Of a stretch of 64,000 nt of DNA, positions 1-64,000 are shown piece by piece (within the stretch, counting starts at the first letter, position 1; each line of letters opens with the position of its first letter). The position numbers and the translations under genes were made by a program. The stretch is taken from NCBI RefSeq assembly GCF_013488205.1, contig NZ_CP040908.1, forward strand, positions 3,675,607 through 3,739,606, in the 5' to 3' direction. This stretch comes from Empedobacter falsenii. Lineage in GTDB: Bacteria; Bacteroidota; Bacteroidia; Flavobacteriales; Weeksellaceae. The notes under the pieces are model-generated. The model saw only the letters and a list, made by a program, of their open reading frames with translations. It was not told where the DNA came from and did no database searches.

Positions 1-396
1 AAGAATGTTCTTAACATTAAAAACTTTTAGAAGTTTGATGGTAAAAAATCCATTTAAGATATAACATACTAAAAACCATAATCCAAAATACTGAAAGTCA
101 ATAGGTAATATTCCTGATATAAGCTTGAAAGGAATTGCGAATAAAGGAATAGAGTCAGTAATTCCTACATTTGTTCCAATTGGATAATACCATTCAGAGT
201 TCGTTCCAATAGGAAATGTCCATGGGCTATTGCGATAGAAACTCCATCCTAAAAAATGCTGTCCCCAATCGTGATAAACTTCTAATAACCATTTGGTATT
301 GGAAGGGTTTAGAACGTGAAGTCCAAACTTTAGAATAAATATGATCAAGCTTATAATAAATCCTGATAGATAGTCTATATGCAGTTTTAGTTTCAT
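1..396 (-). CDS. DUF6311-like multi-pass membrane protein, partial (C-terminus beyond left edge)
   Basis: The minus-strand frame is open from the ATG at 396 to base 1, 132 codons, so only the N-terminal part is present. The N-terminus is one hydrophobic segment (about residues 10-27). A loop follows with GWSFYR, FPIG, YPIGT and TDSIPL motifs, then FQYFGLW leading into a second membrane segment. I recognise this pattern from the DUF6311 family of large membrane proteins, which look like GT-C glycosyltransferases or lipid-linked sugar enzymes; the exact reaction is unknown. It starts 8 bases after the GT2 gene upstream and is probably the next gene of the same operon. A role in modifying the polysaccharide is inferred from context only. 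Confidence 0.6.
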   Translation of the reverse strand, partial: MKLKLHIDYLSGFIISLIIFILKFGLHVLNPSNTKWLLEVYHDWGQHFLGWSFYRNSPWTFPIGTNSEWYYPIGTNVGITDSIPLFAIPFKLISGILPIDFQYFGLWFLVCYILNGFFTIKLLKVFNVKNIL

Positions 397-404
397 TGTT
401 TTGG

Positions 405-1115
405 TTAATAATTTTTATATAATGTATTTATTTCTTTTAAAATCTCAAAACCATCAGTTAATTTAAGTTTAGAGCCTGCTACGTCTTCCCAATTAGTTAT
501 AGGAAATTCGACTCCATTTGTAAGCAAATTGCTTTTCTTCAATCGAATGAAGACTTCTGCATCAAATAACCATGCGGTTTGAAAAGGTGTTTTTAAAACT
601 TCATTCAAAATGTTTTGAGAAAAAATTTTAGCTCCACATTGAGTATCGTAAATTCCTAATTTATATTTTATATTGATTATAGTAAGTATTATTCTACCAA
701 TGTAATGTCTGTATTTTTTTCGTTTGATGTTTGAATTAAGCAACATTATTCTCGAGGCTAGAATAAATTCCTTGGGAGAATTTTGTAAATAATTATACAT
801 GCTAAGGAAATCAACAGATTTTGTAGAAAAATCTGCATCTAAATATCCGATATAAGTATATTTATTTTGTTCATATAAAGAAACCAAAGATTTATAAATT
901 GTAAAGGCTTTACCTTCATTTTTTTTATAATCAAATAAAAATGTGTTTGGTTTATTTTGTATGTACTGATTTATTTTTTTTACAGTATTGTCCTTGCTTC
1001 CATCATTTGCAAAATAAACATCTATGTTTGCTTGATTTAGTAATAAATCAATTTCATTAAAATTTAATCTAAACTCTTCATTATAACAAGGAATTATTAT
1101 TGCTAATTTCGACAT
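405..1115 (-). CDS. GT2 family glycosyltransferase (dolichyl-phosphate sugar transferase type)
   Basis: 236 residues, about the length of a bare GT-A domain. The N-terminus has the GT2 signature IIPCYNEE. FANDGS at about 36-40 takes the place of the usual DDGS, and LDADFS at 92-97 carries the metal-binding DxD. AGSKLKLTDG near the C-terminus is typical of the DPM1/ALG5-like subgroup that charges a polyprenyl phosphate with a sugar from a nucleotide donor. There is no membrane anchor. The start abuts the stop of the upstream glycosyltransferase, and the DUF6311 membrane protein follows after 8 bases. A lipid-phosphate sugar donor made here and used by that membrane protein would be a sensible pairing, but that is inference. 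Confidence 0.8.
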   Translation of the reverse strand: MSKLAIIIPCYNEEFRLNFNEIDLLLNQANIDVYFANDGSKDNTVKKINQYIQNKPNTFLFDYKKNEGKAFTIYKSLVSLYEQNKYTYIGYLDADFSTKSVDFLSMYNYLQNSPKEFILASRIMLLNSNIKRKKYRHYIGRIILTIINIKYKLGIYDTQCGAKIFSQNILNEVLKTPFQTAWLFDAEVFIRLKKSNLLTNGVEFPITNWEDVAGSKLKLTDGFEILKEINTLYKNY

Positions 1116-2201
1116 TTAAATAACTTCTTTTAATAAATTATAATATTTTTGATTGATAATACTCCAGCTAAATTCATTTTCTATAGAAGCTGTGTTTTTC
1201 TTAATTTTTTCTAATTCATTTTCTTTAACTAAAGTGTCATAAAGTTGTTTTACTTCATTTTTGTTAGAGAAATAAAATGCATTTTCTTTTAGAACTCCTT
1301 TGTTAAATTCATTATTATTAGCACAAATTAAGCAGTTGGATGCCATTGCTTCTAATAATGAAGGATTTGTACCACCAACAGAATGTCCATGAAAGTATAA
1401 ACGTGAATAATAACGAATATTGTTTAATTCCTCGAAATTATAAATGCCTCCAGTAAATATAATGTTAGAAAAAGATTTATATTTTTCTTTTAAGAATTCT
1501 CCGTAAGGAGTTTCATGTTTTCCAATTACTAAGAAAATTTCATGTTTGTTAGATGATGTCACACCATCTAGAATCATTTCTAAGTTATTTTCGGGTTCAA
1601 ATCGAGCAATTAATAAACTATAATTATTTTTTTGAATTTTATATTTATCTAAAATAGAATTATTTGGGTTAATAAATGCATCGGCGCCATAAGCAATATA
1701 AGTAGAGTCTTTATTGTATTTGTTTTTCAGATAGGTTTGTATTCCTAAAGAATCTGCAATTAGATGATCAGAATGTATTGCGCCTAATTTTTCGGCATAT
1801 TTCAAGAAGTGTTGGACTTTTTTTGAATATTTGCTACGTTTCCATTCTAGACCATCCATGTTAGTTATAATTTTCGCTCCTTTAGGCATTAACCACCACC
1901 ATATTGTACTGCTTGTATATCCTAATTGTAAAATAATATCGAAATTACGTTTGCGAGCATCCAAAATACAATTCAAATCGTAAAGAAATTGTCCTGCAGT
2001 TCCCATTTTATCTTCTGGATCCTTGCATTGGATTAATTTAACTCCATTAAATTTTTTTTCTTTATACGGATGTAATGAAGAGTTATAAACGTAAACATCT
2101 TCTCCCTTATTAGCTAAATAAACAGCAAAAAATTCAGCAAATTGTTCAAATCCACCGTGATAATTTGGTATTCCTCTTGTTCCTAAAATGGCAATTTTCA
2201 T
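1116..2201 (-). CDS. GT4 family glycosyltransferase with DUF1972-type N-terminus (rhamnosyltransferase-like)
   Basis: 361 residues from the ATG at 2201. An in-frame ATG at 2240 exists, but the family begins at MKIAILGTRGIPNYHGGFEQ, so the shorter start is preferred. The N-terminal ILGTRGIP and HGGFE motifs mark the DUF1972 domain found in Cps2T/WchF-like rhamnosyltransferases. The C-terminal GT-B half has FHGHSVGGTNPSLLEAMA, with the conserved acidic residue near the nucleotide-sugar site. It acts at the cytoplasmic face on an undecaprenyl-linked chain. The stop codon directly abuts the next start at 1115. The sugar specificity is not readable from sequence. Confidence 0.8.
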   Translation of the reverse strand: MKIAILGTRGIPNYHGGFEQFAEFFAVYLANKGEDVYVYNSSLHPYKEKKFNGVKLIQCKDPEDKMGTAGQFLYDLNCILDARKRNFDIILQLGYTSSTIWWWLMPKGAKIITNMDGLEWKRSKYSKKVQHFLKYAEKLGAIHSDHLIADSLGIQTYLKNKYNKDSTYIAYGADAFINPNNSILDKYKIQKNNYSLLIARFEPENNLEMILDGVTSSNKHEIFLVIGKHETPYGEFLKEKYKSFSNIIFTGGIYNFEELNNIRYYSRLYFHGHSVGGTNPSLLEAMASNCLICANNNEFNKGVLKENAFYFSNKNEVKQLYDTLVKENELEKIKKNTASIENEFSWSIINQKYYNLLKEVI

Positions 2202-2302
2202 AATTGATGTATATTCGAATGAAAAATATTCAGAATTCATATAATAAACGGATTTGAATATAGTTTATTGAAAAGAAGTAGTACTTTTATTCAAATTAAT
2301 AT

Positions 2303-3403
2303 ATGAAAATATTTGTTGACGCCTATTTACTGAATAAAGAATATCAAGGGACTAGAACTTATATCGTAGAGCTATATAAAGAATTATCAAGAAAAAGAAA
2401 AGATATTAAAATAACATTTGGAGTCGTAGAACAGACAACAGAGATTATGAATGAGTTTTTGGAGTTTGATAATATTTCTTTATATGAATACAAAGAAAAA
2501 AATCGTTGGAAAAGGATGTTTGGAGAATTGCCAAAATTATCTTTTTTGTATGATTATATGCATTTTCAATACATTATTCCATTCAGAAAATTAAATGAAA
2601 ATTGTCAATACATTAATACAATTCATGATATTTTATTTGTTGATTATCCTAACCAATTTCCTTTTTTCTATAGAATCTCTCGAACAATTTTGTTTAAATG
2701 GAGTGCAAAAAAAACAGATATTTTATTGACAGTTTCTAACTATTCTAAAAAACAAATTGCTAAACACTTTAATATACAGTTAACAAAAATTCTTGTAACA
2801 CCAAATGGTGTAAATGAAGAGTTTTTAGAAGATTATGATAAGAAGAGGATACAGGAAAAGATTTTATCAAAATATGGATTGAAAGATTATATTTTATACG
2901 TAAGTAGAGTGGAACCTCGTAAAAATCAATTACAGTTATTGCAATTGTTTTCTAATAATCAATCAATTTATAATAATTATACAATGGTTTTTGTTGGCAA
3001 AAAGTCGTTGGAATCTAATTCCTTTGAAGAATATTTTATGAAATTACCAGATGAGGTAAAGAATAAAGTGAAATACATAGAGCAAGTTCCACAAGACGAC
3101 CTAGTTGATTTTTATAGAAGTGCTTCATTTTTTATTTATCCTTCACTTTATGAAGGGTTTGGAATTCCTCCTATAGAGGCAGCAGCAGCAAAAATTCCTG
3201 TCTTATGTAATAATATGACAGCAATGGAAGACTTTACTTTTTTTGAGCCTTATTTAATAAATTTTGAGCATCAAAATATTCAACAATGTTTTGATGATTT
3301 TATACTGAATAATCAATCAGACATTAAAGGGATTAAAAAAGAAATTGAATCGAATTATGCTTGGTCAACTTCGGCAGACGATTTATTAAATGTATTAAAA
3401 TAA
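2303..3403 (+). CDS. GT4 family glycosyltransferase
   Basis: 366 residues with GT-B architecture. The N-terminal domain contains INTIHDILFVDYP, and the C-terminal Rossmann domain opens with LYVSRVEPRKNQ. The E-x7-E donor-site motif reads YEGFGIPPIEAAA. This matches mannosyl- or rhamnosyl-type GT4 enzymes of O-antigen clusters. It is divergent from the gene at 1116-2201 across a 101-bp intergenic region. Its last 49 bases overlap the 3' end of the convergent polymerase gene (3355-3403). It is the only plus-strand gene in this locus. Confidence 0.8.
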   Translation: MKIFVDAYLLNKEYQGTRTYIVELYKELSRKRKDIKITFGVVEQTTEIMNEFLEFDNISLYEYKEKNRWKRMFGELPKLSFLYDYMHFQYIIPFRKLNENCQYINTIHDILFVDYPNQFPFFYRISRTILFKWSAKKTDILLTVSNYSKKQIAKHFNIQLTKILVTPNGVNEEFLEDYDKKRIQEKILSKYGLKDYILYVSRVEPRKNQLQLLQLFSNNQSIYNNYTMVFVGKKSLESNSFEEYFMKLPDEVKNKVKYIEQVPQDDLVDFYRSASFFIYPSLYEGFGIPPIEAAAAKIPVLCNNMTAMEDFTFFEPYLINFEHQNIQQCFDDFILNNQSDIKGIKKEIESNYAWSTSADDLLNVLK

Positions 3404-4608
3404 TAAAATAATAGACATCCTAATATAATAATCATATTATCTCTTTGGTTATAAATACCTGTTATTGTTAGTGTTGTGAAGAAGTAAATGATTGCTAATA
3501 CAGAAATAAATTTGGCTTCGAATGTATTACTTTTTTGTCCAACCCAGTAAAGTCTGAAGATAAAAAATAAGTATGCAAATAATGCAAAAACACCTAATTT
3601 ATAAAGGATAAACGTATATCCATTATGTGTGTGTGAAATGTATTTCATTCCTTTTTTAGAACCATCTAAAGGGGCGTGAAATTTAAGATTAATTAAAGAA
3701 CCAAATCCATTTCCATAAATAATAGTTTCTGGTTTATTTTCAATTAATTGTATGGATTTTAAGGCTTCGTAAGCACGCCAATGATCCCAAAGTTTTCCAT
3801 GATCGGTTATTCTAACTTTAGATTGATAAATCTCAGATTGGCTCATTTTAATTTTATATAAAAAACCATCAAATCCCTTAGCATTTCTATTAATAGGCGT
3901 ATTATTTAGATAATAGAATAGTCCAATAATTGAAAAAATTAAGGCGATAATTATTGTTAAGTTAAATTTGTTCAATTTTGTTAATCCTAAAGCTCCTAAA
4001 GAAACTAGTATCACAATGATAAACATTAATCTAGAAAAATAGATGAAAATAGATAAACAAAGAATACATAAAATAATTGTACTATAAAGTTTGTTTTTTG
4101 TGAATGATTTCTTGAAAAAGTATTTATAAAATAACAAGAAAACTAGGCTAAAACATTCTATAAAATTATCTTTAGTAATCAATCTCATAGAAGAAATATT
4201 TCTTAAATCTGAAGAAATAATAACAATAGATAAATGCGCGATAGCACAAGCTAAACCTAAGTATACGATTACTTTTGCAAAGTAAGCAGTATTATCAATT
4301 TTTCTAGCATATAAATATCCCAATATAATGCCTAAAATAGGTTTGAAAAAGAAAATGAAATCCTTAAAAATATCTATAAAAGCATAGTTGTAAACGAATG
4401 TTCCTACAAATCCAAGGAGTACAAAGCTGCTTATAAAGGCTATAATTTTGATGAATTTTATATGAAGTACAATTTTTTCTGTAATAAAATATTGTATTAA
4501 TAGAATAAGCTCTAAAACAAAAATAGTCTTATAAGACCCAATATATAATTGAAATAGAATGAGTAATATAAGTAGAATTGAATAATATTTTTGTTTAGAA
4601 ATTTTCAT
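3355..4608 (-). CDS. O-antigen polymerase/ligase-like membrane protein (Wzy/WaaL type)
   Basis: 417 residues, very hydrophobic, with roughly ten predicted membrane helices. A large periplasmic loop (about residues 230-330) contains GNGFGSLINLKFHAP followed by HTHNGYTFILYKLG. That HNxY-type motif is typical of the O-antigen ligase/polymerase fold (Wzy_C), which joins undecaprenyl-PP-linked repeat units or transfers chains. The gene sits between glycosyltransferases and a flippase, which favours Wzy over WaaL. It overlaps the upstream GT2 gene by one base (TAATG) and overlaps the convergent GT4 gene by 49 bp at its 3' end. Confidence 0.75.
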   Translation of the reverse strand: MKISKQKYYSILLILLILFQLYIGSYKTIFVLELILLIQYFITEKIVLHIKFIKIIAFISSFVLLGFVGTFVYNYAFIDIFKDFIFFFKPILGIILGYLYARKIDNTAYFAKVIVYLGLACAIAHLSIVIISSDLRNISSMRLITKDNFIECFSLVFLLFYKYFFKKSFTKNKLYSTIILCILCLSIFIYFSRLMFIIVILVSLGALGLTKLNKFNLTIIIALIFSIIGLFYYLNNTPINRNAKGFDGFLYKIKMSQSEIYQSKVRITDHGKLWDHWRAYEALKSIQLIENKPETIIYGNGFGSLINLKFHAPLDGSKKGMKYISHTHNGYTFILYKLGVFALFAYLFFIFRLYWVGQKSNTFEAKFISVLAIIYFFTTLTITGIYNQRDNMIIILGCLLFYYFNTFNKSSAEVDQA

Positions 4609-5414
4609 TATTTCACCATAATTAATTTAATTTTTTTTACTAAGCTGTTTAATGTTAAAGCAATAGAACATAATATATAATTTAAACCATGAGTATGTTT
4701 CTTCAAATATGTTCGATATCCTTTAATGAGTAAAGGGTTTTTTTTAGGGTTGAAACCAACAAAATGAATATAATTATATTTTGCAAAAAAGTAATTTTGA
4801 TAACCATTATCAGCTATTTTTTTACATAAATCTACATCTTCAACATACATAAAATAATCTTCATCAAAACCATTTATTTCATTGTAAATAGCCTTTCTCA
4901 TTAAGATAAAAGAACCTCCCAACCAATCAACTTTATAATAAGGAGCAGTAAATATTCCTTTCTCAAAATCACCTGTATAAGCACCATTTTTTATTTTAAA
5001 ACAAGAAGCTATACTTGGAAATTTTCCTCCTGGAACAAGATATTTTTTGTTTTTATCGAGCATATTAATTCCAATTGCCCCAGCTTTAGGATCATTTCTC
5101 ACAAAATTAATCAACTCCGAAAAATCATTAAGAATAATTGTATCATTGTTTAATAAGAGTATTGTTTCTGCATTTGCATACTTTACAGCTTCATTATTTC
5201 CTTTTCCAAAACCTAAGTTTATCTCAGACTTTATAAGAATGACTTCTGGAAAATGATTAGTTAAATAAGAAATACTATCATCACTTGAATAATTATCAAA
5301 CACAATGATTTCATACTCAACATGAGTAAGATTTTCTTGTATTGATTGAATACATTTTTCGAAATACTTTCTTCCATTGTAATTAACAATGATAATTGAT
5401 AAATCTTTTTCCAT
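4608..5414 (-). CDS. GT2 family glycosyltransferase (rhamnosyltransferase-like)
   Basis: 268 residues. It begins with SIIIVNYNGRKYFEKCIQSI; the metal site is LLLNNDT, and the acceptor-side WLGGSFILMRKAIYNEINGF and EDVDLC motifs are those of WbbL-like rhamnosyltransferases. The C-terminus ends in a hydrophobic/basic stretch that may associate with the membrane. It is translationally coupled to the polymerase downstream (TAATG) and sits two bases after the flippase gene. The donor sugar is an inference; dTDP-rhamnose is usual for the subgroup. Confidence 0.8.
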   Translation of the reverse strand: MEKDLSIIIVNYNGRKYFEKCIQSIQENLTHVEYEIIVFDNYSSDDSISYLTNHFPEVILIKSEINLGFGKGNNEAVKYANAETILLLNNDTIILNDFSELINFVRNDPKAGAIGINMLDKNKKYLVPGGKFPSIASCFKIKNGAYTGDFEKGIFTAPYYKVDWLGGSFILMRKAIYNEINGFDEDYFMYVEDVDLCKKIADNGYQNYFFAKYNYIHFVGFNPKKNPLLIKGYRTYLKKHTHGLNYILCSIALTLNSLVKKIKLIMVK

Positions 5415-5416
5415 TT

Positions 5417-6712
5417 CTAAATTCCAATTGGTAAAAAACCAAGTTTTTTGTTAATAAAAAAGATACAAGTTAATTTCATTAATATAGTTATTACCAAGGT
5501 TGCAATAGCTGATCCTAACGCACCAAAATATGTAATCAAAATAATATTTAGTATAATATTCGCTACAAAATAAAAAAGATTTATTTTGAGTAATGTATTT
5601 TGATTGTTCGAGATATTTAAGATTTGATCGACACAACCAAAAAATACACTAAGCATACTTGAAATTGATATAATGACTAATATTTGGACAGTATTAGAAC
5701 TTGTTTCTCCAAAGAAAGAAATGACGAAATTTCCAAAAAATAATAAAATTAAGAAAAAAGGTAAACAAACTAAAGTTAGATTTAAGCTTGATTTCTTTAA
5801 ATATTTTTTGAGTAAATGAATTTCTTTTCTTTCAAAGTATTCAGACATTTTAGGAAGAGCAACAGCAGTGTAAGTGCTTAAAAATATCAATAACAATGAA
5901 CCTATTTTGTATGCTAAATTATATTCCCCTACTTCTTTCGGTTCGGACATTATTCCTAGCAAGATAACATCTGTCCAACTTAATAAATATAGCATTAACC
6001 AACTTATCATCATCGGAATAGATCTTTTTAGTATGCTTTTATAAGGCGGTATATAAGACCTGTTTTTTTTATTTTTCAGATAAATACTAGAGTATTCAAT
6101 AAAGAAAGTTACTAGATAGCTTATAAAATAAATTAGACTAATATTGGTAATGTTTTTATCTTCATTATTTAAGAAAAATAATGATATTATAAACAAAAAA
6201 TTTGGTAGAAAGAACATGAAAAATCCAAACTTGAAATAATTTTTTGTTGCAATAAAATAATAAACAATAATATCGTGAGCCAAAATAGGAAACAAAAAGA
6301 AACCTAACAAGCGAAAACTATTAGCTAAACTAGTATCATTGAAACTTTTGGCGAGAAAATTTGCATAAAAAATTAGTAGAATAGAAGGAATCAACATGAA
6401 AAAAAAGACTAGCTTGAATGTATGATTTACAAAAGAAAACAAGCTATTTTGATCAAGCTCTTGTCGATTAAATTCAATCAATAATGTATTTTGTATTCCC
6501 AATGTAAAAATGATTAATAATACATTGACAATTGTTTGAATGATGGAAAAACTACCAAAAGTTTCGATACCAAAGTTTTTTGCAATAACTCGAATAATCA
6601 AAAAACTTAGTCCCATACCAAGTATTCTGAAAATAAATGTTAATCCACTCGTTGTAAAACTTTCATAAAGTTTAGAATTCTTTAGATGCTTTATTTTCTC
6701 TAAACTAATCAT
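5417..6712 (-). CDS. Polysaccharide flippase (Wzx, MOP superfamily)
   Basis: 431 residues with about twelve membrane helices spread over the whole length, and FLIIRVIAKNFGIETFGSFSIIQTI in the N-terminal helix pair typical of the polysaccharide biosynthesis/MATE-like MOP exporters. It would move undecaprenyl-PP-linked repeat units across the inner membrane for Wzy. It follows the Wzz-like gene with no gap (6713/6712) and precedes a GT2 gene by two bases, consistent with one operon reading leftward. A second, only distantly similar flippase lies at 47,027-48,310 in the other polysaccharide locus. Confidence 0.8.
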   Translation of the reverse strand: MISLEKIKHLKNSKLYESFTTSGLTFIFRILGMGLSFLIIRVIAKNFGIETFGSFSIIQTIVNVLLIIFTLGIQNTLLIEFNRQELDQNSLFSFVNHTFKLVFFFMLIPSILLIFYANFLAKSFNDTSLANSFRLLGFFLFPILAHDIIVYYFIATKNYFKFGFFMFFLPNFLFIISLFFLNNEDKNITNISLIYFISYLVTFFIEYSSIYLKNKKNRSYIPPYKSILKRSIPMMISWLMLYLLSWTDVILLGIMSEPKEVGEYNLAYKIGSLLLIFLSTYTAVALPKMSEYFERKEIHLLKKYLKKSSLNLTLVCLPFFLILLFFGNFVISFFGETSSNTVQILVIISISSMLSVFFGCVDQILNISNNQNTLLKINLFYFVANIILNIILITYFGALGSAIATLVITILMKLTCIFFINKKLGFLPIGI

Positions 6713-7672
6713 CTATGATTTTTCTGTGATTCTTTTTGTAATTGATTTTTTTAGATAAGCAAATAAGTAATAGAAAAAAGTAAAAAACAAAATAAAAATA
6801 GGTAAAATGATTTTCAATTGATTAGATTTCAGTTTTTTGAAAGAATCTTCACTATCTATTATTTTGTAAAAATCACTACCTTCAAATATACCAATTTTGA
6901 TAAAGGTTGATTCTTTAGCTAAATTGTCTTTCATCTTTAGCATATCCCCAACTTGAGATTCAGCAGTTATAACTAGAGATTGACTTCCTTTATTTTTAGC
7001 TATAGAATTTAAGATAGTATCAATCTGAGACATGGTTTTCTCATTGAATTTTAACTTATCATAATCATTCTCTAAATTAATTTTCTTCAATTCATTAAGC
7101 AAAGGATTATTGTTTAAATAATTTGATAAACTTTTTTCAAATTTATCAATTGGATATTGATGATTAGACTGTATAATAATTGAATGATTAGGATAATTTT
7201 TATAGAATTCAACATCATTTACAATTTTTTTCAAATCCATATCTTCTGAAAAGGTTTTCATCAACTCAAGATTAGCTTCATTTCTTCCTCCAAATTCATA
7301 AGGATCCACTACTGGCTCAATTTTTATTTTTGAGATTCCATTGTAAAACAAACCATGCTTTTTTAAGTAAATAGTATCCTTTTCTGCAAACTTAGCGTTG
7401 ATTAAATCAACCTTATTATATAGATTATCAACATACCCATATTTTGCTTTTACAAATAATTTATACTCATAATTATTTGTCATTTTATCTAATACATATC
7501 CAACTACTCCACCAAATAAAAGTAAAGATAGAAATATGTATTTTTTTGATTTTAAATAAGTAATAAACTGGATTAGCTTAATAAATAATTTTTCAAATGA
7601 TTTAGAGAATTTAGAAATTACATTTCCAAAGTCAATTTCATTATTCTCTTGTTGAGTAGAATTATTATCCAT
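6713..7672 (-). CDS. Wzz-like polysaccharide co-polymerase / chain-length protein
   Basis: 319 residues from the ATG at 7672. The frame can be extended to 7780, but that 36-residue extension runs through two hairpins and is Arg/Cys-rich, so I reject it. The layout is a short acidic N-terminus, a membrane helix at about 46-65 (IFLSLLLFGGVVGYVL), a roughly 220-residue periplasmic alpha/beta region with coiled-coil character, and a second helix near the C-terminus (LKIILPIFILFFTFFYYLF). Two helices flanking a periplasmic domain is the Wzz/PCP architecture, which sets chain length with Wzy. No kinase domain is fused. It is the first gene of the leftward operon. Confidence 0.65.
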   Translation of the reverse strand: MDNNSTQQENNEIDFGNVISKFSKSFEKLFIKLIQFITYLKSKKYIFLSLLLFGGVVGYVLDKMTNNYEYKLFVKAKYGYVDNLYNKVDLINAKFAEKDTIYLKKHGLFYNGISKIKIEPVVDPYEFGGRNEANLELMKTFSEDMDLKKIVNDVEFYKNYPNHSIIIQSNHQYPIDKFEKSLSNYLNNNPLLNELKKINLENDYDKLKFNEKTMSQIDTILNSIAKNKGSQSLVITAESQVGDMLKMKDNLAKESTFIKIGIFEGSDFYKIIDSEDSFKKLKSNQLKIILPIFILFFTFFYYLFAYLKKSITKRITEKS

Positions 7673-7740
7673 TTTATCGTGTATGTTTAGTTTTAGTAAT
7701 TCAAAAAATTTAATTATCGATCTACAAGTCGTTCTTCTAC

Positions 7741-7770
7741 AACGTAGAAAAATAGGATTTATTCTACGTT
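7741..7770 (-). promoter_or_regulatory. Leader hairpin upstream of the Wzz-like gene
   Basis: AACGTAGAA and TTCTACGTT form a perfect 9-bp inverted repeat around a 12-base loop. On the minus strand, TTCTAC-GTT-GTAGAA can form an alternative hairpin (7732-7746) that uses one arm of the first. Two mutually exclusive hairpins in a leader suggest an attenuation-type switch, but no U-run follows, so the function is unproven. Confidence 0.35.
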
Positions 7771-7779
7771 TAGGAGACA

Positions 7780-7815
7780 AAAAAAACCTCTTATAAAATT
7801 TATAAGAGGTTTTTC
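7780..7815 (-). terminator. Rho-independent terminator downstream of the DUF6341 gene (bidirectional shape)
   Basis: A-run, then CCTCTTATAAA paired with TTTATAAGAGG, then a T-run on the plus strand and the mirror image on the minus strand. It lies 40 bases after the stop of the minus-strand DUF6341 gene and separates it from the polysaccharide operon further left. Confidence 0.8.
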
Positions 7816-7855
7816 GAATTAATTCGAAAATATATTTTATACAATATAAGATAAA

Positions 7856-8044
7856 TTATCTTTCGTATCTTTTTTCATTTTCGGTTCCAAAGCTAGCGAT
7901 TTTATATAACCACCATCCAAGTAATGCGCATCCGATGAATGTAAATAACCATCCAAAGATAACACCAACTGGAGATAATAAGTTTTCAAAAGTCCATTTG
8001 AAAATATCACCAATCGCAAAAAATAAATCAGTTATAACTCCCAT
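7856..8044 (-). CDS. DUF6341 family small membrane protein
   Basis: 62 residues. An amphipathic N-terminus (ITDLFFAIGDIFKWTFENLL) is followed by one clear membrane helix (VIFGWLFTFIGCALLGWWLYKI) and a charged tail. I recognise this as the small Flavobacteriia family DUF6341, whose function is unknown. It lies divergently next to the DUF6427 gene, a neighbour pair seen in this clade. A TAACTTTG -7 element at 8071-8078 and a strong terminator at 7780-7815 define it as a single-gene transcript. Confidence 0.7.
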   Translation of the reverse strand: MGVITDLFFAIGDIFKWTFENLLSPVGVIFGWLFTFIGCALLGWWLYKIASFGTENEKRYER

Positions 8045-8070
8045 ATTCTAGTTTATTGCTTAATTTGCAT

Positions 8071-8078
8071 CAAAGTTA
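8071..8078 (-). promoter_or_regulatory. Putative -7 element (TAnnTTTG) for the DUF6341 gene
   Basis: CAAAGTTA on the plus strand reads TAACTTTG on the minus strand, an exact match to the Bacteroidota TAnnTTTG -7 box, 26 bases upstream of the ATG at 8044. No TTG -33 element is seen at the usual distance. Confidence 0.45.
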
Positions 8079-8083
8079 ATAAA

Positions 8084-9028
8084 ATGTTGGTTAATCTACT
8101 TGACAAAAGGAATTTTTTTATACAGATTTTTATCATTGTGTTGTTTACGTTGCTTGGAGTTACTAATTTTAACAGTATTGATCTGAGTAATTTAGAAAAA
8201 TTAGGTGTAATCCTGACGATTTTGACGATTGCTTTTGTGGGGTATATCGACAATACGAATGATTTAATTTCGACTTCTTCCTATCCAACTTTTACTTACA
8301 TTTTGTGGATAATGCCTTTTATTGCAGGTTTATCAGATTATAGAATTGCTGGAAGTTTGTTGCTTGTGACTTATGTAACAGTGCAATTACTCTATTTTGA
8401 GTCCGAAAAAAACGATACGTACAATGCTTTTGATATAGGCGTTTTTATGAGTTTTGCAATTTTATTAAGTCCGCCACTTATTTTCTTAGGAATTGTAGTT
8501 TTTACTTATTTCTTGACTTTAAGAGTTGTAGAACCAAAAATTCCTATTCTTGGTTTTCTAGGATTTATTCTTCCAATATTAATCGTTGCTCAAGTTAGTT
8601 TTCTGCTCGATTATTACTTTATGTTCGATTTTTATAAAGAACAATTGATGCTAACGATAGTGCATTTCGAATGGAAACAATTGTTTTTAATTCCAATTGC
8701 AATCATACTAGTTTATTCAATCGTTAATCATTTCAAGAATGTGAATAAATTGACAGCGCAAAAGAAACGAATCTTTTTGTTGATGCATTTTATGTTTGGA
8801 ACAATGCTGATTACGTATATTCTTTACGGAGGGAATAATGATGCTTATCTTGCCTTCTTAGGTTTTAGCATTATGTTGATGTTAACAAGATATTTTAGCG
8901 AAAGCAAACCCAAAATAGAATGGCTAAAAGAGGCATTTCTTTGGGTTTTTATGATTTGCTTGCTAATCTATAATTTTTATGATAGAATCCCGAGATTCTT
9001 CTCCTTGATTACGGAGGTAAGTTTTTAA
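8084..9028 (+). CDS. DUF6427 family integral membrane protein
   Basis: 314 residues, about ten hydrophobic segments and almost no soluble domain. The opening FNSIDLSNLEKLGVIL and the SSYPTFTYILW segment match what I know of DUF6427, a Flavobacteriia-restricted membrane protein of unknown function. It starts 39 bases from the divergent DUF6341 gene. The last 66 bases (8963-9028) overlap the 3' end of the convergent lpxH-like gene. No catalytic motif is visible. Confidence 0.65.
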   Translation: MLVNLLDKRNFFIQIFIIVLFTLLGVTNFNSIDLSNLEKLGVILTILTIAFVGYIDNTNDLISTSSYPTFTYILWIMPFIAGLSDYRIAGSLLLVTYVTVQLLYFESEKNDTYNAFDIGVFMSFAILLSPPLIFLGIVVFTYFLTLRVVEPKIPILGFLGFILPILIVAQVSFLLDYYFMFDFYKEQLMLTIVHFEWKQLFLIPIAIILVYSIVNHFKNVNKLTAQKKRIFLLMHFMFGTMLITYILYGGNNDAYLAFLGFSIMLMLTRYFSESKPKIEWLKEAFLWVFMICLLIYNFYDRIPRFFSLITEVSF

Positions 9029-9790
9029 TACGAATTCTTTTCCATCAAAAATACCATAAGTAAAGTAGTTAATCCAATCGCCAAGATTGATATGACGCGC
9101 TTTGCCTATCGCAATTTCCATTGGTAAATGTCGATGTCCATAAATTAGATAATCGTAGTATTTTCGATGCAATTGTTTGCGGCTATACATGATTAACCAT
9201 TCATTGTCAACGCCCAAAAAATTAACATCTTCGTCACCCGAAATCATTTTATTTTTTCGCGAAGCTGTAATTCCCAACCACATTGCCAAATCCGGATGAA
9301 GTAGATAAAAAAGAAATTGACAAACTTTGTTTGTAAAAACCTTTTTCATGCGTTTGTAGCCTTTATCACCAGGACCTTTTCCATCGCCATGAACAATAAA
9401 AAATTCTTTCCCATTGATAATAAAATCCTGCTTATCTCGGAAAACAATCGCATTGATTTGTTCTTCCAAATAATCTTTCATCCATAAATCATGGTTTCCA
9501 ACAAAGAAATAAATAGGAATTCTACGATCAGAAATTTCGGCTAATTTTCCTAAAATACGCACAAATCCTTTCGGAACAACGTGTTTATATTCGAACCAAA
9601 AATCGAATAAATCGCCAATTAAAAATAAAACACCACAATCGTCTTTTATTTCGTCAAGCCATTTTACAAACAATTTTTCACGCACCAAACTATCTTTTTC
9701 ATTCGGAGCACCAAAGTGATGATCCGAAGAAAAATAGGCTTTTTTACCAGCTTCTAACTGAATGTTTATTGGTTGTCCTCCGCTAACCAT
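8963..9790 (-). CDS. lpxH: UDP-2,3-diacylglucosamine diphosphatase (LpxH-like metallophosphoesterase)
   Basis: 275 residues. The calcineurin-like phosphoesterase motifs appear in order: SDHHFG (22-27), GDLFDFW (59-65), GNHD (98-101), a later VHGDG and YGHRHLP. This pattern is that of LpxH, which cleaves UDP-2,3-diacylglucosamine to lipid X and UMP in lipid A synthesis at the inner membrane. The start at 9790 overlaps the end of queD by 25 bases, suggesting coupling, although a somewhat later start cannot be excluded. The 3' end overlaps the convergent DUF6427 gene by 66 bp. Confidence 0.8.
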   Translation of the reverse strand: MVSGGQPINIQLEAGKKAYFSSDHHFGAPNEKDSLVREKLFVKWLDEIKDDCGVLFLIGDLFDFWFEYKHVVPKGFVRILGKLAEISDRRIPIYFFVGNHDLWMKDYLEEQINAIVFRDKQDFIINGKEFFIVHGDGKGPGDKGYKRMKKVFTNKVCQFLFYLLHPDLAMWLGITASRKNKMISGDEDVNFLGVDNEWLIMYSRKQLHRKYYDYLIYGHRHLPMEIAIGKARHINLGDWINYFTYGIFDGKEFVLKTYLRNQGEESRDSIIKIID

Positions 9791-10218
9791 TCTGCATAAG
9801 AATTTTCAGTTTCGTGTAATTTCAAAGCAACCAAATCGATATTCGTTGGTAAAAGAGGCTTGATTTTATCCACAATCCATAAAATCATATTTTCAGCAGA
9901 CGGTTGATAATCTGTAAAAACAACATTGTGACCTTCTGCTAATAATTTTTCTCCTAATGTTTTGTGAGGCGAATTTTCGTTCAATAAAATTGCGTGATCA
10001 AAAAGATTAACAATTTCTTTGTTCACAATTTTTTTCAAATCGCCAAAATCCATCACCATTCCAAGTTTCACATCGTTTGTGTCTTCAGAAGGTGTTCCTT
10101 TCACAGTTACAAATAATTTGTACGAATGTCCATGTATATTTTTACACTTTCCGTCATAACCATGCAAAGCATGTGCAGTTTCGAACGTAAAAGCTTTTGT
10201 AAGTCGAATGATTTTCAT
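9766..10218 (-). CDS. queD: 6-carboxy-5,6,7,8-tetrahydropterin synthase (QueD/PTPS family)
   Basis: 150 residues. Zinc ligands are His16 (FETAHAL), His29 and His31 (IHGHSY), with the catalytic Cys at position 25 (GKCKN). A Glu near the C-terminus (ETENSYAEW) completes the pterin-binding pattern of the PTPS/QueD fold. QueD converts 7,8-dihydroneopterin triphosphate to carboxytetrahydropterin in queuosine synthesis. It is transcribed from the element at 10,245-10,252 and probably together with lpxH, whose start it overlaps by 25 bases. Confidence 0.85.
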   Translation of the reverse strand: MKIIRLTKAFTFETAHALHGYDGKCKNIHGHSYKLFVTVKGTPSEDTNDVKLGMVMDFGDLKKIVNKEIVNLFDHAILLNENSPHKTLGEKLLAEGHNVVFTDYQPSAENMILWIVDKIKPLLPTNIDLVALKLHETENSYAEWLAEDNQ

Positions 10219-10244
10219 TAAATTTAGTACTAAACTTTAATTTG

Positions 10245-10252
10245 CAAAGGTA
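10245..10252 (-). promoter_or_regulatory. Putative -7 element (TACCTTTG) for queD
   Basis: CAAAGGTA on plus is TACCTTTG on minus, an exact TAnnTTTG match 26 bases upstream of the queD ATG. It abuts the start codon of the divergent comF gene at 10,253. No TTG is seen at the best -33 spacing. Confidence 0.45.
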
Positions 10253-10918
10253 ATGGAAATCAAAACAATCGTAAATTCTTTGGTTGATTTATTTTTTCCG
10301 ATGCGTTGTTTGGATTGTCAAGACGTCATTCAACCTTCGCAATTTCTGTGTGTTTCGTGCTCAACAAAACTCGTTTTTACGCATTTTAATTTTGATCAAA
10401 ATAATCGTGCTTATGATAAATTGAGAAATTTTTGCGAGGTCGAAAATGCATTTTCTTTGTTAGAATTTAAACATCATAATACCACACAAGCCATTTTACA
10501 TGAAATGAAATATAGAAACCGCCCAGAAATTGGAATTGATTTAGCACAATTGATTAAGTTTGATTTGAGTGATTATGACGGAATTATTCCGATTCCGTTG
10601 CATCCAAAACGATTGAAAACAAGAGGCTACAATCAAGTAGAAGATTTTGCGCGAACGTTGGCAGAAATCAACCAGATTAATTATTTTTCGGATGGATTAA
10701 TCAGAACAAAATACAATTCATCTCAAGTAAATGAAGACAAAAAACATCGATTAGAAAATTTGAAAGATGCGTTTGAAATCAATCCAAATCTTAAACCAGG
10801 ACATTATATTTTGATTGATGATGTGTTAACAACTGGCGCAACAATTGCATCAGCCATTAAAAAGTTTAATCTTTCAGAAAATTTTAAGATAAGTGTAATT
10901 ACCATTGCTTGTGCTTAA
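10253..10918 (+). CDS. comF: ComF family phosphoribosyltransferase-like protein
   Basis: 221 residues. An N-terminal zinc-finger-like CLDC...CVSC pair (about residues 19-36) precedes a type I phosphoribosyltransferase fold with IPIPLHPKRLKTRGYNQ and the PRPP loop ILIDDVLTTGAT. This is the ComF/GntX layout, linked to DNA uptake in competent bacteria but found widely without competence. Divergent from queD, and followed after 27 bases by a lipoprotein gene. Its role in this organism is not clear. Confidence 0.8.
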   Translation: MEIKTIVNSLVDLFFPMRCLDCQDVIQPSQFLCVSCSTKLVFTHFNFDQNNRAYDKLRNFCEVENAFSLLEFKHHNTTQAILHEMKYRNRPEIGIDLAQLIKFDLSDYDGIIPIPLHPKRLKTRGYNQVEDFARTLAEINQINYFSDGLIRTKYNSSQVNEDKKHRLENLKDAFEINPNLKPGHYILIDDVLTTGATIASAIKKFNLSENFKISVITIACA

Positions 10919-10945
10919 TAACAAGCTTTTTCTTAACTTGCGCCC

Positions 10946-12703
10946 ATGAATAAGACGACACGTTTTTCGCTTTTGATGTTAACCATTTTGATGGTTATTT
11001 CTTGTGCAAGACAAGGTTCACCAACGGGAGGACCTAAAGATGAAACTCCGCCAGTTTTCCTAAAAGCTGATCCAGATACGTTGGCAACAAATGTAGATGT
11101 CAATTTGCAAGAGGCAATAATCAACTTTGATGAGTACATTCTTCTGAAAGAATACAGCAAAAATGTGGTTGTTTCGCCATCGTTTCAAATTCCACCAATT
11201 GTGACGCCGCAAGCTTTAGCGAAGAAAAACATTTCGATTAAATTTCAAGAACCATTGTTGCCAAATACGACATATAGTTTCAATTTTGGTGATGCGATTC
11301 AAGATTTTAATGAAAATAATAAGTTGTCAAACTTTCAATATGTTTTTTCGACAGGTAGTTTTATTGATTCGTTGAAGGTGACAGGTCGAGTAAATTCGTC
11401 TTATGATTTCAAATTGCCAGAGAAGATATTGGTCGGGCTATATAAAATAGATAGTACATACAAAGACAGCATTATTCTGCAAAAGAAACCATATTACATT
11501 GCTAGAGCCAATGATAAAGGAGAATATCAATTAAATTATTTGGCTTCGGGCAAATATAAATTGATTGCTTTTGAGGATAAGGTAGAAAATGTGATGTACG
11601 ATTATGGGAAAGAGCGCTTGGCTTTTCATAACGAACCAATTGAGTTGAATGCAAATCAACAAATCAACTTGAATTTATTCAATCAAAAACCAGCTTATCG
11701 TAAACCTGAAGCGAGTTTTAAACAAGAAGGTTTAATTGTTTTTAAAACGACTGGCGCAACGGATGATGTTACGATAACACCGGTAGGAAAAGAATTTAAA
11801 ACGGCTTATATTCAGAAGTTTCCAAAACAAGATTCGATTAACTTTTGGTTTAATCCAAAGGTGGATACAATTATAGGAAAAAGCGCTAAATTGAATTTCA
11901 AGGTTCAACATAAAGATCAAATAGATGAAGTAAGTGCATTATATTCAAAATCGAATACAGAACGAAAATTAGAATTTAAAGCATTAAATGATCAAAAATT
12001 AGCACCAAATAAACCATTTAAAATTCAGGCAAATGCGCCAATAAAATCATTGGATTTATCTAAAATTTATGTGTTTAAAGATACAGTTTCAATTCCATTC
12101 AAAGTTTCCATTGATACAGTGAATGCACAGAACTTGAATTTTGCTTTTGATAAAAATTTAGACGAAAAATTTGAAGTTAATATTTATCCAAATGCTTTGA
12201 CAGATGTGTTAGGAGAGAAGAATGATACGCTTGCTTATCCAATAAAAATGGGAACGCGTGGCGATTTTGGACATTTGAAATTAACGCTTCAAAATACTCC
12301 AAGCAAACCATTTATCCTACAATTTCTAAAAACTGATAAAGACTTTACAGTAATTGAAGAATTATATAATCCAGCAAATAAAAACTATTTCGAATTTAAT
12401 TTTATTGAACCGGGAGAATATTTATTCCGTTTATTGGTTGATGAAAATGAAAATGGAAAATGGGATACAGGCGATTACTTATCAGGTAAACAACCAGAAC
12501 CAATTTATTTGTATCCAGAGCCAATCAAAATTAGAGCGATGTGGGATGCGACTGAAACATGGGTTTTAGGTGAGGCAAATCAACCCGTTTCTTTACCAAA
12601 TGACGATAAAGATTCGGACAAAAATAGAATACGTCGAGGAGAATTGAAAGAAGGCGAGGAGCGCCAAAATCCACGAACAACAAATAAGAAATCAGAGGAA
12701 TAG
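10946..12703 (+). CDS. Lipoprotein with N-terminal Ig-like (Big_5) domain
   Basis: 585 residues. The N-terminus is a lipoprotein signal with the lipobox VISC and Cys20. The GSPTGGPKDETPP segment that follows is the hallmark of a Bacteroidota family carrying a bacterial Ig-like Big_5 domain (about residues 30-140, ending in YVFSTG). A long beta-rich region follows, with a DENENGKWDTGDYL stretch near 495-510, and a very polar tail rich in Arg, Lys and Glu. It is probably anchored at the outer membrane; the function is unknown. The stop codon lies inside the loop of its own terminator. Confidence 0.75.
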   Translation: MNKTTRFSLLMLTILMVISCARQGSPTGGPKDETPPVFLKADPDTLATNVDVNLQEAIINFDEYILLKEYSKNVVVSPSFQIPPIVTPQALAKKNISIKFQEPLLPNTTYSFNFGDAIQDFNENNKLSNFQYVFSTGSFIDSLKVTGRVNSSYDFKLPEKILVGLYKIDSTYKDSIILQKKPYYIARANDKGEYQLNYLASGKYKLIAFEDKVENVMYDYGKERLAFHNEPIELNANQQINLNLFNQKPAYRKPEASFKQEGLIVFKTTGATDDVTITPVGKEFKTAYIQKFPKQDSINFWFNPKVDTIIGKSAKLNFKVQHKDQIDEVSALYSKSNTERKLEFKALNDQKLAPNKPFKIQANAPIKSLDLSKIYVFKDTVSIPFKVSIDTVNAQNLNFAFDKNLDEKFEVNIYPNALTDVLGEKNDTLAYPIKMGTRGDFGHLKLTLQNTPSKPFILQFLKTDKDFTVIEELYNPANKNYFEFNFIEPGEYLFRLLVDENENGKWDTGDYLSGKQPEPIYLYPEPIKIRAMWDATETWVLGEANQPVSLPNDDKDSDKNRIRRGELKEGEERQNPRTTNKKSEE

Positions 12704-12720
12704 TTCTCTGATTTTTTTTT
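12690..12720 (+). terminator. Rho-independent terminator of the Ig-like lipoprotein gene
   Basis: AATCAGAG and CTCTGATT form a perfect 8-bp stem with an 8-base loop containing the TAG stop, followed by nine T residues. Confidence 0.85.
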
Positions 12721-12724
12721 GATT

Positions 12725-13135
12725 CTAACTCTCTGGAGCCAAATATATAAAAGGTGAAAGAGGAATGTTTCTCAAAATAGAATAAATCAAAAGGAAGATT
12801 AAGAAATTTCGCGCAAAACTTGCAGGGAGATGTAATTTGCCTGACATTGGTTTGCCTAAAAAAATATTTCCAACAATAGCATAATACAATTGTACACAAA
12901 TGTAAAGTGCAAAAGGCAAAATAAGATTGTAGCGTAACGATTGTAAAAAATGCCCGTGAACAAGCAAGGAAAGAGCACGTTGACCACCACAGCCAGGACA
13001 CCATAAACCTATTATTTCATGAAACATACATTTGATAGAAAACGGATTTTGGTTGCTGTAATAACTATAAAAATAGACAATTACCAAAATGGGTAAAAGC
13101 GTTGCTAGTCCATAAACCAAAATCCGTTTTATCAT
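12725..13135 (-). CDS. DUF2752 family membrane protein
   Basis: 136 residues with an N-terminal membrane helix and two more hydrophobic segments. The signature CMFHEIIGLWCPGCGGQRAL, a Cys-rich turn after the first helix, identifies DUF2752, of unknown function. It is four bases downstream of the CD225-like gene and probably shares its transcript. The two families often travel together in Bacteroidota, as they do here. No catalytic residues can be assigned. Confidence 0.75.
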   Translation of the reverse strand: MIKRILVYGLATLLPILVIVYFYSYYSNQNPFSIKCMFHEIIGLWCPGCGGQRALSLLVHGHFLQSLRYNLILPFALYICVQLYYAIVGNIFLGKPMSGKLHLPASFARNFLIFLLIYSILRNIPLSPFIYLAPES

Positions 13136-13139
13136 ATGA

Positions 13140-13517
13140 TTAATTTCCGTTAGAGCTTTCTAAAATACTTTTATATTGCTCCATATAGGCATCCATACCT
13201 CCTGTAATTAACATCACAACATTGATAATAACACCAATTACGCCTAAACCAATTGCAACATAAGCTAATAATTTAGAATTCTTAGCTGCTTGTTCAGCAC
13301 CTGTATAATCGCCAATATTGTGTTTTGTATTCACTTGATTTGCAAAAACAATTGCAATAATACCCACAATAGTACCGATGCAACAAGGAGAACAAAGCCC
13401 TAAAACAGTACTAATGATTGCTAAAACAAGGTTGTTTTCTTGTTTTGGTTTAATTTCTTCAAAAGAAGATTGTTGAGGTTGATTAAAATCTTGAGTAGAT
13501 TGGTTAGAATAATCCAT
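13140..13517 (-). CDS. CD225/dispanin-like (TM2/DUF4190-type) small membrane protein
   Basis: 125 residues from the ATG at 13,517 (MDYSNQ). An in-frame ATG at 13,568 would add a Phe/Lys-rich segment not expected for the family. The N-terminal 35 residues are Gln/Asn-rich and disordered. Two membrane segments follow: LAIISTVLGLCSPCCIGTIV and VAIGLGVIGVIINVVMLITGG. Between them is the FANQVNTKHNIGDYTGAEQAAKNSK segment characteristic of CD225/dispanin-like bacterial proteins. The function is unknown. It is likely the first gene of a two-gene operon with the DUF2752 protein. Confidence 0.7.
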   Translation of the reverse strand: MDYSNQSTQDFNQPQQSSFEEIKPKQENNLVLAIISTVLGLCSPCCIGTIVGIIAIVFANQVNTKHNIGDYTGAEQAAKNSKLLAYVAIGLGVIGVIINVVMLITGGMDAYMEQYKSILESSNGN

Positions 13518-13572
13518 AATAATGTTTTTTTGTTTGAAATAAAAGTAAAAAAAAATACTGTTAATCAAAAAA

Positions 13573-14229
13573 TTATATTTCCCAAGAAATATTTTCTTTG
13601 ATAGGTGTATTTATATTTCCACTATATATAGCGTTTTCTATTTTTAATGATTTACTTACAACGGTATTACTTCCTACTATACAGCCATTTGCAATAGATA
13701 AACCTTTCAAAATTTGTACTTTATTACATATCCAAACGTTATCACCAACGTTTACTGCTTTATTAGGATTAATAAGTGACTTATCTTGATTATAAATTTT
13801 ATGAAAATCTGTATCCATAATAAGAATATCCCATGATAATAAACAGTTATTGCCAAAACTAATGTTATTGTAACATACAATAGAAGATTCAGCAGTTATG
13901 TTAAAATTTTGACCAAATGTTAAACTACCACTTTTGCTCACTGAAATTTTAGAGCCGTGACCAATATTTGATCGACCAATAAAATTTATTATTCCCTTGT
14001 TTTCCCATATACCTTTTGATAATTTTCGATCAAAAATCAAAACATCTCCAAAACCAAGTTTTATTAATCCAAAAGGAGAATCAATTGGAATATTCACTTT
14101 ACCATGTAAAGATTTTAGTCTAAAATTAGAGCTAATTATTACAGGGAATTTAATTGCTTGACTAAATTTAAAATAGACAAAATTGAAAATAATAGTTTTG
14201 ATAAAACTAATTTTAAAAATATTCTTCAT
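13573..14229 (-). CDS. Left-handed beta-helix acyltransferase (hexapeptide repeat)
   Basis: 218 residues. Hexapeptide-like repeats run through about residues 85-205 (for example IGRSNIGHGSKISVSKSG, FGNNCLLSW, VGDNVWICNKVQILKG, IVGSNTVVSKS). DTDFHKIY contains the catalytic-type His of xenobiotic/O-acetyltransferases. The N-terminal half is poorly conserved. It most resembles WbbJ-type sugar O-acetyltransferases, with acyl-CoA as the expected donor. It follows radA by three bases and is unusually AT-rich compared with radA, which may indicate a later insertion. No polysaccharide genes are adjacent. Confidence 0.7.
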   Translation of the reverse strand: MKNIFKISFIKTIIFNFVYFKFSQAIKFPVIISSNFRLKSLHGKVNIPIDSPFGLIKLGFGDVLIFDRKLSKGIWENKGIINFIGRSNIGHGSKISVSKSGSLTFGQNFNITAESSIVCYNNISFGNNCLLSWDILIMDTDFHKIYNQDKSLINPNKAVNVGDNVWICNKVQILKGLSIANGCIVGSNTVVSKSLKIENAIYSGNINTPIKENISWEI

Positions 14230-14232
14230 AAG

Positions 14233-15597
14233 TTATTGAAATAACATGCGATATAAATCTTCAACTTTAGAAATTCTAACGATTCGAATTCCAAAATCTG
14301 TATCTTTTATTTTATTGTATTTTGAAACAAAAATTGCATCAAAACCTAATTTTTCGGCTTCGGTAATGCGTTGTTCAACACGATTTACAGCTCTTATTTC
14401 TCCACTCAAACCAACTTCTCCTGCAAAACAACAATTATCTGGAACAGCAGAATCTTCGCTCGATGAAAGAATTGCCACAATAACAGCCAAATCAATTGCA
14501 GGATCATCCACTCGAATTCCGCCTGTAATATTCAAGAAAACATCTTTCATATTCAGTCTGAACCCAGCACGTTTTTCTAAAACTGCCAACAACATATTCA
14601 ATCGTTTGGCATCAAAACCAGTCGCCGTACGTTGCGGAGTTCCATAAACCGCCGTAGAAACCAAAGCTTGAATTTCAATTAACATCGGGCGAACACCTTC
14701 CAAAGTTGCTGCAATTGCATTTCCGCTCAATAATTCATCTTTCTTTGTAATTAATACTTCAGATGGATTTGTCACTTCGCGCAAACCAGCACCTTGCATT
14801 TCGTAAATTCCAATTTCTGCAGTTGAGCCAAAACGGTTTTTATTTGCACGTAAAATTCGGTAAATATGGTTGCGATCACCTTCAAATTGTAACACAACAT
14901 CTACCATATGCTCCAAAATTTTTGGACCAGCAATTACACCTTCTTTTGTAATATGACCAATTAAAATAATCGGTGTGTTAGTTTCTTTTGCGTATTGAAT
15001 TAGCTCAAAAGTTGTTTCTCGAATTTGAGAAATACTTCCTGGAGACGATTCTACATAAGTTGTTTGAAGTGTTTGAACAGAATCGACAACAATCAGTTGA
15101 GGTTGAATTTCTTTGGCGTGAGCAAATATTTTTTGCGTATTGGTTTCAGGTAAAATAAAACATTGATCCGATTCAATTCCAATTCGTTCAGCACGAAGTT
15201 TTACTTGTGAAACAGATTCTTCTCCAGATACATATAAGATTTTAATCGTATCTAACTTTAAGGCTACTTGCAACATTAATGTGGATTTTCCAACCCCAGG
15301 TTCTCCACCAACCAAAATCACTGATCCAGGAACAATTCCACCACCTAAAACTCGGTCTAATTCTTGGTTTTTTGTCGAAATTCTTATTTCTCCTAATGGA
15401 TTTATTTCTCGGATATTCAGTGCAAAAGTTTTCTCTTTTTTATCCGATTTATCTTTCCACGATTTTTTTTCGTCGCCTTTGTCCACAATTTCTTCAACAA
15501 TGGTATTCCATTCGCCACAACTTTTGCATTGTCCCATCCATTGCGAGGTTTGCGTGCCACAGTTTTGGCAGAAATATGTAGTTTTTGTTTTAGCCAT
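14233..15597 (-). CDS. radA: DNA repair protein RadA
   Basis: 454 residues from the ATG at 15,597, the usual RadA start (MAKTKTTYFCQNCG). An in-frame ATG at 15,615 lies upstream of a -7-like element and is less likely. Domains: N-terminal C4 zinc finger (CQNC and CKSC), RecA-like ATPase with Walker A GGEPGVGKST, the RadA-specific KNRFG motif, and a C-terminal Lon-like domain. RadA is a DnaB-like helicase that promotes branch migration during recombination. The length matches the family. Confidence 0.93.
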   Translation of the reverse strand: MAKTKTTYFCQNCGTQTSQWMGQCKSCGEWNTIVEEIVDKGDEKKSWKDKSDKKEKTFALNIREINPLGEIRISTKNQELDRVLGGGIVPGSVILVGGEPGVGKSTLMLQVALKLDTIKILYVSGEESVSQVKLRAERIGIESDQCFILPETNTQKIFAHAKEIQPQLIVVDSVQTLQTTYVESSPGSISQIRETTFELIQYAKETNTPIILIGHITKEGVIAGPKILEHMVDVVLQFEGDRNHIYRILRANKNRFGSTAEIGIYEMQGAGLREVTNPSEVLITKKDELLSGNAIAATLEGVRPMLIEIQALVSTAVYGTPQRTATGFDAKRLNMLLAVLEKRAGFRLNMKDVFLNITGGIRVDDPAIDLAVIVAILSSSEDSAVPDNCCFAGEVGLSGEIRAVNRVEQRITEAEKLGFDAIFVSKYNKIKDTDFGIRIVRISKVEDLYRMLFQ

Positions 15598-15602
15598 AGT
15601 TT

Positions 15603-15610
15603 CAAATTTA
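15603..15610 (-). promoter_or_regulatory. Putative -7 element (TAAATTTG) for radA
   Basis: Exact TAnnTTTG match on the minus strand, only five bases from the radA ATG at 15,597, so the transcript would start almost at the start codon. The nearest TTG is 24 bases upstream, longer than usual, which lowers confidence. Confidence 0.35.
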
Positions 15611-15716
15611 GACAAAAATAATCTTTTATCGCGACAAGATATGGAGTTATAAGTGTGAAAAATTTTAATACAACAACTAAAAAACGTTAACGATAATTTA
15701 CTTTTTTAACAAATTA

Positions 15717-15736
15717 TCAACTTTAGATAAAGTTGA
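15717..15736. repeat. Perfect 8-bp inverted repeat upstream of the paralogue triplet
   Basis: TCAACTTT and AAAGTTGA around AGAT, 54 bases before the first gene of the triplet at 15,790. It could be an operator or a transcript hairpin; no T-run follows, so it is not a typical terminator. Confidence 0.4.
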
Positions 15737-15789
15737 GTTAAATATTGATTTTCAATTGTTTTCTCGATTATTTTTAATCATATTTTAAA

Positions 15790-16587
15790 ATGCCAATGAA
15801 AAGAACTTTACTTCTTAGCTTTTTTTATATTTTTTGTATTTCTGCCTATGCTCAAAGTACTTTAATTACAGGAAAAATTATTGTGGATGATGCAGATGAA
15901 GTTATTGATTTGGAAGGAACTTTGATTGAAAACTTAACGACAAAAGCCAAAACAAAAGCGAATAATGTTGGCTTATTTTCGATAAATGTGAATTTGAATG
16001 ATGAATTGTTAATCAAACATACGGGAATTGAAGAAAGAAGATTAAAAGTTTCTGAAAGCACGATTACGAAAGGTTTTGTGATGATTCACGTAAATATTGA
16101 AGTAATTGAATTGAAGGAAGCGAATATCTCGAAATTGGATAAAAATTCGCTCAAAAATTTGGGAAAAGAAAAATCATTTCAAGAAAAATTGAATGATGAA
16201 GCAGGTTTTACTTCTCTAGAATTTAAAGCGGAACTGAATCTTAAACATGATGAGGAAAGAGTGAATAGAACGATTAAACAAGTTGGTGGAGTTAATTTGC
16301 TTGGGTTGTTAAATGTGTTTAAAAGTCCAAAAAAGCGAATGAAAAATCCTGTTCCGATAAAAGTTGTGAAAGAAGATCAATTGTCGGCGTTACATAAATT
16401 TTTTACGACCTATTATTTTGTGAATGATTTGAAAATTCCTGAAGGAAAAATAAACGAGTTTTTGGATTATTGTTATTCAAATTTTGATTTTCCCAAATTG
16501 TTGCGAGATAATAATTTTGATGAAATTCTTTTTATAATTGAGGAACAAGCACCAATTTATTTAGCAAAAATGAAGAAAAATGAGTAG
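15790..16587 (+). CDS. Secreted carboxypeptidase-regulatory-like domain protein, paralogue 1 of 3
   Basis: 265 residues from the ATG at 15,790; a second ATG at 15,796 is equally possible. Signal peptide MKRTLLLSFFYIFCISAYAQ, then a short beta-sandwich with TLITGKIIVDD...FSINVNLNDELLIKHTG, like the CarboxypepD_reg plug-type domain. A helical C-terminal half ends in LEEQAP-like wording (IIEEQAPIYLAKM). Expected to be periplasmic or outer-membrane-associated. It shares architecture and end motifs with the next two genes but is the most diverged of the three. The function is unknown. It ends in an 8-base overlap with the next gene. Confidence 0.75.
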   Translation: MPMKRTLLLSFFYIFCISAYAQSTLITGKIIVDDADEVIDLEGTLIENLTTKAKTKANNVGLFSINVNLNDELLIKHTGIEERRLKVSESTITKGFVMIHVNIEVIELKEANISKLDKNSLKNLGKEKSFQEKLNDEAGFTSLEFKAELNLKHDEERVNRTIKQVGGVNLLGLLNVFKSPKKRMKNPVPIKVVKEDQLSALHKFFTTYYFVNDLKIPEGKINEFLDYCYSNFDFPKLLRDNNFDEILFIIEEQAPIYLAKMKKNE

Positions 16588-17362
16588 AATAAAATACATT
16601 ATATTATTGAATTTGTTGAGCGTTTTTACATTTGCGCAGACGACTTTGATTACCGGAAAAGTGGTGATTGATGATGGAATTGCTGGGCAAGATGTGGTGG
16701 ACAATATTTTGGTGACAAATGAATCGACGAATGCGAAAGCGTTTACAAATGCGAGTGGAATGTTTTCGATTAAGGCGTCTGTTGGAGATGAATTGATTTT
16801 TACGCACGATTTTTATATCGAACGAAAAATCAAAATTACATCGGATATTTTAGCAAAAGGAATGCTGACGATTCACTTGAATATTGAAACAATTGAACTT
16901 GCTGAAGCGAGAATTAATACGTTAGACAAAAACTTTAAGAACAATATCAAGCTCAAATATGACCAAGTTGATGAAATGTACAAACAGTTGAATTTGGGAA
17001 TTGATCCTAATTTGCGTTTCAGAAAAATTGATCCTAATGCTACATCAAATATTGGAAGTTTTGGATTATTGAATCCTGCGGCATGGATTACTGCAATTTC
17101 AGGTCAACGGAAGCGAGAAAAAAGACAGTACGAATATTTCAAAAAAGAAGATAGAATAAAAGATTTGGAGAATTATTTTACCCCAAATTATTTCATTGAA
17201 ACGTTGAATATTCCAGAAAATAAAGTCAGTGAATATGTAAAGTATTGTTATATTAATTTTGAATTAGACAAATTGGTCACAGCAAATAATTACGACAAAA
17301 TAACTCAGATTCTAGAGGAACAAGCACCGATTTATTTGTCAAAAATCCAAAAGAATGAATAA
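16580..17362 (+). CDS. Secreted carboxypeptidase-regulatory-like domain protein, paralogue 2 of 3
   Basis: 260 residues. Signal peptide ending FTFAQ, then TTLITGKVVIDDG and GMFSIKASVGDELIFTHDFYIERKIKI, the carboxypeptidase-regulatory-like domain. Next comes an ELAEARINTLDKNFKNNIKL segment and a helical C-terminus with ENYFTPNYFIETLNIPENKV and ILEEQAPIYL. It is clearly homologous over its whole length to the gene that follows (well over half identical by eye) and more distantly to the preceding one. Overlaps both neighbours by 8 bases at ATGA-type junctions, implying a single transcript. Confidence 0.78.
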   Translation: MSRIKYIILLNLLSVFTFAQTTLITGKVVIDDGIAGQDVVDNILVTNESTNAKAFTNASGMFSIKASVGDELIFTHDFYIERKIKITSDILAKGMLTIHLNIETIELAEARINTLDKNFKNNIKLKYDQVDEMYKQLNLGIDPNLRFRKIDPNATSNIGSFGLLNPAAWITAISGQRKREKRQYEYFKKEDRIKDLENYFTPNYFIETLNIPENKVSEYVKYCYINFELDKLVTANNYDKITQILEEQAPIYLSKIQKNE

Positions 17363-18131
17363 AATTTTATACGTTATAATTTTTGGTTTGATAAGCACTT
17401 TTTCTTTTGCGCAAAAAACTTTGATTACTGGAAAAGTGGTCATTGATGATGGCGTTGTTGGGCAAGATGCTGTGGATCATATTTTAATTTTGAATGAAAT
17501 GACTAATGCCAGAGTTTTGACAAACGAAAATGGAATGTTTTCGATCAAAGCATCAGTTGGAGATGAATTGGTGATTACACATGATTTTTATATCGACCGA
17601 AAAATCAAAATTACATCGGATATTTTAGCAAAAGGAATGCTGATGATTCACTTGAATATTGAAACGATTGAACTAGCTGAAGCGCGAATTAATACATTAG
17701 ACAAAAATTTTAAGAATAACATCAAGTTAGAACACGGAAAAGTAGATGAATTGTATGATAATTTGAATTTGGGTTTTGATCCAAATTTGCGCTTCCGAAA
17801 GATAAATCCTAACATGACTTCTACAATTAATAATAACGGGTTGTTGGATCCTTCTTTGTGGATAGCATCTATTTCTGGGCAAAAGAAAAAAGATAAAAAA
17901 CAAAACGAGTATTTCAAAAAGGTAGATAAAATCAAAGATTTAGAGAATTATTTCACTTCAAATTATTTCATCGAAAGTTTAAATATTCCAGAAAATAAAG
18001 TCACCGATTATGTGCGATATTGTTATGCGAATTTTGAATTGGAGAAACTCGTAAAAGAAAACAAATACGATAAAATCACAGAAATTTTAGAGGAACAAGC
18101 ACCTAAATATTTGGAAATGATAAAGAAATAA
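17355..18131 (+). CDS. Secreted carboxypeptidase-regulatory-like domain protein, paralogue 3 of 3
   Basis: 258 residues with the same layout as paralogue 2: signal peptide ending FSFAQ, TLITGKVVIDDG, GMFSIKASVGDELVITHDFYIDRKIKI, LNTLDKN-type linker and ENYFTSNYFIESLNIPENKV. Paralogues 2 and 3 share long identical runs (such as KITSDILAKGML), so the duplication is recent relative to paralogue 1. The main differences are in the central region around the WI(T/A)(A/S)ISGQ(R/K)K motif. The shared role is unknown; a cell-surface or periplasmic partner is inferred from the signal peptide. Confidence 0.78.
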   Translation: MNKILYVIIFGLISTFSFAQKTLITGKVVIDDGVVGQDAVDHILILNEMTNARVLTNENGMFSIKASVGDELVITHDFYIDRKIKITSDILAKGMLMIHLNIETIELAEARINTLDKNFKNNIKLEHGKVDELYDNLNLGFDPNLRFRKINPNMTSTINNNGLLDPSLWIASISGQKKKDKKQNEYFKKVDKIKDLENYFTSNYFIESLNIPENKVTDYVRYCYANFELEKLVKENKYDKITEILEEQAPKYLEMIKK

Positions 18132-18160
18132 AATGTATATTTAATAAAAACTTATTCGCT

Positions 18161-18289
18161 ATGGAATTACTTTTTGTACTGTTAGTCAATCTTATTTTCT
18201 TTATAATTATGAAAATATTTTATAAAATAAATCCTTGGGAAATCAATAAAATGGTAAAACTTTGGAATCGTAGCTTTGGAGGTATGTAA
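18161..18289 (+). CDS. Possible small membrane protein (42 residues)
   Basis: ATG at 18,161 opens 42 codons. Residues 1-22 (MELLFVLLVNLIFFIIMKIF) form one strong membrane helix, followed by a short basic-aromatic tail (NPWEINKMVKLWNRSFGGM). It lies 29 bases after the paralogue triplet and its stop abuts the end of the convergent flippase-like gene. Single-helix small proteins like this are common, but with no homologue recognised this could be a chance frame. The amino-acid pattern (a helix, then PWE and LWN) is more protein-like than random AT-rich sequence. Confidence 0.35.
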   Translation: MELLFVLLVNLIFFIIMKIFYKINPWEINKMVKLWNRSFGGM

Positions 18290-19309
18290 CTATTGTGTAG
18301 AATCTCGTCGAATTCGTGCGATTTTGTAAATAGCAATCAATCCAAAACTAATCATTGATACAACTTGAGCTATATAAAGGATTAATCCAAAATAATCTCC
18401 AATTGCTCGTCCTTCGTGCTGATCTCCGCCTTTTGCTAAATAAACTGCCGAAAATGCAATCGACATAATATACGGATAAGCCAAACCGCCCGAAACAGGT
18501 AAAATCATTCCTAGAGATCCTGCAATCAATAGGAATAAACCTTCTGGTATTCCAAAATTTTTGGTGTCCGGAAAAGCGAAGAAAACAAGAAAAGTCATTA
18601 AAAAATAACAAATCCAAAGTGCGAAAGAATAAAAAATGAATAAACCTCTTTTTTCTAATTTTGAGATTGATTTTATTCCTTCCCAAAGTCCAAATAGAAA
18701 CGTTTTAATCTTTTCAAAAAACTTTAATTGACTAATCTTTTTCCAGAAAATAGCAATTAATCCAATTCCTAAAACAAGAACTCCAATTGCGATGTAATAT
18801 TTTAAGAAAGAAGGTTCTGTTGTTGGTTGGTGTGCCTTTTCTTTGTTTCCTAATTCAACAAATTTGATGAATGTTTCGTAATTGAAAATAAGTGTTAAAC
18901 CGAAAAATAATCCCAAAAATAAAACGTCAATTACACGTTCTAAAACTACTGTTCCGAAAGATTTCTCAAACGGCACTTTTTCCATTTTATAGAAACTTGT
19001 TGCACGAGCAACTTCACCACTTCGAGGAATGGTCAAATTCATAAAATATGCAAATGCAATAGCCCAAAAACCAGATGAGGTTTGTGTGTTGTAGCCCATC
19101 GGTTTTAGAAGAAGATTCCAACGAGCGGCGCGTATCCAATACGTAAGAATACTGATTGCCATAGATGCAAAAATCCAAAAATAATTGGTTTGTTTTAAAA
19201 CTTTTGCAACTCGTTCGAAATCAATTTGCTTCACTGTTACCACGACAAAAAAAACGGCTAACAATGAAGCAATGATTAAGAAGAGCGATTGTTTGATCTT
19301 ACTCTTCAT
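18290..19309 (-). CDS. YbhN/AglD-like flippase-domain membrane protein (LPG synthase TM family)
   Basis: 339 residues, about eight membrane helices. Motifs of the lysylphosphatidylglycerol-synthase transmembrane (UPF0104) family are present: RAARWNLLLKPMGY, FMNLTIPRSGEVARATSFYK, FEKSFGTVVLERVIDV, and LPVSGGLAYPYIM late in the protein. There is no soluble aminoacyltransferase domain, so it is a transporter- or flippase-like member, possibly for a lipid carrier; the substrate is unknown. It lies 23 bases downstream of panD and is probably cotranscribed. Confidence 0.75.
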   Translation of the reverse strand: MKSKIKQSLFLIIASLLAVFFVVVTVKQIDFERVAKVLKQTNYFWIFASMAISILTYWIRAARWNLLLKPMGYNTQTSSGFWAIAFAYFMNLTIPRSGEVARATSFYKMEKVPFEKSFGTVVLERVIDVLFLGLFFGLTLIFNYETFIKFVELGNKEKAHQPTTEPSFLKYYIAIGVLVLGIGLIAIFWKKISQLKFFEKIKTFLFGLWEGIKSISKLEKRGLFIFYSFALWICYFLMTFLVFFAFPDTKNFGIPEGLFLLIAGSLGMILPVSGGLAYPYIMSIAFSAVYLAKGGDQHEGRAIGDYFGLILYIAQVVSMISFGLIAIYKIARIRRDSTQ

Positions 19310-19332
19310 ATAAATTATTGAAAATTAATTTC

Positions 19333-19680
19333 TTAATCTAAACGATTGTTCTCGTTAGGGAAAACAATTGTTGGTTCGTAGGTTTTGGCTTCCTCAAATT
19401 CCATCATCGCATACGTGATTAAAATGACAGTATCACCTACTTGTACTTTACGTGCCGCTGGTCCATTCAAACAAATTTCTCCACTTCCACGTTTTCCTTT
19501 AATAATGTAAGTTTCAAAACGTTCTCCGTTTTCTTGAACCACAATTTGAATTTTTTGACCAACTACCATATTTGCAGCATCTATCAAATCTTCATCGATT
19601 GTAATACTTCCGATGTAGTTTAATTTTGCGTCTGTTACCTTAACTCTATGTATTTTAGAGTGAAATACTTCTATCATCAT
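19333..19680 (-). CDS. panD: Aspartate 1-decarboxylase (pyruvoyl-dependent)
   Basis: 115 residues, the standard length. [12 protein letters not shown] leads to the self-cleavage site Gly24-Ser25 (YIGSITID); Ser25 becomes the pyruvoyl cofactor. NGPAARK carries the conserved active-site region. It makes beta-alanine from aspartate for pantothenate and CoA. Numbering from the first of two adjacent ATG codons puts the cleavage at 24/25 as in E. coli, supporting that start. The promoter at 19,688-19,716 would give an almost leaderless message. panC lies upstream under its own promoter. Confidence 0.93.
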
Positions 19681-19687
19681 AATTTTG

Positions 19688-19716
19688 CAAAGTTACACTG
19701 AACTTATAAATTTCAA
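19688..19716 (-). promoter_or_regulatory. panD promoter: TTG-N18-TAACTTTG
   Basis: On the minus strand TTG (19,716-19,714) is followed after 18 bases by TAACTTTG (19,695-19,688), an excellent match to the Bacteroidota -33/-7 consensus. The -7 box ends seven bases before the panD ATG, so transcription would start within a few bases of the start codon. Confidence 0.65.
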
Positions 19717-19765
19717 AACCCGTTCCAATATTTTTCGATTGGAGTAAAGGATTTGTTATATTTTA

Positions 19766-20608
19766 TTAAAACTGAATATTATCGATTAAACGTACATCGC
19801 CTGCATAAGCAACGACAAATCCACGAATATGTTTGGCATCAGAAAAATGTTCGATAGACAATAACGTTTCTTCATCTGTGATTTCAAAATATTCTAATTC
19901 GAAAGGAGAATTTTTGAATTCATTTTCGACGAAAGCTTTTACTTCAGCAACATCTTTTCCTTCATTTTTTAGCGTTACAGCTTGCGATAAAATTGAATAA
20001 ATTTGAGGGGCATCCGAAGTTTGTTGCGTTGATAAACGTGCATTTCTTGAACTAAATGCTAAACCAGAATCTGCTCTATGAATTGGCATTGGAACAATTT
20101 CGACATCTAAATTTTCTTGTTTTACCATTTCTTGAATGATACGAATTTGCTGAAAATCTTTCTCTCCAAAATATGCTCTTGTTGGTTGAACTGCTTTGAA
20201 TAATTTGCAAACAATTGTGGCAACTCCATCAAAATGTCCAGGGCGAGAAGCGCCTTCCATCACTTGGTCTATTGTGCCAAAATCGTAATGTTTTGCACCT
20301 TCATTTGCATCATATAAATCCTCAACAGTAGGCATATAGACAAAATCACATCCATTTTTCATTAACAATTCTTTATCATTTTCCTCAGTTCGAGGATATT
20401 TTGCTAAATCTTCTGCATTATTAAATTGTGTCGGATTGACAAAAATGCTGACGATTGTGTAGTCGTTTTGAGCTTTAGAAGCTTTGACTAAAGACATGTG
20501 ACCTTCGTGTAAAGCGCCCATTGTAGGGATAAAGCCAATGGTTTTGTTTTGGTTTTTTAACTCGACGATTGCGGGAGTTAATTTTTCCTTTTCGTTAAAT
20601 ATAACCAT
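19766..20608 (-). CDS. panC: Pantoate-beta-alanine ligase (pantothenate synthetase)
   Basis: 280 residues, normal length. IPTMGALHEGHMSLV contains the HxGH nucleotide-binding motif (His34, His37). FVNPTQFN, YFGEKDFQQI and AFSSRNARL are the usual ATP, pantoate and beta-alanine contacts. It joins pantoate with beta-alanine using ATP, in the step after PanD. A promoter with TTG-N19-TAGCTTTG lies 35 bases upstream. It is divergent from the GT5-like gene, an arrangement I associate with Flavobacteriia. panB is not in the window. Confidence 0.93.
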   Translation of the reverse strand: MVIFNEKEKLTPAIVELKNQNKTIGFIPTMGALHEGHMSLVKASKAQNDYTIVSIFVNPTQFNNAEDLAKYPRTEENDKELLMKNGCDFVYMPTVEDLYDANEGAKHYDFGTIDQVMEGASRPGHFDGVATIVCKLFKAVQPTRAYFGEKDFQQIRIIQEMVKQENLDVEIVPMPIHRADSGLAFSSRNARLSTQQTSDAPQIYSILSQAVTLKNEGKDVAEVKAFVENEFKNSPFELEYFEITDEETLLSIEHFSDAKHIRGFVVAYAGDVRLIDNIQF

Positions 20609-20642
20609 AACATTGATTTGTTAAAAAAAAACTAATATCTCG

Positions 20643-20672
20643 CAAAGCTACTATAAGCAAATAATATATCAA
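20643..20672 (-). promoter_or_regulatory. panC promoter: TTG-N19-TAGCTTTG
   Basis: Minus-strand TTG at 20,672-20,670, 19 bases, then TAGCTTTG at 20,650-20,643. Both elements match the Bacteroidota consensus and sit 35 bases upstream of the panC ATG. The -33 side lies just before the divergent -7 box of the GT5-like gene, so the two promoters are back to back. Confidence 0.65.
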
Positions 20673-20682
20673 CATTTTTTTG

Positions 20683-20690
20683 TAAATTTG
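20683..20690 (+). promoter_or_regulatory. Putative -7 element (TAAATTTG) for the GT5-like gene
   Basis: Exact TAnnTTTG match 36 bases upstream of the ATG at 20,727. No TTG at the ideal -33 position. It lies within about 10 bases of the panC -33 element on the other strand. Confidence 0.5.
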
Positions 20691-20726
20691 TGCCTTATTA
20701 TTCATTAGGAAAAGAGAGTAGAAATT

Positions 20727-21539
20727 ATGGAAGGAAAGCGCATATTGTATGTAACAACAGAAATGGTACCTTACTTTCCTGAAAATCCGATGTCTTCACA
20801 AGCATTAGATTTGCCAAAAATCATGCAAAGTAGTGGCGCAGATGTAAGAATCTTTATGCCAAGATTTGGAGCAATTAACGAAAGAAGACACCAATTACAC
20901 GAAGTAATACGACTTTCAGGTATGAACATGATTATTAATGATTTGGATCAACCATTAATCATTAAAGTCGCTTCTGTTCCAGGAGAAAGACTACAAGTGT
21001 ATTTTATTGATAACGAAGAATATTTCAAACGTAAAGAAGTTTATGGAGAAGATAATGGATTATTTTCTGATAACGACGAGCGTTCTATTTTCTTCGCAAA
21101 AGGAGTTTTAGAGACAGTAAAAAAATTAAACTGGAAACCAGATGTTGTTCACGTAATGGGTTGGATGTCTAGTTTAGTACCATTGTATCTAAAAAAATAT
21201 TATTCTGACGATCCTTTCTTTCAAGATGCGAAAGTTGTTGTTTCTTTATTTGACAACGGATTTGAAGGAGAATTAGATAACGAATTAGTTAAAAAATTAG
21301 CTTTTGATAAGGTAGAAGCTGATGTACAAACATATTTAGAAAAACCTACACATTTGGGTATGATTCAAGCTTCTTTACAATATGCAGATGCAGTTGCGAA
21401 AGGAGAAGAGATGATTCCAGAAGATGTGAAAAACTATATCAACCAACAAAATATTCCTCTATTAGACTATTGTTCTAAAGAACAAGCAAAAGAAGTTTAC
21501 AATAACTTCTATCTTGAGGAAGTAATGAACTCTAATTAA
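20727..21539 (+). CDS. Glycogen/starch synthase N-terminal domain protein (orphan GT5 half)
   Basis: 270 residues matching only the N-terminal GT-B half of GT5 glycogen synthase: RILYVTTEMVPYFPE at the start, MPRFGAINERRHQLHEV, NDERSIFFAKGVLET, and PDVVHVMGWMSSLVPLYLK. The ADP-glucose-binding KxGGL motif is missing (the region reads MSSQALDLPK), and the C-terminal Rossmann half with the catalytic acid is absent. It is therefore unlikely to make glycogen alone. I know the same stand-alone half next to panC in other Flavobacteriia, so this is a conserved family and not a fresh truncation. The function is unknown. Confidence 0.8.
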   Translation: MEGKRILYVTTEMVPYFPENPMSSQALDLPKIMQSSGADVRIFMPRFGAINERRHQLHEVIRLSGMNMIINDLDQPLIIKVASVPGERLQVYFIDNEEYFKRKEVYGEDNGLFSDNDERSIFFAKGVLETVKKLNWKPDVVHVMGWMSSLVPLYLKKYYSDDPFFQDAKVVVSLFDNGFEGELDNELVKKLAFDKVEADVQTYLEKPTHLGMIQASLQYADAVAKGEEMIPEDVKNYINQQNIPLLDYCSKEQAKEVYNNFYLEEVMNSN

Positions 21540-21554
21540 AATCTGTTTAGATTA

Positions 21555-23165
21555 ATGAAAAAATTTTTGAATGTCCTTTCTGTGTCTGTTGCAATGATGA
21601 TTGGAATGGGAGCAATTGTTTCGTGTGAGAATGAAACACTAGGATTAGATAACAATGTGATTAGAGGTGAGGCAGAAGGAAATGTAAAATCCTTAGATGT
21701 TATTGCTTTTAATGCAAATTTTGATACGCTTCGTACAGATAAATTTGTACTTCAAAATGGAGCTTTTGGTGTGTACAACGAACCAATTTTTGGTTCTACA
21801 TCCTCTAAGTTTTATACACAAATTAGACCTTCGTCTATTGGTGATCAGGATTTTGGAACAGAACCTAAAGTAGATTCTGTGAATTTGGTAATTCCAGTTT
21901 ATTACAACACGACTAAAGATCCAATTTCTAAAGATACGATCAATCTTTCTAAACCAGGAGAGAAACCAAAAGATACAGATACAATCCAAATTACAACAAA
22001 GTATGCAGTAGATTCTTTGTATGGTAATAAGGATTTGACAATGACGTTGAAAATTAAAGACATTAATACGGTTTTATACAAAGACACAAAATATTTTTCA
22101 ACATTAAGTGGACTTGAGACGCCAATTTCTGTTAATTCAAGAGTAATTGGAAAAGCTACAATCGGAAAAACAGTAACAGGAAAAGTTGTTAAACAAAAAA
22201 CTGGAACTTCTAATATTTCTGAGGTTGTTCCTGGTTACAAAGTTTCTTTAGATCCAGATTATTTTGACGAAAAAATTATTAAAAATGCTAAAACAGGATT
22301 ACTTTCTGATTACGCAACATTTATTCGTGAAAATATCAAAGGTTTAGAGTTTTCTGTAGAAGAATCAAATGGATTTATTGTCAATTTTAATCCAAATAAA
22401 ATTGACTTGAATATGTATTATTCTAAAAAGAATCCAACTGAAAAAAAAGATACTGATACTGATTATAAAGAACGTGTAAGTGTTACTTATGCTTTTGATA
22501 TGACAAATCAGTGGAATTCTGGTACTGCAAATAATGCAAATATTATTGCTTCTCAAATTGTGAACAATGCAGTAGGTTCAACTTATTCTACAATCAAACC
22601 TGATGAAGTGAATGGTGATGCAAGATTGTATTTAAGCGGAATGAGTGGGAATTATGCAAAATTAAGAATCAATCAAACGCAATTAGATGAATTAAAATCT
22701 GAGATGACAAAAAGTAACATTGTGATTCTTGGTGCAAAATTAAAATTCTATATTGATGGTTCTACAGGTTTCCCAAAACCACCTTATTTAGTTGCTTGGA
22801 ATAATTACAAAAAAGATGATAAAGTTATAAATGAATTGTATGCAGACGTTTTAGAATTCTATAATGCATATCCTACATCAGTTCACTTTAATCCTATTGT
22901 AAAAGGAGATACTGATTATTATACAATTGATATCACGAAACATCTAAAAAGCATGTTAGAGAAAGGAAATGAGTTTAAAGATCAAACGATGTTTATTACA
23001 ATGGGTAATTTTATAACATCTGTTAGTTATGCAACAACTATTAATAGTACAAATCCTTATCAAAATAATAGAGCTTATAATCCATACAGAATTGTTTTAC
23101 ATGGAAATAATTCGGAAGTAGCGGATAAAAAATTGAAATTATTGGTATATTACTCTCAAAAATAG
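21555..23165 (+). CDS. DUF4270 family lipoprotein
   Basis: 536 residues. Lipoprotein signal with lipobox AIVSC (Cys25), then the DUF4270 body: FNANFDTLRTDKFVLQNGAFGVYNEPIFGSTSSKFYTQIRP, several beta-strand-rich stretches and a C-terminal IVLHGNN...KLLVYYSQK. Predicted to sit in the outer membrane or on the surface; function unknown. It starts 15 bases after the GT5-half gene and is followed 45 bases later by glmS, an order I know from related genomes. An Asp/Lys/Thr-rich linker (about residues 115-140) is low complexity. Confidence 0.8.
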   Translation: MKKFLNVLSVSVAMMIGMGAIVSCENETLGLDNNVIRGEAEGNVKSLDVIAFNANFDTLRTDKFVLQNGAFGVYNEPIFGSTSSKFYTQIRPSSIGDQDFGTEPKVDSVNLVIPVYYNTTKDPISKDTINLSKPGEKPKDTDTIQITTKYAVDSLYGNKDLTMTLKIKDINTVLYKDTKYFSTLSGLETPISVNSRVIGKATIGKTVTGKVVKQKTGTSNISEVVPGYKVSLDPDYFDEKIIKNAKTGLLSDYATFIRENIKGLEFSVEESNGFIVNFNPNKIDLNMYYSKKNPTEKKDTDTDYKERVSVTYAFDMTNQWNSGTANNANIIASQIVNNAVGSTYSTIKPDEVNGDARLYLSGMSGNYAKLRINQTQLDELKSEMTKSNIVILGAKLKFYIDGSTGFPKPPYLVAWNNYKKDDKVINELYADVLEFYNAYPTSVHFNPIVKGDTDYYTIDITKHLKSMLEKGNEFKDQTMFITMGNFITSVSYATTINSTNPYQNNRAYNPYRIVLHGNNSEVADKKLKLLVYYSQK

Positions 23166-23210
23166 GGCGTATTATATTTAACGAATTTAACTAAAATACT
23201 ATAAAATATT

Positions 23211-25058
23211 ATGTGTGGAATTGTAGGATATATTGGACATCGCGAAGCGTACCCAATTATTATTAATGGACTAAAAAGACTAGAATATCGTGGATATGAT
23301 AGTGCAGGTTTAGTTCTTTCTACTGGTACCGATTTTGAATTGGTAAAAACAAAAGGAAAAGTTTCAGATTTAGAAGATAAATCAGCAAATTTAGATAAAA
23401 CACCTCATTTAGGAATTGGGCATACACGTTGGGCAACACATGGTGTTCCAAATGATGTAAACTCTCATCCTCATATGTCTAATAATGGACGTTTGGTATT
23501 GGTTCATAACGGAATTATTGAAAATTATGAATCAATCAAACAATTATTAAAAGACAAAGGGTACGTTTTTCATAGTGATACAGATACAGAAGTTTTAGTA
23601 AACTTTATTCAATTATTTCAAGAAGAACAAAACTTAAATTTAACTGATGCAGTTCGTTTAGCTTTGAATGAAGTGATTGGAGCTTATGCAATTGCAGTTT
23701 TAGACAAAGAAGAAGCAAATACAATTGTTGTAGGACGTTTAGGTTCTCCATTGGCAATTGGTATTGGAGAAAACGAATTTTTTGTAGCTTCTGATGCTTC
23801 TCCGTTTATCGAGTTTACAAAAGATGCGGTTTATTTGGAAGATGGTGACATGGCAACAATTACTTTAGACAAAGAAGTTGATGTACGCACAATCCAAAAT
23901 AACGAAGCGGTTTCTTTAGATGTTCAAGAGTTACAATTAAATATCGAAGCGATTGAAAAAGGTGGTTACGAGCATTTCATGTTAAAAGAAATCAACGAAC
24001 AACCTCGTTCTATTCGTGATACAATGCGTGGACGTTTATTAGTAGACGAAGGCGTTATCAAAATGGCTGGTATTTGGGATCATCAAGAAAAATTCTTGAA
24101 TGCAAAACGTATCATCATTGTTGCATGTGGAACTTCTTATCATGCAGGTTTAGTTGCAGAATATATGATCGAAGATTTCGCTCGTATTCCTGTAGAAGTA
24201 GAATATGCATCAGAGTTCCGTTACCGTAATCCAATCATCAATAAACACGATGTCGTGATTGCAATTTCTCAATCTGGAGAAACAGCAGATACATTGGCAG
24301 CACTTAAATTAGCAAAAGAGGCTGGAGCATTTATCTTCGGAATTAATAATGTTGTAGGTTCTTCTATTGCTCGTATTACAGATGCAGGTGCTTATACACA
24401 CGCAGGACCAGAAATTGGTGTTGCATCAACAAAAGCATTTACAGCTCAGTTAACAATTTTAGCATTGATTGCCTTAAAATTAGGTAAACACAATGGAGAA
24501 TTATCAACAGAAAAATTCACGTTGTTAACACGCGAATTAGAGCGTATTCCAGATTTAGTTCAACAAATTTTAGACAACTGTGAAGGTGTTGTTGATCAAA
24601 TCGCAGAAAAATACAAAGACAACAGAAATGCAATTTATTTAGGACGTGGATATAACTATCCATCGGCTTTAGAAGGAGCATTAAAATTGAAAGAAATTTC
24701 ATATATCCACGCAGAAGGTTATCCAGCAGCAGAAATGAAGCACGGACCAATCGCCTTATTGGACGAAAATATGCCAGTTATTGTTATTGCAACGAAAAAA
24801 GGTTATTACGAAAAAGTAGTTTCTAATATTCAAGAAATTAAATCTCGTAGCGCTAAAGTAATTGCAATCGTTAATGATGGTGACGAGCAAGTAACTGCTA
24901 TGGCAGATGATTACGTGGTAATCCCAGAAACAGCAGAAGAATTCTCTCCAATCTTAACAGCTATTCCATTACAATTATTATCATATTGGATTGCCGTTAA
25001 ATTAGGTAAGAATGTAGATCAGCCTCGTAACTTGGCAAAATCTGTTACTGTAGAGTAA
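23211..25058 (+). CDS. glmS: Glutamine-fructose-6-phosphate aminotransferase (isomerizing)
   Basis: 615 residues, full length. Class II glutamine amidotransferase domain with Cys2 as nucleophile (MCGIVGYIGHREAY), then two SIS isomerase domains (VACGTSYHAGLVAEYMIE, SQSGETADTLAAL, and the C-terminal RNLAKSVTVE). It makes glucosamine-6-phosphate from fructose-6-phosphate and glutamine, the entry step for UDP-GlcNAc used in peptidoglycan, lipid A and the polysaccharides encoded here. No glmS ribozyme is expected or seen upstream. It is followed by a strong terminator. Confidence 0.96.
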   Translation: MCGIVGYIGHREAYPIIINGLKRLEYRGYDSAGLVLSTGTDFELVKTKGKVSDLEDKSANLDKTPHLGIGHTRWATHGVPNDVNSHPHMSNNGRLVLVHNGIIENYESIKQLLKDKGYVFHSDTDTEVLVNFIQLFQEEQNLNLTDAVRLALNEVIGAYAIAVLDKEEANTIVVGRLGSPLAIGIGENEFFVASDASPFIEFTKDAVYLEDGDMATITLDKEVDVRTIQNNEAVSLDVQELQLNIEAIEKGGYEHFMLKEINEQPRSIRDTMRGRLLVDEGVIKMAGIWDHQEKFLNAKRIIIVACGTSYHAGLVAEYMIEDFARIPVEVEYASEFRYRNPIINKHDVVIAISQSGETADTLAALKLAKEAGAFIFGINNVVGSSIARITDAGAYTHAGPEIGVASTKAFTAQLTILALIALKLGKHNGELSTEKFTLLTRELERIPDLVQQILDNCEGVVDQIAEKYKDNRNAIYLGRGYNYPSALEGALKLKEISYIHAEGYPAAEMKHGPIALLDENMPVIVIATKKGYYEKVVSNIQEIKSRSAKVIAIVNDGDEQVTAMADDYVVIPETAEEFSPILTAIPLQLLSYWIAVKLGKNVDQPRNLAKSVTVE

Positions 25059-25083
25059 AAATTATTACAGAGTTAATATATTT

Positions 25084-25115
25084 AAGGGATGATGTTTTAA
25101 AATCATCCCTTTTTC
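25084..25115 (+). terminator. Rho-independent terminator after glmS
   Basis: AAGGGATGAT and ATCATCCCTT pair perfectly over 10 bp with an 8-base loop, followed by a T-run, 26 bases after the glmS stop. Confidence 0.88.
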
Positions 25116-25160
25116 ATTTATAAGTTTAAATTAATTATTAATTTCACAAAAAATAACATC

Positions 25161-25748
25161 ATGTTTACAGGAATCGTAGAAGGAGTAGGAAAGCTTATTA
25201 AAGCGGAGAAAGATCAATCTAATTTACATTTATGGATTGAGGCTGATTTTTGTGATGAATTAAAAATTGATCAAAGTGTTGCACATAATGGAGTTTGTTT
25301 AACAGTTGTTGATTTCAAAGATGGGCTTTACAAAGTCACTGCTATAGAGGAAACGCTACAAAAAACAAATTTTAACACATTAAAAAACGGTGATTTAATC
25401 AATTTAGAACGATGTTTGCAATTCAATGGTCGTATCGATGGTCACATTGTGCAGGGTCATGTAGATCAAACCGGAAAAATTGTTTCGATAGAAAACCAAA
25501 ATGGTAGCTTTTTTGTTACAGTAGAATATGATGAAGCATCGTCTGGAAATGTTACAGTAGAAAAAGGTTCGATTTGTCTTAACGGAATTAGTTTAACAGT
25601 TGTTGACAGTAAAGTAGGGCAGTTTTCGGTTGCAATTATTCCATATACTTGGGAGTTTACAAACCTTAATCAAGTGAAAGTTGGCGATACAATGAATTTA
25701 GAATTTGATATCTTAGGAAAATACGTCAAAAGATTATTCCAAAAATAA
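25161..25748 (+). CDS. ribE: Riboflavin synthase subunit alpha
   Basis: 195 residues made of two tandem lumazine-binding beta-barrels. Repeat 1 has MFTGIVEGVG and VAHNGVCLTVVD; repeat 2 has GHIVQGHVDQTGKI and SICLNGISLTVVD. It dismutates two 6,7-dimethyl-8-ribityllumazine molecules to riboflavin. Length and the MFTGIVE start are standard. I see no FMN riboswitch in the 46 bases between the glmS terminator and the start. The sensor kinase gene begins one base after its stop, so they are probably one transcript. Confidence 0.93.
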   Translation: MFTGIVEGVGKLIKAEKDQSNLHLWIEADFCDELKIDQSVAHNGVCLTVVDFKDGLYKVTAIEETLQKTNFNTLKNGDLINLERCLQFNGRIDGHIVQGHVDQTGKIVSIENQNGSFFVTVEYDEASSGNVTVEKGSICLNGISLTVVDSKVGQFSVAIIPYTWEFTNLNQVKVGDTMNLEFDILGKYVKRLFQK

Positions 25749-25749
25749 A

Positions 25750-27198
25750 ATGATTAGAAAAAAAAATAACCTATCGCTACCCGTTCGTATTATCATTTAT
25801 ATGGTAACGATTTTGTTATTTACAGCAGGAGCTATCTTGCTGATTACTGCCAATCATTTCAATGCACAAACTAAACAATATCACGAAGATATTCTCAAAC
25901 GAAAAGTTAGAGCGGTAGAATCTGCGATAGATTATGAAATGGATAATTACCCTGGGATAGCAAGCAAAGATAATATTCATGACATTTTAGAAGATGGTTT
26001 TCTTCGCATTGCTGATATCAATAAAACCGATATTGTAATTTATGATTTGCGTGGTAATAAAATTTTAACCACACAGCCAGTTTCAACGACTTATGATGTT
26101 TTACCTCAGAAAATATTAGACCAACTACAAAAATCAAATGATTTTATTGTAACCAATAAAGATACGGCTTACGATAACAATGTTTATTCGTCTTATAGTC
26201 ATATCAAAAATTATTACAACGAAAATATTGCTGTTCTCTGTCTACCTTATCAATCTAACCAAGATTTTTTACAACAAGACATGTTTACATTAATTGGTAG
26301 TTATGGATTGGCTTTTGGAGTTATTCTTTTGTTTGGAACATTTGCGGTCTATTTTGTTACTAAACGTACGCTTAATAAACTTTGGTCGTTTGCAGATCGT
26401 ATTCGCGAAACAGAAGTTATTGTAAACAATATGCCGATTCGTTACGATGGTAACGATGAAATAAAGGTTCTGGTAGATTCTTATAATGATATGTTGTACC
26501 GATTGCGGGAACAATCAGATTTGTTGGCTAAACAAGAACGTGAAGAAGCCTGGAGAGATTTTGCAAAACAAGTGGCGCATGAAATCAAAAATCCATTAAC
26601 ACCAATGCGATTAATGATTCAGAATTATATGCGAAAATTTGATATCAATGATCCGAATCTTGAAGAAAAGACGATGCGAACAACTAATATTTTATTGCAA
26701 CAAATTGATACCATCTCTGCGATAGCCGAAGCTTTTTCAGATTTTGCTAAAATGCCTTCTCGTAAAGACGAAAAAATAGATGTGGTTGATGTTATCAAAA
26801 ATACCCTTTTTGTATTTCCGATGGAATTTATAGAATTTAATTATTCGCCTAACATCATCATGATGCGTTTTGATAAACAATATATGAATCGAATTATTAC
26901 CAATATTACTAAGAATGCGTTTCAATCTATTCCACAATCTCGTACAGCAAAAGTGAGAGTAGATGTGGCGTTAGTTAAAGATTTTCTTCATATCACCATT
27001 CAAGATAATGGGAATGGAATTCCTATCGAATCACAAGATTCTATTTTTGTTCCGAAATTTACAACAAAGAATAGTGGAATGGGAATTGGTTTGCCAATGG
27101 TGAAAAAAATTATTGACGATTATGACGGATCAATTCGTTTCGAAACCGAAATTTCTGTCGGTACAACATTCTACATTTTGATTCCTTACAATGAATAG
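25750..27198 (+). CDS. Membrane sensor histidine kinase (HAMP, HisKA, HATPase)
   Basis: 482 residues. Two membrane helices (about 11-33 and 181-203) flank a periplasmic sensor region of about 145 residues. A HAMP linker (about 205-258) and a HisKA domain with the phospho-acceptor His277 in the H box (AKQVAHEIKNPLTPMRL) follow, then a HATPase domain with NAFQSIP, DNGNGIP, KFTTKNSGMGIGLPMVKKI. The HEIKNPLTP motif and order resemble NtrY-like nitrogen/stress kinases. No response regulator is adjacent, so the partner is unknown. Coupled to ribE (1-base gap) and trmN6 (8-base overlap). Confidence 0.88.
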   Translation: MIRKKNNLSLPVRIIIYMVTILLFTAGAILLITANHFNAQTKQYHEDILKRKVRAVESAIDYEMDNYPGIASKDNIHDILEDGFLRIADINKTDIVIYDLRGNKILTTQPVSTTYDVLPQKILDQLQKSNDFIVTNKDTAYDNNVYSSYSHIKNYYNENIAVLCLPYQSNQDFLQQDMFTLIGSYGLAFGVILLFGTFAVYFVTKRTLNKLWSFADRIRETEVIVNNMPIRYDGNDEIKVLVDSYNDMLYRLREQSDLLAKQEREEAWRDFAKQVAHEIKNPLTPMRLMIQNYMRKFDINDPNLEEKTMRTTNILLQQIDTISAIAEAFSDFAKMPSRKDEKIDVVDVIKNTLFVFPMEFIEFNYSPNIIMMRFDKQYMNRIITNITKNAFQSIPQSRTAKVRVDVALVKDFLHITIQDNGNGIPIESQDSIFVPKFTTKNSGMGIGLPMVKKIIDDYDGSIRFETEISVGTTFYILIPYNE

Positions 27199-27898
27199 AA
27201 AACCTTTTCGATTCAAACAATTCGAAATTTTTCAAGATAAAACCGCAATGAAAGTAGGCACAGATGGTGTTTTACTTGGCGCTTGGGCTGATTTAAAAAG
27301 TGGAAATACTATTTTAGACATTGGTACAGGAACTGGATTAATTTCGTTGATGTTAGCGCAACGTTTTCCTCTTTCTATGATTGAGGCAATAGAAATTGAT
27401 AACGATGCTTTTTTACAAGCAAAAGAAAATTTCGAGAATGCATCTTTTTCAGATCGATTAACCATTTTTAATTCATCGCTTCAAGATTATTCAACCAATA
27501 AAAAATATGATTTGATTGTCAGTAATCCACCTTTTTTTACGGTGAATGATACGGTTGATTTTGATGCGCGTAAACAAGCACGCCAGCAAGAAACGTTGAC
27601 TTTCGAAGAATTAATAAAAAAAACTGCTGAATTACTACATAAAGACGGATTAGCGAGTTTTATAATTCCATACGATCAAATGGGTGATTTTTGTATGATA
27701 GCGGCTCAAAACGCTTTAAAACTATCTAGAGTCGTTTATATCAAAGGGAATTCGACAACGGTAACAAAACGTGTGTTGTTAGAATTTAGTTTTCATGAAA
27801 AAGAAGTAGAAGAAAAAGAATTAATCATCGAAGTCGATCGCCATCAATACACAGAAGATTATATTAAGTTGACAAAGGATTTTTACTTGAAAATGTAA
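27191..27898 (+). CDS. trmN6: tRNA1(Val) (adenine(37)-N6)-methyltransferase
   Basis: 235 residues. The opening RFKQFEIFQDKTAMKVGTDGVLLGAW is the TrmN6/YfiC signature. The SAM site is LDIGTGTGLISLMLAQR and the N6-adenine catalytic motif is VSNPPFF. It methylates A37 of tRNA-Val. The gene overlaps the kinase by 8 bases and ends before a bidirectional terminator facing pckA. Confidence 0.88.
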   Translation: MNRKPFRFKQFEIFQDKTAMKVGTDGVLLGAWADLKSGNTILDIGTGTGLISLMLAQRFPLSMIEAIEIDNDAFLQAKENFENASFSDRLTIFNSSLQDYSTNKKYDLIVSNPPFFTVNDTVDFDARKQARQQETLTFEELIKKTAELLHKDGLASFIIPYDQMGDFCMIAAQNALKLSRVVYIKGNSTTVTKRVLLEFSFHEKEVEEKELIIEVDRHQYTEDYIKLTKDFYLKM

Positions 27899-27987
27899 TT
27901 TTTATCAAAGATGAAAAACGATGAGTAAACTACTGATTTTCTATGTATCTATTTGATGATTTATTCCAAAATTTAAAAACATAAAAA

Positions 27988-28013
27988 AAAACCGAGCAAT
28001 TTGCTCGGTTTTG
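27988..28013. terminator. Bidirectional terminator between trmN6 and pckA
   Basis: AAAACCGAGCA and TGCTCGGTTTT form a perfect 11-bp stem with a 3-base loop, flanked by an A-run on the left and T residues on the right, between convergent genes. Confidence 0.85.
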
Positions 28014-28071
28014 TATTTATTTCTGATTTTCAAAATGAGTTAAAAACTCATTCTCAACCTCAATCTTAACC

Positions 28072-29643
28072 TTAAATAGTTGGTCCACCAGCTAATAAAT
28101 CAGCCGTTGCAAATTCTTCGAATTTCTTGAAGTTCGCTTTGAATTTATCTGCTAATTCTTTCGCATTTGCTTCGTAAGCTGCTGTAGAATCAAAAGAAGT
28201 CGCTGGACTTAATTTTTCTGAAGCAACACCTTCGATTGCAACTGGAACTTCAAACCCGAAATAAGGATCTTTTTTGAATTCTGCGTTGTTCAAATCTCCG
28301 TTTAAAGCTGCATTGATAACCGCACGTGTATCTTTTAAAGACATACGCTCTTTTTTACCATTCCAACCTGTATTGATTAACCAAACATTTACACCAGTTT
28401 TCTCAACTTTATCGCTCAACATTTCAGCATATTTAGTTGGGTGTAACGGCATAAATGGCGCACCAAAACATGTAGAAAATGTAGTTTGAGGCTCTGTAAC
28501 ACCAGCTTCTGTACCAGCAACTTTAGATGTATATCCTGAGATAAATAAGTAAGCCGCTTGATCTGGGTTTAATTTTGCAATTGGAGGGAAAACTCCGTAA
28601 GCATCAAACGATAAGAAGAAAATATTTTTAGGATTTTTTCCTACAGATGGAACTGCAATATTTTCGATATAATCAATTGGATAAGAAACACGTGTATTTT
28701 CTGTGATAGATGTATCTGTAAAATCAACCTCGTTAGTTCCTGGAATTAATTTACAGTTTTCTAATAAAGCTCCATCTTTGATCGCTGCAAAAATTTCTGG
28801 CTCACCTTCTGGAGATAAGTTGATAACTTTTGCGTAACAACCACCTTCAAAATTGAAAACAGTATTGTCTTCTGTCCATCCGTGCTCATCATCACCAATC
28901 AAACGTCTGTTTTTATCTGCCGATAAAGTTGTTTTTCCTGTTCCAGATAAACCAAAGAACATTGCTGTATCTCCGTTTTCACCAGAGTTTGCAGAACAGT
29001 GCATTGGTAAAGTATTTCTGAATACTGGCATGATGAAGTTTAAGGCAGAAAAAATTCCTTTTTTCATTTCTCCTGTATAACCAGTTCCACCGTTTAAAAC
29101 GATTTTACGTTTAAAATTTAAGATAGAGAAATTGTGTTGTCTTGTTCCATCTTCATTAGCGTCTGCAACAAAAGTTGGTGCATTGATAATTGTCCATTCA
29201 GCATCACCAAAGTTTTTTAATTCTTCTTCCGTTGGACGAATAAACATGTTATAGATAAATAAATTAGCAGCAGGAGTTTCTGTAATTGCTCTAATTTTTG
29301 TTTTGTAAGCATCATCAGCACAAGCAAAAGCATCGCGTACATAAATTTCGCGGTTGCTTAAATGCTCAACAACTTTATCATACAAAGCGTCAAATTTATC
29401 AGAATCGAAAGGAATATTGATGTTTCCATCCCACCAAACGTTTTCTGCTGTAATATCATCTTTTACAATAAAACGATCTTTAGGCGAACGTCCTGTAAAT
29501 TCTCCTGTTAACATATTTACTGCTCCAGAAGATGTAATTTCTCCTTGTCCTAGCTCTACCATTTTCTCCGTAAGCTCTTCAGGAGATAATTGATAGTTAA
29601 TTTTGGAATTTTTTATTCCGTAAGATGCCAATTCTATGCTCAT
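28072..29643 (-). CDS. pckA: Phosphoenolpyruvate carboxykinase (ATP)
   Basis: 523 residues, normal for the ATP-dependent type. GEFTGRSPKDRFIV, the kinase loop FFGLSGTGKTTLSAD, IGDDEHGW and FNFEGGCYAK are the substrate and metal sites. It converts oxaloacetate and ATP to PEP, CO2 and ADP in gluconeogenesis. A TAACTTTG -7 box lies 50 bases upstream. Divergent from acpP and convergent with trmN6. Confidence 0.96.
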   Translation of the reverse strand: MSIELASYGIKNSKINYQLSPEELTEKMVELGQGEITSSGAVNMLTGEFTGRSPKDRFIVKDDITAENVWWDGNINIPFDSDKFDALYDKVVEHLSNREIYVRDAFACADDAYKTKIRAITETPAANLFIYNMFIRPTEEELKNFGDAEWTIINAPTFVADANEDGTRQHNFSILNFKRKIVLNGGTGYTGEMKKGIFSALNFIMPVFRNTLPMHCSANSGENGDTAMFFGLSGTGKTTLSADKNRRLIGDDEHGWTEDNTVFNFEGGCYAKVINLSPEGEPEIFAAIKDGALLENCKLIPGTNEVDFTDTSITENTRVSYPIDYIENIAVPSVGKNPKNIFFLSFDAYGVFPPIAKLNPDQAAYLFISGYTSKVAGTEAGVTEPQTTFSTCFGAPFMPLHPTKYAEMLSDKVEKTGVNVWLINTGWNGKKERMSLKDTRAVINAALNGDLNNAEFKKDPYFGFEVPVAIEGVASEKLSPATSFDSTAAYEANAKELADKFKANFKKFEEFATADLLAGGPTI

Positions 29644-29692
29644 TTTTGTGATTTTTATAGTATTTTAAAATATTAAAGGTAAAAACTTTGCA

Positions 29693-29700
29693 CAAAGTTA
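29693..29700 (-). promoter_or_regulatory. Putative pckA -7 element (TAACTTTG)
   Basis: Exact TAnnTTTG on the minus strand, 49 bases upstream of the pckA ATG. No TTG at the ideal -33 spacing. Confidence 0.5.
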
Positions 29701-29810
29701 CAATAAAAAAAAGCGTGAAAAATTTGACTTATGTCATTCACTTAAACGTTTTCGTGAATATTTATTCAGCTTATATTTGCAAGTTCTTATGCGTGCATAT
29801 AAAAAAAAGC

Positions 29811-29839
29811 TTGTATTTAATATAAGTTTTATATTTTTG
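29811..29839 (+). promoter_or_regulatory. acpP operon promoter: TTG-N18-TATTTTTG
   Basis: TTG at 29,811-29,813, 18 bases, then TATTTTTG at 29,832-29,839, 32 bases before the acpP ATG. Both elements fit the Bacteroidota consensus. A second exact -7 match, TATATTTG, lies at 29,772-29,779 and could be an upstream start. Confidence 0.7.
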
Positions 29840-29871
29840 CACTAGTTTACAACAATTAAAATTAGAAAATT

Positions 29872-30108
29872 ATGTCTGACATTACATCAAGAGTGAAAGC
29901 GATTATCGTAGATAAATTAGGAGTTGACGAAAGCGAAGTTACGCTAGAAGCAAGTTTCACTAACGATTTAGGAGCTGATTCATTAGACACAGTAGAATTA
30001 ATCATGGAATTCGAAAAAGAATTTGATATCCAAATTCCAGACGATCAAGCAGAAAAAATTTCTACTGTAGGTCAAGCTGTAACATACATCGAAGACTTAA
30101 ACAAGTAA
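29872..30108 (+). CDS. acpP: Acyl carrier protein
   Basis: 78 residues, highly acidic. The phosphopantetheine attachment Ser is in [15 protein letters not shown]. It carries acyl chains in type II fatty acid synthesis. It is the first gene of the acpP-fabF-rnc-IPExxxVDY-pyk run, with fabF starting 13 bases later. A good TTG-N18-TATTTTTG promoter lies upstream. Confidence 0.96.
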
Positions 30109-30121
30109 TAGTTCCTATTTT

Positions 30122-31375
30122 ATGGAATTAAAAAGAGTAGTAGTAACAGGTTTAGGCGCGCTAACACCAATCGGAAATACATACCAAGAATATTGGAATG
30201 GATTAGTGAATGGTGTAAGTGGCGCTGCGCCTATTACGCTTTTTGACGCAACTCTTTTTAAGACACAATTTGCTTGTGAGATCAAGAACTTCAATATCGA
30301 AGATCATTTTGATCGTAAAGAGGCAAGAAAAATTGACCGTTGTGCCCAATTGGGAATTATTGCAGCTAGAGAGGCAATAAAACACAGTGGAATCTTAGAA
30401 GATGCAAATGTAAACAAAGAGCGTATCGGCGTTATATGGGGATCTGGTATCGGTGGAATTAAAACTTTTGAAGAAGAAGTTTCTAATTACGCAACAGGAA
30501 ATGGAACACCACGTTTCAATCCTTTCTTTATCCCTAAGATGATTGCAGATATCACGCCTGGTCATATTTCAATGGAATTTGGTCTTATGGGACCTAATTA
30601 TACAACTGTTTCGGCATGTGCCTCTTCTACAAACGCAATTATTGATGCTTACATGTTATTAAGACTTGGAAAAGCTGATGCAATTGTTGCAGGAGGGTCA
30701 GAAGCTGCGATTACAGCTGCAAGTATTGGAGGTTTCAATGCATTACATGCGTTATCTACACGAAATGATGATCCACAAACTGCTTCTCGTCCATTCGACA
30801 AAGACCGCGACGGTTTTGTAATGGGAGAAGGGGCTGGAAGTATTATTTTAGAAGAATACGAACATGCAATTGCGCGTGGAGCTACAATTTATGCAGAATT
30901 AGTAGGGACAGGAATGACAGCAGATGCTCACCATATTACAGCACCGCATCCAGAAGGATTAGGCGCACTTAATGTGATGAGAGAGGCTTTATTAGACGCA
31001 AATATCAGTGTAGAAGATGTAGATCATATTAATATGCATGGTACATCGACTGGATTAGGAGATATTGCAGAATCTAAAGCTATTCAAAAATTATTTGGAG
31101 AACATGCTTATAATATTCAAATCAATTCAACAAAATCTATGACTGGTCACTTATTAGGTGGCGCAGGGATTATTGAAGCGATTTCGGCTATTGGAGCAAT
31201 CAATAACAGTATCGTTCCACCAACAATTAATCATTTTACGGATGATGAAAATCTTGATCCGAAAATCGATTATACATTTAACAAAGCAAAAGAGAAAAAT
31301 GTAGATTATGCATTGAGTAATACTTTTGGTTTCGGTGGTCACAATGCTTGTGTGATATTTAAGAAGTATAAGTAA
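30122..31375 (+). CDS. fabF: Beta-ketoacyl-ACP synthase II
   Basis: 417 residues. The Cys-His-His triad is visible: VSACASSTNAI (nucleophile Cys), MHGTSTGLGD and KSMTGHLLGGAG. FGFGGHNACVIF at the C-terminus is also typical. It elongates acyl-ACP with malonyl-ACP. Its stop overlaps the rnc start (TAATG), so the pair is coupled. Confidence 0.96.
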   Translation: MELKRVVVTGLGALTPIGNTYQEYWNGLVNGVSGAAPITLFDATLFKTQFACEIKNFNIEDHFDRKEARKIDRCAQLGIIAAREAIKHSGILEDANVNKERIGVIWGSGIGGIKTFEEEVSNYATGNGTPRFNPFFIPKMIADITPGHISMEFGLMGPNYTTVSACASSTNAIIDAYMLLRLGKADAIVAGGSEAAITAASIGGFNALHALSTRNDDPQTASRPFDKDRDGFVMGEGAGSIILEEYEHAIARGATIYAELVGTGMTADAHHITAPHPEGLGALNVMREALLDANISVEDVDHINMHGTSTGLGDIAESKAIQKLFGEHAYNIQINSTKSMTGHLLGGAGIIEAISAIGAINNSIVPPTINHFTDDENLDPKIDYTFNKAKEKNVDYALSNTFGFGGHNACVIFKKYK

Positions 31376-32127
31376 TGTCTTTCTTAAAAAAATTATTTTC
31401 TTTTAAAAATCATCGTGATGATTCAAATTCATCTGATCCTTTTTTGAAATTTTTGAAGTCGATTTTGGGTTATACTCCTCGCAATGTTGAGGTTTTTAAA
31501 GAAGCATTTACCCACAGATCTGCACAGAAAAAAGATGAAAATGGAAACAGTATAAACTTTGAAAGATTAGAGTTTTTAGGAGATGCATTACTTGGTGCTT
31601 CTGCAGCAATGTACTTATACTACAAAGCGCCCGATCAACAAGAAGGTTATTTGACAAAAATGCGCTCTAAAATTGTTTCGCGTAAACAATTGAATGCCGT
31701 TTCCAAACAACTTGGCTTGTTAGATTATTTGGATCCAATGAACAATCACAACAATTTGGGTGAAGACGTAAATGGTGATATGTTGGAGGCGTTGGTAGGA
31801 GCAATTTATGTTGATGGAGGCATAGATGCTGTACAAAAATTTATTCAAATCAAAATTATTGACCCTTATGCGGATTTAGATCGTTTGGAACACACGATTA
31901 CAAGTCACAAATCGTTGATTTTGGAATGGAGTCAAAAAACGAGAAATACGATAAGATTCAATACATTTGAGGAGCAAAACGCAGAAGATTTGCAGGTTTT
32001 TGTATCAGTTATCCGTCTCAATGATAAAGTCATCTCGAAAGGGAGAGGAACTTCTAAAAAGAAAGCGGAGGAAAGTGCAGCAAAACGCGCCTACTATTCG
32101 CTACAAAAGAAAATAGAAAAAGTTTAG
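31375..32127 (+). CDS. rnc: Ribonuclease III
   Basis: 250 residues. The catalytic domain has the signature NFERLEFLGDALLG and a second acidic site in DMLEALVGAIYVDGG. The C-terminal double-stranded RNA-binding domain ends GRGTSKKKAEESAAKRAYYSL. It processes rRNA precursors and other double-stranded RNA. The start overlaps the fabF stop by one base, and the IPExxxVDY gene follows after four bases. Confidence 0.95.
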   Translation: MSFLKKLFSFKNHRDDSNSSDPFLKFLKSILGYTPRNVEVFKEAFTHRSAQKKDENGNSINFERLEFLGDALLGASAAMYLYYKAPDQQEGYLTKMRSKIVSRKQLNAVSKQLGLLDYLDPMNNHNNLGEDVNGDMLEALVGAIYVDGGIDAVQKFIQIKIIDPYADLDRLEHTITSHKSLILEWSQKTRNTIRFNTFEEQNAEDLQVFVSVIRLNDKVISKGRGTSKKKAEESAAKRAYYSLQKKIEKV

Positions 32128-32131
32128 AAAC

Positions 32132-32590
32132 ATGGCAGAATTACTCTTATATGATGATTGGATAGATTTTCATCTCATAGGCGTAAATTCTAGTTTTAAC
32201 ACTTCTACACAATTTATTTTCCATCTCAACTCTACTTTTGATACGCGTTTTGAGCGTATTCACGATTTGGATATTCGGTTAGATGAGCATACTTATTTTT
32301 TCGAAACCTATCAATGGTTAGATGAAGCAAATAAAATAGATTATCATATCATTAAAAATACACCAAATCAATCCGATTTTAAAAAAAATGAAGTAGATTT
32401 ATCAAATCTTTTCAAAGAGAGCGTTATTCTTGTACCAAATTACAAGGATTGCAATTATGTTGTAAAAATCTCTGGTTGGGAAGATGAACTACAATATCTT
32501 CAACTACCATTTGTAGAAAAAGATTTTATAAAAACGATCAAAAAAATAGATATCGATTTGATTAACAATGCAGATCAATTGGTTTTCTAA
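32132..32590 (+). CDS. IPExxxVDY family protein
   Basis: 152 residues of a small acidic soluble protein family restricted to Flavobacteriia and relatives, usually found between rnc and pyk as here. The IPE motif itself is not well preserved. The match rests on position and on the general pattern: LIGVNSSFNTSTQFIFHLN at the start, YFFETYQWLDE in the middle, and IKKIDIDLINNADQLVF at the end. No catalytic motif is seen. The function is unknown. Confidence 0.7.
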   Translation: MAELLLYDDWIDFHLIGVNSSFNTSTQFIFHLNSTFDTRFERIHDLDIRLDEHTYFFETYQWLDEANKIDYHIIKNTPNQSDFKKNEVDLSNLFKESVILVPNYKDCNYVVKISGWEDELQYLQLPFVEKDFIKTIKKIDIDLINNADQLVF

Positions 32591-32622
32591 CAAAATATTG
32601 TGCATAAAAAAAGGGAAAAATT

Positions 32623-34065
32623 ATGATTTACGATAGACAATATCTTAAAAAGACAAAAATTGTCGCGACTTTAGGTCCGGCAACAGAAAGTCCAGAGATT
32701 TTATTAGAAATGATGAGAAAAGGAACAGATGTGTTCCGTATCAACTTTTCACACGCAGATTATGCGGATGTGAAACGTAAGATTGAAACAATTCATCAAT
32801 TAAATAACGATCATGGCTACAATACAGCAATTTTAGCAGATTTACAAGGTCCTAAGTTACGTATTGGAAAAATGGAACACGAAGATTTTATCATCAATCC
32901 AGGAGATATTTTAACTTTCACAAACGAAGATGTTGTAGGAACGAAAGAAAAAGTTTTTATGACGTACAAAAAGTTTGCGCAAGACGTGCAAGTGGGAGAA
33001 AATATTTTGATTGATGACGGAAAATTAATCTTCAAAGTAATCGAGACAAACGGAACGGATACTGTAAAAGCAGAAACGATTCAAGGAGGTCCATTGCGTT
33101 CTAAAAAAGGAGTTAACTTACCAAATACAAATATTTCTTTACCAGCTTTAACAGAAAAAGATAAAGAAGATGCAAAATTCGCAATCGAAAATCGTGTAGA
33201 TTGGTTTGCATTATCTTTCGTTCGTTCTGGACAAGATGTAAAAGATTTATCAGAATTTATCAAAGAAAATGGAACATTAAAAATTCCAATTATCTCTAAA
33301 ATCGAAAAACCAGAAGCATTAGAAAATATTGATGATATTTTAGAATTTTCTGATGGATTAATGGTTGCTCGTGGAGATTTAGGAGTTGAGGTTCCGTTTG
33401 AAATCGTTCCAAAAGCCCAAAAAAAATTAATTGACAAAGCGAAATTAGCTCGTAAACCAGTTATTGTTGCAACGCAAATGATGGAAACAATGATTTCTAG
33501 TTTGACACCAACTCGTGCTGAGGTTTCTGACGTTGCAAATGCAGTTTTTGATGGTGCGGATGCGGTAATGTTATCTGGAGAAACTTCTGTAGGACAATAT
33601 CCTGTACAAGTTATCGAGAAAATGACAAAAATTCTTCAAACTGTTGAAGATGATGATCACGTACATGTACCAGAACACAAACCAAAGATCAAAAACGAAC
33701 GTTTTGTAACTGATATGGTTTGTTATAATGCGGCTAGAATGGCAGAAGATACAGGAGCGAAAGCAATTGCAACTTTAACGTATTCTGGTTATACAGCTTT
33801 CCAAATTTCTTCTCATCGTCCAAATTCATTTATCTTGGTATTCAACCCAAGTAAACGTATTAACCGTATGTTGAATTTGTTGTGGGGAGTGAAAGCAATC
33901 AATTACGATCCTCGCGATACTTCTACCGATCAAACGGTAACTGAGGTAAATATCTTGGCGAAAAATGCAGGTTATGTAGAATATGGTGATTATATCATCA
34001 ATCTTAATGCAATGCCAGCATTTGAGAAAGGAATTACAAATACATTACGTATTTCGATGATTTAA
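32623..34065 (+). CDS. pyk: Pyruvate kinase
   Basis: 480 residues. TKIVATLGPATESPE at the start, the active-site ISKIEKPEALENIDDIL and MVARGDLGVEVPFE, and PVIVATQMMETMI with the conserved Thr and Met. The C-terminal allosteric domain is present. It makes pyruvate and ATP from PEP and ADP. It is the last gene of the acpP run and is followed by a perfect 11-bp terminator. Confidence 0.96.
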   Translation: MIYDRQYLKKTKIVATLGPATESPEILLEMMRKGTDVFRINFSHADYADVKRKIETIHQLNNDHGYNTAILADLQGPKLRIGKMEHEDFIINPGDILTFTNEDVVGTKEKVFMTYKKFAQDVQVGENILIDDGKLIFKVIETNGTDTVKAETIQGGPLRSKKGVNLPNTNISLPALTEKDKEDAKFAIENRVDWFALSFVRSGQDVKDLSEFIKENGTLKIPIISKIEKPEALENIDDILEFSDGLMVARGDLGVEVPFEIVPKAQKKLIDKAKLARKPVIVATQMMETMISSLTPTRAEVSDVANAVFDGADAVMLSGETSVGQYPVQVIEKMTKILQTVEDDDHVHVPEHKPKIKNERFVTDMVCYNAARMAEDTGAKAIATLTYSGYTAFQISSHRPNSFILVFNPSKRINRMLNLLWGVKAINYDPRDTSTDQTVTEVNILAKNAGYVEYGDYIINLNAMPAFEKGITNTLRISMI

Positions 34066-34086
34066 TAAAATCAATAATAATAGTTT

Positions 34087-34115
34087 AAAGCGTTCAATTT
34101 TTGAACGCTTTTTTT
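34087..34115 (+). terminator. Rho-independent terminator after pyk
   Basis: AAAGCGTTCAA and TTGAACGCTTT pair perfectly with a TTT loop, followed by more T residues. Confidence 0.88.
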
Positions 34116-34166
34116 GTATGTTAAAGAAAAAAATGATTTTAAAAGATTTGTTAAAATATAATTTAT

Positions 34167-34174
34167 TAACTTCG
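34167..34174 (+). promoter_or_regulatory. Weak -7-like element (TAACTTCG) before manC
   Basis: One mismatch to TAnnTTTG, with TTG 16 bases upstream (34,148-34,150) and the manC ATG 22 bases downstream. Plausible start of the large polysaccharide transcript, but not a clean match. Confidence 0.3.
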
Positions 34175-34196
34175 TCAGTTCGAATTAGAAGAATTT

Positions 34197-35189
34197 ATGT
34201 GTATTTATAACGTGATATTATCTGGAGGAGTAGGAAGTCGTTTATGGCCACTTTCTCGTAAAAGCCATCCAAAACAATATTTACCTTTGTTTAATGAGCA
34301 ATCATTATTTGAGTTAACGATTCAACGTAATCGTCCAATTGCCGATAAATTAATTGTGATTGGGAATAAAGATAATGACCATTTAAGTCAAGAAGTTTTA
34401 GATAAACTTGATGTTGAATACACAAAAATTGTAGAAGCTGTTCCACGTAATACAGCAGCGGCAATTGCATTTGCAGCTTTAGCAGTTGAGGATGATGATA
34501 TTCTAATTGTTACACCATCTGATCATTTGATTGAAGATATGGAAGCTTATCAAGTTGCAATGAAAAAAGCGATTGCGCTAGCCGAAAAAGATTATATCGT
34601 AACATTTGGTGTTCATCCGACTCGTCCAGAAACGGGTTATGGTTATATTGAGCACAAAGGAGATAATGTACTTTCTTTCCGCGAAAAACCAAATCATATT
34701 ACTGCGCAAGATTTTATCGAGCAAGGAAACTTTTTGTGGAATAGTGGAATGTTTTGTTTCAAAGCAAAAATTTTACTGAAAGAATTAAAGAAATTTGAGA
34801 AAGATATTTACGAAGCTTCAAAAATTGCTTGGTCTGACAATATTAACGGAGAATTGAACGAAGAACTTTCAATGAATATTCCATCAAATAGTATCGATTA
34901 CGCCGTAATGGAACGAAGCAAGAAGATAAAAGTAGTTCCAGCAAAATTTGTTTGGAATGATTTAGGTTCTTTCGAATCGTTGTATGATTATTTTATAATG
35001 AACGGACATTATGTCGATCGTAATGGAAACATGGTGATTGGAACAGATGTTTATACTTCTTTTGTTGGTTTGCAAAATACCATTTTTGTGAATACCCCGA
35101 CAGCGAATTTAATTCTACAAAAAGAATATTCGCAGGAAGTAAAGAATGTTTACACGCATTTAGAAAAAATAAATTCTGAATTAATTTAA
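34197..35189 (+). CDS. manC: Mannose-1-phosphate guanylyltransferase
   Basis: 330 residues, the short type without a fused isomerase domain. The nucleotide-binding loop is ILSGGVGSRLWPLSRKSHPKQYL. PRNTAAAIAFAAL, ITPSDHLI-like VTPSDHLIED, FREKPN and WNSGMFCF are the sugar-phosphate contacts. It makes GDP-mannose from mannose-1-phosphate and GTP. First gene of the large plus-strand polysaccharide region, but closed by its own terminator, so partly independent of the genes that follow. Confidence 0.9.
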   Translation: MCIYNVILSGGVGSRLWPLSRKSHPKQYLPLFNEQSLFELTIQRNRPIADKLIVIGNKDNDHLSQEVLDKLDVEYTKIVEAVPRNTAAAIAFAALAVEDDDILIVTPSDHLIEDMEAYQVAMKKAIALAEKDYIVTFGVHPTRPETGYGYIEHKGDNVLSFREKPNHITAQDFIEQGNFLWNSGMFCFKAKILLKELKKFEKDIYEASKIAWSDNINGELNEELSMNIPSNSIDYAVMERSKKIKVVPAKFVWNDLGSFESLYDYFIMNGHYVDRNGNMVIGTDVYTSFVGLQNTIFVNTPTANLILQKEYSQEVKNVYTHLEKINSELI

Positions 35190-35195
35190 ATACTT

Positions 35196-35220
35196 AGCAC
35201 TCGATTTGAGTGCTTTTTTT
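35196..35220 (+). terminator. Rho-independent terminator after manC
   Basis: AGCACTC and GAGTGCT form a perfect 7-bp stem with a 5-base loop, followed by seven T residues, six bases after the manC stop. Confidence 0.82.
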
Positions 35221-35258
35221 ATGTCATAAAAGCTTAAAATTAATTCAATATAAATCCT

Positions 35259-35266
35259 TAAATTTG
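35259..35266 (+). promoter_or_regulatory. Putative -7 element (TAAATTTG) for the main polysaccharide operon
   Basis: Exact TAnnTTTG match 24 bases upstream of the ATG at 35,291. Together with the manC terminator just before it, this marks the likely start of a long transcript. No TTG at the ideal -33 distance. Confidence 0.5.
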
Positions 35267-35290
35267 TCGTTCCAACAATATTATTATAAA

Positions 35291-35710
35291 ATGACAACGG
35301 GAATTACATTCGGTATATTTGACCTTCTTCATGCAGGTCATGTGATGATGCTCGAAGAAGCCAAAAGACAATGCGACTACTTAATTGTAGGGCTTAATAC
35401 TGATCCTGCAAGTGTAGACCCTTCAAAAAATAGTCCTACTCAATCTATTGTAGAGCGTTATATTCAATTAGAAGGTTGTCGATATGTCGACGAAATCATT
35501 CCCTACGAAACCGAACAAGATTTGTTTGATATGTTAAGTGCTTTACCAATAAATGTTAGAGTTATTGGCGAAGAATATCGAAATATCGACTTTACGGGAA
35601 AACAATATTGTTTAGATAATAATATTCAAATTTACTACAACAAGCGTACACACCGCTTCTCTAGTTCTGGATTAAGAAAAGTAGTTGCGACTTCTGAAAA
35701 GGAGAAATAA
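35291..35710 (+). CDS. Cytidylyltransferase-like nucleotidyltransferase (TagD/RfaE-C type)
   Basis: 139 residues from the ATG at 35,291. A longer in-frame start at 35,210 lies inside the manC terminator and upstream of the -7 box, so it is rejected. The N-terminus GITFGIFDLLHAGHVMMLEEAK contains the HxGH motif of the cytidylyltransferase superfamily, and RVIGEEYRN and RFSSSGLRK are the later nucleotide contacts. It resembles glycerol-3-phosphate cytidylyltransferase and is expected to make a CDP- (or ADP-) activated phosphate. The real substrate is unknown. The stop overlaps the next start (TAATG). Confidence 0.75.
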   Translation: MTTGITFGIFDLLHAGHVMMLEEAKRQCDYLIVGLNTDPASVDPSKNSPTQSIVERYIQLEGCRYVDEIIPYETEQDLFDMLSALPINVRVIGEEYRNIDFTGKQYCLDNNIQIYYNKRTHRFSSSGLRKVVATSEKEK

Positions 35711-36726
35711 TGAAAACAGTATTAATAACTGGTGTAGCTGGTTTTATAGGTTACCATTTAGCTGAAAAATTAATCGAAAAAAATATCAAAGTTGTTGGAA
35801 TTGATAATATTAACGATTATTACACTATTCAGTTAAAATATGATCGATTAAAAGAATTAGGAATCAATCAAGAATTTGCTTCAAATTTTGATCAGAAAGT
35901 TCTATCTTCTAAACACGAAGAAAAGATGATTTTCTATCGAATGAATTTAGAAGACAAAGAGTCATTAGCTCAACTTTTTAAAGAATATTCTTTTGATTCG
36001 GTTGTTAATATGGCAGCTCAGGCTGGTGTTCGTTATAGTATCGAAAATCCTGATGCCTATGGACAGAGTAATTTAGTTGGTTTTCTAAATATTTTAGAAT
36101 GTTGCCGAAATTATAACGTCAAAAAATTACTGTACGCAAGTAGTTCAAGTATTTACGGAAACTCTTCAGATGTTCCTTTTTCAACAAATCAAAACGTTGA
36201 TCATCCTATTAGTTTATACGCAGCTACTAAAAAAGCAAACGAGCTAATGGCGCATGCGTATAGTCATTTATACAATTTCCAAACGATAGGTTTGCGCTTT
36301 TTCACGGTTTATGGACCTTGGGGACGACCAGATATGGCCATGTTTTTGTTTACAGATGCTATTTTGAATCATCAACCCTTAAAAGTTTTTAATCACGGTG
36401 ATTTGTCACGTGATTTCACTTACATTGATGATATTATTCAAGGAATAGACAAAATACTTGAAGATAAAAATATTAAAGAAAAATACCAATTATACAATAT
36501 TGGGAATAGTAAACCTGTTCAATTAATGGATTTTATCAAAGAAGTTGAGCTTTCGACAGGTGAAAAAGCTATTTTAGAAATGTATCCGATGCAAGCAGGA
36601 GATGTCAATCAAACATGGGCTGATGTCCAAGAGTTGAAAGATAAATTTGGTTATAATCCTAATTATCCTGTTGACAAAGGAGTGTATAACTTTGTACAAT
36701 GGTACAGAAAATATTATAATAAATGA
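35710..36726 (+). CDS. NAD-dependent epimerase, UDP-glucuronate 4-epimerase type
   Basis: 338 residues of extended SDR. TGVAGFIGYHLA is the NAD loop; SSSIYGN and YAATKKANE hold the Ser and YxxxK catalytic residues; RFFTVYGPWGRPDMAMFLF is the signature of CapI/LspL-like UDP-glucuronate 4-epimerases. Expected to interconvert UDP-GlcA and UDP-GalA. The start overlaps the previous stop, and its own stop overlaps the dehydrogenase start by 4 bases (ATGA). Confidence 0.82.
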   Translation: MKTVLITGVAGFIGYHLAEKLIEKNIKVVGIDNINDYYTIQLKYDRLKELGINQEFASNFDQKVLSSKHEEKMIFYRMNLEDKESLAQLFKEYSFDSVVNMAAQAGVRYSIENPDAYGQSNLVGFLNILECCRNYNVKKLLYASSSSIYGNSSDVPFSTNQNVDHPISLYAATKKANELMAHAYSHLYNFQTIGLRFFTVYGPWGRPDMAMFLFTDAILNHQPLKVFNHGDLSRDFTYIDDIIQGIDKILEDKNIKEKYQLYNIGNSKPVQLMDFIKEVELSTGEKAILEMYPMQAGDVNQTWADVQELKDKFGYNPNYPVDKGVYNFVQWYRKYYNK

Positions 36727-38042
36727 ATCAACAACATAAAATAGCAGTAATTGGCTTAGGGTACGTAGGTTTACCTTTGGCTCGATTATTTGCAACAAAA
36801 TACCCTGTTGTTGGGTTTGATATCAATCAGAAACGTATTGCTGAATTAAATAGTGGAATTGATTCAACTTTAGAAGTTGAAAATAATGTTCTACAAAATG
36901 TTTTAGTTAAACAAAACCCTTTTAATTCACATTCTGACCTTGTCGAAGAATCTCAAAACGGACTGTTTTGCTCTTCAAATACAGAAGATATTAGAGATGC
37001 TACAATTTATGTGGTAACCGTTCCTACGCCAGTGGACAAAAATAATCGACCAGACTTGACTCCTTTGAAAAAAGCTTCGGAAACGGTAGGTAAAGTGTTA
37101 AAACCAAATGATATTGTTATTTACGAATCAACGGTTTATCCAGGTGTTACAGAAGAAGAATGTATTCCAGTATTGGAACAATTTTCGGGATTGAAGTTTA
37201 ACCAAGATTTTTATGCGGGATATTCGCCAGAGCGAATTAATCCTGGAGATAAAAAACATACGGTTGAGAAAATTTTAAAAGTAACATCAGGTTCAACGCC
37301 AGAAATTGGAAAAATTGTTGATGATTTATATCAATCAGTAATTGTTGCTGGGACTCATTTAGCACCTACAATCAAGGTTGCAGAAGCTTCAAAAGTGATC
37401 GAAAATTCGCAGCGTGATATCAATATTGCATTTATCAATGAATTATCGAAGATTTTTTCGCTAATGGATATTGATACAAACGATGTTTTAGAAGCTGCTG
37501 GAACTAAATGGAATTTTTTACCATTCAAACCAGGTCTTGTTGGAGGACATTGTATTGGTGTTGATCCATTTTATTTGGCTCAAAAAGCACAAGAAATTGG
37601 TTATTATTCTGAATTGATTTTAGCAGCAAGACGATTAAATGACTCGATGGGAGCTTTTGTAGCTTCGCAAGTTGTTAAATTGTTAATAAATAACGATATA
37701 AAAGTAAAAGGAGCAAGAGTTCTAAATTTAGGAATTACCTTTAAAGAAAATTGCCCTAATATTCGTAATTCGAAAGCAATTGATGTAATTAATGCATTAG
37801 AAGAATATGGAATAGAGGTGACAACTTTAGATCCTTGGGCTAACACAACAGAGGTGATGCACGAATATGGAATAAAATGTCATTCAGAACTTATCGAAGG
37901 ATCTAAATTTGATGCGATTATCTTGACTGTTTCACACGACGAATTTTTAAATCTTCAGTTAAATGATTATTTAAAAGAAAATGGTGTGATTTATGATGTA
38001 AAAGGGGCTTTGCCTAAAGAAGAAGTTGATAAACGACTATAA
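36723..38042 (+). CDS. Nucleotide-sugar dehydrogenase (WbpO/TviB-like), copy 1, with a repeat-derived insertion
   Basis: 439 residues. Rossmann loop [19 protein letters not shown], substrate region [34 protein letters not shown], the catalytic Cys in [12 protein letters not shown], and [14 protein letters not shown]. The type oxidises the C6 hydroxyl of UDP-HexNAc to a uronic acid with two NAD+. Compared with the paralogue at 43,341, it carries seven extra residues (HSDLVEE region, about 70-80) encoded by a dispersed palindromic repeat (36,928-36,955). The reading frame is kept and all catalytic motifs are present. Confidence 0.85.
   Translation: MNQQHKIAVIGLGYVGLPLARLFATKYPVVGFDINQKRIAELNSGIDSTLEVENNVLQNVLVKQNPFNSHSDLVEESQNGLFCSSNTEDIRDATIYVVTVPTPVDKNNRPDLTPLKKASETVGKVLKPNDIVIYESTVYPGVTEEECIPVLEQFSGLKFNQDFYAGYSPERINPGDKKHTVEKILKVTSGSTPEIGKIVDDLYQSVIVAGTHLAPTIKVAEASKVIENSQRDINIAFINELSKIFSLMDIDTNDVLEAAGTKWNFLPFKPGLVGGHCIGVDPFYLAQKAQEIGYYSELILAARRLNDSMGAFVASQVVKLLINNDIKVKGARVLNLGITFKENCPNIRNSKAIDVINALEEYGIEVTTLDPWANTTEVMHEYGIKCHSELIEGSKFDAIILTVSHDEFLNLQLNDYLKENGVIYDVKGALPKEEVDKRL
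36928..36955 (+). repeat. Dispersed palindromic repeat (HSDLVEES-coding) inside the dehydrogenase gene
   Basis: The segment reads CATTCTGACCTTGTCGAAGA followed by ATCTCA, an imperfect palindrome (ATTCT-GAC-CTT-GTC-GA-AGAAT). It resembles the widespread Bacteroidota intergenic repeat that would code for HSELVEES. A related copy lies at about 62,020-62,045 on the other strand. The paralogous gene lacks it, giving a 21-base in-frame difference. Confidence 0.6.
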
Positions 38043-38049
38043 AAATACT

Positions 38050-39096
38050 ATGAAAACTATTTTAATTACTGGAGGAGCTGGATTTATCGGTTCTCACGTT
38101 GTAAGAGAATTTGTCTTAAAATATCCTGAAACGAAAATCATCAACCTTGATGCGTTAACGTATGCGGGTAATTTAGAGAATTTGAAAGACATCGAAATTA
38201 AATCAAATTACGAATTCGTAAAAGCTGATATTACTGACGCAAAACATATATTAGAAGTTTTTGAAAAATATCAGCCAGATGGTGTCATCCATTTAGCAGC
38301 TGAATCTCATGTGGATCGTTCTATTACAAATCCGTTAGAATTTGTGATGACCAATGTGATTGGAACAGTAAACTTATTGAATGCTGCAAAAACGATTTGG
38401 AACAATAATTTTGAAGGAAAACGTTTTCATCATGTTTCGACAGATGAGGTTTTTGGCGCTTTAGGTGATGAAGGTTTTTTTACAGAAGAAACTTCTTATG
38501 ATCCGCATTCGCCATATTCAGCATCAAAAGCATCTTCGGATCATTTTGTAAGAGCATATCATGATACATATGGTTTACCAATTGTGATGACGAATTGCTC
38601 AAACAATTATGGACCAAATCATTTTCCAGAAAAATTAATTCCATTGTGTATTCATAATATTTTGAATGGAAATCCATTACCAATTTATGGAGACGGAAAA
38701 TATACACGCGATTGGTTATTTGTAATCGATCATGCCAAAGCGATTGATTTAGTTTTCCATGAAGGAAAAAATGGAGGTTCTTACAATGTAGGAGGTTTCA
38801 ACGAATGGAAAAATATCGATTTGGTAAAAGAATTGTGCAAGCAAATGGATGAAAAATTAGGGAAAGAAGCAGGAACTTCAAAACAATTAATCACATTTGT
38901 GAAAGATCGTCCAGGACATGATTTACGTTATGCAATTGATGCAACAAAAATCAACGAAGAATTAGGCTGGAAACCAAGTGTGACGTTTGAGCAAGGTTTG
39001 AGTCTAACAATTGATTGGTTTTTATCCAACAAAGAATGGTTAGATAATGTAACGTCTGGCGATTACCAAAATTACTACGAAAAACAATATAATTAA
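38050..39096 (+). CDS. rfbB: dTDP-glucose 4,6-dehydratase
   Basis: 348 residues from the ATG at 38,050. The frame also has an ATG at 38,026 inside the previous gene, but MKTILITGGAGFIGSHVVREF is the family start. HVSTDEVFGALG and YSASKASSDHFVRAY hold the Thr, Asp, Glu and YxxxK residues. It makes dTDP-4-keto-6-deoxyglucose, the branch point for rhamnose and for the Fdt/Qdt amino sugars encoded downstream. Confidence 0.94.
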   Translation: MKTILITGGAGFIGSHVVREFVLKYPETKIINLDALTYAGNLENLKDIEIKSNYEFVKADITDAKHILEVFEKYQPDGVIHLAAESHVDRSITNPLEFVMTNVIGTVNLLNAAKTIWNNNFEGKRFHHVSTDEVFGALGDEGFFTEETSYDPHSPYSASKASSDHFVRAYHDTYGLPIVMTNCSNNYGPNHFPEKLIPLCIHNILNGNPLPIYGDGKYTRDWLFVIDHAKAIDLVFHEGKNGGSYNVGGFNEWKNIDLVKELCKQMDEKLGKEAGTSKQLITFVKDRPGHDLRYAIDATKINEELGWKPSVTFEQGLSLTIDWFLSNKEWLDNVTSGDYQNYYEKQYN

Positions 39097-39097
39097 G

Positions 39098-39646
39098 ATG
39101 AAAGCGACAGAAACTAAATTAAAAGGTTGTTTTATTTTAGAACCAACAGTTTTTGAAGATTCGAGAGGATATTTCTTCGAAGCGTATCATGAAGATAAAA
39201 TGGAAGAAATATTGGGCTATAAACCAACTTTTGTTCAAGATAATCAATCTAATTCATCTTACGGAGTTGTTCGTGGTTTACATATGCAAGCGGGAGAGCA
39301 TTCGCAGGCAAAGCTGGTTCGTGTTGTAGAAGGTGCTGTGATTGATGTTGCAGTTGATGTTCGTCCTGGTTCTGAAACATATGGACAATCAGTTGCAGTT
39401 GAATTATCTGCTGATAACAAAAGACAATTGTTTATTCCAAGAGGATTTTTACATGGTTTTTCTGTTATTTCTGAATCAGCGACATTTTTATATAAATGTG
39501 ACAATGGCTATAATAAAGCCTCTGAAGATGGAGTTTATCCATTAGATCAAGAAATTGGAATTGATTGGGGGGTTCCTTCAGATAAAATGATTATTTCTGA
39601 TAAAGATCAAGAAGCGCAATCATTTCAAACATTTCAAACAAAATAA
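39098..39646 (+). CDS. rfbC: dTDP-4-dehydrorhamnose 3,5-epimerase
   Basis: 182 residues of the RmlC cupin fold. The catalytic His is in GVVRGLHMQ and the partner Tyr/Asp region is FIPRGFLHGFSV. It epimerises C3 and C5 of the dTDP-4-keto sugar on the way to dTDP-L-rhamnose. It starts one base after rfbB. No rfbD reductase is present in the window, so that step must be encoded elsewhere if rhamnose is made. Confidence 0.92.
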   Translation: MKATETKLKGCFILEPTVFEDSRGYFFEAYHEDKMEEILGYKPTFVQDNQSNSSYGVVRGLHMQAGEHSQAKLVRVVEGAVIDVAVDVRPGSETYGQSVAVELSADNKRQLFIPRGFLHGFSVISESATFLYKCDNGYNKASEDGVYPLDQEIGIDWGVPSDKMIISDKDQEAQSFQTFQTK

Positions 39647-39667
39647 CTAAACTAAAAATACTATAAA

Positions 39668-40528
39668 TTGAAAGGAATAATTTTAGCTGGAGGATCTGGT
39701 ACAAGGTTGCATCCATTAACATTAGCGGTTAGTAAACAGTTAATGCCAGTATATGATAAACCAATGATCTATTATCCATTATCAACTTTGATGTTGGCAG
39801 GGATTAATGAAATATTGATTATTTCTACGCCTCATGATTTACCACATTTTGAAAAATTATTAGGTGACGGATCGCAAATAGGATGTAAATTTTCTTATAA
39901 AGAACAACCAAGTCCAGATGGTTTAGCGCAAGCTTTTATTTTAGGAGAAGAGTTTATTGGAGATGATAAAGTAGCATTAATTTTAGGAGATAATATTTTC
40001 TACGCATCTGGAATGTCAAAACTATTGCAAGATTCTGCAAACCCTGACGGAGGAGTGGTTTTTGCTTACCAAGTTTCTGATCCAGAACGTTATGGAGTAG
40101 TAGAGTTTAATGAGAAGAATGAAGTAGTTTCTATCGAAGAAAAACCTTCTGAACCTAAATCAAATTATGCAGTTCCTGGATTATATTTTTATGACAATGA
40201 TGTGGTAGAAATAGCTAAAAATATCAAACCATCTCCTCGTGGAGAATTAGAAATTACAGATATCAATGCTGAATATCTTAAAAGAGGTAAATTGAAAGTT
40301 GGTGTTTTCAACCGTGGTACAGCATGGTTAGATACAGGTACAATCAATTCGTTAATGCAAGCTGGACAATTTGTTCAAGTAATTGAAGAACGTCAAGGAA
40401 TGAAAATTGGTGCGATTGAAGAAGTAGCTTATCGTATGGGTTATATTGACAAGCAGCAATTAGAAAAAATTGCAGAACCATTACGTAAAAGTGGGTATGG
40501 GGAGTATCTGATTAGAATAATAAAATAA
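39668..40528 (+). CDS. rfbA: Glucose-1-phosphate thymidylyltransferase (TTG start)
   Basis: 286 residues. The start codon is TTG at 39,668, chosen because [22 protein letters not shown] must be complete and no ATG lies just upstream. [29 protein letters not shown] and GTAWLDTGT are the catalytic and sugar-binding motifs. It makes dTDP-glucose for rfbB. The order here is rfbB-rfbC-rfbA. Confidence 0.93.
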
Positions 40529-40544
40529 GCTACAATACAGAGCA

Positions 40545-41513
40545 ATGAAACACATCTTAATTACAGGAGGAGCAGGATTTATCGGATCTAACTTAACCGA
40601 ATTTTTTTTAGGAAATGACTATCAAGTGACTTGTTTAGATAATTTTGCAACAGGACATCGTCATAATGTAGAGCCTTTTTTGGGACATCCAAATTATAAA
40701 TTAATTGAAGGTGATATACGCGATTTAGTAACATGTCATAAAGCAGTTGAAGGTGTAGATTATGTGTTGCATCAAGCAGCTTTAGGATCGGTACCTCGTT
40801 CTATTAATGATCCAATTACTTCTAATGAGGTGAATGTTTCAGGTTTTTTGAATATGTTGGTTGCTGCACGCGATGCTGGAGTTAAGCGTTTTGTGTATGC
40901 CGCTTCATCTTCAACATATGGAGATTCAGAAAACTTACCGAAAGTAGAAGACATTATTGGAAAACCACTTTCTCCTTATGCCATTACAAAATATGTGAAT
41001 GAGTTGTATGCAGATATTTTTAGCAAAACTTATGGTTTATCATGTATAGGATTGCGCTATTTTAATGTATTCGGTCGTCGTCAAGATCCAAATGGAGCTT
41101 ATGCAGCAGTTATTCCATTGTTTGTAAAACAATTTATGAATTATGAATCTCCAAAGATTAACGGGACAGGAGATTATTCTCGCGATTTTACTTACATTGA
41201 TAATGTGATTCAGATGAATGAACGTGCAATGTTAACAGAAAATGAAGGAGCAATAAATACAGTTTATAATACAGCAGTAGGAGATAGAACTACTTTAAAT
41301 GATTTAGTGAAATATTTACGTGAATATTTAAGTGAATACGATGCTGATATTGCAAATGTAGAAGTGATTCATGGACCAAATCGTATTGGAGACATTCCTC
41401 ATTCGCTAGCGTCTATAGAAAAAGCGAAAACATTATTAGGTTACGAACCTACTCATACAATTGATAAAGGCTTAAAAGAAGCTGTAAAATGGTATTGGGA
41501 TAATTTGAAATAG
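40545..41513 (+). CDS. wbpP: UDP-N-acetylglucosamine 4-epimerase-like SDR (WbpP type)
   Basis: 322 residues. TGGAGFIGSNLTEFFL (NAD loop), CLDNFATGHRHNV, AALGSVPRSINDP, YAASSSTYGD, YAITKYVNELYAD and RYFNVFGRRQDPNGAYAAVIP together are the WbpP/TviC signature. It would interconvert UDP-GlcNAc and UDP-GalNAc or their uronic acids. Together with a WbpO/TviB-like dehydrogenase on each side it suggests a HexNAc uronic acid residue in the polymer. That sugar assignment is inference. Confidence 0.85.
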   Translation: MKHILITGGAGFIGSNLTEFFLGNDYQVTCLDNFATGHRHNVEPFLGHPNYKLIEGDIRDLVTCHKAVEGVDYVLHQAALGSVPRSINDPITSNEVNVSGFLNMLVAARDAGVKRFVYAASSSTYGDSENLPKVEDIIGKPLSPYAITKYVNELYADIFSKTYGLSCIGLRYFNVFGRRQDPNGAYAAVIPLFVKQFMNYESPKINGTGDYSRDFTYIDNVIQMNERAMLTENEGAINTVYNTAVGDRTTLNDLVKYLREYLSEYDADIANVEVIHGPNRIGDIPHSLASIEKAKTLLGYEPTHTIDKGLKEAVKWYWDNLK

Positions 41514-41517
41514 AATT

Positions 41518-43339
41518 ATGGGGTTTAGATACGATATACAGGGATTAAGAGCTATAGCTGTTCTTCTGGTATTTGTTTTTCATTTGAATTCCTCTTGGTT
41601 AACTGGAGGTTTTATAGGAGTTGATATCTTCTTTGTAATTTCTGGATTTTTAGTTAGTAGTATTATTTTACATAAAAAAGAGAAAGCTACATTTGGATTT
41701 ATAGATTTTTATATAGGAAGAATTAAACGAATTGTTCCTGTGTTATTATTGCTTTTAGTTTTTGTTGGGATTGTAGGAGCGTGGATTTATTTAAGTGGAG
41801 ATATACAAGGACTTCGTAAAAATATGTTTCATTCAGCTATTTTTAATTCTAATAATTATTTAGCAAGTCTCGATAATTATTTTGGAGCAAGTAGCCAGGA
41901 AAACCCTTTATTACATACATGGACATTGTCTATTGAGATGCAGTTTTACTTTTTACTTCCTTTGTTTTTGATATTATTCAATAGGAAGTATATAGTGTCA
42001 ATAAGTTTGGCTATTATAATATTATTATTTAGCTATTCTTTCTATAATAGTACTTTTTTGAATAATCAAAGTGCAATGTACTTTTCTTTAATAGCGCGAA
42101 TTCCAGAGTTTCTAATTGGGACTGTATTTGCAGTAAAAGCAAATGAAATAACAAAGGTAATAGGTAATAATAAGAATGTAATAGCTATAGCTTCTTTAAT
42201 AGGTATTATATTATGTGGATTGTTCTATACAGAATATATTAACTTCCCTGGTTTATGGGTAATATTACCTTGTTTGTTTACTGGAATTATATTAGTTACT
42301 ACAGAATCAAAAATGAATATCTTGTTTTCGAATAAGATATTAGTACATATTGGAGAGCTATCGTATTCTATTTATTTATGGCATTGGACTATTATGGCTT
42401 TTGTTAGATATTATAATGCTCGAGTTGATTTTGTTTGGTATGAAATGCTATTAATTGTAATATTAACTTATATTTTATCTTGGTTGTCTTATACTTATGT
42501 TGAAAATATTTTTAGAACTTATACCAATAGAAAATTTTTTATTCAGTTTGGAGCAATGATCTGTAGCTTAGGATTAGTGGTTTTTGGGATGCCAAAATTA
42601 AATAATTATTTGTCACCTATACCAGAAATATATTCTAAACCAATATTTGGGTTAAATTCACATGGCAAGACATTTAAAAGAGCCGATTTTCTAGGTGATA
42701 CAATAAAAACGAATGACTCTATTTTATTGATTGGAGATAGTCATGCTTTAGTATATAAAAGAATTTTGGAGATTAGTGGAAATGAATATAAATTTAATTT
42801 TAAAACAATAACAAACGATTTGTATCCGAATATTCCTAATTTAGATAAGAATGATTTTATTTCTTTAAAGTATTATAATCAATATGAAAATTTAATCGAG
42901 GAAAGCAGAAGGTTATTTAAGGAATCTAAAATTATTTTTATCTCTTCTATTTGGGCAAAATCTATTTTTTCTTTAGAGCCAGCTTTTAAAGATTTTGTTC
43001 AAAGTTTAAATAAGGATCAGCATATTATTATTATTTCTGATTACCCAGAATTTGATAGAAATCCATTAAGAATTACTAGAGGTTTTGTTTATAAAAAGGA
43101 AGGGGTTTGAAATAAAAGAGACAAAATCTGATATACCCGATTATGTAATGGAAGTAGCTAGTCAGAATAAAAATGTTCATTATTTGAAATTAGATTATTC
43201 AGAGTTTCAAAATCTACCAATGATTAATGATACTTTGGCTTATTATGATGGTGGTCATATGAATTATTATGGTACTTCTAAAGTAGGAGAGGCCTTTAGT
43301 AAAGATATATATGAATTTTTAAAAAAAATAAAAAAATAA
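41518..43339 (+). pseudogene. OafA/YrhL-type acyltransferase with C-terminal SGNH domain, frameshifted
   Basis: Frame 1 (41,518-43,110) gives an acyltransferase-3 membrane domain (YDIQGLRAIAVLLVFVFH, GVDIFFVISGF, about ten helices) followed by an SGNH hydrolase start (LLIGDSHALVYKR). It stops at a TGA just after 43,105. The rest, including the catalytic DGGHMN, continues in another frame to 43,339. Removing one base from the GGGG run at 43,102-43,105 or the nearby A5 run restores about 606 residues, the usual length. As it stands, the SGNH catalytic Asp-His pair is lost. It could be a real mutation or a sequencing error. Confidence 0.82.
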
Positions 43340-43340
43340 A

Positions 43341-44621
43341 ATGGAGAAAATAGTAATTATAGGGTTAGGGTATGTAGGATTACCTTTAGCACGTTTATTT
43401 GCAACTAAATATCCTGTAGTAGGATTTGATATTAATCAAAAACGAATTGAAGAATTAAGTACTGGAACAGACTCTACTTTAGAAGTTTCTGATGATGTAT
43501 TAAAATCTGTTTTAGTGAAAGAAAATCCTTTTAAAACTAATTCGAATGGATTGTATTGCTCAAATAATTTGGATGATATTAAAGATGCAAATATTTATGT
43601 TGTAACAGTACCTACACCTGTGGATAAGCACAATCGTCCGGATTTAACCCCATTGTATAAATCTTCAGAGACAGTTGGTAAAGTATTATCAAAAGGAGAT
43701 ATTGTAATTTATGAATCAACTGTTTATCCAGGAGTTACGGAAGAAGAATGTGTTCCCGTATTAGAAAAAATTTCTGGACTTAGGTTTAATGAAGATTTCT
43801 TTGCAGGATATTCTCCAGAACGTATCAACCCAGGAGATAAAGAACATACAGTAGAGAAAATCTTGAAGGTGACTTCAGGCTCTACACCTGAGATTGGAAT
43901 AATTGTAAATGATATTTACAAATCGGTTATTACTGCAGGAACTCACTTAGCTCCTACAATTAGAGTTGCAGAAGCTGCAAAAGTAATCGAAAATTCTCAA
44001 CGTGATATTAATATTGCTTTTGTTAATGAGTTAGCAAAAATTTTCAATTTATTAGAGATCGATACACATGCAGTTTTAGAAGCAGCAGGTACAAAATGGA
44101 ATTTCTTGCCATTCAAACCAGGTTTAGTTGGAGGACATTGCATTGGTGTAGATCCATATTATTTAGCGCAAAAAGCGCAAGAAAAAGGATATCATCCAGA
44201 AATCATATTGGCAGGAAGACGTCTTAATGATTCTATGGGAAAATATGTTGCTGAACAAGTTGTAAAAGCAATGATTAAGAAGAATATCAATGTCAATGGC
44301 AGTAAAGTTTTAATGTTAGGTATTACTTTTAAAGAAAATTGCCCAGATGTTAGAAATACTAAAATTGTTGATGTAATTGCAGCGCTTGAAGATTTCGGAA
44401 TTGCAGTAACCATTTATGATCCATGGGCAAATCCAGATGAAGTTCTACATGAATATAGTGTAAAGAGTTTTAAAGAATTGCCTAATGATAAATTTGATTG
44501 TGTAATTCTTGGGGTTGCTCATAACGATTTTAAGACTCTTGATATTAATAGTTTGACAAAAGAAGATTACATTATATATGATGTGAAAAATATTTTGAAA
44601 TATGCAGATAGTAGATTGTAA
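43341..44621 (+). CDS. Nucleotide-sugar dehydrogenase (WbpO/TviB-like), copy 2
   Basis: 426 residues, close paralogue of the gene at 36,723, with the same motifs: [40 protein letters not shown], catalytic Cys in [21 protein letters not shown]. It lacks the seven-residue repeat-derived insertion. Two such dehydrogenases in one locus suggest either redundancy or two different uronic acid products. It starts one base after the frameshifted acyltransferase frame. Confidence 0.88.
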
Positions 44622-44625
44622 TATT

Positions 44626-45027
44626 ATGAAATCAAAAATAATAAACCTTCCAAAGATTATAGATAAAAGAGGTAATTTATCCTTTTTTCAAGGTAATAAT
44701 CAGCTTCCTTTTGAAATTGCTAGAACCTATTGGATTTATGATGTACCAGGAGGCGAAGTTCGAGGAAGTCATGCATTTAAAAATCAAAATGAATTTATTA
44801 TTGCATTATCGGGTAGTTTTGATGTGGTTATTAATGATGGTGCTGTAGAACAAAGGTTTTCACTAAATAGATCATATTATGGACTTTACATACCTAAAAT
44901 GTTGTGGAGAAAATTAGAGAATTTTTCGACAAATTCTTTAGCATTAATTGTATCAGACAAAAAATACGATGAGAACGACTATATCAGAGATTTTGATGAA
45001 TTTAAAAAATTAATAAATGCAAAATAA
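44626..45027 (+). CDS. FdtA/QdtA-like cupin, first copy, catalytic His51 replaced by Phe
   Basis: 133 residues from the ATG at 44,626, just after the dehydrogenase stop. WxcM-like cupin: DKRGNLSF, YWIYDVPGGEVRGSHAF, ALSGSFDVVINDG, LYIPKMLWRKLENF. FdtA/QdtA 3,4-ketoisomerases use two His residues in RGxHAH (49 and 51); here His49 is kept and position 51 is Phe. It may be inactive, structural, or of altered specificity. It overlaps the second copy by 11 bases. Confidence 0.8.
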   Translation: MKSKIINLPKIIDKRGNLSFFQGNNQLPFEIARTYWIYDVPGGEVRGSHAFKNQNEFIIALSGSFDVVINDGAVEQRFSLNRSYYGLYIPKMLWRKLENFSTNSLALIVSDKKYDENDYIRDFDEFKKLINAK

Positions 45028-45439
45028 ATTATCAGTGTTTGATTGTTCAGTTATTGATTTAGGTAAAATTAGTTTCGATGAAGGTAATCTTACTGTTATT
45101 GAGAATAATTCGACATTTCCTTTTGATGTCAAAAGAGTTTTTTATTTGTATGATATTGCAGGAGGAGAAAGTAGGGGAGCTCATGCCCATATAGAATGTC
45201 ATCAATTTTTAATAGCTGCAAGTGGAAGTTTTGAAGTAAGCCTTGATGATGGTAATTACAAACGTCAAGTTTTGTTAAACAGACCAAATATAGGATTACA
45301 TATTCCTCCAGGAATTTGGGCCTCAGAAATTAATTTTTCATCAGGAGCGATCTGTTTGGTTATGGCTTCTCATCAATATAATGAAGAAGATTATCTTAGA
45401 AATTATGAAGACTTTTTAAATTATATTCAAAATGATTAA
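45017..45439 (+). CDS. fdtA: dTDP-4-keto-6-deoxyglucose 3,4-ketoisomerase (FdtA/QdtA), second copy
   Basis: 140 residues. [37 protein letters not shown] contains the intact His-Ala-His pair (56 and 58), and [35 protein letters not shown] is typical. It converts the RfbB product to the 3-keto sugar needed by the FdtB aminotransferase. Overlaps both neighbours (11 and 8 bases), so tightly coupled. Fdt (fucose) and Qdt (quinovose) types cannot be told apart by eye. Confidence 0.85.
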
Positions 45440-45917
45440 GATACATCCTTTATCTGATGTGCAAAGTCAACATATTGGTGACGGCACTTCTGTTTGGCAA
45501 TTTTCAGTAATTCTATCTGAAGCAAGAATTGGACAAAATTGTAATATTAATTGTCAAGTATTTATAGAAAACGATGTTATAATCGGTAATAATGTTACCA
45601 TAAAACCAGGAGTTCAAATTTGGGATGGTGTTACTCTGGAAGATAATGTATTTATAGGACCAAATGTAACTTTTACAAATGATTTAAAACCAAGATCAAA
45701 ACAGTACCCAGAAAGTTTTGAAAAGACATTAATAAAAAAAGGAGCTTCTATAGGAGCAAACTCCACAGTAATCGCTGGAAATGTAATAGGTGAAAATGCT
45801 ATGATTGGAGCAGGAAGTGTAATTACTAAAGAAGTTCCAGCTAATACAGTTTGGTTTGGAAATCCAGCTAAACAAAAAGGTGTAATTGACGAAAATGGAC
45901 AAATAATTTATTTATAA
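45432..45917 (+). CDS. fdtC: N-acetyltransferase of the FdtC/QdtC/WlbB left-handed beta-helix type
   Basis: 161 residues. Hexapeptide repeats fill most of it ([66 protein letters not shown]). The catalytic-region [20 protein letters not shown] matches the WlbB family. It would acetylate the 3-amino group of dTDP-3-amino-3,6-dideoxyhexose using acetyl-CoA. Its position between fdtA and the aminotransferase gene supports this. Confidence 0.85.
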
Positions 45918-45926
45918 AACACTCAC

Positions 45927-47027
45927 ATGATTAAATTCTTAGACTTACAAAAAATAAATTTATCTCATCAAGAAGAAATAGAAGAAAGAATGTTAAAAAC
46001 ATTCCGTTCTGGTTGGTATTTACAAGGAGAAGAGCTAAAAACTTTTGAAAATAACTTGTCAAATTATATTGGAGCAAAACATGGTATTGGTGTTGCAAAT
46101 GGATTAGATGCGTTAAGATTGATTCTTAGAGGCTACATAGAACTAGGTATTATGAAAAAAGGGGATGAAGTTTTAGTACCTTCTAATACATATATAGCTT
46201 CTATTCTTGCAATTTCTGATAATGGACTTGTTCCGATTTTGGTTGAACCTTCTGACGATAATTTTAATATTGATATAGATAAAATCGAGGATAAGATTAC
46301 AGATAAAACGAAAGGAATCTTAATTGTTCATTTGTATGGAAGAGCTGTTTTCTCTAAAAAATTAAGAGATATTGCGACAAAACATAATCTTAAAATTATT
46401 GAAGATAACGCCCAAGCCATAGGAGCTAAATGGGAAGGAATAAGAACTGGAAATTTAGGTGATGCATCTGGATTTAGCTTTTATCCAGGGAAAAACCTTG
46501 GTGCTTTAGGAGATGCAGGTGCAGTTACAACCAATGATGACGATTTAGCTGCAGCTATTAGAGCTATAGCTAATTACGGGTCCAATAAAAAATATGTAAA
46601 CACCTATAAAGGTCTTAATAGTCGTTTAGACGAAATTCAGGCTGCCGTTTTGGATGTAAAACTAAAGTATATTGATAAGGACAATGATATAAGAAGAGAA
46701 ATAGCCAAAAGATATTTAGCAGAAATTAAGAATCCTAAAATTATTCTTCCAGAAAACCCTCAAGACGAAGCAGAACATGTTTGGCATGTATTTGTTGTAA
46801 GAACAGAGCATAGAAATGGATTGCAAGCTTATTTGGATGACAACGGAATTCAAACGATTATTCATTACCCAACTCCGCCACATAAGCAAGAAGCTTATAA
46901 AGAATGGAATGATTTATCATATCCAATTTCGGAAAAAATGCATAACGAAGTATTGAGTTTGCCTATTAGTCCTGTGATGGATGAAAATGAAGTTATTGAA
47001 ATAATAAAAATCTTGAATTCTTATTAA
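45927..47027 (+). CDS. fdtB: PLP-dependent sugar aminotransferase (DegT/DnrJ/EryC1/StrS, FdtB/QdtB)
   Basis: 366 residues. [27 protein letters not shown], and [23 protein letters not shown] with the PLP Lys in GKNLG. The C-terminal [22 protein letters not shown] and [13 protein letters not shown] are standard. It adds the 3-amino group from glutamate. With fdtA and fdtC it completes the route to dTDP-Fuc3NAc or dTDP-Qui3NAc. Its stop overlaps the flippase start by one base. Confidence 0.88.
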
Positions 47028-48310
47028 TGATTTCAATAAAAAAAATATTACATTCTAATGAACTATTAAAAGTATTCTCTTTTACAGGGCTTTCTACCTT
47101 AATAAAATTATTAACAAGTTATATCACTGTAAAAGTAGTTGCTTCTATTGTTGGTCCAAGTGGGATAGCAATCATAGGACAGCTACAAAATTTTGTATCT
47201 ATTATTACAACATTAGGTGCTGGAGGAATAAACAATGGTGTCGTTAAGTATGTATCTGAATATAAAGATGACACATCATTTATTAAAAAAATTATAGGAA
47301 ATGGTTTTAGGATTACTGTATTATTTTCATCAGTGGTAGGAGGACTAGTTCTATTTATGAGTTTTTTTTTGAGTAAATGGATTTTATTAGACAGTGAGTT
47401 ATACTATGTGTTTATGTTTTTGGGATTAAGTTTGATCTTAATGTCTATTAACAATTTTTTTATATCTATTCTAAATGGATATAAGGAATTTAAAAAATAT
47501 GTAATAGTTAATATTATCACAAGTATTGTGGGACTATTTTTCACTTTGATCTTGGTTTATTTTCTGAATTTACCAGGTGCTTTAATTGCAAATGTAACTT
47601 ATCAAAGTGTTATTCTTTTTGTTACAATTTACTTTGTAAAAAAGTCGATTTGGTTTAATAAAATTTATTTATGGAATAAATTTGATAGAAATATTGTAAA
47701 AAAATTTCTATCTTATTCTTTGATGGCATTAGTTACAGCTGCAACAGCCCCAGTCTCACAACTCGTCATTAGAGGATACTTAATAAAAAATTATTCTATT
47801 ACAGATGCTGGCTATTGGGAAGCAATGAATAGAATTTCTGGATTATATTTATTATTTGTTACAACATCTTTAGGAGTTTATTATTTACCAAAACTTTCTG
47901 AAATTAAAAGTGAAAAATTACTAAAGGAAGAGGTTTTAAAAACTTATAAATTGGTTCTTCCAATTGTACTTTTGAGCTTAATTATAATGTATTTTTTAAA
48001 AGACTTTGTCATTACTATCTTATTTACAAAAGAGTTTTACCCAGTAAAAAATTTATTTTCCTGGCAATTTTTAGGAGATTTTTTCAAAATTGCGAGCTGG
48101 ATTCTCGCTTTTATTATGGTTGCAAAATCAAAAACGAAAGCATTTATTATTACTGAAATTGTTTTTTCAATATCCATAATATTATTGTCCTATTTTTTTA
48201 TCAATTTTAATGGTGTTGTTGGAGCAACACAAGCTTATTTTGTGAATTATTTTTTATATTTTATCATTATGTTAATCTATTTTAGAAAATTATTATTAAA
48301 AACTAGTTAA
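47027..48310 (+). CDS. wzx: O-antigen translocase Wzx (MOP superfamily)
   Basis: 427 residues with about twelve membrane helices. The opening FTGLSTLIKLLTSYITVKVVASIVGPSGIAIIGQLQNF is the WzxE/O-antigen translocase pattern, distinct from the flippase at 5,417. It should flip the undecaprenyl-PP repeat unit assembled by the nearby glycosyltransferases. Overlaps fdtB by one base and abuts the next glycosyltransferase. Confidence 0.85.
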   Translation: MISIKKILHSNELLKVFSFTGLSTLIKLLTSYITVKVVASIVGPSGIAIIGQLQNFVSIITTLGAGGINNGVVKYVSEYKDDTSFIKKIIGNGFRITVLFSSVVGGLVLFMSFFLSKWILLDSELYYVFMFLGLSLILMSINNFFISILNGYKEFKKYVIVNIITSIVGLFFTLILVYFLNLPGALIANVTYQSVILFVTIYFVKKSIWFNKIYLWNKFDRNIVKKFLSYSLMALVTAATAPVSQLVIRGYLIKNYSITDAGYWEAMNRISGLYLLFVTTSLGVYYLPKLSEIKSEKLLKEEVLKTYKLVLPIVLLSLIIMYFLKDFVITILFTKEFYPVKNLFSWQFLGDFFKIASWILAFIMVAKSKTKAFIITEIVFSISIILLSYFFINFNGVVGATQAYFVNYFLYFIIMLIYFRKLLLKTS

Positions 48311-49372
48311 ATGAAAATATTAATTCCTTTAGCCGGAGGGTTTGGAAAAGCTGGTGGTTGGAGAGTTCTTTCAGAGCTAGCTAATAGATGGATTATAGAA
48401 GGTAACTCTGTCATCTTTTTGGTACATAAAAAAACCGAAACGCCTTATTTTCCTACAAAAGCGCAGATAATTTATTATGATAATTCTGGAGAAATTGTTG
48501 ATTGTTCAGACCTGAATTATAAAGCTCCAGTTTTGGGAGCTTTAAAAATAAGAACAGCCTTAAGAAAGGCTTTAGATAAACAGACTGCTGACATAGTTTT
48601 AGCAACTCATAGTTTCACTGCAGAACCAGTTTGCTTATCAAGTATAGATGCAAAAAAGTTCTATTATGTTCAAGCTTATGAACCAGATTATTATTATAAA
48701 AAAAGTTTAAAGGAAATACTTTACAAATGTATAAGTAGGAAGTCTTACAAGTTGGGACTTAATATTATTGTGAATGCGCCTATGTATCTTTCTTATAGAG
48801 AGATAGAAACGGATATGTTTGTCTACCCTGGGTTAGATTTATTAAATTTTAAACCTGTTAGTAGAAAACAAAATGAAAAGATAATCTTAGGGACAATTGG
48901 TCGATTAGAAGAGTATAAAGGTACTGCTTATATTGTAGAGGCATTCAAGAAGTTAAGACAAGAATTTGGAGATAGGATAGAATTACATATGGCATTTGGA
49001 GATTCTACATTATCAAATACAGATGGAATAAGGCTTATTAGTCCAAATGGAGATCTAGAACTGGCAGCATACTACAATAGCTTGGATATGTATTTATGTG
49101 CAGGAACTATCCAATTAGAAGCAGTACATTATCCAGTTATTGAAGCAATGGCTTGTAAGACTCCAGTAATTACAACGGGCTATCAACCTGCTGATGATAG
49201 TAATTCTTGGAAAGTATCAGTAAAGAGCTCAGACGAAATTCTATTGAAAGTGAAAGAGGTTCTTGGTGTTGATACTTCGAAAAAAGTTGAAAAAGGTTTT
49301 AGAGATGTACAAATTTTTAATTGGGATAATGTTTCAAATAAAATGTTGAATTATTTTAAGGCTAAATTGTAA
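48311..49372 (+). CDS. GT4 family glycosyltransferase
   Basis: 353 residues. The GT-B N-domain opens MKILIPLAGGFGKAGGWRVLSELAN. The C-domain has LGTIGRLEEYKGTAYIVEAF, and the donor motif is reduced to QLEAVHYPVIEAMAC with E-x7-E. Abuts the Wzx stop. The sugar donor cannot be told. The nearest types are rhamnosyl- and mannosyltransferases of O-antigen clusters. Confidence 0.78.
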   Translation: MKILIPLAGGFGKAGGWRVLSELANRWIIEGNSVIFLVHKKTETPYFPTKAQIIYYDNSGEIVDCSDLNYKAPVLGALKIRTALRKALDKQTADIVLATHSFTAEPVCLSSIDAKKFYYVQAYEPDYYYKKSLKEILYKCISRKSYKLGLNIIVNAPMYLSYREIETDMFVYPGLDLLNFKPVSRKQNEKIILGTIGRLEEYKGTAYIVEAFKKLRQEFGDRIELHMAFGDSTLSNTDGIRLISPNGDLELAAYYNSLDMYLCAGTIQLEAVHYPVIEAMACKTPVITTGYQPADDSNSWKVSVKSSDEILLKVKEVLGVDTSKKVEKGFRDVQIFNWDNVSNKMLNYFKAKL

Positions 49373-49391
49373 TTGTACATAATTATTTTAC

Positions 49392-50498
49392 ATGTATTTT
49401 ATTTTATACAGCATTCTGCTAATTTTTGCATTTTTTGAATTTGTCTTTAGAAAGACAAGTCTTAAGTTATTCTTTTTCTTTGTAGTGAGCAGCTTGTTTA
49501 TCATTACAGTTTCTTATACTACTTCAGGACCTGATTTTAGCAATTATCAAACCCATTTTCAAAATAGTAATTTAGATTATGTTAGACAAGCATCTGAGCC
49601 AGTTCATTTATTCCTGATCGATTTTTCAAAGAAAATAGGATTTAGCTTTGAAGAATTTTATGCATTATATGGAGTTTTGATTATATTACCACTTCTCTTT
49701 TTCGTACTGAAGAGCTCACCTCTTCCTGTGTTCGTAATGAGTATATTTTTTGTAATCCCTTTTTTCCCTGATATTACACAAATAAGAAATTTTCTTGCAA
49801 TATCTGTTTTTTTTACAGCAATTTATTTTTATAGAAAAAGTAGAGTCATATTTTATGCTTTGTATATTTTATCGGTTTTGTGTCACTTTTCTATGTTGTC
49901 CATTCTTCCTTTTTTTATCATTAGAAAATTTTCTTTTTTTAAAAATTTAAAAGCTTCGAATATTATTGTTTTAATAGGTATGGCTTTACTTGTTTTAGTA
50001 CCACGAAGTATTAGTGATCCTTTAATCACAGCGATTAATCCAAAATATAATAGTTATTTAGAAGGTACAAGTACATATTTAGGAACGATTGTATTATTTA
50101 TTCCTTTTTTTGTATTAAATAATGTGGTGCTTTATCATTATAAAAATATATTTCCAAAAATTAAACAAAATATTGATAGACAGTACAAAATAAATATTCC
50201 TTTTTTTATAGAACTTATAACATATGCTAACTATTTGATACTTTTACAATATTTTATTAGAGATTTTTCTCGTATAACAATGAATCTCTCCGTTTTGTCT
50301 TATATATATATATCAATCATGGTTTTTTATGGTTGGAACACAAAGAAAGGAGAAGCAACAAGCCATATACAAATGTTAATACTATCAATATGGAGTCTTG
50401 CGACTTTTTATATTTGCTTTTTAGCTTTGAATGACGGTGAATATTTTAAAATAATCGAAGGAATTTTTATTAACAATAGCATTTATGGTAGCAATTAA
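49392..50498 (+). CDS. wzy: EpsG family polysaccharide polymerase (Wzy)
   Basis: 368 residues, ten or more hydrophobic segments. SYTTSGPDFSNYQTHFQNS in the first periplasmic loop and FFPDITQIRNFLAISVFFTAIYFY are hallmarks of the EpsG/Wzy family (the GPDFxxY and QIRNxxA motifs). It would polymerise repeat units in the periplasm. Its end overlaps the next gene by 14 bases. No Wzz partner is encoded in this locus; the only one in the window is at 6,713. Confidence 0.82.
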   Translation: MYFILYSILLIFAFFEFVFRKTSLKLFFFFVVSSLFIITVSYTTSGPDFSNYQTHFQNSNLDYVRQASEPVHLFLIDFSKKIGFSFEEFYALYGVLIILPLLFFVLKSSPLPVFVMSIFFVIPFFPDITQIRNFLAISVFFTAIYFYRKSRVIFYALYILSVLCHFSMLSILPFFIIRKFSFFKNLKASNIIVLIGMALLVLVPRSISDPLITAINPKYNSYLEGTSTYLGTIVLFIPFFVLNNVVLYHYKNIFPKIKQNIDRQYKINIPFFIELITYANYLILLQYFIRDFSRITMNLSVLSYIYISIMVFYGWNTKKGEATSHIQMLILSIWSLATFYICFLALNDGEYFKIIEGIFINNSIYGSN

Positions 50499-51525
50499 TA
50501 AAGTTTTATTTTTAACAAAATACTCCTCTAAAGGAGCAAGTTCGCGATACCGATTTTATAATTACGAAAAATATCTTCGTCATAATAATATTGAACCTAC
50601 TTATAAGCCATTACTAGATGATTTGTACATTAAAAATTTGTATGCAAAGAATGCAATTATGACAAAAGCTTTAGCAATTTATTATATTGTTAAGCGTTTT
50701 TTATTTTTGTTTTTTTTAGCAAAAAAATATGAACATATAGTAATAGAAGCAGAATTATTTCCACATTTTGGTTTTGCTTTAGATAATTTTTTCCTAAAAA
50801 AGATGAAGTCCTTCAGTTTAGACTTTGATGATAATATTGCTGCAAACTATGTAGGGACAAAAAATGAAGATAAAATTCAAAAATTAATGTTGCTTGCTAA
50901 TTTTGTTACCGTTGGTAATCGTTGGTATATAAGAGAATTTAAAGGGAATTTAATCTATCTACCAACCGTGATAGATTTAGATTATTATCCTCTTTTTAAA
51001 ACTTATCCCGAAAAAAAATCCATTGTATGGATAGGATCTCCTTCCACACAGAAGTATTTGTTGTTATTGGAGGATGTATTCGTAGAGGTTAATAAAGTAA
51101 TACCATTTACGTTAAAAATTATTGGTGGTGATGTGCAATTTTCTAATAAACAAATAAAAGTAGAATATACACCTTGGAGTGCTGAAACAGAAAATAAGGA
51201 ATTATCTGAAGCTACTTTAGGTATTATGCCTTTACATGATTCTTATTGGGAAAAGGGTAAATGTGGTTTTAAGTTGATACAGTATATGGCAAGCGGTATT
51301 GCTGTAATTTCATCAGATTTACCTGCGAACAAAGAAATCGTGGAAGAAGGGATCAATGGTTTTGTAGTAAATTCAGAAAAGGAATGGATGGATAAATTAG
51401 TGTTTTTACTTGAAAGCAACCAGACAAAAGAAATGGGATTATCTGGTAGAAAAAGGATAGAGTCTAATTATAGCTATCAGGTTTGGGGTAATAGATATGC
51501 CGAAATAATTAAGTGTAATGGATAA
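50485..51525 (+). CDS. Glycosyltransferase, GT4-like
   Basis: 346 residues. KYSSKGASSRYRFYNYEKYLRHN at the N-terminus is the usual opening of a GT-B group in O-antigen loci. SFSLDFDDNIAANY follows, and the C-domain has IVWIGSPSTQKYLLLLEDV, LGIMPLHDSYWEKGKCGFKLIQYMASGIAVISS and EEGINGFVV. It overlaps both neighbours (14 and 8 bases), indicating translational coupling. The substrate is unknown. Confidence 0.78.
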   Translation: MVAINKVLFLTKYSSKGASSRYRFYNYEKYLRHNNIEPTYKPLLDDLYIKNLYAKNAIMTKALAIYYIVKRFLFLFFLAKKYEHIVIEAELFPHFGFALDNFFLKKMKSFSLDFDDNIAANYVGTKNEDKIQKLMLLANFVTVGNRWYIREFKGNLIYLPTVIDLDYYPLFKTYPEKKSIVWIGSPSTQKYLLLLEDVFVEVNKVIPFTLKIIGGDVQFSNKQIKVEYTPWSAETENKELSEATLGIMPLHDSYWEKGKCGFKLIQYMASGIAVISSDLPANKEIVEEGINGFVVNSEKEWMDKLVFLLESNQTKEMGLSGRKRIESNYSYQVWGNRYAEIIKCNG

Positions 51526-52366
51526 AATAGTAGCCATAATTGTAACCTATAATCCTAATGTAGAAGATTTAAAGCAAAATGTTTCTACATTCAATCATGA
51601 AGTAGATTATGTTATTATTGTAGATAATGCGTCTTCTAATAACACTGAACTTCTAAATATATTCAGAGAAGATAAATATGTGATAATATTAAATAATGAA
51701 AATTATGGTATTGCAAAAGCTCTAAATATAGGTCTCGAAGAAAGTATAAAACTCAAAGCTGATTTTGTACTTACTATGGATCAGGATTCTAAGTTTTTGG
51801 AAAATAGTGTGGACGTCTTGAAGGATTTTTTGGATGATCCAGACTCGCAGAATGTTGCAATGGTAGGGCCATTAATGAGAGACTTAAGCAGCGGATTTGT
51901 AGAGTCGATTGATTCTACTACTGCTGATGTAAGAACAATTATTACATCTGGTGCTTTATGCCGAGTTTCGGCTTTACAGCAGGTTAATGGCTGGGATTCT
52001 AGTCTGTTTATTGATGCTGTGGATTTTGATATATGTTATAAATTACTAAAAAAAAATTATAGAATTGTAAAACTTAAGAAAGCTATCTTGAATCATCATC
52101 TTGGTGAAAGCGAAAAAAGAAGATTTATAATTCCATTTTTAGTTACGCACCACTCACCGTTGAGAGTGTATTATACAAGCAGAAATACTATTGTCCTTTT
52201 TAAAAAATATTTTGGAAAATTCCCAAAAGATATGCTTCAATTAGAACTATCGAATATCAAGAAATTTTTCGCAATTTTGCTTTTTGAAAAAGAAAAGGCT
52301 AAAAAAATCCAATTGTACACAAAAGGATTTTTTCACGGTGTTATAGGAAAGAAAGGGAAACTTTGA
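51518..52366 (+). CDS. GT2 family glycosyltransferase (rhamnosyltransferase type)
   Basis: 282 residues. AIIVTYNPNVEDLKQNV, IIVDNASSNN, FVLTMDQDSKF (the DxD equivalent), ITSGALCRVSALQQVNGWDSSLFIDAVDFDICYKL: a good match to the RfbF-like rhamnosyltransferase group, which uses dTDP-L-rhamnose. rfbC is present but rfbD is absent here, so the donor remains uncertain. Confidence 0.82.
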   Translation: MDKIVAIIVTYNPNVEDLKQNVSTFNHEVDYVIIVDNASSNNTELLNIFREDKYVIILNNENYGIAKALNIGLEESIKLKADFVLTMDQDSKFLENSVDVLKDFLDDPDSQNVAMVGPLMRDLSSGFVESIDSTTADVRTIITSGALCRVSALQQVNGWDSSLFIDAVDFDICYKLLKKNYRIVKLKKAILNHHLGESEKRRFIIPFLVTHHSPLRVYYTSRNTIVLFKKYFGKFPKDMLQLELSNIKKFFAILLFEKEKAKKIQLYTKGFFHGVIGKKGKL

Positions 52367-52377
52367 AGCACAGAATA

Positions 52378-53514
52378 ATGAAAGAATTAATAAGGTTTTT
52401 GGCTGTTTTTTTTATATTCAGCAATAATAATTGTTCAGGACAGAGGTTTTCTTATCAAAATGTCCCTTCAGAATATCTTGGAAATATTAGTATTACGGCA
52501 TCAGAGCGATTGGCAATTAAGAAAGGTCTTACAGCTCCTTATTTGTTAGAAAAGGCTTTGCCTAGAAATTATGTAAAAGATGGTTCTGTAGATTATACAG
52601 ATATTATCCAAAATGCTATTACAAAGAATAAAACGGTAATTTTTCCAAATTTTCCTATACTAATCAATGAGAAAGGACTTACATTGCGATCAAATTCAAT
52701 AGTTTATTTTCCAGAAAATGCAAAGATAATCTTGAAAACAAATAATTTTGGTCAATACGAAATTCTTAGAATACATGATGTAGATAATGTTAAAGTTTAC
52801 TTTCCTAATATTGTGGGAGACCGCTATTCTCATACGGGTACTACTGGAGAATGGGGAATGGGAATCTCTATTCGGGGAACAAACAATGTCTTAATTTATG
52901 GAGCAAAAGTAGAAAAATGTTGGGGAGACGGTATTTACTTAGGTATATCTCCAGTAACCAATAGTGTTATTAATAATAATGTGTTGATCAAAAAATCTAT
53001 AGTTGATGACAATCGCAGAAATGGGATGTCTATAATTTCAGCTCAAAATTCAATTTTTGAAAATTTTATTGCATCAAATACGTTTGGTACTGCACCAAAC
53101 GCAGGTATAGATATTGAACCAGATGCTAACACAGATATTATAAAAAACCTTACTTTTAATAACATTTTAGCATTTAATAACGATGTACATGGTTTTCTTT
53201 TTGTTTTATCAAATTTATATGGCAAAAACCAGAATATAGGAGAAATTAATCTAACAAATTTTACGTCAAATTATTCTCAATTTGGAGTTAGTCTAAAAAT
53301 AGGAACTGATAAAGAAAAACAATTTGAAGTTCCTTACGGAAGTATTATTATTGATAATCCATTATTACTAAATACTTCTAGACAATCATTATTATCGTAT
53401 GAAGAGAATAATAAAAATAAATTTTCAGTAAAAGTCAAAAGCCAAAGCGAAGCAAAAAGAAACGAGTATTTTAAGTATATTAATTCATCCAAAAATATAA
53501 TAATTAGTAAATAA
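52378..53514 (+). CDS. Exported right-handed parallel beta-helix protein
   Basis: 378 residues from the ATG at 52,378; a TTG at 52,363 is possible but lies over the previous stop. The signal-like N-terminus is LIRFLAVFFIFSNNNC, where the Cys might be a lipobox residue. Pectate-lyase-like coils follow (TDIIQNAITKNKTVIFPNFPI, NNVLIYGAKVEKCWGDGIYLGIS, NSVINNNVLIKKS, NRRNGMSIISAQNSIFENFIASN). Likely a periplasmic or outer-membrane polysaccharide-modifying lyase or epimerase; substrate unknown. Confidence 0.75.
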   Translation: MKELIRFLAVFFIFSNNNCSGQRFSYQNVPSEYLGNISITASERLAIKKGLTAPYLLEKALPRNYVKDGSVDYTDIIQNAITKNKTVIFPNFPILINEKGLTLRSNSIVYFPENAKIILKTNNFGQYEILRIHDVDNVKVYFPNIVGDRYSHTGTTGEWGMGISIRGTNNVLIYGAKVEKCWGDGIYLGISPVTNSVINNNVLIKKSIVDDNRRNGMSIISAQNSIFENFIASNTFGTAPNAGIDIEPDANTDIIKNLTFNNILAFNNDVHGFLFVLSNLYGKNQNIGEINLTNFTSNYSQFGVSLKIGTDKEKQFEVPYGSIIIDNPLLLNTSRQSLLSYEENNKNKFSVKVKSQSEAKRNEYFKYINSSKNIIISK

Positions 53515-55421
53515 TGTGTGGTATTAACGGATTTATTTCCAATAAAAATATAGATAGATCATTAGCTTTAAATAAACTTGAGGCTATGAATAATAGAATT
53601 ATTCATCGAGGTCCAGATGAAGACGGTTTTTTTGTAGATGATTGCGACAATCGCACAGTTGCTTTTGCGATGAGAAGGTTGTCTATTATAGATTTATCTA
53701 CAGGGAAACAACCCATTTTTTCTGATGATAAGCAGAAAGTGATTGTTTTTAACGGTGAGATTTACAATTATTTAGAACTTAAAAAAACTTTGGTAAACGA
53801 TGGCGTAACATTTACAACCACGTCCGATACAGAAGTTATTCTTAAATTATATGAAAAATACGGTGTAGAAGCATTCAAAATGTTAGACGGAATGTTTGCT
53901 TTCAGTATTTTAGATAAAACCATTAATAAAGTCTTCATTACTCGTGATTTCTTCGGAGAAAAACCTCTTTATTATAAATATGACGAAGCAGGACTTCAAT
54001 GGTGCTCTGAATTGAAGTCATTATTGAAAGTTATTACTGGTAAACCTCAAATTTCTGTTGAAGGGCTTAATTTATTTCTTCAATTAACCTACATTCCTGC
54101 TCCTTTTACCATTTATGAAGGAATTAAGAAATTAGAAGCTAATCATTTTATTGAATATGATTTAGAATCTAAAAAAATGAATATTGAAAAAATTCATTTT
54201 ATAGAAAATGTTTCTAAAATCAAAAAGCAAGATATAAGTTTTGAGGAAGCTAAGAATGAAATTAGGAAGTTAGTTTCTGAAAGTATAGCGAGCAGAAGTA
54301 TCTCAGACGTACCCATTGGAACTTTTTTATCTGGAGGTGTCGATTCGTCAATAGTAACCGTATCATTGGCAAAATCATTGAGCCAACCTGTAAATACTTT
54401 TTCGATAGGTTTTGATAAGAAGGTTTTCGACGAAACAGAGAAATCGAGAGTTGTAGCTGAATTAATTAAAAGTAACCATCATGAATTCATCATTGGAGAA
54501 AAAGATTTTGAACAAGATTTAGATCCAATTCTCAAGAATTTTGATGAACCCTTTGCTGATTCATCTGCGTTGCCAAGTTACTATGTAGCTCATAAAACGA
54601 AAGGGTATGTAACTGTTGCCTTAACGGGTGATGGAGGTGATGAAGTGTTTGGAGGATACAACAAATATCGCATTGGAGGAATGAATAGAAAATATACCTC
54701 TTTGATGCCCGAATATATGCATAAAAGTTCACTTGCTTTATTGAATAAAGTTTTAGCTCAAAAGGAAGATAAGAGAGGTTTAAAATTTCAAATCAAAAAG
54801 ACATTAAACTCCATAGATTATAACGGGAATTTCTTTTACAACATTATTAAGTTAGGCTTTAATGATAATCAAATTAAAGCAGCTTTATTACCACATTACA
54901 AAGTAGCGGATAGTCTTTCTTATTATAAAGAAAAATTGCCAGTTGCTAGAAATCTTACAGAGTTCAGAGAGGTAGACCGTATGATAAGTCTGGAAGGAGA
55001 TATGCTTGTAAAAGTTGATAGGACAAGTATGTTGACATCTTTAGAATCTAGAGCTCCGTTTTTAAATAAGAAGATTTGGGATTTCACCAATACTTTGCCA
55101 GAAGAATACCTTATAAAGGGAAATGATAAAAAGAGAATTCTAAAAAAAGCTTTTGAAAACGATTTTCCAACGAATTTTTTAGAAAAATCTAAACAAGGAT
55201 TTGGTGTGCCCGTTGGCGATTGGCTTAAAACAGTTTTGAAAAATGAATTACTAAGCTATATAGATAAAAAATTTGTTCAAGATCAACAAATTTTCGAATT
55301 TTCAGTAATCAATACATTAGTGTCAAATCATCTTAATAATATTGAAGATAATACTTTTGCTGTTTGGACTTATTATTGCTTCCAAAAATGGTTTTGTAAT
55401 ACACATCTTGAAATTTCATAA
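53514..55421 (+). CDS. Asparagine synthase (glutamine-hydrolysing) family amidotransferase
   Basis: 635 residues. N-terminal glutaminase with Cys2 (MCGINGFIS), RRLSIIDLSTGKQPI and FNGEIYNYLEL. The C-terminal ATP-pyrophosphatase domain has the PP-loop FLSGGVDSSIV and LTGDGGDEVFGGYNKY. Within a polysaccharide locus, such proteins usually amidate a uronic acid carboxyl rather than make free asparagine, which fits the uronic-acid enzymes here; that role is inference. Overlaps the previous stop by one base. Confidence 0.85.
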   Translation: MCGINGFISNKNIDRSLALNKLEAMNNRIIHRGPDEDGFFVDDCDNRTVAFAMRRLSIIDLSTGKQPIFSDDKQKVIVFNGEIYNYLELKKTLVNDGVTFTTTSDTEVILKLYEKYGVEAFKMLDGMFAFSILDKTINKVFITRDFFGEKPLYYKYDEAGLQWCSELKSLLKVITGKPQISVEGLNLFLQLTYIPAPFTIYEGIKKLEANHFIEYDLESKKMNIEKIHFIENVSKIKKQDISFEEAKNEIRKLVSESIASRSISDVPIGTFLSGGVDSSIVTVSLAKSLSQPVNTFSIGFDKKVFDETEKSRVVAELIKSNHHEFIIGEKDFEQDLDPILKNFDEPFADSSALPSYYVAHKTKGYVTVALTGDGGDEVFGGYNKYRIGGMNRKYTSLMPEYMHKSSLALLNKVLAQKEDKRGLKFQIKKTLNSIDYNGNFFYNIIKLGFNDNQIKAALLPHYKVADSLSYYKEKLPVARNLTEFREVDRMISLEGDMLVKVDRTSMLTSLESRAPFLNKKIWDFTNTLPEEYLIKGNDKKRILKKAFENDFPTNFLEKSKQGFGVPVGDWLKTVLKNELLSYIDKKFVQDQQIFEFSVINTLVSNHLNNIEDNTFAVWTYYCFQKWFCNTHLEIS

Positions 55422-55429
55422 AGTAGAAT

Positions 55430-56602
55430 ATGTTGAAAAAGAACTCAAAATTAATTAGAATAACGACTATACCAGGCTCTCTTAAGATATTATTAAAAGG
55501 ACAGCCAAAATACATGAGTAACAATTCTTTTGATGTGATTGGAGTATCTAGTTATGGAAATGAATTATTAGATGTAAAAAGAGAGGAAGGTATAAAGGTC
55601 TATCCAATAGAAATGTCTAGGAAAATCACACCTATCAAAGACATTAAATCATTATGGTCTATGTATAGATTGCTTAAAAAAGAGAAGCCTCAAATCGTTC
55701 ATACGCATACTCCTAAAGCAGGTATTGTAGGGATGTTAGCTGCGAAATTTGCAGGTATCCCTATTCGTTTGCATACAGTTGCCGGGCTTCCTCTTATGGA
55801 GGCAAAAGGCAATAAACGAAAAATTTTGGATTTTGTAGAGAAACTAACTTATTCTTCTGCGACTAAAATTTATCCTAACTCTCTTGGATTATATAATTTT
55901 ATTTTACAGAATGGTTATGCCTCAAAAGATAAATTACATGTGATTGCAGACGGTTCTTCAAATGGAATAGATACCAATTTTTTTTCTAAAGAAAATATCT
56001 CTCTTGATGAGCAAGTATCTCTAAAAACAAAACTAATTATAAATGAAAATGACTTTGTGTTTGTTTTTGTTGGTCGCTTAGTGGGAGATAAAGGTATTAA
56101 TGAATTGATTTCAGCTTTTTCGAAATTGCAAATAGATAATGTTAAATTATTATTAGTAGGTAGTTTTGAAGCAGAATTAGATCCACTAAATATTGAAACA
56201 TTAAAAGAAATTAATACCAATTCAAAAATAATAAGTGTTGGTTTTCAAAAAGATGTTCGTCCATATTTTGCTATTTCAAATGTTTTAGTATTTCCTAGCT
56301 ACCGGGAAGGTTTTCCAAACGTTGTAATGCAAGCTGGAGCTATGGAATTGCCAAGTATTGTGTCTAATATTAATGGATGTAATGAAATTGTTCAAGAAGG
56401 AAAAAATGGAACAATTATTTCTGTAAAAAGTAGTGAGGAAATTTTAAATGCAATGCAAAAATTAATTTCTGATAAAAACTATTATGCTTCATTACAAATA
56501 AATGCAAGACCGATGATTCAATCTCGTTATGAACAATCTGTAGTTTGGGAAGCAATATTAGATGAATATAATCTTTTAATTAGTCAATTGCCCAATTCTT
56601 AA
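55430..56602 (+). CDS. GT4 family glycosyltransferase (PglA/WbpX-like)
   Basis: 390 residues. LIRITTIPGSLKILLKGQPKYMS, IVHTHTPKAGIVGMLAAKFAGIPIRLHTVAGLPLM in the N-domain, FVGRLVGDKGINELISAF, and YREGFPNVVMQAGAMELPSIVS with the E-x7-E-like donor motif. The HTHTPKAG motif is that of the first glycosyltransferase acting after a PglC-type initiating transferase, encoded just downstream. It would add the second sugar on undecaprenyl-PP. Confidence 0.82.
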   Translation: MLKKNSKLIRITTIPGSLKILLKGQPKYMSNNSFDVIGVSSYGNELLDVKREEGIKVYPIEMSRKITPIKDIKSLWSMYRLLKKEKPQIVHTHTPKAGIVGMLAAKFAGIPIRLHTVAGLPLMEAKGNKRKILDFVEKLTYSSATKIYPNSLGLYNFILQNGYASKDKLHVIADGSSNGIDTNFFSKENISLDEQVSLKTKLIINENDFVFVFVGRLVGDKGINELISAFSKLQIDNVKLLLVGSFEAELDPLNIETLKEINTNSKIISVGFQKDVRPYFAISNVLVFPSYREGFPNVVMQAGAMELPSIVSNINGCNEIVQEGKNGTIISVKSSEEILNAMQKLISDKNYYASLQINARPMIQSRYEQSVVWEAILDEYNLLISQLPNS

Positions 56603-56620
56603 ATTTATTATTTTTGTTCT

Positions 56621-57226
56621 ATGTACAAAAATTACTTAAAACGTTTTTTTGATTTCCTAATTGCTTTGATAGGATTTACAATGATATCTCCTATTTTTTT
56701 GATAGTTGCTATAGCTCTATGTTTTGCCAATCAAGGAAAACCGTTTTTCTTTCAGGCTAGACCTGGTAAGAATGAGAGAATCTTTAGGATTATTAAGTTC
56801 AAAACGATGAATGATAAAAAAGATCCAAACGGAAATCTTTTATCAGATGCCGAACGACTTACTCCAATTGGAGCTTTTGTCCGTAAAACAAGTTTGGACG
56901 AGATTCCTCAGTTAATTAATGTATTGAAAGGTGATATGTCTATTATTGGTCCAAGACCATTATTACCACAATATTTACCTTTGTATAATAAAGAGCAAAA
57001 ACGTCGTCATGATGTACGTCCAGGTATTACGGGTTGGGCACAAGTAAATGGTAGAAATGCCATTTCTTGGACTAAGAAATTTGAATTAGATATTTGGTAT
57101 GTAGACCATTTATCTTTTATCTTAGATATAAAAATATTTTTCTTAACTATCAAAAAAGTTGTTGTTCGAGAAGGGATTTCTCAAGAAGGACAAGCAACTA
57201 TGGAAATGTTTAATGGTAATAATTAA
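56621..57226 (+). CDS. Initiating sugar-phosphate transferase (PglC/WcaJ small type)
   Basis: 201 residues, the short PglC-like form. One membrane segment ([21 protein letters not shown]), then [72 protein letters not shown]. It transfers a sugar-phosphate from a UDP-sugar to undecaprenyl phosphate and thereby starts the repeat unit. The only such enzyme in the window. Confidence 0.88.
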
Positions 57227-57229
57227 AAA

Positions 57230-58351
57230 ATGAAAATAGCAATTCTAGCAAGGGTATTATTTTTAAGTGGAGTAACTACTCATATTATTGATCTAAGTAA
57301 AGAGTTGATAGAGAGGGGGCATGAAGTGTTTGTTTTCACTTCAGGACCAGAGTTTGCAGAAAGTGAAGCAAATGTAAATTTATTAAATAGATTAGAAGTA
57401 ATAGGTGCACAAATTGTAAAAATTGATTTTCCTAATAATATCAAGAATAAACTGTTATACGGTTTAAAGATGTTAAAATCTGTTCCTGTTGTTCACAGAA
57501 AATTAGTAGATCTTAAAATAGATGTTATACATGTACATACACCAGCTTTATCTTTTATCCCTGTTTTATTAAGAAAGAAATATGTTAAAACTATTCATAT
57601 TGCTGATTTATCATTATCTATTCTTAATAGAAGAGCTACACATGAAATTACAATTAGTCGAGAAACCTATAAGGAAGCTCAGCAAAAATTTAATTATAAT
57701 GAAGATGAATTAACTCTCATATTTAATGGAGTTGATAAAAGGTTTTCAAAACAATCTCCAAAAGAAAATAACTTAAAAACAAGAAATGTTTATAAAATTA
57801 ATAGTGATAAAATTATAATTGGTATTGTTGGAAGTATTCAATATCGTAAAGGACATGATGTACTATTAAAAGCAATAAGCAAATTCCCTAGTGATATAAA
57901 AAATAAGGTAATATTAGTTATTTTAGGAGAGGGTAATAAAAAAGACGAAAAATGGTTATCAAACTTAGTAACTGAAAATTTTTTAGAAAACATTGTTATT
58001 AAGTTGCCATTTCAAGATCCTAAACCGTTTTATGATATTATAGATATATTTGTTTTACCTTCTAGGTTAGAAGGTTTTCCTTTAGTTGCTATTGAAGCAT
58101 TTTTATCTGGTTGTTGTGTTGTAAGAAGTAATGTAGAAGGGGCATATGATCAAATTGATGATGGTAAAACTGGTTTTTTATTCCAGAATGAAAATGTAGA
58201 TGAATTGAAAAATATTTTGGAAAAATTGACAATAGATGATAAATTAAGAATGGAAGTTACTAATAATGGTAGAGAATTTGCACTACAAAATTTCACATCT
58301 GACATAATGGCTGAGAAAACTATTGAAGTCTACCAAAAAGTAATTAATTAA
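57230..58351 (+). CDS. GT4 family glycosyltransferase
   Basis: 373 residues. LARVLFLSGVTTHIIDLSKELIERGHEVFVFTSG, VHVHTPALSFIPVLLRKKYVKTIH, IGIVGSIQYRKGHDVLLKAI, LPSRLEGFPLVAIEAFLSGCCVV with the E-x7-E motif. It closely matches GT-B enzymes of capsule and O-antigen loci. Starts three bases after the initiating transferase and ends two bases before the ATP-grasp gene. Donor unknown. Confidence 0.8.
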   Translation: MKIAILARVLFLSGVTTHIIDLSKELIERGHEVFVFTSGPEFAESEANVNLLNRLEVIGAQIVKIDFPNNIKNKLLYGLKMLKSVPVVHRKLVDLKIDVIHVHTPALSFIPVLLRKKYVKTIHIADLSLSILNRRATHEITISRETYKEAQQKFNYNEDELTLIFNGVDKRFSKQSPKENNLKTRNVYKINSDKIIIGIVGSIQYRKGHDVLLKAISKFPSDIKNKVILVILGEGNKKDEKWLSNLVTENFLENIVIKLPFQDPKPFYDIIDIFVLPSRLEGFPLVAIEAFLSGCCVVRSNVEGAYDQIDDGKTGFLFQNENVDELKNILEKLTIDDKLRMEVTNNGREFALQNFTSDIMAEKTIEVYQKVIN

Positions 58352-58353
58352 AA

Positions 58354-59325
58354 ATGAACAATAACATACTTATAACCTCAGCAGGTCAGAGAGTTTCTTT
58401 GGTGAAAGCATTCAAAAATGAAATTAAGAAACTAAATGTAAATAATAAGGTTTTTACGGTTGATTTAAACCCCATTTTGGCTCCAGCTTGTCATATTTCT
58501 GATGGGTATAGAACTGTTAAAAGAGTAACAGATTCAAATTACATTTCTGAACTTATTCAAATTTGTAAAGAATTAGAAATAAAAATAATTGTTCCTACAA
58601 TTGATACGGAGTTATTGGTTTTAGCGGAGAATAAAGAGATGTTCTTAAATAATGGAATAACGCCAATTGTTTCATCTTTAGATTTTGTGAAGGCGTGTAG
58701 AGATAAACGAATTATTAATCAATTTTTTGTCGATAATAATATTGATATTCCTCAAGATTTAGATAAAAATAACCTTTCATTTCCTTTATTCATTAAACCT
58801 TATGATGGATCATTAAGTAAAGATACTTTTTTAATTGCAAATGAATCTGAATTAACAGACTATCACTTCAATAATTCAAAATTAATGTTTATGGAATATA
58901 TTGATCATGCTAAACATGATGAATATACGGTAGATACCTACTATGATAAAAATGGAAATTTAAAATGTATTGTTCCTCGTAAACGTATTTTTGTTCGTGC
59001 GGGTGAAGTTAATAAAGGAGTTACACACAAAAATGAAATTGTTTCTTATGTTAAGGAAAGACTTTCCTATATAGAGGGAGCTGTAGGATGTTTAACGATG
59101 CAATTTTTCTTTAATCAAGAAACAAAACGTATTATTGGAATTGAGATAAACCCTCGTTTTGGAGGAGGTTATCCACTGAGTTATTTAGCAGGAGCTAATT
59201 ATCCTAAATATTTGATTGAAGAATATATTTTAGGAAAAAAGATTGATTATACTGAAAATTGGGAGAATAATTTATTAATGCTTCGTTATGATGATGAAGT
59301 TTTAGTTCGTAATTATGAAGGTTAA
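58354..59325 (+). CDS. ATP-grasp enzyme (carbamoyl-phosphate-synthase-like ligase)
   Basis: 323 residues. Pre-ATP-grasp Rossmann domain (ILITSAGQRVSLVKAF), then the ATP-grasp domain with FPLFIKPYDGSLSKDTF, MEYIDHAKHDEYTVDTYYD and IIGIEINPRFGGGYPLSYLAG (metal-binding Glu-x-Asn). It joins a carboxylate to an amine using ATP; within polysaccharide loci such enzymes attach amino acids or similar groups. It overlaps the HAD gene by 11 bases, so the two probably act together. The substrate is not known. Confidence 0.82.
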   Translation: MNNNILITSAGQRVSLVKAFKNEIKKLNVNNKVFTVDLNPILAPACHISDGYRTVKRVTDSNYISELIQICKELEIKIIVPTIDTELLVLAENKEMFLNNGITPIVSSLDFVKACRDKRIINQFFVDNNIDIPQDLDKNNLSFPLFIKPYDGSLSKDTFLIANESELTDYHFNNSKLMFMEYIDHAKHDEYTVDTYYDKNGNLKCIVPRKRIFVRAGEVNKGVTHKNEIVSYVKERLSYIEGAVGCLTMQFFFNQETKRIIGIEINPRFGGGYPLSYLAGANYPKYLIEEYILGKKIDYTENWENNLLMLRYDDEVLVRNYEG

Positions 59326-59953
59326 ATATATCATTTTTGATCTTGATGATACATTAATGTACGAAATTGATTTTCTCAAATCTGCATATAAAGAAATTTC
59401 AACTTTAGTTGAGAAAGAAAATCAAGAAGAATTATATAATTTAATGTTATCAAAATATCAAAAAGGAGAGAATGTTTTTGATTTTTTGATTGAAAACTAT
59501 CCAGAATTCTCCAAAGAGTTATTGTTGGAAGTATATAGAAATCATTTTCCAACTATTGATTTAAATGAGGGAGCAGATAACCTTTTGAAAGAAATAAAAG
59601 CTAAAGATTATAAATTAGGTTTGATAACAGATGGTAGATCTATAACACAACGAAATAAACTAAAGGCATTAGGGATTGAAGATTTATTTGATAAAATAAT
59701 TGTTTCAGAAGAGTTTGGTTCAACAAAGCCTGATGAGCGTAACTTTAAAATATTCCATGAAAATGATATCGATGATTATTTTTATATAGCAGATAATCCT
59801 AAAAAAGATTTTGTTAGTCCAAATAAATTGGGCTGGACAAGTATTTGTCTCTTAGATCAAGGAAGTAATATACATTCACAAAATTTTAATATAGAAGAAG
59901 ATTATTTACCAAAAATTAAAATAAATAGTTTAAGTGAATTATTAAAATTATAA
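59315..59953 (+). CDS. HAD family hydrolase
   Basis: 212 residues. The HAD motif I is IFDLDDTLMYE (nucleophile Asp and acid Asp two residues later), motif II is GLITDGRS, motif III Lys is in GSTKPDERNFK, and motif IV is YIADNPKKDFVSP. The cap is of the helical C1 type. It resembles YjjG/phosphoglycolate-phosphatase-like enzymes. The overlap with the ATP-grasp gene suggests a phosphorylated substrate in the same small pathway. Last gene of the polysaccharide operon, followed by a terminator. Confidence 0.82.
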   Translation: MKVKYIIFDLDDTLMYEIDFLKSAYKEISTLVEKENQEELYNLMLSKYQKGENVFDFLIENYPEFSKELLLEVYRNHFPTIDLNEGADNLLKEIKAKDYKLGLITDGRSITQRNKLKALGIEDLFDKIIVSEEFGSTKPDERNFKIFHENDIDDYFYIADNPKKDFVSPNKLGWTSICLLDQGSNIHSQNFNIEEDYLPKIKINSLSELLKL

Positions 59954-59958
59954 CATAT

Positions 59959-59986
59959 AAAAAGGTTCCAAGTTGGAGCCTTTTTA
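59959..59986. terminator. Bidirectional terminator ending the polysaccharide operon
   Basis: A-run, then GGTTCCA and TGGAGCC with a 3-base loop, then a T-run. It follows the HAD stop by six bases and overlaps the stop codon of the convergent HTH gene. Confidence 0.85.
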
Positions 59987-60205
59987 TATATTAACCATCT
60001 TGAAAAATTCGTATAATTTCATTTCTCTAGCTTCACAAATTCTTAAAATTGTTTTTAAACTAATATTGTAATTCTCATCTTCTTTAATTAGTCTTACAGT
60101 TTTTTCATCAATACCATGTGACGTAGCAAAAGATAAATTACTTTGATCATTTGCTAACCAATTATCTCTTATAAATTCTACTATTTTTCTATTTTTATCT
60201 TTCAT
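59984..60205 (-). CDS. XRE-family helix-turn-helix transcriptional regulator (small)
   Basis: 73 residues, just a DNA-binding domain. The HTH pattern is NLSFATSHGIDEKTVRLIKEDENYNISLKTILRICEAREMKLYEFFKM, which is Cro/CI-like with the recognition helix at about DEKTVRLIKE. No ligand or dimerisation domain is fused. A perfect palindrome 33 bases upstream (60,238-60,257) is a natural operator for autoregulation. The divergent structured RNA gene shares this intergenic region. Confidence 0.75.
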   Translation of the reverse strand: MKDKNRKIVEFIRDNWLANDQSNLSFATSHGIDEKTVRLIKEDENYNISLKTILRICEAREMKLYEFFKMVNI

Positions 60206-60237
60206 TTTAACAAATGAAGGAGTTATTTAAAAAAATA

Positions 60238-60257
60238 ATTCGGATTTATATCCGAAT
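60238..60257. promoter_or_regulatory. Perfect palindrome, candidate operator of the HTH regulator
   Basis: ATTCGGAT-TTAT-ATCCGAAT, an 8-bp perfect inverted repeat, 33 bases upstream of the HTH ATG and 16 bases before the plus-strand -7 box at 60,273. The position suits repression of both directions. The link to the HTH protein is inference. Confidence 0.5.
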
Positions 60258-60272
60258 ATTAAAAATTATTAT

Positions 60273-60280
60273 TATATTTG
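60273..60280 (+). promoter_or_regulatory. Putative -7 element (TATATTTG) for the structured RNA
   Basis: Exact TAnnTTTG match on the plus strand, 44 bases before the outer stem of the structured RNA at 60,324. No TTG is visible at the best -33 distance; instead the palindrome occupies that region. Confidence 0.4.
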
Positions 60281-60323
60281 TTATCAGATAGTTAAAAAAA
60301 TAAAGTAATAATACTTTAATCTC

Positions 60324-60431
60324 GCATTAGAAAACTGGTAATTTTTGTAGCAACGAGAAAATAAGTAAATTTGCTCACGACCTAGGCGTGGGCTCTCTTA
60401 TCGTTGCACGGTATACCAGTACCTCTAATGC
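60324..60431 (+). ncRNA. ssrS: Structured RNA, probable 6S RNA (6S-Flavo type)
   Basis: About 108 bases fold into one long irregular hairpin. The closing stem is GCATTAGA/TCTAATGC (60,324-60,331 with 60,424-60,431), then CTGGTA/TACCAG. A central bubble (60,341-60,349 opposite 60,408-60,413) follows, then GCAACGA/TCGTTGC, and an apical hairpin GCTCACG/CGTGGGC. A rod with a central bubble is the 6S RNA design, which mimics open promoter DNA and binds the housekeeping RNA polymerase. The bubble contains TAATTTTTG, close to the clade's TAnnTTTG -7 box. The family assignment is from shape and size, not from a covariance search. The strand is assumed from the upstream -7 element. Confidence 0.55.
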
Positions 60432-60605
60432 TTTAAGAAGAGTTCCATGCCTTTCTTGTTTTTGGTCGTTTTCTTCCATCACATTCGCATCGAACTTTTT
60501 TATAATTTACTTGGTTTTATTCCTCTACAAATCAAGTGAAATATGCTCTCTCTAGATATGTATTTCTATAATAGAAATGTGCAGATGGTTATTAGATTCT
60601 AATAG

Positions 60606-60690
60606 TAGATGTTAGATATTAGTATTGAGATTTTAGAATTGTAAAATGTAAAAAGTAGTATGTATTCAGATTAAGGATGAGGTTCTGAGA
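60606..60690. repeat. D repeat, copy 1
   Basis: About 85 bases sharing blocks TAGATGTTAGATA, TTGAGATTTTA, AATTGTAA, ATGTATT and GATTAAGGAT.AGGTTCTG with copy 2 at 61,728. The copies are diverged but collinear. Confidence 0.65.
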
Positions 60691-60951
60691 TGAGTTTAGA
60701 TAGACAAAAAGATGAGGTTTTGAACATAATTTGCCATAAAAAGAAGATAATTAGTAGTTCATTATTTTATTCATTGCTTTTTGCTTGATCAAAAAGTAAT
60801 CAAAAAATCAAGACCGCAATTTTCGACGTTCAATTCTCATCTCACGCACTAAAAAGATTAAATGATTCGCATACGCTCACTAATCTTTTTTACGCTTGTT
60901 TCAATGGATTGAAGCTCGTCTGCAAATCGTATGTCGACTCTAAAATTCGTT

Positions 60952-61107
60952 GTTATAAGTGAATTAGAATATTGATAATAAAAAACACGTAAAACGTTGA
61001 GCGTATTACGTAAAAAAATAAACCCCTTTCCCCAAACAAAGTTGGCGCGATGTACTGGAAAGGATGGCTTTTAAAACTATTGTTGAATTAAAAAACTATG
61101 TAAAATT
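60952..61107. repeat. R repeat, copy 1, containing a conserved hairpin element
   Basis: About 155 bases alignable with 62,044-62,215. Shared blocks include CGTTGTTA, ACAAAGTTGGCGCGATGTAC, CTTTTAAAACTA and TGTTGAATTAAAAAACTATG. Flanking the conserved core are CCTTTCC (61,025-61,031) and GGAAAGG (61,057-61,063), a perfect 7-bp pair. The copy ends exactly at the start of a 58-codon ORF. Confidence 0.7.
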
Positions 61108-61284
61108 ATGAGAAAATTTTACTTCAAATTCAGTAGGCAATTGTATGCTGAACTACTGAGATTATTTTGTGCTATACCTTTATATGCACAAATAAAAACC
61201 ATGACTGACATGGTAAATGAAATTCGGACCTTAGTGGTGGATATACTACTAGTAGGAAGGAGAAATAGTGAACAAAATTATTAA
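61108..61284 (+). CDS. Possible 58-residue small protein, or a hairpin-rich RNA
   Basis: ATG at 61,108 directly follows the R repeat and opens 58 codons (begins MRKFYFKFSRQLYAELLRLF, ends RRNSEQNY). The composition is basic at the ends and hydrophobic in the middle (TLVVDILLVG), plausible for a small membrane-associated protein. I recognise no family. The same DNA holds four consecutive perfect hairpins: TCAGTAG/CTACTGA (61,130-61,159), TTTGTGC/GCACAAA (61,166-61,192), ACCATG/CATGGT (61,198-61,214) and TAGTGGT/ACTACTA with one wobble (61,232-61,251). So an RNA function is an equal or better explanation. Confidence 0.3.
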   Translation: MRKFYFKFSRQLYAELLRLFCAIPLYAQIKTMTDMVNEIRTLVVDILLVGRRNSEQNY

Positions 61285-61439
61285 GCGATAAAGACTCACA
61301 TTTAATTCCCCGAAGACAACTTATAAGAGAGTGAATGATCTTCATAAAAGTAGTGTTAATTTTTATTTCATTTATTAATGTAATTTTTAAAACTGTCCAA
61401 GGGGAATTTGTGGGTTTATGCCTGATTTCATAATGACCA

Positions 61440-61515
61440 AATTCGTTGTCAAAATCGAATTAGAATTTTGATTAGAAAAACCACGTAAAACGTTAAGTGT
61501 ACAAGGTAAAATTTG
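61440..61515. repeat. R-like fragment (partial copy)
   Basis: Matches only the left third of the R repeats: ATTCGTTGT, GAATTAGAAT.TTGAT, CACGTAAAACGTT followed by AAGGTAAAA. The conserved hairpin core is missing. Confidence 0.5.
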
Positions 61516-61567
61516 ATAAAAACCATTGAGGTTAGATAAATTAAGTGTTAAAAAGAGTTAAAATCCT

Positions 61568-61687
61568 GTATCGTTGTATATCGAAAAAGACACTTTTCTG
61601 TATCGGTTGTGTATCCGCGCTGTATCCATTCTATATCCATTGTATATGCGTTCCGTATGGTTTGTTCGGTGTTCGTGTATCGGAAGG
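61568..61687. repeat. Degenerate 11-bp tandem repeat, about 11 units
   Basis: From 61,600 the sequence reads in 11-base units: GTATCGGTTGT, GTATCCGCGCT, GTATCCATTCT, ATATCCATTGT, ATATGCGTTCC, GTATGGTTTGT, TCGGTGTTCGT, GTATCGGAAGG. Weaker units extend back to 61,568. The consensus is about GTATCCGTTGT. The period is close to one helical turn and is not a multiple of three, so it is not coding. Confidence 0.7.
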
Positions 61688-61727
61688 ATTGTTAGGATGT
61701 ACTATGTATTAAGTAAAAAGTACAGAT

Positions 61728-61813
61728 TAGATGTTAGATATGAGAATTGAGATTTTATAATTGTAAGATGTCTTATGTATTTGAGGTTGAGATTAAGGAT
61801 AAGGTTCTGTGAC
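61728..61813. repeat. D repeat, copy 2
   Basis: Collinear with copy 1 at 60,606-60,690, offset about 1,120 bases, nearly the same offset as the two full R copies (about 1,107). This indicates a diverged tandem duplication of a roughly 1.1-kb unit. Confidence 0.65.
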
Positions 61814-61968
61814 GAACTAAGAATAACAACGATTTAAAGGATGAAGAAAATGGCATTAAAACTCTCACGTTAAGAAAATGGTTAAATGGAGCGTTAAAAA
61901 GGTTTTAGCCCGTAGGGTTTTTAAAATCTTTAGTGAAATGAGAACATTTTTAGTAGAGAGGTTTACGG

Positions 61969-62045
61969 CCTTGACTTTTTTGTTTCGTTTTTGTGTCAAG
62001 ACAAAAATGAAAAGAAGAGATTCTGATACAAGCTCAGAATGACAA
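61969..62045. repeat. Dispersed Bacteroidota palindromic repeats (two abutting elements)
   Basis: The left part (61,969-62,010) has CTTGAC...GTCAAG arms with a T-rich middle. A related copy in reverse orientation lies near 60,785-60,815. The right part (about 62,018-62,042) is GATTCTGATACAAGCTCAGA followed by ATGAC, the reverse complement of the HSELVSES-coding repeat family, also seen inside the dehydrogenase at 36,928. Short frames over these repeats are not genes. Confidence 0.6.
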
Positions 62046-62215
62046 AATCCGTTGTTAAAAGTGAATTTGATTATTAATAAGAAAAAACGAAAAGCGTTAG
62101 CGTAGAACATAAACCGTGAAAATAAAACTCCCTTTCCCTAAAACAAAGTTGGCGCGATGTACAGGGTAAGGAGTGACTTTTAAAACTAATGTTGAATTAA
62201 AAAACTATGTAAAAA
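62044..62215. repeat. R repeat, copy 2, upstream of the sigma/Cas12f-like operon
   Basis: Homologous to 60,952-61,107. The conserved core GTTGGCGCGATGTAC is flanked by CTCCCTTTCCC (62,128-62,138) and GGGTAAGGAG (62,164-62,173), which pair with one mismatch and one bulge. The flanks differ in sequence from copy 1 yet still pair, so the stem is conserved by compensating changes. It ends about 50 bases before the sigma gene ATG and may form part of its leader. Confidence 0.68.
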
Positions 62216-62265
62216 CGTAGAACGTAATACGCATCATGTAAAACATAATTAAAACCACCTTTATT

Positions 62266-63048
62266 ATGCTAGAAAAAGAATATGAATTATTTAAAAAAGG
62301 CGATCCCAAAGCTTTGGAGCAAATCTATTCACGACATAAAAGATTACTTTTTTGGATTGGTAAACAAATAGTTTATGATGAATTTGTTGTAGAATGTTTG
62401 GTACAAGATGCGTTTCTGAAATTATGGGAATATCGAGATAACATAGAAAGACCTGAACATATCTTTTATTTCACGCGACTTGTTTTGAAACAAAGTTGTT
62501 ATTCGCATTATAGAAGATCTAAAAATAAATTTTTTAGGTCGGTGCATTCATTAGATAGTTACGAGAATTATGATAGTTATTTGACTGGATACGATCCGTT
62601 AGAGGTTGCAGAAAACATAAAGGATAAAATAATACATGACCAACATTATGAAGAAATTAGAAAAATATTACCCTTATTAAGTGCTGAAAGAAAACATTTG
62701 ATTGAACTCTGTTTGAAATATGGATTCAGATACAAATCGATTGCCAATGCAATGGGAAAAAGAGTTTCAGAAACGAGCAAGGAGATTAAAAGTGCAATAG
62801 AGGATGTTAAGAACCTTATAAATAGTCATGATGTATTAGTGTCTAAAAAGAAAATAGTTTCTAAGGAAAAGGAACAAAATCAAATGACCGAAAAACAATC
62901 GTTGATTTTAAAGCTTCGATTCGAGAAGAAACAATCGTTTACAACCATTGCTCAGACATTAGAACTTTCTCAGAAAGAAGTGCACAATGAATTTGTAGTC
63001 GCTTATAAATTGTCTCAACAAAACAAGTTTACCCCCCTAAATAACTAA
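62266..63048 (+). CDS. ECF (sigma-E-like) sigma factor with extra C-terminal HTH, linked to Cas12f-like gene
   Basis: 260 residues, longer than the usual 170-200 for ECF factors. Region 2 spans about 4-85 (ALEQIYSRHKRLLFWIG, VQDAFLKLWEYRD, FYFTRLVLKQSCYSHYRRSKN, i.e. regions 2.1-2.4). Region 4 spans about 126-185 (LLSAERKHLIELCLKYGFRYKSIANAMGKRVSETSKEIK). After a Lys/Glu-rich linker (190-206) a second region-4-like HTH follows (MTEKQSLILKLRFEKKQSFTTIAQTLELSQKEVHNEF). No anti-sigma gene is adjacent. The Cas12f-like gene begins two bases after the stop. Inferred role: the polymerase-recruiting half of an RNA-guided transcription complex. Confidence 0.85.
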   Translation: MLEKEYELFKKGDPKALEQIYSRHKRLLFWIGKQIVYDEFVVECLVQDAFLKLWEYRDNIERPEHIFYFTRLVLKQSCYSHYRRSKNKFFRSVHSLDSYENYDSYLTGYDPLEVAENIKDKIIHDQHYEEIRKILPLLSAERKHLIELCLKYGFRYKSIANAMGKRVSETSKEIKSAIEDVKNLINSHDVLVSKKKIVSKEKEQNQMTEKQSLILKLRFEKKQSFTTIAQTLELSQKEVHNEFVVAYKLSQQNKFTPLNN

Positions 63049-63050
63049 AT

Positions 63051-64000
63051 ATGGAAAATTCTACAGTTTTTTTAACACGTAAAATACAGCTAATTGCTGA
63101 TTTACCGACTCAAGAAGAACGAAAAGAAGTTTTGAGCACGCTTTATAAATGGCAAAATAGATGTTTTATAGCGGCTAATTTGATTGTTTCTCATTTGTAT
63201 GTGCAAGAAATGGTGAAAGATTTTTTTTATTTCTCTGACGGAATCAAATATAAATTAGTAGACGAAAACAAAGATGAAGATGGTATACTCAAATGTTCAC
63301 GGTCGACTACCATTTATCGTGTACTCTCAAAACGTTTTAAGGACGAAGTTCCAATGTATATATTGTCTTGTTTGATGAATATGTTATACCTATCCTTCAA
63401 GAAGGATTGTGTCAGGTATTGGAAAGGTGAACTTTCATTAAAAATTTTTAAACGAGATATAGCAATTCCTTTTAATATAGCGAGGATAAGTAAATTCTCG
63501 TATGATACAGATAAAAAATACATTTATTTTAAACTTTATAAAATACCTTTTAAAACGTATCTTGGAAGAGATTATATTGATAATTATAAGCTATTGGAGC
63601 AAATAGTAAGTAAAGAAATTAGAATTTGTAGATCGCATATTAAATTAGAAAAAAATAAAATATTTTGGGTATTCACTGTAGAAATTGAAAAAGAAAAAAA
63701 TCAATTACAACCCGATATTATTGCAGAAGTTTCCTTGTCGTTGGAATATCCGTTGGTTGTAAAAATAGGGAGATCTCAACTTACCATTGGTAGCAAAGAA
63801 GAATTTTTGTACAGAAGATTAGCGATACAAGCTTCTCGTAAAAGAATACTAGAAGGAGTGCCTTATTGCAAAGGAGGGAAAGGAAAAGCAAGAAAATTAA
63901 AAATAGCAAAAAAATTACAAAATACAGAGAGTAAATATGTTCATCATCGGCTACATGTTTACAGTAGAATGTTAATTGATTTTTGCGTTGAAAAAAAAGC
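63051..64000 (+). CDS. Nuclease-dead Cas12f/TnpB-like protein (dCas12f), partial at right edge
   Basis: Open from the ATG at 63,051 to the window end, 316 codons with no stop. Residues 1-220 form an N-terminal region consistent with WED/REC domains (TRKIQLIADLPTQEERKEVL, LYKWQNRCFIAANLIVSH, IFWVFTVEIE). The RuvC-I region follows: where active enzymes read G-I-D-L-G this reads E-V-S-L-S, so the catalytic Asp is Ser228. After it come the family blocks PLVVKIG (234-240), FLYRRLAIQASRKRI (252-266), GGKGKARKLK (275-284) and HVYSR (302-306). RuvC-II, the zinc ribbon and RuvC-III lie outside the window. Two bases from the sigma gene, so cotranscribed. Predicted to bind DNA through a guide RNA without cutting. 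Confidence 0.83.
   Translation, partial: MENSTVFLTRKIQLIADLPTQEERKEVLSTLYKWQNRCFIAANLIVSHLYVQEMVKDFFYFSDGIKYKLVDENKDEDGILKCSRSTTIYRVLSKRFKDEVPMYILSCLMNMLYLSFKKDCVRYWKGELSLKIFKRDIAIPFNIARISKFSYDTDKKYIYFKLYKIPFKTYLGRDYIDNYKLLEQIVSKEIRICRSHIKLEKNKIFWVFTVEIEKEKNQLQPDIIAEVSLSLEYPLVVKIGRSQLTIGSKEEFLYRRLAIQASRKRILEGVPYCKGGKGKARKLKIAKKLQNTESKYVHHRLHVYSRMLIDFCVEKK

Follow-up and report, generated by a model that had tools for sequence, protein, structure and literature searches.

Starting transcription under the guidance of an RNA is a form of gene control that was described only recently. The closest described relatives of the locus analyzed here are PDB entries 9n9c, 9n9m, 9n9o and 9n9q, which we take to represent the dCas12f–sigmaE system of Flagellimonas. 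TldR proteins, which are nuclease-dead TnpB homologues without a known partner sigma factor, act as repressors. They have been described as TnpB-derived RNA-guided transcription factors, with flagellin expression being regulated (PMC13418256).

We analyzed a 64,000-nt stretch of Empedobacter falsenii DNA (the window; C1:3675607–3739606), which lies at the very end of contig C1 (3,739,606 bases). An earlier reading of the letters alone (the sequence-only reading) had noted sigma factor and Cas12f-like genes two bases apart on one strand, and had proposed that they form an RNA-guided transcription system. The features concerned are:

62266..63048, + strand: ECF-type sigma factor gene, 260 aa, regions 2 and 4 (ORF; match to the RpoE chain 9n9q_C, E 2e-79)
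63051..64000, onward to C1:1–148, + strand: gene for nuclease-dead Cas12f (dCas12f), residues 1–316 of 365 within the window (ORF, homology)
63732..63734, + strand: TCC codon of Ser228, at the position of the RuvC-I catalytic Asp (HMMER alignment)

Both ORFs indeed lie on the + strand, 2 bases apart. The Cas12f-like frame runs unbroken past the window end into C1:1–148, C1 therefore being circular, and it aligns with a complete second copy. The sigma protein matches 9n9q_C, named 'RpoE' (E = 2.1e-79), and the Cas12f part matches the 'Nuclease-deactivated Cas12f' chains of 9n9c, 9n9m, 9n9o and 9n9q over 361 residues (E = 4.4e-148). For RNA polymerase beta' of this genome (320 residues), the best match of all solved chains was 9n9p/9n9q (E = 1.5e-155). 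Because 9n9q alone holds relatives of all three proteins, the sigma–dCas12f pair is, by homology, a member of the already known dCas12f–sigmaE–RNA polymerase kind. It combines a Cas12f homologue that has lost its RuvC active site (D to S228, with the RuvC-III region and zinc ribbon gone) with a neighboring ECF sigma gene whose product is a homologue of RpoE, the partner in dCas12f–sigmaE systems. The closeness of both proteins to 9n9q chains, together with a scaffold sequence after each dCas12f gene, supports the RNA-guided system proposed earlier. The sigma factor has a further region-4 match at residues 205–241, well past the point near residue 183 where its regular regions 2 and 4 stop; this addition may explain its length of 260 aa.

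Comparison with Cas12f agrees with the earlier call that the RuvC-I Asp has become Ser228. In the HMMER alignment, this residue (query ...aevSlsle...) lies opposite an Asp of Cas12f chain 9nzo_B (...vgvDlgin...), presumably the catalytic RuvC-I Asp. Serine is invariant at this position in 14/14 aligned homologues, 13 of them picked among the matches listed (120 of 943). The protein aligns with Cas12f chains 9nzo and 9nzr over residues 86–362. RuvC-II, RuvC-III and a zinc ribbon had been expected past position 64,000, an expectation that failed for RuvC-III and the zinc ribbon: the protein ends at 365 aa, whereas the Cas12f chains it was aligned with have 506–508 aa and are covered only up to residues 414–416. 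Chains 9nzo and 9nzr extend ~90 residues beyond the dCas12f C-terminal end, and the RuvC-III region and zinc ribbon are absent because dCas12f ends before these parts; the RuvC-II position coincides with an alignment gap. Set against a type V-F CRISPR–Cas12f nuclease, then, the RuvC acids are not intact and the zinc ribbon is missing. Distant homology to both TnpB and Cas12f is what one would also see for an active nuclease, or for a transposon accessory gene, yet the substitution of Asp by Ser throughout the aligned homologues, the missing C-terminal part and a score of 58.3 bits against a curated TnpB cut-off of 100 bits leave that explanation a negligible chance. Overall, dCas12f occurs in 77/320 genomes of the family and in 7/14 of the genus.

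A second copy of the operon, 98% identical, lies 0.7 Mb off at C1:3013915–3015649 (−) and is complete in stretch L004. The named relatives matched were E. falsenii (95%), E. stercoris (94%) and E. tilapiae (71%). Between the two copies, dS is 0.019 for dCas12f and 0.091 for sigma; as the dCas12f genes differ less than the sigma genes, the values suggest recent gene conversion. Relative to three related species, dN/dS is 0.10–0.13 for dCas12f and 0.14–0.21 for sigma; over all seven comparisons that involve a dCas12f copy of this genome, the range is 0.10–0.25, and for sigma, in the comparisons with these copies, it is 0.14–0.23. The dCas12f frame is open in both copies and in the three related species. 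Selection seems to maintain both proteins.

The surroundings of the two copies were inspected as well. By eye, the flank of copy 1 (window 53514–59953) resembles a surface-polysaccharide cluster, with asparagine synthase, glycosyltransferases, a sugar transferase and an aminotransferase, and copy 2 has two neighbor genes in common with E. tilapiae (L005 494–1630). Small divergent genes of 73–79 aa lie upstream of a leader RNA (described below) in both copies (window 59984–60205 (−); L004 13644–13883) and in E. stercoris (L020); the product of the window gene gives a weak Cro/C1-type HTH match, slightly under the Pfam cut-off. Stretches with a period of ~11 bases (TGTATCCATTC-like and AAGGCAGGATA-like; window 61560–61690, L005 266–314, L009, L010) occur near both copies, where the non-coding DNA is rich in repeats, and at other places in the genome.

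Downstream of the dCas12f stop codon, an RNA scaffold was found in the 46 regions inspected, some of which represent one locus twice and one of which (L051) starts inside the scaffold. It comprises three hairpins, with compensatory changes at 5 of 15 pairs among 24 sequences, and its 3' end is mostly TATACAA(C/A). Folding the window RNA as a single sequence was uninformative (z −0.15), whereas the aligned set was informative. The scaffold model (R2) hits this genome at C1:161–230 and C1:3013685–3013754 only, once after each dCas12f, and within the genus it finds 7/14 genomes, exactly those seven with dCas12f. A scaffold-plus-guide gene is thereby predicted at the locus. In this genome each locus has a single scaffold unit rather than the array of a type V-F system. 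Several relatives have 2–4 guide RNA units in tandem (L034, L039, L043 and L083), and in some of these the DNA between units looks like leftover sequence from the dCas12f 3' end, a pattern that growth of the array through duplication of the gene's tail would leave.

The guides that follow the scaffold differ between lineages. At most loci of the family's other genera, the largest of which we presume to be Chryseobacterium, the scaffold is followed by GGCGTGGG(C/T)T and a T-run; at L075, from a genome of another family, it is followed by GCGTGGGCTCTCTTAT. Empedobacter paralogues carry other guide words. In the window lineage the word is GGGGGATTTTT, and this core is conserved across five copies in four genomes. 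The length of the T-run after the guide varies between lineages.

Upstream of the sigma gene lies a second structured RNA, the leader. Its parts and surroundings in the window are:

60273..60280, + strand: −7-like box TATATTTG, upstream of the leader RNA, fitting Bacteroidota TAnnTTTG
60325..60456, + strand: conserved structured leader RNA (model R1), ~1.8 kb before sigma (folding, covariation, 143.7 bits)
60373..60379, + strand: leader arm A, GCTCACG, pairing with arm B in the rod (rod alignment)
60385..60401, + strand: leader arm B, GGCGTGGGCTCTCTTAT, the stretch matched by relatives' guides (guide–leader comparison)
60435..60456, + strand: leader arm C, AAGAAGAGTTCCATGCC, plus T-rich tail, the alternative terminator-like partner of arm B (folding, pairing)
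60961..61167, + strand: sequence related to a susC 5' region of the same genome, 84% (sequence comparison)
62063..62214, + strand: 5' segment also present at susC in this genome, 88% alike, directly before sigma (sequence comparison)

The Bacteroidota −7 box has the consensus TAnnTTTG, and TATATTTG occurs 50–80 nt upstream of the leader in 12/13 leaders inspected, the other (L067) having TACTTTTG. The leader is 132 nt long, and the segment 60300–60550 folds far better than shuffled versions (z −6.1; 0/200). In the rod structure, 99.6% of cells are paired across 21 sequences, with 45 compensatory cells in 27 pairs, a number reached in 0/500 shuffles. Arms B and C can also pair: 94.3% of cells are paired, versus 39–55% in slid versions of the alignment. 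Covariation of B:C is weak (3 pairs with double changes, 6 cells), and this pairing therefore rests mainly on the pairing of cells and on folding of the 3' part. An RNA that starts at arm B folds into a hairpin with at least 16 closing pairs (−27 kcal/mol for the window, −32 for L037). In this folding model, the B:C hairpin and T-run can form a predicted terminator, as an alternative to the A:B rod. Within arm B, GCGTGGG begins at 60386, with a G immediately 5' of it. No Rfam 15 family matched over the leader at E values up to 1.

The leader is far more widespread than dCas12f. Model R1 finds it in 237/320 genomes of the family, with a maximum of 8 per genome; as dCas12f is present in 77/320, the leader does not depend on it. 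One more leader is on a Rhizosphaericola mali plasmid. Among 20 leader loci that are not followed by sigma, picked among the matches listed, 13 precede a SusC-type TonB-plug gene (the second ORF in L145); in the scan of the others, which covered all but L149, three precede thioredoxin-like genes and three precede genes without a Pfam match. The spacer between leader and susC is 0.23–0.39 kb in 11/13 SusC cases inspected elsewhere, and 1.1–1.3 kb, with dispersed repeats, in Empedobacter (L186, L067).

Upstream of sigma, the leader was found in 43/65 dCas12f sources searched (L055 and L021 being one locus). The 22 sources where it was not found are nine of other genera, in which ~0.7 kb before sigma was searched; Empedobacter L053, L054 and L057–L061, in which 3.7–7.2 kb was searched, plus three short fragments of the same loci; and three sources that lie at a contig end. 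Among the nine of other genera, L033 and L048 have what looks, by eye, like a decayed leader remnant. The present genome has four leaders, two before the sigma copies and two elsewhere (L067 and L068). The leader of L067 precedes a susC–susD pair recognized by Pfam, with a third gene that is peptidase-like by eye; the leader itself is 82% alike between the sigma and susC upstream regions, and with the 88% segment listed above this would take the control common to both operons further in the present genome. That of L068 (8060–8194 (−)), with a TATATTTG box upstream and a longer T-run after arm C, heads a small gene without a Pfam match, response-regulator-like by eye, in a conjugative-element-like region.

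To relate the two RNAs, we compared guides with leaders. In a set of 42 loci with both (the 48 leader matches less L055, which is the same as L021; L065 and L067, which coincide; L066 and L068, which likewise coincide; and L074), the best guide shares an exact run of at least 8 with the leader of its own locus in 20 cases, a run of 6–7 in 12 and a shorter run in 10. The 22 dCas12f sources without a leader match lie outside this count. Shuffled leaders, which preserve base composition only, give expectations of 0.10 loci with runs of at least 8 and 2.0 with runs of at least 6, against counts from loci that are related and so not independent events. In 31 of the 32 loci with a run of at least 6, the match falls at arm B, the exception being L021. 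As the leader is an inverted repeat, its reverse complement likewise shares runs of up to 7 with guides.

Leaders elsewhere in the same genomes gave a similar picture. We took ten leaders that do not precede sigma from nine other genomes (two from G227, and one each from G277, G170, G267, G027, G050, G391, G205 and G215); this set excludes L184, which lies before a sigma gene, and the two such leaders of the present genome. A guide of the same genome matches with a run of at least 6 in 10/10 and of at least 8 in 7/10; for G205 and G215, both Empedobacter, the runs are 7. Downstream of five of the ten leaders (L145, L186, L187, L206 and L208) is a TonB-plug gene, and downstream of two others (L139 and L189, the latter at the same place as L210) a thioredoxin-like gene. 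Across eight dCas12f-positive genomes, the decamer GCGTGGGCTC occurs at 20 places, namely 15 leaders, 3 guides of guide RNAs and 2 elsewhere, versus 5 places for the reversed pattern. Of these 15 leaders, nine lie before sigma and six before other genes. A 5'-G motif is reportedly needed beside the target in dCas12f–sigma systems, and a G precedes the GCGTGGGCTC match in 15/15 leaders; that regularity does not by itself prove a G motif, because pairing within the leader also keeps this base.

The likeness of guide and leader could be mere common ancestry, the 3' end of the guide RNA having once been copied from a leader without any targeting role. Guide and leader do sit within one operon, and the own leader is not always matched. 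This explanation is unlikely given three further observations. The match starts where the scaffold stops, which is the expected start of a guide. Guides match the other leaders of the same genome in all ten cases above, as expected if leaders hold guides in trans. And in L046, L047 and L049, which are very similar and perhaps reflect one event, the leader match has been lost and the guide kept: arm B before sigma reads GGCAAGGG, and the guide is still GGCGTGGG. Whatever keeps the guide in these three loci seems not to be the leader of the locus itself.

A guide site of this sort might equally serve repression, with dCas12f blocking promoters in the manner of TldR and the sigma factor a mere neighbor. 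Such a repressor would fit the missing RuvC-I Asp, the many loci in which a short guide is followed by a T-run, and the position of the guide site inside a leader with a −7-like box of its own. Yet the sigma match adjoins dCas12f in 46/46 sources (some being one locus twice, and L056 being cut by a contig end), and 9n9q combines dCas12f, RpoE and RNA polymerase in a single entry. We consider RNA-guided repression very unlikely.

Instead, the operon and its predicted scaffold–guide RNA gene very probably constitute an RNA-guided transcription switch. In such a switch, dCas12f loaded with its guide RNA would open the DNA where the guide matches, and the sigma factor would recruit RNA polymerase there. 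In the relatives, the guide RNA would set sigma and polymerase on leader arm B, activating the switch's own sigma–dCas12f operon and SusC-type operons, with transcription starting downstream of arm B. A start at that point would yield RNA without one half of the terminator; unable to form B:C, the transcript would bypass the attenuator. For the present organism, we infer RNA production, RNA binding by dCas12f, R-loop formation and polymerase recruitment.

The earlier reading had guessed SusC/SusD-type transport genes as the genes switched on. The guess fares well in relatives, where guides match a leader that is often before SusC-type genes, but the guides of the window match 0/4 leaders of this genome: the runs of GGGGGATTTTT with them are only 3, 3, 5 and 4. 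The window guide has no other genomic site within 2 mismatches, and between copy 2 and the neighboring TonB-dependent receptor no cis target was found with up to 3 mismatches in 16 bases, the guide itself excepted. As an exact 11-mer, GGGGGATTTTT has one non-self place in the genome, C1:341353, which is terminator-like, after rpoC and ~193 nt before an acyltransferase-like gene; the gene names were assigned by eye, rpoC being supported by the beta' match. The site is present in 4/4 genomes searched, all of which carry this guide. It is a weak candidate target, as a conserved terminator explains the site equally.

Other candidates were discarded. Targets sought with a 19-mer guide and 3 mismatches gave 3 non-self matches, versus 8 for the reversed control. 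A first guess at the guide, the stretch TTGCTAGATACTCCCAACAT after ...TTGAAAC, returned only its two self copies with up to 3 mismatches; the guess was dropped because the alignment of relatives set the scaffold end at ...TATACAA(C/A). The ~11-base periodic stretches that follow the guides (AAGGCAGGATA...) reappear at two further places and were taken for dispersed repeats rather than targets.

In this lineage the system might be a relict, its guide eroded to GGGGGATTTTT without a target and its proteins lingering. The failure to match any of the four leaders, the lack of a convincing target and the variable T-run would all be explained by decay. This is quite unlikely, however, in light of the low dN/dS of both genes, the dCas12f frame that is open in both copies and three related species, and the GGGGGATTTTT core that is retained in all five copies. 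Because the proteins and this core are kept, in five copies and four genomes, we read the comparison, with moderate confidence, as a guide that changed address rather than decayed.

A broader proposal, which we offer tentatively, is that one guide can serve many operons. The conserved attenuator leader could be the address of the dCas12f–sigma system in two flavobacterial families. A guide RNA that copies arm B would reach the leader-bearing SusC-type, thioredoxin-type and own operons and direct an RNA-guided restart past the attenuator. The Empedobacter paralogues would have split into sub-lineages with different guides, the window lineage being re-addressed. Should the structured leader that these operons share serve as the address, the regulon could be predicted from the leaders that a genome carries; the leader thus gives a testable answer to how one short guide could control several genes. 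It is also of interest as a widespread RNA of the family that often precedes SusC-type genes, independently of dCas12f and without an Rfam 15 match.

Compared with the system of 9n9c, 9n9m, 9n9o and 9n9q, the Empedobacter dCas12f has the same length, 365 aa, and a Ser at the RuvC-I position; it is ~60% identical to the solved dCas12f (60% to P0089, which by eye is almost the same as the solved chain). The partner sigma factor is 260 aa here versus 261 aa for the RpoE of 9n9q. Unlike the 9n9q system, the Empedobacter genome has two copies, a somewhat diverged scaffold and the GGGGGATTTTT guide, and its leader lies 1.8 kb before sigma, versus 0.1–0.2 kb in the other genera inspected. Unlike the Cas12f effectors 9nzo and 9nzr, the protein has no RuvC-I Asp and its C-terminus is truncated. 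TldR and dCas12f–sigma systems are both RNA-guided regulators of the TnpB/Cas12 kind, but the Empedobacter operon includes a sigma gene, which sets it apart from TldR. Like transcription-attenuation leaders, the leader has a mutually exclusive A:B rod and B:C hairpin with a T-run; unlike them, its arm B doubles as the guide match. What is new here, beyond the known kind, is the second copy, the scaffold after each dCas12f, the conserved leader and the match between guide and leader arm B.
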